A stretch of DNA of 8,621 nucleotides from Halobacteriales archaeon (lineage in GTDB: Archaea; Halobacteriota; Halobacteria; Halorutilales; JAHENH01): NCBI GenBank assembly GCA_018609935.1, contig JAHENH010000089.1, positions 1 through 8,621 on the forward strand, read 5' to 3'. Below are positions 1 through 8,621 of the stretch, piece by piece; positions within the stretch are counted from its first letter, which is position 1, and each line of letters starts with the position of its first letter. Both the position numbers and the translations under genes were made by a program. Under the pieces are notes generated by a model that was not told the origin of the DNA, did not search any database, and was given only the letters and a program-made list of their open reading frames with translations.

Positions 1-74
1 AGCCGTTGGCGGGATTTGAACCCGCGATCTAGCGCTTACGAAGCGCTCGCTGTTACCAGCTAAGCTACAACGGC
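1..74 (-). tRNA. tRNA-Thr (anticodon CGT)
   Basis: The reverse complement folds into a full cloverleaf. The 7-bp acceptor stem pairs GCCGTTG with CAACGGC. The D stem is GCT/AGC around a loop containing GG. The anticodon stem pairs AGCGC with GCGCT around loop TTCGTAA, giving anticodon CGT, which reads the Thr codon ACG. The T stem pairs GCGGG with CCCGC around TTCAAAT. The discriminator base (position 1, complemented) is T, as is usual for archaeal tRNA-Thr. No intron is visible and CCA is not encoded in the visible part. It diverges from the aminopeptidase gene and may share its TATA region. Confidence 0.96.
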
Positions 75-100
75 GTCTATGTTTTTCTAAAAAGCCAGAG

Positions 101-108
101 ATATTAAT
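101..108. promoter_or_regulatory. Possible bidirectional TATA box between tRNA-Thr and the aminopeptidase gene
   Basis: The 56-nt spacer between the divergent tRNA and aminopeptidase genes holds ATATTAAT, whose core ATTAAT (103-108) is self-complementary. Its centre lies about 26 nt before the ATG at 131, which fits a leaderless mRNA. It lies about 31 nt before the mature tRNA 5' end on the other strand, which fits a start a few bases upstream of the tRNA. One TBP site could therefore serve both directions. This is inferred from spacing; an alternative tRNA TATA-like stretch (CTTTTTAG, read on the minus strand) lies nearer the tRNA. Confidence 0.45.
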
Positions 109-130
109 CTTCTGGAAAATTATTTTATGT

Positions 131-1030
131 ATGGAAAAGGGAGCTAAAGTAGCTATAGAGTGTATGAATATTCAGGAGTTCGAGTCTGTTTTGATTGTTT
201 CGGACGATATAAGAGAAAGTATAGGTAGAGCTTTAGAAAAAGCTGGTGAGGTTATAGGGTGTGAAGTAGTTTATATGGAGATGAATGCTAAAGGTGAACA
301 TGGAGGTGAGCCTCCTAGTTCTGTTAGTAGTGCTATGATGGAAAGTGATGTAGTTTTTGCCCCTACTACGTATAGTTTAACACATACAGAGGCAAGAAAA
401 AAAGCCTGTGAAAATGGAGCTAGGATAGCTACTATGCCAGGGATAACAGAAGAAATGATGGATAGTTCTATGAATGCTGATTATAGTAAAATTAAGGAAA
501 AAGCTGAGGAACTAAAGGAAAAATTGGAAGGAGCTAAGAATATACATATTAGTTCTGATAAAGGTACGGATTTATCTTTAGATGTCGAGGGAAGAACTTG
601 GAATATAGATGCTGGACAATGTGAAAAAGGTGAGGTTACTAATCTTCCTGCAGGTGAGGTATTTATTGCTCCTATATCTGGTGATGGTAGACTAGTTATT
701 GATGGATCTTTTGCCGGATTAGGTAAAATTGATCGAATTGAAATACTATTCGAAGATGGAGAAGCTATAGATATAAGTGATAGTAAGTTAGAGGATAGAG
801 TAAACTCTGTATGTAGATGTGGTAGAAATCTAGCCGAGTTTGGTATAGGTCTTAATCCTAATGCTGTTTTGATAGGTGAGGTCTTACAGGATGAAAAAGT
901 TAAAGGTACTATACATATTGCTATTGGCGATAATAGTGGATTTGGTGGAAATGTTAATTGTGATCTACACCTTGATGGTGTGGTTGAAAATCCTACTGTT
1001 GAAGTTGATGGGGAAAAGTTAGATCTTTAA
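131..1030 (+). CDS. M29-type (leucyl/thermophilic) aminopeptidase-like metalloprotein
   Basis: The 299-residue product resembles the short archaeal aminopeptidase T group (COG2309, peptidase M29), metal enzymes that remove N-terminal residues from peptides in the cytoplasm; distant relatives include NicX-type ring-cleaving dioxygenases. The C-terminal half carries the expected ligand pattern in order: Glu176 in NLPAGE, Glu236 in AEFGIG, His262 in IHIAIGD, a glycine-rich FGGN, then His280 and Asp282 in HLD. Spacing resembles the Thermus AmpT set (Glu, Glu, His, His-x-Asp) in compressed form. The N-terminal half (1-135) is the variable alpha/beta domain. There is no signal peptide. The ATG at 131 is preferred because a TATA element lies 26 nt upstream and no Shine-Dalgarno is present, pointing to a leaderless transcript. 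The gene ends 19 nt from the convergent truD. Exact substrate is not shown. Confidence 0.85.
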   Translation: MEKGAKVAIECMNIQEFESVLIVSDDIRESIGRALEKAGEVIGCEVVYMEMNAKGEHGGEPPSSVSSAMMESDVVFAPTTYSLTHTEARKKACENGARIATMPGITEEMMDSSMNADYSKIKEKAEELKEKLEGAKNIHISSDKGTDLSLDVEGRTWNIDAGQCEKGEVTNLPAGEVFIAPISGDGRLVIDGSFAGLGKIDRIEILFEDGEAIDISDSKLEDRVNSVCRCGRNLAEFGIGLNPNAVLIGEVLQDEKVKGTIHIAIGDNSGFGGNVNCDLHLDGVVENPTVEVDGEKLDL

Positions 1031-1036
1031 TACGTA

Positions 1037-1051
1037 TTTTATTTTTTCTTT
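1037..1051 (+). terminator. T-rich terminator after the aminopeptidase gene
   Basis: TTTTATTTTTTCTTT begins seven bases after the TAA stop. Archaeal RNA polymerase stops at such T-runs without a hairpin. It sits in the 19-nt gap to the convergent truD and overlaps the last bases of that gene. Confidence 0.5.
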
Positions 1052-2315
1052 AGTCTATATTTTTAATATATTCACGTAGCACTACTGTAGCATAAGTGCT
1101 TTTAGGAAGTGTAAATTGAAGTTCTATATAATCTTTAATGTTATATAATATATTGGTTTGGAATAATATCGGACGTCTGTTTCCTTCTGTATTATATTTG
1201 TTTTCCTGGAAGTGTTTCTCTTTGATATCTGTTTTTTCTAAAGTTTTTCTTTCTATTTCTCCTTGAAGGCCTTGAGAAAATTTGGTGTCTGAACCTATTA
1301 ATGGTGCTGTGACAAATGCCTTATTTCTGTTTATGTGTTTGTTTATTATTTTTTTATTGGATTTTGTCACCTTTCCCAGTCGATCATTATCAGGTAATGG
1401 TATATCGGTGTCTTGGGACGTGAAACATACTATATCTCCGTTGTATGCTTTATCAAACCTTAGATTTTTATTATAACGTTCTCTTAGAATAATATTAAAT
1501 ATTTTAGATTGTACAGCATTTACTAAAAGAAGTCGGAGTCTGAATGGGAGTTGTTCTATTGCTTTTTTATATGTGCATCCCTCAGAAAGTTTGTGTAGAA
1601 TTGATCTTTCATATCCCAGATATTTTGGAAAATATTCTAAAGCTTCTTTATAATTTCTTTCTTTTTTGAGTTTTTCCCTGACATTTTTTGTATCCTCAGG
1701 TTCTGTTTTGAATGTTTTACATAGATATTCACAAACAGCTCCTTTATAGTCTTTTTTTAATAATTTCTTACCTACTCTATGTGATACAGGCCTCTTTGAT
1801 CCAAATCTTTGTATTCCAAACAGGTTAGGGAAACCCCCGAATTTTTCTATCTCATCTGTAGTGTTTTCAAGTTTTTCTCTGCAGTCTTCTATACTTGATA
1901 TATCTCTTATTTTTATGTTGAATTCATTACTTATTAGGTCCCCAAGCTTAATAGGTCGATCTGAATATCCGAGAAATTCTATTTCGACGTTATTTATATT
2001 TATTGAATTTATTCTATCCTTACTTATTCCTTGGATTGTAAATATCTGGGTTGTTATAGCTTTTTTATCTTTAGTACCTGCCCATGATATTCTTTTTTTA
2101 CTTATACCAAGATTTTTAGAGAGGTTCTTAGAGAGCTGATGTGTTTCATAGTTTTTTAAAGTAATCTTTAAAACTAGATACCCTCCTTTTTGTTTTTTGT
2201 AGGTAAAATCAGATTTTTCAATTACTCGGAAATCTTCAGGATGTTTTTTAATTTCTCCCTCTATATTTGGTGTCTTACTTATATGCCAATCTAGTCCTAT
2301 ATTTTCTAATTCCAC
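1050..2315 (-). CDS. truD: tRNA pseudouridine synthase D (TruD/Pus7 family)
   Basis: This 421-residue protein is a TruD-family pseudouridine synthase, which isomerises uridine (position 13 in tRNAs, in known members) to pseudouridine in the cytoplasm. Visible motifs, in order: the N-terminal IKKHPEDFRVIE; the catalytic motif AGTKDKKAITTQ with Asp83; GGFPNLFGIQRFG (160-172), the family hallmark; a LLLVNAVQSKIFN helix (262-274); and the C-terminal STYATVVLREYIK (406-418). Length is normal for archaeal TruD. The start is GTG at 2315; no in-frame ATG lies nearby and the N-terminal motif requires a start about here. No clear Shine-Dalgarno is seen. It lies 43 nt behind pth2 on the same strand, so it is probably the last gene of the topA-pth2-truD cluster, possibly with its own promoter. 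The central linker (about 345-380) is Lys/Glu-rich and looks variable. Confidence 0.95.
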   Translation of the reverse strand: MELENIGLDWHISKTPNIEGEIKKHPEDFRVIEKSDFTYKKQKGGYLVLKITLKNYETHQLSKNLSKNLGISKKRISWAGTKDKKAITTQIFTIQGISKDRINSININNVEIEFLGYSDRPIKLGDLISNEFNIKIRDISSIEDCREKLENTTDEIEKFGGFPNLFGIQRFGSKRPVSHRVGKKLLKKDYKGAVCEYLCKTFKTEPEDTKNVREKLKKERNYKEALEYFPKYLGYERSILHKLSEGCTYKKAIEQLPFRLRLLLVNAVQSKIFNIILRERYNKNLRFDKAYNGDIVCFTSQDTDIPLPDNDRLGKVTKSNKKIINKHINRNKAFVTAPLIGSDTKFSQGLQGEIERKTLEKTDIKEKHFQENKYNTEGNRRPILFQTNILYNIKDYIELQFTLPKSTYATVVLREYIKNID

Positions 2316-2332
2316 TATATTAAATTATCTCT

Positions 2333-2343
2333 ATAATATTTAG
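2333..2343 (-). promoter_or_regulatory. Possible internal promoter of truD
   Basis: The pth2-truD gap reads CTAAATATTATAG on the minus strand, centred about 23 nt before the GTG start. That spacing suits a leaderless truD transcript independent of topA. AT-richness of the region makes this weak. Confidence 0.25.
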
Positions 2344-2358
2344 TTTTATTTTTCATAT

Positions 2359-2694
2359 CTATAGAATAGATAAATTTCCAGTTATAGAATCAACTTTTTC
2401 TTCAGATGATGGTCCAACAGCGAGAGCTGTTGGTGTCCCTTTTTTTAATTCAGTCCTTCCCTCATCATATATTAAAGCTGCAGGTAGTCCTTTTTTTATT
2501 GCTTGATCTTTAAGTTTAAACAGTTCTTCTTTGTCTACCTTTAGAACTATTTTTCTAGCTCCTTCTCTTTCCCATTTTTCCTTTATTTCTGTGGGTGATT
2601 TTTTATATGCTTTTAATGATGCATGTGCTACCTGTGCAGCAAGCTTTCCTTTACTCATATCTAAGTCCGATCTAACAACTATAGATTGCTTCAT
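2359..2694 (-). CDS. pth2: Peptidyl-tRNA hydrolase, Pth2 (archaeal/eukaryotic type)
   Basis: The 111-residue product is a complete Pth2, the cytoplasmic enzyme that cleaves the ester bond of peptidyl-tRNAs dropped by ribosomes and recycles the tRNA. The N-terminus shows a strand, then SKGKLAAQVAHASL with the conserved Lys17 and His24. The C-terminal half has the second family signature DEGRTELKKGTPTALAVGP (77-95). Length is typical. The ATG shares its A with the TAA stop of topA (TAATG), so its translation is probably coupled to topA; no separate Shine-Dalgarno is evident. It is followed by truD after 43 nt. Confidence 0.96.
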   Translation of the reverse strand: MKQSIVVRSDLDMSKGKLAAQVAHASLKAYKKSPTEIKEKWEREGARKIVLKVDKEELFKLKDQAIKKGLPAALIYDEGRTELKKGTPTALAVGPSSEEKVDSITGNLSIL

Positions 2695-5600
2695 TATTGT
2701 TTATTTTTATAGTTTTCATAGTTACATATTGGACATCCAAGATCCCAATCTCCATTAATAACTATATTTTTCAGACCGTGTTTATCGCATATACCATCAG
2801 TTTCTAGGTCTCCTGACCTAGGTAAGGGTAAAGAATATGTGCAGTCAGGATATCTGCTGCATCCAGCTAGTCTTCCACCTTTCTTTGTTCTTTTAACCAT
2901 TAAGTTCCCTCCTTTATTATCCCCACATTCAGGGCATTCCCCTAAAACTTCCCTGTCTCCAGCATTTTCTTCCATACATACTGGACAACCATAGAAGAAA
3001 TTCCTTGTCTTAATTTTTCTTAGACTATGTTTATCACATTTATCCTCAACTAAAATAGGCTTACTATCAGGTAAAGGATATGTATTCTTACAGTCAGGGA
3101 ACGAATCACATCCTACAAAAAATCCGTTTTTAGATTTCCTAATTACAAGCTTACCTCCACACTTAGAACATTCTCCCAACGTCCTATCTTCTTTAAGTCC
3201 TTCAAGAACTATTTCTCCAACTTTTTCTTCTTTTCCCTCAAGAGAATCAAATACTTCAGACAAAGATTCCCTAGAATTTTCAACCACTTCCTCTTTTTCT
3301 CTTTGTCCTTTAGCTATCTTTTCCATCTGGTTTTCCAGTTCTCTTGTCATTTCAGGATCCGTAATATCCTCAGCTGTATTCTCCATAGCTCTAACAACAG
3401 AACGCGCTAAAGCAGTAGGCCTTGGAGGTTTACCTTCTATATATCCTCTATTATATAGTTTACGTATAGTTTCATGTCGTGTAGAATTATGGACTAAAAC
3501 ACCATTGCTAACTGAAAAGTTAGGTGAAGTATTATCTATAGTGAGATCATAGACATACCCATCGTATTGTATAGTTTCTATTTTCTCAACTTGTAAACTA
3601 GATGGTATCTGGCATAAACAACTATATATAGATTTTTCAAAAGATCTTGATAAACAATATAGATTTCCGTAGTTCTTTTTTATGTATCCTTCACCTTTTA
3701 GTTCCTCTACTATCTGTTCACTATATCTTGTATTTAATAATTCTTTAATTTCTTTTTCAGATAGTTCCTTATTATGCCAGATTTTTTCTAAAATATACGC
3801 TTTTTTTCTAGTTTTTTCATTATTTTTTAAGTAAATAAATAATGTATAAAAATCCTCATCCGAATTTATGGGTATCTGATCAAGAAAACGTTCTATATTA
3901 TGTCTACCCTGTACAGTTAAAATTCCTTTAGATCTATTAAGAGATATATTTATACCTAATGTTTCAAATATTTCTTTTATCTTCGTTAGATATTTAATAT
4001 CTATATCAGAAAAATGTATTTTTTCTTTTTCAATATAACCTATATCTTCAAATAGCTCCCCAATAAAACTAGGATATAGATCTTCAGGAATACGGGTAAA
4101 ATCATCTAATATATATTCTAGTATATTACAAACAAAATAATCTATATTAAAGCTTTCATCAAATGTAACATCATATCGATTTTTAAAGATATTAGAGAGG
4201 TTAGAAATAAATTCTTCTTTTCGACTATGTTTATCTTTACTACTATGTATTTTTATATAGTCTACTATTAAATCTATTAGTTTTTCATCCCACTTAATAG
4301 GTAATATATTTCTATATTCTCTCTTTATTTGTTTTTCATCTATGCTGTCTTTAATTTCATTATATTTTATTTTTTCATTTGTTTCTTGTCTATTTTTTAT
4401 AGTGCGAGTTGTTAGAAGCTTGTCTCCTGGTTTTACATTTTCTGCTGGTTTAATTTCTATATCAGATTTATTTTTTATATATACTGGATGCTGATCTGTT
4501 ACATAAAAACAACCATTTTTATTCGAGATCTTTAACATCTCCTCATTTTCTTTGAGTTTTCTTCTTGTAACCATAGATATTGGTTTTGTAGCTATTTGTC
4601 CAGTAGCCTCATTTAACGAAAATACATGAGACTTAACACCTATTGAGGCTTCGATACTGTCCCCATCTGCTAGAACAATACTGTTTTTTTCAAAAAGATC
4701 TTTAGCTGTAACAATATCTATATTTTCCGTATCTTTATTATATTTTATTATAGAAGTATCTTCGGCTAAACACTTTGTCCCTAGTCCAAGGTCTTCCATT
4801 TTTTCCACTAGCTTTGATTGTCCAATCCTACTTGGTGGGCTAGTTTCTCCCTCTTCAATCCTTGTATCAACCACTTCTATTTTTTCCTTACTTTCTAAAT
4901 CAGGTATTTTATTTTCATTCTTATTAAAATATGGATAATATGAATGATATCCAGGCTCAATCAATTCCTTTCCTCTAGATTCGAATTTCTCATCTTTTAT
5001 ATTGAGTATAACTTTATCTTTCTTCCATTTAGCTGGAGATGAAAGAGTTGCGAAAAATCTTCTAACTATAAGTTCATATATCTTCCATTCTCTATTAGAT
5101 AACTCTTCTTTAGAGGCTATAGCTGTAGGATGTATTGGAGGATGATCTGTAGTTTCTTTATCACCAGATGTAGGATTTAAATCACCTTTAAGTAATTCTG
5201 AAGTTTCTCCTTCAAATTCTTCTGAAAGTTTTTTTAAGATAGAACGTAGATCAATTTCGTCCGAATAAACTGTATTATCTGTTCTAGGATATGATATAAA
5301 TCCCTCAGTATAGAGGTCTTCTGCAACACTCATAGATCCAGAAGCTGAAAAACCTATAGATCCAGCAGCTCTAATAAACTGTGTTGTATTGAATGGTATT
5401 GGCGGATTATCAGTCTTAATTTTAGACTCTATATTTTCTACTATAGCTGTATCTACATCTACTTTCTTAAATACATCTTGTGCTTTTTCCTTATTCCATA
5501 TCTTCTTTTTTCTTCTATTGTTATCCTTATAGAAATATTTTGATCCAAATCCTTGATCTTGTTTTTTTAGATCCGCATAAATTTCCCAGTAAGACTCAGG

Positions 5601-6230
5601 ATCAAATTCTTCCCTTTCTTTTTCTCTATCAACTAAGATCTTAAGAGTCGGTGACTGAACTCTTCCCACAGATATAAAAGAATCCCCAAGTCTACCAGAT
5701 GCAAGAGAAAGATAACGAGTTAAAGACGCACCCCAAAGAAGATCTATTTCCCGTCTAGCTTCTCCAGCAGATGCCAGATTTATATCTAGATCCTCCGGAT
5801 TAGAAAATGCAATTTCAATTTCCTGCGGAGTTAAAGACGAAAATTTTGCTCTATCAACATTATCAACAGATTCTCCAGATACAGTACAGGCTTCTTTACC
5901 TATAAGTTCACCTTCAGTATCATAATCAGTTGCTATAATTACTTCATCAGCATCCTCAGCAACCTTTTTTACAGCATCTACTATATCTTTTTTACCTATT
6001 TTTTCAACAATTTCAGCATCAATAAGATCAGAAGGATCTACAGAATTCCAATCTCCATATCCTTCTTCAAAATCTATATCCATAACATGTCCTGCAAGTC
6101 CTATACAAGCCATATTATCCCATTCATAGACTGATATCCCCTCTATCTTTTTCTCACTATATCCATCACCGCTGAGGATGCTTGCAATCCTTTCAGCAGC
6201 ACTGTTTTTTTCTGCTATAACAAGTTTCAT
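2694..6230 (-). CDS. topA: DNA topoisomerase I (type IA) interrupted by an intein
   Basis: Type IA topoisomerases relax negative supercoils by passing a strand through a transient single-strand break. The 1178-residue precursor is 749 residues of topoisomerase plus a 429-residue intein (487-915). An N-terminal Toprim domain begins LVIAEKNS with Glu7 and has DYDTEGE, with metal-binding Asp102, Asp104 and Glu106. Motif ISVGRVQSPTL (186-196) follows. The active-site Tyr314 lies in FISYPRTDNT. TTDHPPIHPTA (360-370) is another family block. The motif GLGTKSTRHETI is split by the intein. The tail holds four Cys-rich modules near 1021-1047, 1065-1085, 1099-1130 and 1148-1169, alternating CxxC...CxxxxxC ribbons with CDKH...CPxC units. 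No frameshift or missing catalytic residue is seen. It heads the topA-pth2-truD cluster and overlaps pth2 by one base. A weak AAGGA precedes the ATG. Whether the intein splices cannot be proven here, but all visible splicing residues are present. Confidence 0.97.
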   Translation of the reverse strand: MKLVIAEKNSAAERIASILSGDGYSEKKIEGISVYEWDNMACIGLAGHVMDIDFEEGYGDWNSVDPSDLIDAEIVEKIGKKDIVDAVKKVAEDADEVIIATDYDTEGELIGKEACTVSGESVDNVDRAKFSSLTPQEIEIAFSNPEDLDINLASAGEARREIDLLWGASLTRYLSLASGRLGDSFISVGRVQSPTLKILVDREKEREEFDPESYWEIYADLKKQDQGFGSKYFYKDNNRRKKKIWNKEKAQDVFKKVDVDTAIVENIESKIKTDNPPIPFNTTQFIRAAGSIGFSASGSMSVAEDLYTEGFISYPRTDNTVYSDEIDLRSILKKLSEEFEGETSELLKGDLNPTSGDKETTDHPPIHPTAIASKEELSNREWKIYELIVRRFFATLSSPAKWKKDKVILNIKDEKFESRGKELIEPGYHSYYPYFNKNENKIPDLESKEKIEVVDTRIEEGETSPPSRIGQSKLVEKMEDLGLGTKCLAEDTSIIKYNKDTENIDIVTAKDLFEKNSIVLADGDSIEASIGVKSHVFSLNEATGQIATKPISMVTRRKLKENEEMLKISNKNGCFYVTDQHPVYIKNKSDIEIKPAENVKPGDKLLTTRTIKNRQETNEKIKYNEIKDSIDEKQIKREYRNILPIKWDEKLIDLIVDYIKIHSSKDKHSRKEEFISNLSNIFKNRYDVTFDESFNIDYFVCNILEYILDDFTRIPEDLYPSFIGELFEDIGYIEKEKIHFSDIDIKYLTKIKEIFETLGINISLNRSKGILTVQGRHNIERFLDQIPINSDEDFYTLFIYLKNNEKTRKKAYILEKIWHNKELSEKEIKELLNTRYSEQIVEELKGEGYIKKNYGNLYCLSRSFEKSIYSCLCQIPSSLQVEKIETIQYDGYVYDLTIDNTSPNFSVSNGVLVHNSTRHETIRKLYNRGYIEGKPPRPTALARSVVRAMENTAEDITDPEMTRELENQMEKIAKGQREKEEVVENSRESLSEVFDSLEGKEEKVGEIVLEGLKEDRTLGECSKCGGKLVIRKSKNGFFVGCDSFPDCKNTYPLPDSKPILVEDKCDKHSLRKIKTRNFFYGCPVCMEENAGDREVLGECPECGDNKGGNLMVKRTKKGGRLAGCSRYPDCTYSLPLPRSGDLETDGICDKHGLKNIVINGDWDLGCPICNYENYKNKQ
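3486..4772 (-). mobile_element. TopA intein with degenerate LAGLIDADG endonuclease
   Basis: This is a 429-residue in-frame intervening protein (precursor residues 487-915). It begins with Cys487 in CLAEDTSII (block A), has the block B Thr578 and His581 in VTDQHPVY, a block F-like VYDLTIDNTSPNFSVSNG, and ends VLVHN with penultimate His914 and terminal Asn915, followed by Ser916 as +1 nucleophile. Removing it restores GLGTK-STRHETI, a conserved type IA motif. Residues about 646-788 look like a two-motif LAGLIDADG endonuclease: the second motif is FIGELFEDIG, where the usual acidic residue before the final Gly is Ile, and the first (LIDLIVDYIKIHSS) has no recognisable acidic-Gly end. Residues about 790-862 resemble a winged helix. 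I infer splicing is active, because it is the only way to make working TopA, while homing is probably lost. Confidence 0.95.
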
Positions 6231-6252
6231 TCAGTCCTTGAAGAGAGGGAGA

Positions 6253-6265
6253 GAGAAAACTAAAA
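6253..6265 (-). promoter_or_regulatory. Possible topA promoter
   Basis: On the minus strand CGGAACTTTTTAGTTTTC lies about 30 nt upstream of the topA ATG. CTTTTTAG could act as TATA with a purine-containing BRE before it, giving a very short leader. A second AT-rich candidate (GATATAATTTAAG on the minus strand, near 6300-6312) lies further up. Neither is decisive. Confidence 0.25.
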
Positions 6266-6371
6266 AGTTCCGCCCTCTAGATAAGTCTCCAAAATTAAAA
6301 CTTAAATTATATCAGTAGCCAATAAAATAGGATAGAAATTAAGCTATTTGAAAACTGATATTTATTTGGAT

Positions 6372-6449
6372 ATGAAGAAATCTAGTATAATAGCATCAAT
6401 ACTTGTATTTTCTACTATGTTTATTTATTTTAATGATTTTAGTTTTTGA
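6372..6449 (+). CDS. 25-codon signal-peptide-like ORF, probably a gene remnant
   Basis: An ATG opens MKKSSIIASILVFSTMFIYF and stops five residues later. Two or three positive charges followed by a hydrophobic run of about 15 residues look like an export signal with no mature protein behind it. No matching Shine-Dalgarno or well-placed TATA is seen. It sits at the edge of a block of broken genes, so a truncated secreted or membrane protein is more likely than a functional micropeptide. An AT-rich stretch with complementary A and T runs (6451-6467) follows. Confidence 0.25.
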   Translation: MKKSSIIASILVFSTMFIYFNDFSF

Positions 6450-6660
6450 TAAAAAAATTTTTAAAAGAATCCTATTAAATACTGCAAACCTAAAGATATA
6501 TATTTAAAGGTTTAGATGATCGTATCAAAATACTAACCTACGATGACTTAGTGGAACATGCCAGAAGTGTTGTATAACATTATTAGACAACTATGAGACA
6601 ACTGAAGAAGACGAAGATAATTTTAGTAGTTTTAACCCAGACTTAAAAATAGTTTTTAGA
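6450..6660 (+). pseudogene. Fragment resembling the C-terminus of a Shedu/DUF4263-type nuclease
   Basis: One frame (6494-6577) reads KGLDDRIKILTYDDLVEHAR before a stop. From memory, the order 'RIxxLTYDDLxxRA' is the usual C-terminal ending of DUF4263 (SduA, Shedu anti-phage) and some related restriction-type nucleases. A neighbouring frame just upstream (from about 6470) gives PIKYCKPKDIYLK, which could join by a frameshift. Another frame just after gives LLDNYETTEEDED. No start, no catalytic domain and no continuous frame exist, so this is at best a relic. The assignment rests on about 20 residues and may be wrong. Confidence 0.3.
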
Positions 6661-6915
6661 CACATTTTCTCTTGGTTGTTTACCCCTTTGTTTTGGTTGA
6701 AGTCCACCGAACAGGTGGTTTGGTTGACAGAGGATCCAATCTATAAACCGTTCAAATCCAATTTTTCAAGTAATGCTTCTCTCTACATCCTTCTTTTGAG
6801 TTCTCAAGAGAAAAGTAGTCTAGAACTTTTATATAAATCTAGGTTTATTTTCCTTGGAATGGAAGTTAGGTATACAGAAAGATTTAATGAAGTGCAATTT
6901 GGTAGGATTATTTAG
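6583..6915 (+). other. Unrecognised 110-codon open frame, no convincing start
   Basis: A frame with no stop runs from LDNYETTEEDED to GRII before a TAG stop. The only internal start in a sensible place is TTG at 6676, with no Shine-Dalgarno and no TATA at the right distance. The first part is acidic; the rest has hydrophobic stretches (FSWLFTPLFWL, ASLYILLLSS) without a clear domain. It does not resemble a family I know. It contains an inverted repeat flanked by direct repeats, and its end overlaps operator-like sites of the next gene. It may be the far end of the decayed gene before it or chance openness. Confidence 0.2.
6692..6727. repeat. Inverted repeat framed by 9-bp direct repeats
   Basis: CCACC-GAACA-GGTGG (6704-6718) is a perfect 5-bp stem with a 5-nt loop. 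It is bracketed by identical TTTGGTTGA copies at 6692-6700 and 6719-6727, and a related TTGGTTG lies at 6673-6679. It may be a chance structure, a protein-binding site or a scar of an insertion. No transposase is nearby. Confidence 0.4.
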
Positions 6916-6981
6916 GGTTTAATTGCCTAATATGCAATTCTTCTATAAAAGATAAGGGGTAACTATTGCATAAAGTGTAAT
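6882..6981. promoter_or_regulatory. Operator-like dyad repeats (ATTGC-N7-GCAAT) around the MNT promoter
   Basis: A perfect dyad AATTGC-CTAATAT-GCAATT occupies 6921-6939. A second copy with one mismatch, ATTGC-ATAAAGT-GTAAT, occupies 6965-6981, just before the ATG at 6983. A third, with a degenerate left half, ATTTA-ATGAAGT-GCAAT, occupies 6882-6898. Starts are 40 and 43 bp apart, roughly four DNA turns, so bound dimers would lie on nearly one face. The TATA box sits between the two better copies. The adjacent gene encodes a winged-helix domain, so autorepression as in toxin-antitoxin operons is the natural inference. The first copy is clear; the third could be chance. Confidence 0.55.
6943..6951 (+). 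promoter_or_regulatory. TATA box of the MNT-HEPN module
   Basis: CTATAAAAG is the best TATA match in this part of the window. It predicts transcription starting near 6973, about 10 nt before the ATG at 6983. It lies between two copies of the ATTGC-N7-GCAAT dyad. Confidence 0.5.
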
Positions 6982-6982
6982 T

Positions 6983-7624
6983 ATGTTCCCCCCTCAAAGT
7001 ATGAGGCCCGTAACCCAGAGAAAATACTAGGGTACTAGCAGAAAAAAACAAAAGATATACCATAGAGAAACTCACAGAAATGTGACAGGGATCAAAAGCA
7101 TCAATATCAAGAGCATTAAAAAAGTCATCTCGATACCAATTCGTCGACAAAAGAAACATTTTAGAATCAAAAAAAAAACAATCCTACAGGCTTGATCTTG
7201 AAAGCGAATACACAACAGCAATCAAGAAATTCTTCGAAACAGAAAAAAAGAATAGAAAGACGAGACGGTATAATACCTGTACAGATCTGGAATCTTCTAG
7301 AAGATATTACAATAAAGTCAGAAAGAAAAATTAACGACTTCATAGAATTATTCCTATTCGACTCCTAGCAAGAGGAGACTATTATGCGGGAAGCGACAGA
7401 GACCTACTAATACTGTGTGACAAAGAAAACAAAGAGATAGAAAAAATTTAGAAACATAATTGACTCAATACAGACAGATAAAGAAATACAAATAACAACT
7501 TTCAATTCAGAAAAATCGTCTAGAAACAAAAAATAAACAGGACCTACAGAGATTCATATATCAAAATTTCCTGGTAGATACAAACCCACTACTTATTCCC
7601 TTAACAGGTGAGGGTGATCTTTAA
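6983..7624 (+). pseudogene. Broken winged-helix + MNT nucleotidyltransferase (antitoxin-type) gene
   Basis: Joining frames gives one coherent protein. It starts near ATG 6983 or 7001 (MRPVTQR). A winged-helix part follows: VLAEKNKRYTIEKLTEM, a TGA at 7083, then SKASISRALKKSSRYQFVDK. A linker leads to RLDLESEYTTAIKKFFETE and GIIPVQIWNLLEDI. The nucleotidyltransferase core is LFLFDS...ARGDYYAGSDRDLLIL, matching the GSxARG...SDxDLL signature with both aspartates kept but Gly of the GS pair changed to Asp. The C-terminus ends LVDTNPLLIPLTGEGDL. Breaks: a frame change near 7017-7022, the TGA, and shifts at an A7 run (7243-7249), at 7363-7368, at an A6 run (7441-7446) and at an A5 run (7511-7515). 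MNT enzymes of this class are antitoxins that AMPylate a HEPN toxin; a HEPN remnant follows with TAATG overlap. As read it cannot make protein. Sequencing error at homopolymers is the alternative, but A-rich topA nearby is intact. Confidence 0.75.
7613..7619 (+). promoter_or_regulatory. Shine-Dalgarno of the HEPN remnant
   Basis: GGTGATC, four bases before the ATG at 7624, matches the archaeal anti-Shine-Dalgarno (GGAGGTGATC) over seven bases. It is the clearest ribosome site in the window, supports this start, and suits re-initiation after the overlapping MNT stop. Confidence 0.75.
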
Positions 7625-7794
7625 TGTCTGGTGAACTTGGTAGATTCAAAGAGGAATGTCTTGAAAACGGAGAAAATCCCGACACCATAAGAATAGAAGG
7701 AACAAATAGAAAAGATGAGGTTGAAAGGTTGAAAAACCAATCACGGTACCATGAAAAAGACGCCAAAGAACTTCTAGAGGGGGGAGACAACTAG
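7624..7794 (+). pseudogene. N-terminal remnant of a HEPN-domain (toxin-type) protein
   Basis: A 56-codon frame begins MSGELGRFKEECLENGENP, continues through a charged segment, and ends RYHEKDAKELLEGGDN before TAG. The pattern of an initial helix then 'H-x-x-D-A-x-x-L-L-E-x-G-D' is how many archaeal HEPN proteins lead into their four-helix core; the core and its RNase motif (Rx4-6H) are absent. It starts on the stop codon of the MNT gene with a strong Shine-Dalgarno, the usual layout of HEPN/MNT toxin-antitoxin pairs. Past about 7790 the DNA becomes orc1-like in another frame, so the 3' part was probably lost by deletion. A small intact protein cannot be excluded, but it would lack the toxin active site. 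Confidence 0.6.
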
Positions 7795-8353
7795 CTAGAT
7801 CTGTTTATATTAATTGTTGGCAGTATAATACCCGTCTAGGCCTTTTAACTGAGTTGTTGGTGTCTTTGGGTTATTCGACTCCAATGAAGGGAAGCCTGTA
7901 GATGAGCTTTTGTCGAAACTTGGTGAGTGGTTGGATAAGAACCGTAATGTTGCTGTGGCTTTAGATGAGTTTGATCGACTGGAAGATAAGACACAGGTAG
8001 TCTATAATTTGGAGATGTTGAATGAAGAATCTGAGAACCAGATAGGTATAGTTATGGTTTCTAACCAGCATCCTTCAAGACTTAATTTAGACTCAAGAAG
8101 TCAGAGCAGATTAAACTGTCAAACACTATATTTCAAGCCCTACAGTACTCCCCAGTTAATAGAGATTTTAGAGAAGCGTGTAGAACAAGCTTTCAGACCT
8201 GAAACAGTACCAGACAGGGTAATAGAAGAGATAGCTGAAAAGGCATCAGAAAACAGTGGAGATTGTAGACAAGCACTTAATCTATTGTTAAGAGCAGATA
8301 GGAAGGCTGATAGAGACGGAAAAGACAATATTACTATTGAAACTATTAAATAA
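7791..8353 (+). pseudogene. Internal fragment of an Orc1/Cdc6 replication initiator, frameshifted
   Basis: Archaeal Orc1/Cdc6 proteins are AAA+ ATPases that bind origins and load MCM. Here only the middle remains. One frame gives SVYINCWQYNTRLGLLTELL and STPMKG, the strand after Walker A. A missing base in the G-run at 7889-7891 (ATGAAGGG-AAG) moves to the frame that reads KPVDELLSKLGEWLD, Walker B VALDEFDRL, sensor-1 region IGIVMVSNQ, LDSRSQSRL, FKPYSTPQLIEIL, and sensor-2-like NSGDCRQALNLLLRA, ending ITIETIK. The Walker A N-terminus (roughly 70-90 residues) and the C-terminal winged helix that binds origin DNA are missing. A TTG at 7910 could start 147 residues in frame, but with no Shine-Dalgarno and no P-loop this would not be a working initiator. 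It abuts the HEPN remnant, suggesting a fusion deletion near 7790. Confidence 0.85.
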
Positions 8354-8372
8354 GTAGTGTAGAGTCTATCTT

Positions 8373-8449
8373 GTATGTTTTTTTGTTTAGTTATTTATTG
8401 GTATGTCGGGGTTTCAGGTGGTATGGTTTTTTTGTGTTTTGTTATTTGG
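8373..8449. repeat. Imperfect T-rich direct repeat after the orc1 fragment
   Basis: GTATGTTTTTTTGTTT...GTTATTTATTGG (8373-8401) recurs as GTATGGTTTTTTTGTGTTTTGTTATTTGG (8421-8449), offset 48 bp. Both contain T7 runs (8378-8384 and 8427-8433) that could terminate plus-strand transcription, so this is either a duplicated terminator or part of a lost control region. The rest of 8354-8529 holds no gene I can see. Confidence 0.5.
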
Positions 8450-8471
8450 TTACTATATGTGATGCCATTTA

Positions 8472-8491
8472 ATGGTAGTAGATGGTAGTAT
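8472..8491. repeat. Short 10-bp tandem repeat
   Basis: ATGGTAGTAG is followed directly by ATGGTAGTAT, two copies with one mismatch, just upstream of the promoter of the last gene. Possible regulator site or replication-slippage product. Confidence 0.5.
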
Positions 8492-8498
8492 TAGTAAC

Positions 8499-8506
8499 TT
8501 TTATAC
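8499..8506 (+). promoter_or_regulatory. TATA box of the last gene
   Basis: TTTTATAC is centred about 27 nt before the ATG at 8530, matching the spacing of a leaderless archaeal promoter. A G-rich GTGGGGGTG lies between, but at 12 nt from the ATG it is a poor ribosome site. Confidence 0.5.
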
Positions 8507-8529
8507 ATGTGGGGGTGTTAGTATGTAGT

Positions 8530-8621
8530 ATGAGTATAGAAACTCCACCAGTACAAAGATGGTTTGATTTGCAGAGGAAATATGTAGAACAGAGTGTAGA
8601 AAACGTAAAAAGAGTTACTGA
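8530..8621 (+). CDS. Start of an unidentified gene, cut by the window edge
   Basis: Thirty codons are visible, beginning MSIETPPVQRWFDLQRKYVE and continuing with a polar, probably helical stretch (QSVENVKRVT). There is no signal peptide. The mixed charged/amide helix could open a coiled coil or a phasin-like protein, but I do not recognise the family. The ATG is chosen because a TATA box lies 27 nt upstream and because the only earlier ATG (8523) meets a stop at once. It marks the return of intact-looking coding DNA after the decayed block. Confidence 0.6.
   Translation, partial: MSIETPPVQRWFDLQRKYVEQSVENVKRVT

Follow-up and report, generated by a model that had tools for sequence, protein, structure and literature searches.

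A class 1 intein in an archaeal DNA topoisomerase I, probably spliced as usual and no longer homing

The type IA DNA topoisomerase I (TopA) encoded in the window, i.e. the whole 8,621-nucleotide stretch of DNA analysed here, is split by a 429-residue insert whose motifs mark it as a class 1 (standard) intein of the topA allele. Very probably, this intein splices in the usual way, has lost homing with the decay of its endonuclease, and descends from a mobile ancestor. Loss is concentrated in its endonuclease part, and the intein as a whole appears to be past homing.

The TopA precursor and its intein

The precursor matches the Pfam families Topoisom_bac (396.5 bits), Toprim and Zn_ribbon_Top1, as well as NCBIfam NF005555 (DNA topoisomerase I; 896.5 bits). 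Its reading frame is uninterrupted over 1178 codons, and its extein carries the catalytic motifs EKN (at 7), DYD (102), SYPRT (313) and HPP (363). The first-pass annotation had placed an intein in this archaeal TopA between GLGTK and STRHETI, and the position given proved exact to the base (Table 1). Calculated masses are 134 kDa for the precursor, 50 kDa for the intein and 84 kDa for the ligated TopA. The extein, at 749 residues, compares with 825–914 in the halobacterial exteins examined, and PF14520 (helix-hairpin-helix), found in most of the TopA relatives listed, is absent from its Pfam matches. That the 429 residues are a conserved TopA domain is ruled out, as 108 of the 119 other TopA proteins listed are shorter than 1000 residues; the junction reads GTK-STR in those of the shorter proteins that were inspected.

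Table 1. Features of the TopA precursor gene and its intein (positions in the window)
Feature	Position	Strand	Description
TopA (type IA DNA topoisomerase I) precursor	2694..6230	-	1178 aa; Pfam and NCBIfam matches, motifs
N-extein	4773..6230	-	residues 1-486; C-terminal GLGTK
Intein	3486..4772	-	429 aa, Cys1 to Asn429; precursor residues 487-915
C-extein	2694..3485	-	residues 916-1178 and stop; N-terminal STRHETI, zinc-ribbon region
N-terminal splicing region	4407..4772	-	intein residues 1-122; CLAEDT and VTDQHPVY; boundaries from alignment
HTH-insert remnant	4311..4406	-	32 aa, at position of relatives' HTH_3-like insert (99 aa in P0070)
LAGLIDADG repeat 1 remnant	4092..4310	-	73 aa; conservation lost in GDGS motif and VDxRYHNTD region
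LAGLIDADG repeat 2	3843..4091	-	intein residues 228-310; fold retained in model; Ile in place of catalytic Glu (LFEDIG)
Winged-helix-like segment	3603..3842	-	intein residues 311-390; 80 aa (91 in P0070)
C-terminal splicing region	3486..3602	-	intein residues 391-429; VYDLTIDNTSPNF and VLVHN

The insert is in frame and has a block A Cys, the block B Thr and His, a C-terminal HN and a +1 nucleophile, together with a Hint fold. Strongly conserved positions are retained at 15 of 19 sites in the N-terminal splicing region and 14 of 16 in the C-terminal one, and the profile Intein_splicing scores barely above its cut-off (36.6 versus 35.8). The predicted structure of the intein has intermediate confidence (mean pLDDT 70.5, with stretches within 30-66 and 127-156 below 50), that of the precursor is poor overall (pTM 0.40), and whole-chain Foldseek matches, obtained with the complete 429-residue model as query, are loose (best TMq 0.32).

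The insertion was also said to fall in a core motif of the enzyme. Alignment bears this out: the GLGTK/STRHETI stretch aligns with the TOP3-alpha structure 4cgy (GIGTD followed by ATHAEHI), and relatives with an empty site read GTK-STRHNTI or nearly so. As the interrupted sequence can be aligned even with TOP3-alpha, it is plausible that TopA needs the intein excised. No role for the GTK-STR residues is mentioned in the accessible parts of PMC7587558 and PMC6101483.

Elsewhere in the window, a 147-residue frame at 7910-8353 (+) matches TIGR02928 positions 127-268 of 366. It belongs to an Orc1/Cdc6-like fragment (7853-8353, +) that looks like a broken gene, as neither end of such a gene was found in the frame. 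Between 6300 and 7850 there is no frame longer than 122 residues, even read from stop to stop. This region may hold the remains of a mobile element; short pieces at 7165-7451 recall, by eye, a nucleotidyltransferase in pieces.

Decay of the endonuclease region

Halobacterial relatives of the intein have 532–541 residues, compared to 429 in the window, and contain an HTH insert and two LAGLIDADG repeats. Measured at strongly conserved positions, which were defined from 35 mutually non-independent copies, the window intein retains 29/35 in the splicing part versus 25/77 in the endonuclease part (Fisher P = 6e-7). The control intein P0003, similarly diverged and with both catalytic acids, retains 24/35 and 57/77, respectively (P = 0.65).

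The losses can be followed along the region. Only 1 of 17 conserved positions survives in the HTH-insert remnant, 6 of 25 in the remnant of repeat 1 and 7 of 15 in the winged-helix-like segment. A domain scan of 13 inteins reported HTH_31 and MarR_2 in 12 each and HTH_3 in 11, none of them in the window intein, whose LAGLIDADG_3 score is below the cut-off (17.3 versus 22.5 bits). In predicted structures, the repeat 1 remnant consists of helices with nearly no strand. It aligns uncertainly, its catalytic position falling on a gap in one alignment and on an Ile in another.

Among the other inteins compared, 66 in number, 63 have both catalytic acids. P0134 lacks one of them; the other two exceptions, P0153 and P0154, are 169-residue inteins without an endonuclease domain. 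A homing endonuclease of this type has two LAGLIDADG repeats with their catalytic acids; in the window intein neither acid was found. Nor is it a mini-intein, in which the endonuclease domain is absent: 268 residues lie between its splicing parts, and one repeat is folded in the model. The description of the intein as complete thus stands for splicing; as a homing element the intein is not complete, because its endonuclease has decayed.

P0134, from a methanogen TopA, also lies at the GTK^STR bond. Its repeat 2 has DDKG in place of DDEG, which accounts for the lost acid; this may be the same decay at an earlier point.

Occupancy of the insertion bond and descent of the intein

The GTK^STR bond is occupied in many other TopA proteins. 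All 11 of the 119 listed that exceed 1000 residues have an insert there, as does P0003. A protein search with the window intein gave P0003 as the sole other match among 7991 scored candidates. One caveat is that this search did not return halobacterial inteins that are 29–34% identical to the query, and hence shows only that it found no close relative, not that the intein is unique. No relative was found when genome contigs were searched with the window intein alone, or viral contigs with four halobacterial inteins.

With an alignment of four halobacterial inteins as query, the genome contigs yielded 15 named loci, including Natrialba swarupiae, Haloarcula mannanilytica, Natrinema mahii, Natrinema altunense and Halorarius litoreus. 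Both junctions lie at GTK^STR in 14. The fifteenth (L015) matches residues 1-299 only; its N junction is present and its frame ends without a C junction. A further search covered the class to which the Halobacteriales metagenome-assembled genome G006 belongs, 391 genomes in all. All 391 have a match to the TopA precursor, and 17 have a full-size intein at E <= 1e-30, a search that could miss strongly shortened copies; the intein is at GTK^STR in all 17. At the level of the phylum, 246 genomes were searched and 34 gave a match at E <= 1e-150; the best TopA is 60% identical over residues 2-486 (G035), and its site is empty (L017).

A search with the P0003 intein returned 33 proteins including P0003 itself; the names found among them include Methanotorris igneus, Methanothermococcus, Methanocaldococcus bathoardescens, Woesearchaeota, Nanoarchaeia, Aenigmarchaeota and Diapherotrites. 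Both junctions fall at GTK^STR in 30 of the 32 others, 28 ending HN^STR and 2 SN^STR; the remaining two are P0126, in which the N junction was seen, and P0152. Two of the proteins, P0130 and P0142, bear bacterial names. Besides the GTK^STR site, three Methanococcales-named TopA proteins (P0129, P0134, P0153) contain HN^CSYPRT, which looks like the end of a further intein next to the active-site tyrosine motif.

Whether this site was already catalogued had been left undecided. By the sequences compared, the site is not new, the same bond being occupied in Halobacteria and in Methanococcales- and DPANN-named TopA. A topA allele in DNA topoisomerase I is tabulated by Soucy et al. 2014 (PMC4071816), without marks for new alleles or exteins; in the part of that source available, its members are four halobacterial inteins and one other euryarchaeal intein, that of M. 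igneus, whose accession is also printed under another allele. That the tabulated allele is the GTK^STR bond we infer from P0131, the TopA named M. igneus, which has its intein there. Literature searches, with subscription papers mostly outside their reach, found no closer description of archaeal TopA inteins.

In a 28-row intein tree, drawn entirely from the GTK^STR bond with inteins of other genes left out, the window intein groups with 8 halobacterial inteins (support 100/99); these 8 were taken from 11 halobacterial copies, and 15 rows were given the label dpann in the present analysis. A 24-row extein tree, built by a quick method, groups the window with the same 8 copies (SH-aLRT 100). 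Intein and extein thus both group with Halobacteria. The window's end branch is 2.29 in the intein tree versus a median of 0.39, making the intein's exact place less sure, and 0.42 versus 0.37 in the extein tree. Identity to the 11 halobacterial copies is 51–61% for the extein and 29–34% for the intein. By these tree places, branches and identities, the intein is old in, or near, the halobacterial line, and unusually diverged for its host protein. The window DNA has 33% GC, and its TopA is nearest to Halobacteria (up to 61% identity). At 14.7%, third-position GC in the intein is the lowest of seven stretches compared; Pth2 is near, at 15.3%.

Splicing, loss of homing and comparison with known TopA inteins

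Class 1 inteins splice by an acyl shift at Cys1, transfer to the Ser+1, cyclisation of the Asn and a final acyl shift. The window intein most likely takes this route: self-excision would start with the acyl shift at Cys1, be followed by transfer to Ser+1 and cyclisation of Asn429, and end with an acyl shift yielding the 749-residue TopA. Most likely, then, the precursor is processed into intein and ligated enzyme without homing. In the mobile ancestor, a LAGLIDADG endonuclease of two repeats would have been joined by DNA-binding parts of the HTH and winged-helix types. The intein would since have shed the two catalytic acids, a portion of repeat 1 and most of its HTH insert, and with these parts gone it can presumably no longer home. 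We propose that it is kept in place because an inexact deletion would destroy TopA. According to PMC10643990, once an intein is fixed its endonuclease may degenerate, while the splicing domain cannot do so without cost.

Splicing had also been cast as a gate on DNA relaxation, and we found nothing pointing to its regulation. Insertion within a stretch conserved across type IA enzymes, and the partial survival of the winged-helix-like and half-LAGLIDADG parts, would suit conditional splicing as a switch on TopA activity. However, no full-size intein was matched at E <= 1e-30 in 374 of the 391 class genomes, a switch of this kind is therefore not generally needed, and patchy occurrence at one bond is what homing yields; we regard a switch as very improbable. 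Equally slight is the chance that the intein no longer splices and the gene is a dead copy. Losses across the endonuclease region are large, and as splicing depends on that region in some inteins (PMC10643990, in the part available), its decay could impair splicing here. Yet the splicing positions are mostly retained (29/35), and the frame is open with its extein catalytic motifs in place. A second topA elsewhere in the source genome is possible; a dead topA is unlikely. There is also a faint prospect that the acid-free repeat and the winged-helix-like remnant are kept for another role, with splicing setting TopA supply in this lineage, for example tuned to salt or DNA state, or through binding of topA DNA. 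An endonuclease active in rearranged form, such as a dimer of the remaining repeat, can be practically discounted, since repeat 2 has Ile in place of its catalytic Glu and the dimer would be without both acids.

The preferred reading, an intein that splices and has lost homing, can be set against known inteins. Among solved structures, its best sequence matches are to the Pho RadA intein (PDB 2lqm, 4e2u), which has the Hint fold in common but chains of 174 and 168 residues and a different host protein. The halobacterial topA inteins share its host protein, bond, splicing motifs and domain order, group with it in both trees, and differ in keeping the HTH insert, repeat 1 and both acids, of which the window intein has lost most, part and all, respectively. 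Inteins at the same bond in P0003 (29% identical to the window intein), Nanoarchaeia P0138, Aenigmarchaeota P0141 and Diapherotrites P0143 have 530–558 residues and both acids, as does the 535-residue intein of M. igneus (P0131); Woesearchaeota P0126 shares the N junction. M. bathoardescens (P0153), with its mini-intein at this bond, would have gone further along the same path of loss. The window intein, a clear case in which the catalytic residues are lost and the domain is not yet lost, leaves the understanding of inteins and topoisomerases unchanged and is an ordinary ageing intein. Together with the full-size inteins of Halobacteria, DPANN and Methanotorris and the mini-intein of Methanocaldococcus, it places three stages of the intein life cycle at one bond.
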